Positions 1 to 6,220 of a DNA stretch of 6,220 nt are shown here, piece after piece. Source of the stretch: Deltaproteobacteria bacterium. GTDB taxonomy: Bacteria > Desulfobacterota_B > Binatia > UBA9968. The first letter of the stretch is position 1; the number at the start of each line of letters is the position of its first letter. The notes beneath the pieces were generated by a model that was not told where the DNA came from, did no database searches, and saw nothing but the letters and a program-made list of their open reading frames with translations. Where the stretch lies: assembly GCA_022545745.1 (NCBI GenBank), contig JACZQL010000091.1, forward strand, positions 1 to 6,220, given 5' to 3'. Both the position numbers and the translations under genes were made by a program.

Positions 1-159
1 GTATAGGGGAACCCCTTCGCCCAGTGCTTTGGCCTTGGCAAGCTGTTCCCAGACCGGCGACCATTCAGATCCTGGCGAGTAAAAGATTCGATCGATGCCC
101 ATACCCGCCAGTACACGCAGAAATGTTTCAGCCCCTGTTAGTCCTTTTGTCTCTAACAT
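1..159 (-). CDS. Thiamine-pyrophosphate-binding enzyme, N-terminal fragment (acetolactate synthase-like family)
   Basis: Reading leftward from an ATG at 159-157 gives 53 codons that stay open to the window edge, so only the N-terminus is present. The peptide begins MLETKGLTGAETFLRVLAGM and continues with GIDRIFYSPGSEWSPVWEQL. The pattern GAExFLRVLxxxGxxxIFxxPGS is the start of the Pyr-type N-terminal domain of ThDP enzymes such as acetolactate synthase, benzoylformate decarboxylase and related decarboxylases or ligases. In that family the catalytic glutamate that activates the cofactor lies just after the region seen here, so it falls outside the window and activity cannot be judged. The start is well supported: AAGGAG lies at 170-165 on the minus strand, five bases before the ATG. 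The gene lies downstream of the CDC48 gene on the same strand, separated by 224 bases. The family call is confident; the substrate is unknown. Confidence 0.85.
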   Translation of the reverse strand, partial: MLETKGLTGAETFLRVLAGMGIDRIFYSPGSEWSPVWEQLAKAKALGEGVPLY

Positions 160-164
160 AGCTT

Positions 165-170
165 CTCCTT
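165..170 (-). promoter_or_regulatory. Ribosome binding site of the ThDP enzyme gene
   Basis: The minus strand reads AAGGAG here, a strong Shine-Dalgarno match with a five-base spacer to the ATG at 159. It decides the start codon of a gene that is truncated by the window edge. Confidence 0.75.
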
Positions 171-202
171 TCCCGGTCTATATGGTCCATTATTTGACTG
201 CG

Positions 203-231
203 AATACAATCTAGCCAAAGAAATTTTGCAA
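203..231 (-). promoter_or_regulatory. Possible sigma-70-type promoter for the ThDP enzyme gene
   Basis: On the minus strand TTGCAA (231-226) and TGTATT (208-203) are separated by exactly 17 bases. Each matches the -35/-10 consensus at four of six positions. Transcription would begin near 196, giving a leader of about 37 bases before the ATG at 159. The surrounding DNA is AT-rich compared with the flanking genes. The matches are weak, so this is a candidate only. Confidence 0.3.
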
Positions 232-383
232 TTTTGGGATGAAAAAGAGATTGAAAAATACCTGGGAAAGGTTATTCCACGGGGCGAGAAACTTTCTTGA
301 AATCGTTTGGTTCAACATTCAAAAGGTAAGAAGCTAAGAAGCTCTGCCTCGTCTACAATTCATCTCGTATTTGGGTGGTTTTT

Positions 384-1817
384 TTACTCCCCCCTTTTAA
401 ATCCAATGCGAACCGAATCCTGTTTCACCTTGCGGGCCATTTTTTCGTACTCTTTCTCCATCTCTTCGGTCACGGACGGAATGGCCTCTTTGATGGCACG
501 GAAGAAGTGTTCCATCGTCACCCGTCTCGCCTCAGGGTTTTCCCGCAGGGCGTAGAGTCCTGCCTTCATGCACACACCCGCAATGTCCGCACCCGTATAT
601 CGGTCCGTAATCTCAGTCAGCTTTTCCAAGTTGACATCGGAGTCGAGGGCCATCCCTTTGGTGTGAGAGCGAATTATTTCCATCCTCGCCATACGGTCAG
701 GGATTGGGACGTATACGATCTCATCGAACCGTCCTGGCCGGAGCAGCGCGGGATCGATCATGTCGGGGCGGTTAGTTGCCGCCAAGACCACAACGCCCTT
801 TAGCTCCTCCATGCCATCCATCTCTGCCAGCATCTGATTGACGACCCGCTCGGTGACCTGGGATTCCCCCAGACCCCCCCCTCGCACGGGTGCGATGGAG
901 TCCAACTCATCGAAAAAGAGAATCGTGGGGGCCACCTGCTTTGCCCGGTGAAAGAACTCAGCCACCTTCTTCTCTGACTCGCCGTACCACTTGGACAGCA
1001 GCGCACTCCCCTTGGCCGTGAGAAAATTAGCACCGGCCTGGGTTGCCACTGCCTTCGCCACCATGGTTTTCCCTGTGCCCGGCGGTCCGTATAAGAGGAT
1101 CCCTTTCGGGGACCTTATCCCCAAGCGGGTAAAGGAATCCGGATGGTTCAGTGGTAGCTCCACCATCTCGTGGAGAAGCTGTTTGACCTCTTGAAGTCCA
1201 CCCACGTCCTCCCAACGAACATTGGGAATCTCCACAACGATTTCCCTCAAGGCCGATGGTTGGACCTCTTTCAGTCCTTGTTCGAAATCGTCTCGGGTCA
1301 CCGTCAGCTTTTTCAAAACTTCCACAGGAATCGCCTTCTCTTCCAGATTTACAGTAGGCATAACCCTCCGAAGGGTGGCCAGCGCCGCTTCCTTGGCCAG
1401 TGCGGCGATATCAGATCCCGTGTAGCCATGGGTGACCTCGGCAATTTTATCGAGCTCCACATCGTTCCCCAAGGGCATCCCTCGGGTATGGATCTGTAGG
1501 ATTTCACGCCTCCCCAGTTGATCCGGGATGCGGATTTCAATCTCGCGGTCGAACCGTCCCGGCCTCCTGAGCGCGGGATCCACAGCATCCACCCGGTTCG
1601 TCGCACCAATGACAATCACATTGCGTCTTGCCTTGAGTCCGTCCATGAGGGTGAGGAGCTGAGCCACAATCCTCCGCTCCACCTCGCCGGTCACTTCGGC
1701 CCGCTTGGGGGCAATGGAATCGAGCTCGTCGATAAAGATGATCGCCGGTGCATTTTTCTCGGCCTCGGTAAAGATTTGCCTCAGTCTCTCTTCCGACTCG
1801 CCGTAAAACTTGCCCAT
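384..1817 (-). CDS. CDC48/VAT-type AAA+ ATPase, C-terminal part (rest of D1 plus complete D2), downstream of a frameshift
   Basis: This 477-residue frame holds the second half of a CDC48/p97/VAT-family hexameric unfoldase. It opens with the D1 pore loop KFYGES (residues 3-8), the D1 Walker B IIFIDE (26-31), sensor-1 N74 and arginine fingers R85 and R88 in LRRPGRFD. The D2 module follows: Walker A GPPGTGKT (244-251), pore loop KWYGES (276-281), Walker B ILFFDE (299-304), sensor-1 N349 and arginine fingers R360 and R363 in LLRPGRFD. All catalytic residues are present, and both pore loops carry the paired aromatics typical of threading unfoldases. The C-terminus ends GFKRGE, with no hydrophobic-Tyr-X tail of the kind used to dock onto a proteasome. 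The ATG at 1817 is internal to the D1 module and has only a poor ribosome binding site, so it is unlikely to be a real start. Joining upstream at 1841-1846 restores a protein of about 755 residues, close to archaeal VAT length. No convincing terminator follows the stop at 384. Confidence 0.9.
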
Positions 1818-2650
1818 GATTTCCGGACCATTGATGCTGGAAAAAAGGCCTCAGATTCGCTCGCAACGGCCTTTGCCAGGAGGGTCTTTCCAGTTCCGGG
1901 GGGTCCGTGGAGAAGGACTCCTTTGGGGGGATCAATTCCCAGACGATCGAACAACTCCGGGTGCTTGAGGGGTAGCTCGATCATCTCCCGCACCTTCTCC
2001 ACCACCGGCTTGATGCCCCCAAGGTCGTCATAGGTCACCTCCATCACCTCGCGCTCCTTGGGCTCGAGGTGCTCGGGCAAAAGCTCAATCTCTGTCTGCT
2101 CGGAGACGCGCGCGATCCCTTTGGGGACGGTAGCGGTCACCACCAAACGGATCTCCATGAGCCCGAATGCTGGCGACTCCAAAAAGCCACGGAAGAAGTC
2201 GTCTCTGAAGAAATCCGTGGGGAAGGACTGCCTTGCCCGATTAAAGACGGTAGTGGATATGAGGTCGCCTCGAACCAATGGGCGGTAAAGCAGGGTGGGC
2301 TTTAGACCCTCACCGGAGCCGGCGATCTGGAGGCCTTCCTTGGCTGGTGCAAGGCTTACCTTTTTCGCCTCTTTCCAATCCGCCTTTTTGAGTTCCACAT
2401 GTTCACCGATGCCAACGCCGGAGTTACCACGCATCAGGCCGTCCATGCGTACGATGTCGAGGCCTTGGTCTTCGTGATATCCCGGGACCGCAATGGCAGC
2501 AGTGAGTCGCTTGCCCTTGATTTCAATCACGTCGCCGCGTTCGATACCCAGAACCTTGATCTGCTCGGCGCCAATGCGTACGATTCCTTTCCCCACATCC
2601 TGTTGTTGGGCACTGGCGACCTTTAATCGCAATGAATCCTTTGAGGCCAT
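1781..2650 (-). CDS. CDC48/VAT-type AAA+ ATPase, N-terminal part (CDC48 N-domains and D1 Walker A), ended by a frameshift
   Basis: This 289-residue frame is the first half of the same ATPase. Residues about 7-92 match the CDC48 double-psi barrel ([20 protein letters not shown], then GDVIEIKGK). Residues about 110-192 match the second CDC48 N subdomain, which carries an Arg/Phe/Asp-rich stretch (about 136-160) that seems longer than in many archaeal relatives. The linker YDDLGGI (207-213) and the D1 Walker A GPPGTGKT (249-256) follow. Family similarity stops at SEAFF (266-270). The last 19 residues are out of frame, while [15 protein letters not shown] appears in the -1 frame. CDC48 proteins use ATP to extract and unfold substrates in the cytoplasm. 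The ATG at 2650 is supported by GGGAGG at 2668-2663 on the minus strand and a promoter-like site further upstream. As written, the product would have a Walker A but no Walker B and would probably be inactive. Confidence 0.9.
1841..1846 (-). other. Frameshift site in the CDC48-family gene (run of six T on the coding strand)
   Basis: The coding strand reads GCC TTT TTT CCA in the upstream frame. Conserved D1 sequence resumes one base back as TCC AGC ATC AAT GGT (S-S-I-N-G). One additional T in the run, or a -1 slip over it, restores [10 protein letters not shown] and one continuous frame of about 755 codons. A homopolymer of this size is a usual place for a sequencing or assembly error, but a true mutation or slippage is also possible. 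Confidence 0.85.
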
Positions 2651-2689
2651 AACTCTCTCTGTCCTCCCAAACCGTCGCTAGGGTCTACG

Positions 2690-2716
2690 ATTATACGGAT
2701 AAGGCTGAAAAAGCAA
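2690..2716 (-). promoter_or_regulatory. Probable promoter of the CDC48-family gene
   Basis: The minus strand carries a perfect -10 hexamer TATAAT (2695-2690). Fifteen bases upstream is TTGCTT (2716-2711), a weak -35. Transcription would begin near 2683, giving a leader of about 33 bases that contains the GGGAGG Shine-Dalgarno at 2668-2663. The -10 is convincing; the -35 spacing is short. Confidence 0.5.
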
Positions 2717-2729
2717 AATAGGAACGCGG

Positions 2730-2758
2730 TTTTCAATGTCCATGGGAAGTGTTAAAGT
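2730..2758 (+). promoter_or_regulatory. Weak candidate promoter for the plus-strand TonB/repeat-protein operon
   Basis: TTTTCA (2730-2735) and TAAAGT (2753-2758) lie 17 bases apart. Each matches the sigma-70 consensus at four of six positions. The resulting leader before the ATG at 2779 would be only about 14 bases, barely covering the Shine-Dalgarno GGAG at 2768-2771. The divergent arrangement requires a plus-strand promoter somewhere in 2651-2778, but this exact site is uncertain. Confidence 0.25.
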
Positions 2759-2778
2759 AACCGTTTTGGAGCCCGAAG

Positions 2779-3783
2779 ATGGACGCAAAAACCCAAGTCT
2801 CATCACCTCTGGAATTGATTCTGGAAAGAATGAGAAAGTGGGATGGAAGTCCCTGGGGAAGACTTCAAATTCTGAGCCATCAATGGCTCACCCGTCTGGA
2901 AAACCATCCGCTCATCCAATCCTACGGCACTTTGCTGAGAAGATCCCGTGACTCTATCGGCCTCAGGTCCGAACCTGCCATTAATGTAGATTCAGTTTTC
3001 CCCTTCTCCCTGATTTTCCACTTGCTCCTCATTTTCTTCCTGAGCTGGACTGCCATATCGTCCATCGCCTTACCCAAGCCAGGACCCATTCGCGTGCGGT
3101 TTATTGACATTGGCACTCGGCCTAAACGCCAGCCCAAAAAAGTCACGAAGGCGGCCAAGCCCAAGGTCACCCGAGTTCCCCAGAAGGTGGCACCACCACG
3201 ACCAGCCCCAAAGCCAAAGAAGGTACCACCACCGTTACCGGCTCCAAAGATCTTGGCAAAATCATTCAGAGTCGCTCCGGCGACCGTCACCGCCGAGCCC
3301 ACGGAGGCCCTGATCCAGCTACCCACTAGCCAGTCCAGTGCCGTCGAATCACTTCAGTTGAACGTAGAGACCCCACCGGGTGCCACTGTGAGCGCAATAT
3401 CAGAAGACGAACTCAAGCTCCTGAAAGGAGCGGTTCAAGGAATGGGCCTTCCTGCCGTGGAGGGGAACCCCTCGGCCATACAGAGCCCCGATTTCGCTCC
3501 CTACCTAGAAAAAATCAAAAGGAGGGTCGAGTCGGTCTGGGAATATCCAGAGGGAATCCCCGGAAAACACCAGGTAAGTCTGGTATTTGTACTCGATCGG
3601 GGAGGCAAACTGGTCCGGGCAGAGGTCCTAGATGCGACTCACTCCAAGCTGGACCAGGGGGTTTTGGAGGCCGTGAGAAAGGCATCTCCATTCCCGCCAA
3701 TTCCGGAGAGCCTGAAAGACCTCGCGGGATGGCCGCTGCGGATTAAATTCACGATCGACTTCGGGGTAAAGATAGCCAAGTGA
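2779..3783 (+). CDS. TonB-family energy transducer / TonB C-terminal-domain protein
   Basis: This 334-residue protein has a TonB/TolA-like layout. A cytoplasmic N-terminal segment of about 70 residues is followed by one membrane helix (about 73-97, rich in Phe, Leu and Ile). A Pro/Lys-rich periplasmic linker (about 99-160, with repeated PKP, KVPP and RPAPKPKK elements) leads into a C-terminal TonB_C-type domain (about 238-328). That domain has the typical YLEKIKRRVESVW start, a VSLVFVLDRGGKLV strand pair, and VLEAVRKASPFPPIP before the last strand. Such proteins couple inner-membrane energy to outer-membrane partners. The N-terminal extension before the helix is longer than in classic TonB. 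GGAG at 2768-2771, seven bases before the ATG, supports the start. No ExbB or ExbD gene lies in the window. The stop overlaps the next gene's GTG, pointing to translational coupling. It could be a structural TolA/TonB-like protein rather than a true siderophore-uptake TonB. Confidence 0.82.
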   Translation: MDAKTQVSSPLELILERMRKWDGSPWGRLQILSHQWLTRLENHPLIQSYGTLLRRSRDSIGLRSEPAINVDSVFPFSLIFHLLLIFFLSWTAISSIALPKPGPIRVRFIDIGTRPKRQPKKVTKAAKPKVTRVPQKVAPPRPAPKPKKVPPPLPAPKILAKSFRVAPATVTAEPTEALIQLPTSQSSAVESLQLNVETPPGATVSAISEDELKLLKGAVQGMGLPAVEGNPSAIQSPDFAPYLEKIKRRVESVWEYPEGIPGKHQVSLVFVLDRGGKLVRAEVLDATHSKLDQGVLEAVRKASPFPPIPESLKDLAGWPLRIKFTIDFGVKIAK

Positions 3784-5018
3784 GGCGTAAGAGGATAATA
3801 ATAACGGTTGGGGCGTTGTTTTTCAGCTTCCTTGTGAGCATCCTCTGGGTCGCCATTGCGGACGCCCAGAAACCTGTGGCACGGTTCTTTTATGACGAAA
3901 AAGGCAACGTCTCTCGCCAGGAGAGGGATACCAACAACGATGGAAAAATGGACCGCTGGACCCTGTTTAACAGCGACGGGGAGGTCAGTCGAGTTGAACA
4001 GGATGAGAACTTTGACGGGAAGCCTGATATCAGCCTCTATTACGAGAGGGGCAAAATAAAGCGGCAAGAGGTTTCCACCGAACACGATGGCAAGATTGAT
4101 GTTTGGTATTACTACTCCACGATGGGAGAGGTGGAACGCAAAGAGCAGGATAAGAACCGCGACGGGAAACCTGACATTTGGGTCACCTATGAAAACAACC
4201 AGCCTGTTCGAAGCGAGGAGGACACGGACCACGATGGGAAAGTCGAACGTGTGGTCCAATTGAACAATGGGAACATCGTCCGAATCGACGAGGACACGGA
4301 CGGTAGCGGGAAGATAGACACCTGGTCTTACTTTGAGGGAAAGCAGCTAGTCAAAAAGGAGATCGACAAAGACCAAGACGGTAAGGTGGACGTGGTCGGT
4401 CAGTATCGCGATGGTCATCTGGTTAGCCAGGAGGAAGACCTGGATCGAGACGGGGAAAAAGACCGTTTCCTATTTTTTGACCGAGGAGTCCTTTTGAGAA
4501 GAGAGGAGAGCACGCAAAAAAATAGCAAGATTGATCTCATCGAGCTCTACTCCAATGGAACCTTGATGAAACGATTCAAGGATACCAGCAGAGACGGACG
4601 ATTGGACACTCTATACCTCTTCCAGGACAAGCAACTTGTCCGACAGGAAAGTGATACCACCGGCGACGGCACTTTCGACCAAAGGAATATTTACCAGGAT
4701 GGGAAAGCGGTGCGACAGGAGGCTGATACGAACAAGGACCAGAGGGTAGATGTCTGGATCTATTTTAAGAACTCTGAACAGGTCCGACAGGACGAAGATT
4801 TAAACTTTAACGGTAAAATCGACGCCCGCTATCTATTCAAAGACGGACAGGTTACGGAGCAAAAGCGGGTGGCGGAGTTGGCGCCGGATGAGCCGGCCCA
4901 GGATTTTTCCACAATTCAAAAGGAGCTGAGCCGTAAACCCCGTACCACGGACTCACGTCCATTCGACGGCGAGCTCACGGCCGAGCCGCCGCTTTGGGAC
5001 TCTCCTCCTGCGGAGTAA
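3780..5018 (+). CDS. Secreted protein with 13 tandem EF-hand-like calcium-loop repeats
   Basis: The 412-residue product starts at a GTG overlapping the upstream stop (GTGA). It opens with a Sec signal peptide: basic RRKR, a hydrophobic core at about 6-25, and likely cleavage after A29 in AIADA. From about residue 35 to 361 it is made of repeats with a period of 24-25 residues. Each has a loop of type DxNxDGKxD, then W/L-x-x-Y/F, an NG or DG turn, and LVRQE. Loops begin at residues 50, 75, 99, 124, 148, 172, 196, 220, 244, 268, 292, 316 and 340. The 1-3-5-9 acidic pattern with Gly at 6 resembles the metal loops of EF-hands, dockerins and thrombospondin type 3 repeats, so calcium binding is likely. 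Loops 3 and 9 begin with Ser, and loop 9 (STQKNSKID) lacks most ligands. The segment between loops resembles the hairpin of MORN_2/YwqK-type repeats. The tail (365-412) is acidic and Pro-rich. The exact function is unknown; a periplasmic or surface role fits the TonB and lipoprotein neighbours. Confidence 0.82.
   Translation: MRRKRIIITVGALFFSFLVSILWVAIADAQKPVARFFYDEKGNVSRQERDTNNDGKMDRWTLFNSDGEVSRVEQDENFDGKPDISLYYERGKIKRQEVSTEHDGKIDVWYYYSTMGEVERKEQDKNRDGKPDIWVTYENNQPVRSEEDTDHDGKVERVVQLNNGNIVRIDEDTDGSGKIDTWSYFEGKQLVKKEIDKDQDGKVDVVGQYRDGHLVSQEEDLDRDGEKDRFLFFDRGVLLRREESTQKNSKIDLIELYSNGTLMKRFKDTSRDGRLDTLYLFQDKQLVRQESDTTGDGTFDQRNIYQDGKAVRQEADTNKDQRVDVWIYFKNSEQVRQDEDLNFNGKIDARYLFKDGQVTEQKRVAELAPDEPAQDFSTIQKELSRKPRTTDSRPFDGELTAEPPLWDSPPAE
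3882..4862 (+). repeat. Protein-level tandem repeat array, 13 calcium-type loops of 24-25 residues
   Basis: The repeat unit is about 72-75 bases. Loop starts are spaced 25, 24, 25 and 24 residues at first, then a strict 24 for the remaining nine. Codons for the DGK core vary between copies (GATGGAAAA, GACGGGAAG, GATGGCAAG), so the units are old and kept by protein-level selection rather than being recent DNA duplications. Confidence 0.85.
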
Positions 5019-5125
5019 TGGGCTCTCAACAGGTGGTTCGGGGTAAAGCCGAAAACAAAAAAGGTGAAGCAGGAAAATCAATCGTGAAAGCAACCCAAGA
5101 AGGTGTAGATTCCGAGCCGAGGTAA
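5018..5125 (+). CDS. Possible small ORF of 35 codons between the two repeat-protein genes
   Basis: An ATG at 5018-5020 overlaps the upstream stop in TAATG, and the frame closes with TAA at 5123-5125, two bases before the GTG of the lipoprotein gene. The peptide starts MGSQQVVRGKAENKKGEAGK and is Lys/Glu/Gly-rich, with no membrane segment or recognisable motif. GGAG at 5012-5015 lies only two bases from the ATG, too close for ideal initiation, although re-initiation by terminating ribosomes is possible. It may act as a coupling ORF that carries ribosomes to the next gene, or it may be chance. I do not recognise a family. Confidence 0.22.
   Translation: MGSQQVVRGKAENKKGEAGKSIVKATQEGVDSEPR
5119..5122 (+). 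promoter_or_regulatory. Ribosome binding site supporting the GTG start of the repeat lipoprotein
   Basis: GAGG lies five bases before the GTG at 5128. The upstream in-frame stop at 5065 leaves no ATG alternative, so the short signal peptide and this site together fix the start. Confidence 0.55.
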
Positions 5126-5127
5126 AA

Positions 5128-6220
5128 GTGAAGGCTCTTCGTTTGAACAGGCATGCGGGACTTTTCTATGTCCTCACAATTGTTTTTCTAGTGGGGTGCG
5201 GGCCCGCGCCTATGCAGCCCCCCCCTGGCACCTCTGCCGGCCCAAACAAAGCACCCGCACAAGCTGGGCAGCCTCAGTCAACCGTACCAGCAAAACCCCA
5301 GGTCAGTGACTCCCAGAGATGGCAATACGCCTGGAACAGGGCCATGGAGGGAGTCGCCATGGGAGGCACTATCGCAGGCCCATACGGAGCGGGCGGTGGC
5401 CTTATCGTAGGTCTTATCGCCGGACTGCTAACAGCAGATGCGCACTATGGCAAGATACAGGCACAGATCCAGGCCGAGGAGCAGAAAGACAAGGAACTGG
5501 AAGCCCAACTCGAGCGAGAGATCGAGCGGCAGAGAAAGTTGGAGGCGCAACTGGAAAAGGATGTAGAGGCATTGGATTCACAGGGGTCGGAACCAACAGA
5601 GAAGGCCGAGGTAGCGGATTCGGACCAGACCGTCGCAAAGGCAGACCCAGAAACTCCAACCAGCGCAAGCGCCCCATCTGTTGGGGACTCTACACACCCA
5701 GCGGAAACCTCAACCCCTCAGTCCCCCCCAACCCCCGAGGAAACCATGTCAGCTGAGGTAAAGGATCAAATTGGTGCCCTCGCCTCCTTGGGTAAGAAAC
5801 AGGTCAGCTCTGAAATCCCGCCCCCCAGCATTAAAACCGTTGTGCGGAGAGACATCAATAAAGACGGAACCACCGATCTTTGGATCTACTATGATCCCGA
5901 GAATCCCAGCGAGGTGAAACGCCAGGAGGAAGATACCAACTGGGACGGCAGCGTTGATACCTGGAGCGATTTCACCGACGGAAAACTGGTGCGCCGCCAG
6001 TTGGACACCAACGGAGACGATAAAGCCGATAAATTTTTCTACTACGAAAATGAGTCCTTGGCCAAGGTAGAACAAGATGAAAACGGTGAGGGGCAACCGA
6101 ACTACCGCGCCTGGTATACCAATGGACGTCTAGCCAAGGTGGAAAAAGACCTCAACCAGGACGGCAAGATGGACCTTTGGATCTACTATGACACGAACCA
6201 AGATAGAGAAGTCACTGTAA
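5128..6220 (+). CDS. Lipoprotein with glycine zipper, coiled coil and calcium-loop repeats (3' end beyond the window)
   Basis: The frame opens at GTG 5128 and stays open for 364 codons to the window edge. Residues 1-24 form a lipoprotein signal with the lipobox LVGC and acylated Cys24. Residues 25 and 26 are Gly and Pro, so no inner-membrane-retaining Asp follows. A Pro/Ala/Gln linker (26-58) precedes a glycine-zipper segment (about 78-101, Gly-rich with LIVGLIAGLL), which could insert in or pack against a membrane. A charged helix with coiled-coil character follows (about 109-149, Glu/Gln/Lys/Arg-rich), then a Pro/Ser/Thr/Glu-rich linker (152-211). Calcium-type loops begin at 242, 269, 293, 317 and 341: DINKDGTTD, DTNWDGSVD, DTNGDDKAD, DENGEGQPN (degenerate) and DLNQDGKMD. 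WIYY and DGKLVRR or NGRLAKV segments lie between them. These match the repeats of the upstream gene, so the two are probably paralogous in this region. More repeats may lie past 6220. An outer-membrane-anchored partner of the secreted repeat protein is a reasonable inference; the function is unknown. Confidence 0.82.
   Translation, partial: MKALRLNRHAGLFYVLTIVFLVGCGPAPMQPPPGTSAGPNKAPAQAGQPQSTVPAKPQVSDSQRWQYAWNRAMEGVAMGGTIAGPYGAGGGLIVGLIAGLLTADAHYGKIQAQIQAEEQKDKELEAQLEREIERQRKLEAQLEKDVEALDSQGSEPTEKAEVADSDQTVAKADPETPTSASAPSVGDSTHPAETSTPQSPPTPEETMSAEVKDQIGALASLGKKQVSSEIPPPSIKTVVRRDINKDGTTDLWIYYDPENPSEVKRQEEDTNWDGSVDTWSDFTDGKLVRRQLDTNGDDKADKFFYYENESLAKVEQDENGEGQPNYRAWYTNGRLAKVEKDLNQDGKMDLWIYYDTNQDREVTV
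5833..6220 (+). repeat. Second array of the 24-residue calcium-loop repeat, running off the window
   Basis: At least five units are present, with loop spacings of 27, 24, 24 and 24 residues. The loop and hairpin pattern is the same as in 3882-4862, but the units sit behind a lipid anchor, glycine zipper and coiled coil. The fourth unit has lost several acidic ligands (DENGEGQPN). The array is cut by the window edge, so the copy number is a minimum. Confidence 0.8.

Follow-up and report, generated by a model that had tools for sequence, protein, structure and literature searches.

Genes g1, g2 and g3 lie in the window, the whole stretch of 6,220 nucleotides analysed here, and are assigned with moderate confidence to a Ton-type, proton-driven envelope machine that has its own, probably calcium-stabilised, partner set. 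As far as gene sequences tell, the genes of a TonB-type transducer, of ExbB and of ExbD lie with that of a long, secreted ladder protein of the g2 type. In the Binatia-like class, to which the nearest relatives belong, and in one Myxococcota genome, the set also contains a lipid-anchored ladder protein of the g3 type and a VWA protein. The set proposed from the window is extended by ExbB and ExbD and, for the Binatia-like class, by the VWA protein. The ensemble reads as a Ton system supplemented by auxiliary proteins and not as a free calcium sensor.

The initial annotation described three genes in a row, and this layout is borne out (Table 1). The GTG start of g2 overlaps the stop of g1 as GTGA, and the GTG of g3 at 5128 is found 109 bases past the g2 stop, as claimed. 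The scan of positions 2600-6220 yields 7 terminator-like sites against a shuffle mean of 5.4. The sole plus-strand site (3569-3584) sits inside g1, and therefore none lies between g1, g2 and g3, in agreement with the earlier claim that no terminator precedes g3. A weak plus-strand promoter-like site (3773-3802) overlaps the joint between g1 and g2, promoter-like sites numbering 4 against 1.8 expected. The Rfam scan of the window gives no match at the gathering score, and tblastn against viral contigs finds no relative.

Table 1. Coordinates of the three genes and of their main features in the window
Feature	Position	Strand	Description or basis
g1	2779-3783	+	TonB-type force transducer, 334 aa
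g1 membrane helix with S77-x-x-x-H81 motif	3001-3063	+	S77 and H81 invariant in alignment
g1 TonB C-terminal domain	3490-3780	+	Pfam stretch, residues 240-311
g2	3780-5018	+	Secreted repeat protein, 412 aa; GTG start
g2 repeats, 13 of ~24 residues, forming beta-hairpins with DxNxDGxxD-type loops	3927-4868	+	Periodicity, AlphaFold2
g3	5128-6220	+	Lipoprotein with g2-type repeat; GTG start, frame still open at window end
g3 lipobox LVGC (Cys24)	5188-5199	+	By eye; Cys invariant in 9 aligned relatives (C19 of the L004 protein)
g3 Gly-zipper hydrophobic stretch	5353-5439	+	By eye; many Gly columns invariant among relatives
g3 charged helix, probable coiled coil	5446-5577	+	Predicted helix in the L004 homologue
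g3 visible repeats, five	5851-6219	+	Periodicity; same ladder in the L004 homologue model

The proposed TonB-type identity of g1 is upheld by two models that score above their cut-offs, PF13103 (TonB_2; 37.7 bits, cut-off 22) and TIGR01352 (34.7 bits, cut-off 27.1), while PF03544 (TonB_C) remains below its own (20.9 versus 24.6 bits). The two motif residues of the membrane helix do not vary across 48 aligned rows, which comprise g1 and part of the 120 relatives listed. Passages of PMC12204202 describe SxxxH as the motor-coupling motif of TonB/TolA, and the pattern recurs in 36 of the 40 TonB frames of other loci, two of the 36 being doubtful. Relatives of g1 share 83-94% identity with it, whereas none of g2 exceeds 54% in a word-based search, a gap that is either an artefact of this type of search or a real difference.

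The repeat proteins g2 and g3 share a 24-residue repeat behind different delivery modules, a Sec-type leader in g2 and a LVGC lipobox in g3, both identified by eye; on this point the first reading stands. At lag 24 the self-identity of g2 reaches 0.25, compared with a mean of 0.07 over lags, and strict loops number 8, against 0.03 in shuffles; the visible part of g3 contains 3, against 0.01. These periodicity data are read as 13 repeats in g2 and at least 5 in g3. AlphaFold2 models g2 confidently (pLDDT 86.3) as a beta-hairpin ladder, every turn of which carries a DxNxDG loop. Compared with D-x-[DN]-x-D-G-x-x-D, the 13 loops of g2 have D at position 1 in 11 cases, D or N at position 3 in 9, D at position 5 in 10, G at position 6 in 11 and D at position 9 in 12. 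Judged by these letters, the loops of g2 and g3 possibly bind calcium. In the L004 homologue of g3 a helix is predicted at residues 54-138, with a pLDDT of about 70-79 over most of it.

A sequence profile of g2 finds no match among solved structures at E-values up to 1, and the Foldseek/VIA matches provide no functional lead; the top Foldseek rows (Rhs, teneurin, Tc) have TM below 0.2 and rmsd of ~30 or more, and are rejected as chance beta-hairpin matches. The OspA single-layer sheet (2fkj) and MORN1 (6t4r) show 9% and 8% identity, respectively, and superpose poorly; their likeness is a common arrangement, not kinship. Several homologues carry the JGI annotation 'antitoxin component YwqK'.

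Gene neighbourhood speaks for such a machine. A search with the repeat protein matched 32 genomes of the Binatia-like class, 12 of which have only short proteins and were set aside as a control; the gene set is present in the other 20, out of 148 genomes. TonB and ExbB occur in 20/20 of these loci and ExbD in 18/20, and ExbB lies within 8 kb in 19/20, compared with 0.2 expected. The VWA protein is encoded on the same contig in 18/20; its orthologue occurs in 22/148 genomes of the class, 19 of which carry the gene set. In the nearest syntenic genome (G403, locus L103), ExbD, ExbB and VWA genes are found beyond g3 on the opposite strand, just past the equivalent of the window end. The short repeat lipoproteins of the control (frames of 158-226 aa) are near a Ton gene at 0/13 loci. 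G003 has another long g2-like gene at L113, which is left out of the 20 loci and is devoid of Ton genes. One natural fusion, P0025, combines a lipobox, the repeats and a TonB_C domain (55.6 bits), and a search with it recovered no second fusion. The initial annotation had suggested that the three products may form a calcium-dependent envelope-spanning assembly or sensor; the data support a conserved gene set with a Ton motor, a shared physical complex, calcium binding and a single transcript being putative, and the sensor part is left unsupported.

Homologues elsewhere follow the same pattern, and the result that would have refuted the earlier idea, an absence of TonB-type genes near them, was not obtained. 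The long repeat protein has TonB or ExbB as a neighbour in 31/32 Desulfobacterota-type loci beyond the Binatia-like class (ExbB in 23/24 and 8/8 of the two samples) and in 15/16 Myxococcota loci (TonB 15/16, ExbB 12/16), and in the Nitrospinae-type genomes ExbB/ExbD stand beside it in 3/3. The two loci that have no adjoining Ton gene, one Desulfobacterota-type and one Myxococcota, are both cut by contig ends. These counts cover close relatives, since strict E-value cut-offs (1e-20 or 1e-25) were applied, and they come from genomes that a TonB pattern had identified in the first place, which could favour Ton linkage. Three phyla are involved by the tool's grouping, the Binatia-like and Desulfobacterota-type classes forming one beside Nitrospinae and Myxococcota. 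Gene order and strand vary between loci, and the set stays together. One Myxococcota genome has the Binatia-like layout, including the g3-type lipoprotein and the VWA protein. In G436, also of the Myxococcota, no Ton match accompanies the other repeat frames (L218, L219); these frames and the lipoprotein/VWA pairs L217 and L220 are not counted among the 16 loci. Locus L192 matches ExbB and neither ExbD nor TonB, and 6/44 ExbD frames fall outside the strict Asp pattern. Adjacency is not equivalent to interaction, and the genomes sampled are related.

In the proposed machine, ExbB and ExbD would convert proton flow into movement of TonB, which would span the periplasm. The ladder proteins, to which calcium in the DxNxDG loops presumably gives stiffness, would sit on the periplasmic side of the outer membrane, g3 through its lipid, where they may hold the TonB C-domain, guide it or receive it and so pass force to an outer-membrane client. 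Where the locus encodes a TonB-dependent transporter, as some Desulfobacterota-type loci do, this transporter is the probable client. A bolder version, which is unlikely, would add a new class to the proton-driven trans-envelope machines of the Mot, Ton, Tol and Agl types. In this class ExbB/ExbD/TonB would pull a calcium-loaded beta-ladder that itself bears the force or acts as a gate, the lipid-anchored twin would fix the ladder to the outer membrane, the VWA protein would dock on it, and periplasmic calcium would set whether force is transmitted.

Searches of one open-access library turned up no description of this gene set. It shares with the Ton system the TonB C-domain, the SxxxH helix and, in the loci of relatives, ExbB/ExbD; it differs in its partners, namely proteins built of 24-residue beta-hairpin repeats together with a VWA protein, and in the absence of a nearby receptor in the Binatia-like class. 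The Vibrio TonB2 system, which also involves TtpC2, has the extra proteins TtpB2 and TtpD2, and in Vibrio such additional operon products can be indispensable; in the parts of PMC6957404 concerned, a TPR link is given for TtpD2 only, in contrast to the beta-hairpin ladders and VWA protein of the present set. The vWA force transducers beside TolQR-like motors have in common with it the VWA fold and an ExbB/TolQ motor; according to sections of PMC12204202, VWA is there the C-domain of a membrane-tethered transducer, preceded by a helix with a SHLS-type motif. In contrast, the present set has TonB, and its VWA protein from L008, the only one inspected (by eye), has a leader and neither SxxxH nor a long linker. 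The main text of PMC12204202 mentions neither calcium nor Binatota.

An importer of metals or metallocofactors is an unlikely alternative. The repeat protein would then serve a TonB-dependent uptake route by binding or delivering cargo in the periplasm, its acidic loops holding cargo metal instead of structural calcium. Among 24 Desulfobacterota-type loci, nearby genes include a receptor in 10, DUF4198 in 7, CbiM in 2 and FmdE-like in 3, figures in which the Pfam-named references themselves account for 3, 2, 1 and 1, respectively; receptors also occur in 5/8 further loci, and in G004, G007, G008 and G009 the only MotA_ExbB genes found are those of the set and of Tol, while receptors exist. However, receptor genes are found within 12 kb in 0/20 Binatia-like loci, though 18/20 of these genomes encode receptors, the receptor references match none of the Myxococcota and Nitrospinae-type loci, the receptor-like frame of L160 has no Pfam match, and the loops, of which a protein has up to 13-30, look structural.

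A Tol-Pal-like tether of the outer membrane, with TonB as TolA, g3 as Pal, and g2 and the VWA protein in the places of TolB and CpoB, is improbable. Motor, transducer, lipoprotein and secreted proteins are features common to both, and ExbB/ExbD score best against the TolQ/TolR models, yet below their cut-offs. Canonical Tol-Pal is rejected: the set proteins scanned contain no TolB, Pal or OmpA domain, and a separate TolB, always on another contig, exists in 18/20 Binatia-like genomes (not found in the other 2).

The Lsa25.6 family (NF050087) and YwqK/MORN_2-type proteins have the same kind of short beta-hairpin repeat as g2 and g3, which score below the cut-offs of these families and are not members. 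Leptospira Lsa25.6 is an adhesin, and it is the best NCBIfam match of g2 (74.4 bits) and g3 (37.1 bits). Both scores are nevertheless far under the 150-bit cut-off, and we know of no export path through the Ton motor, so that calcium-dependent surface adhesins exported or displayed with its help are improbable. That the genes are neighbours by chance or passively, with no link in function, is very improbable: related genomes are not independent and L113 has no Ton genes, but the spread over three phyla, the changed gene orders, the ExbB excess and the short-protein control all argue against it.

The Ton motor is usually described as ExbB, ExbD and TonB with a receptor. A partner family kept beside this motor in three phyla (by the tool's grouping), in varied order and in one case naturally fused with a TonB domain, suggests that a component between motor and outer membrane has been overlooked in large, mostly uncultured bacterial groups. 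Proteins now labelled 'antitoxin YwqK' or 'hypothetical' gain a testable role from it, and it bears on the role of TonB-like transducers where no receptor gene adjoins.

The genes g1 (TonB-type transducer, by domain models and an alignment of relatives), g2 (secreted repeat protein) and g3 (repeat lipoprotein) are supported by sequence comparison as members of a wider gene set built around the Ton motor, ExbB/ExbD/TonB. Sequence and domain reading of the window places these three plus-strand genes in 2779-6220, adjacent to a minus-strand CDC48-type ATPase gene. The start of g2 overlaps the stop of g1 as GTGA, 109 bases separate g2 from g3, and a site scan of the window found no plus-strand terminator-like site between the three. 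Strict loops number 8 in g2 (0.03 in shuffles) and 3 in the visible part of g3 (0.01 in shuffles). The three-gene row and shared repeat described in the initial annotation are borne out.

Genes of the window, with products described from N to C terminus
Feature	Coordinates	Strand	Description
Gene start like thiamine-pyrophosphate enzyme N-domain	1-159	minus	PF02776, 21.4 bits, under the cut-off of 26.8
CDC48/VAT-type AAA ATPase gene	384-2650	minus	two overlapping frames, 1781-2650 and 384-1817
g1	2779-3783	plus	~70 residues, membrane helix with S77-x-x-x-H81, proline-rich linker, TonB C-domain
g2	3780-5018	plus	Sec-type leader (by eye), 13 repeats of ~24 residues each
g3	from 5128, open at 6220	plus	lipobox and Gly-zipper hydrophobic stretch (both by eye), charged helix, same repeat as g2; runs beyond the window end

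Because the CDC48/VAT-type gene is split over two overlapping frames, it is read as carrying a frameshift or assembly error near 1781-1845; by arithmetic on tblastn coordinates, the matching parts appear to share one frame in L103, the locus of the nearest syntenic genome, G403. Identity of L103 to the window is 82% for CDC48, 55% for the N-part of g1 and 55% for g3.

Relatives of g1 occur at 83-94% identity, one under the name Candidatus Binatia. A genome scan with the TonB alignment gave 52 loci, and g2- and g3-type genes lie on the same contig in all of the best 10 of these 52. Matches to g2 occur in 32 of the 148 genomes of the Binatia-like class (that of G001), in long form in 20 and as short proteins only in 12. 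A tblastn map of the Binatia-like loci reveals two layouts: one with g2, g3, TonB, ExbB and ExbD in the same direction and VWA facing them, the other (including G403) with TonB, g2 and g3, joined in some loci by a VTT gene, running towards opposite-strand ExbD, ExbB and VWA. All 20 mapped loci contain g3, TonB and ExbB (that of G010 counted on 19 residues at a contig end), 19 contain g2 (the exception, G427, is cut), and ExbD and VWA are each found in 18. Another contig of G010 (L212) carries VWA, ExbD, ExbB and TonB. A VTT/DedA-type gene lies between TonB and g2 in L104, L111 and L114, and such a membrane protein is fused to a repeat protein in P0003 and P0055.

The linkage of Ton genes to long repeat proteins exceeds chance. 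The 20 Binatia-like genomes with the long form hold 1 to 5 MotA_ExbB genes each, and one lies within 8 kb in 19 of the 20 loci, against 0.2 expected. The VWA orthologue occurs in 22 of the 148 genomes; every one of these matches reaches an E-value of 1e-146 or lower, and the search, limited to 1e-20, gave nothing between those two values. The system is found in 19 of the 22 as well (Fisher test 7e-20, a value that kinship among the genomes inflates). Of the remaining three, G414 and G417 carry ExbB and ExbD adjoining VWA, G414 also having a g3 fragment at a contig end, and in G426 the locus is cut. ExbB, ExbD and TonB matches are absent from all 13 short-repeat-protein control loci of the class. 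These loci (L221-L231, L172, L173) hold frames of 158-226 aa, some with a lipobox. Counting against linkage, G003 has another g2-like gene, accompanied by a VTT gene (L113, 10639-12430), that has no ExbB, ExbD or TonB nearby.

Outside this class, G113 (the genome containing L019, labelled Desulfobacteraceae) belongs to a class in which 18 of 85 genomes gave 24 loci. ExbB adjoins the repeat protein in 23 of these, as ExbD does in 22 and TonB in 19; in L186 the contig ends at the repeat gene. A wider phylum sample of 247 genomes gave 11 matches, 7 of them new, and 8 further loci (ExbB 8/8, ExbD 7/8, TonB 6/8). All three genomes examined in the phylum that includes G437 (the genome with L015, labelled Nitrospinae) match, with ExbB and ExbD in 3/3 and TonB in 2/3. 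Of 140 genomes in the phylum to which G435 belongs (the genome with L012, labelled Myxococcales), 15 match; TonB is present in 15 and ExbB in 12 of the 16 Myxococcota loci read (G436 added), and L201 (G628) is arranged like the window, with VWA and a lipoprotein that has a Gly-zipper. What we take to be an ABC-2-type permease-like frame lies near 5 of 11 Myxococcota loci (L200, L203, L206, L207, L208). G435 and G436 each have a second place, without Ton genes, where a VWA gene is faced by one for a coiled-coil repeat protein (L217, 5607-8633; L220, 3728-6196); the G436 protein bears a lipobox. By database grouping the spread amounts to three phyla, since Binatia-like and Desulfobacterota-type genomes were drawn from the same phylum. 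The co-occurrence of TonB-type and repeat-protein genes held in the genome search, with Ton genes beside long repeat proteins in three phyla. Of the proposed calcium-dependent envelope-spanning assembly or sensor, what stands is a gene set with a Ton motor, widened by the relatives' loci to ExbB, ExbD and VWA.

Import, in which the repeat-Ton genes would serve uptake, is a serious alternative because TonB-receptors lie near Desulfobacterota-type loci (10/24 in the class of G113, 5/8 of the further ones) and metal-uptake genes near some. Neighbouring DUF4198, CbiM, FmdE-like and TonB-receptor genes (L163, L165, L167, L168, L177, L179, L180, L184) suggest metal or cofactor uptake. No receptor lies within 12 kb of any of the 20 Binatia-like loci, though 18 of these genomes encode receptors. 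For G004, G007, G008 and G009, the search turned up no MotA_ExbB gene apart from that of Tol and the system's own, so the system's motor may be the general Ton motor there, within the limits of incomplete genomes.

No description of such repeat proteins with Ton motors was found in searches of one open-access library, judged by title and abstract start. The nearest published idea is that of vWA transducers whose function is unknown and which accompany TolQR-like motors (PMC12204202); a Ton system with essential extra proteins (PMC6957404) and Lsa25.6, a recombinant leptospiral surface protein (PMC7662565), are also described.

The motor-coupling motif is present in 48 rows of the g1 alignment and in 36 of 40 TonB frames elsewhere, some of them duplicates or doubtful. 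A metagenomic protein of 317 aa (P0025, on a contig of 1216 bases) carries a lipobox read by eye and some five repeats on the same chain as a TonB_C domain (55.6 bits); a search with it found no second such fusion. This single protein supports closeness between the TonB domain and the ladder, as the hairpin repeat is modelled. In the Ton-motor gene set, ExbB/ExbD would drive TonB, whose C-domain would meet the ladder proteins, or a client they hold, at the outer membrane.
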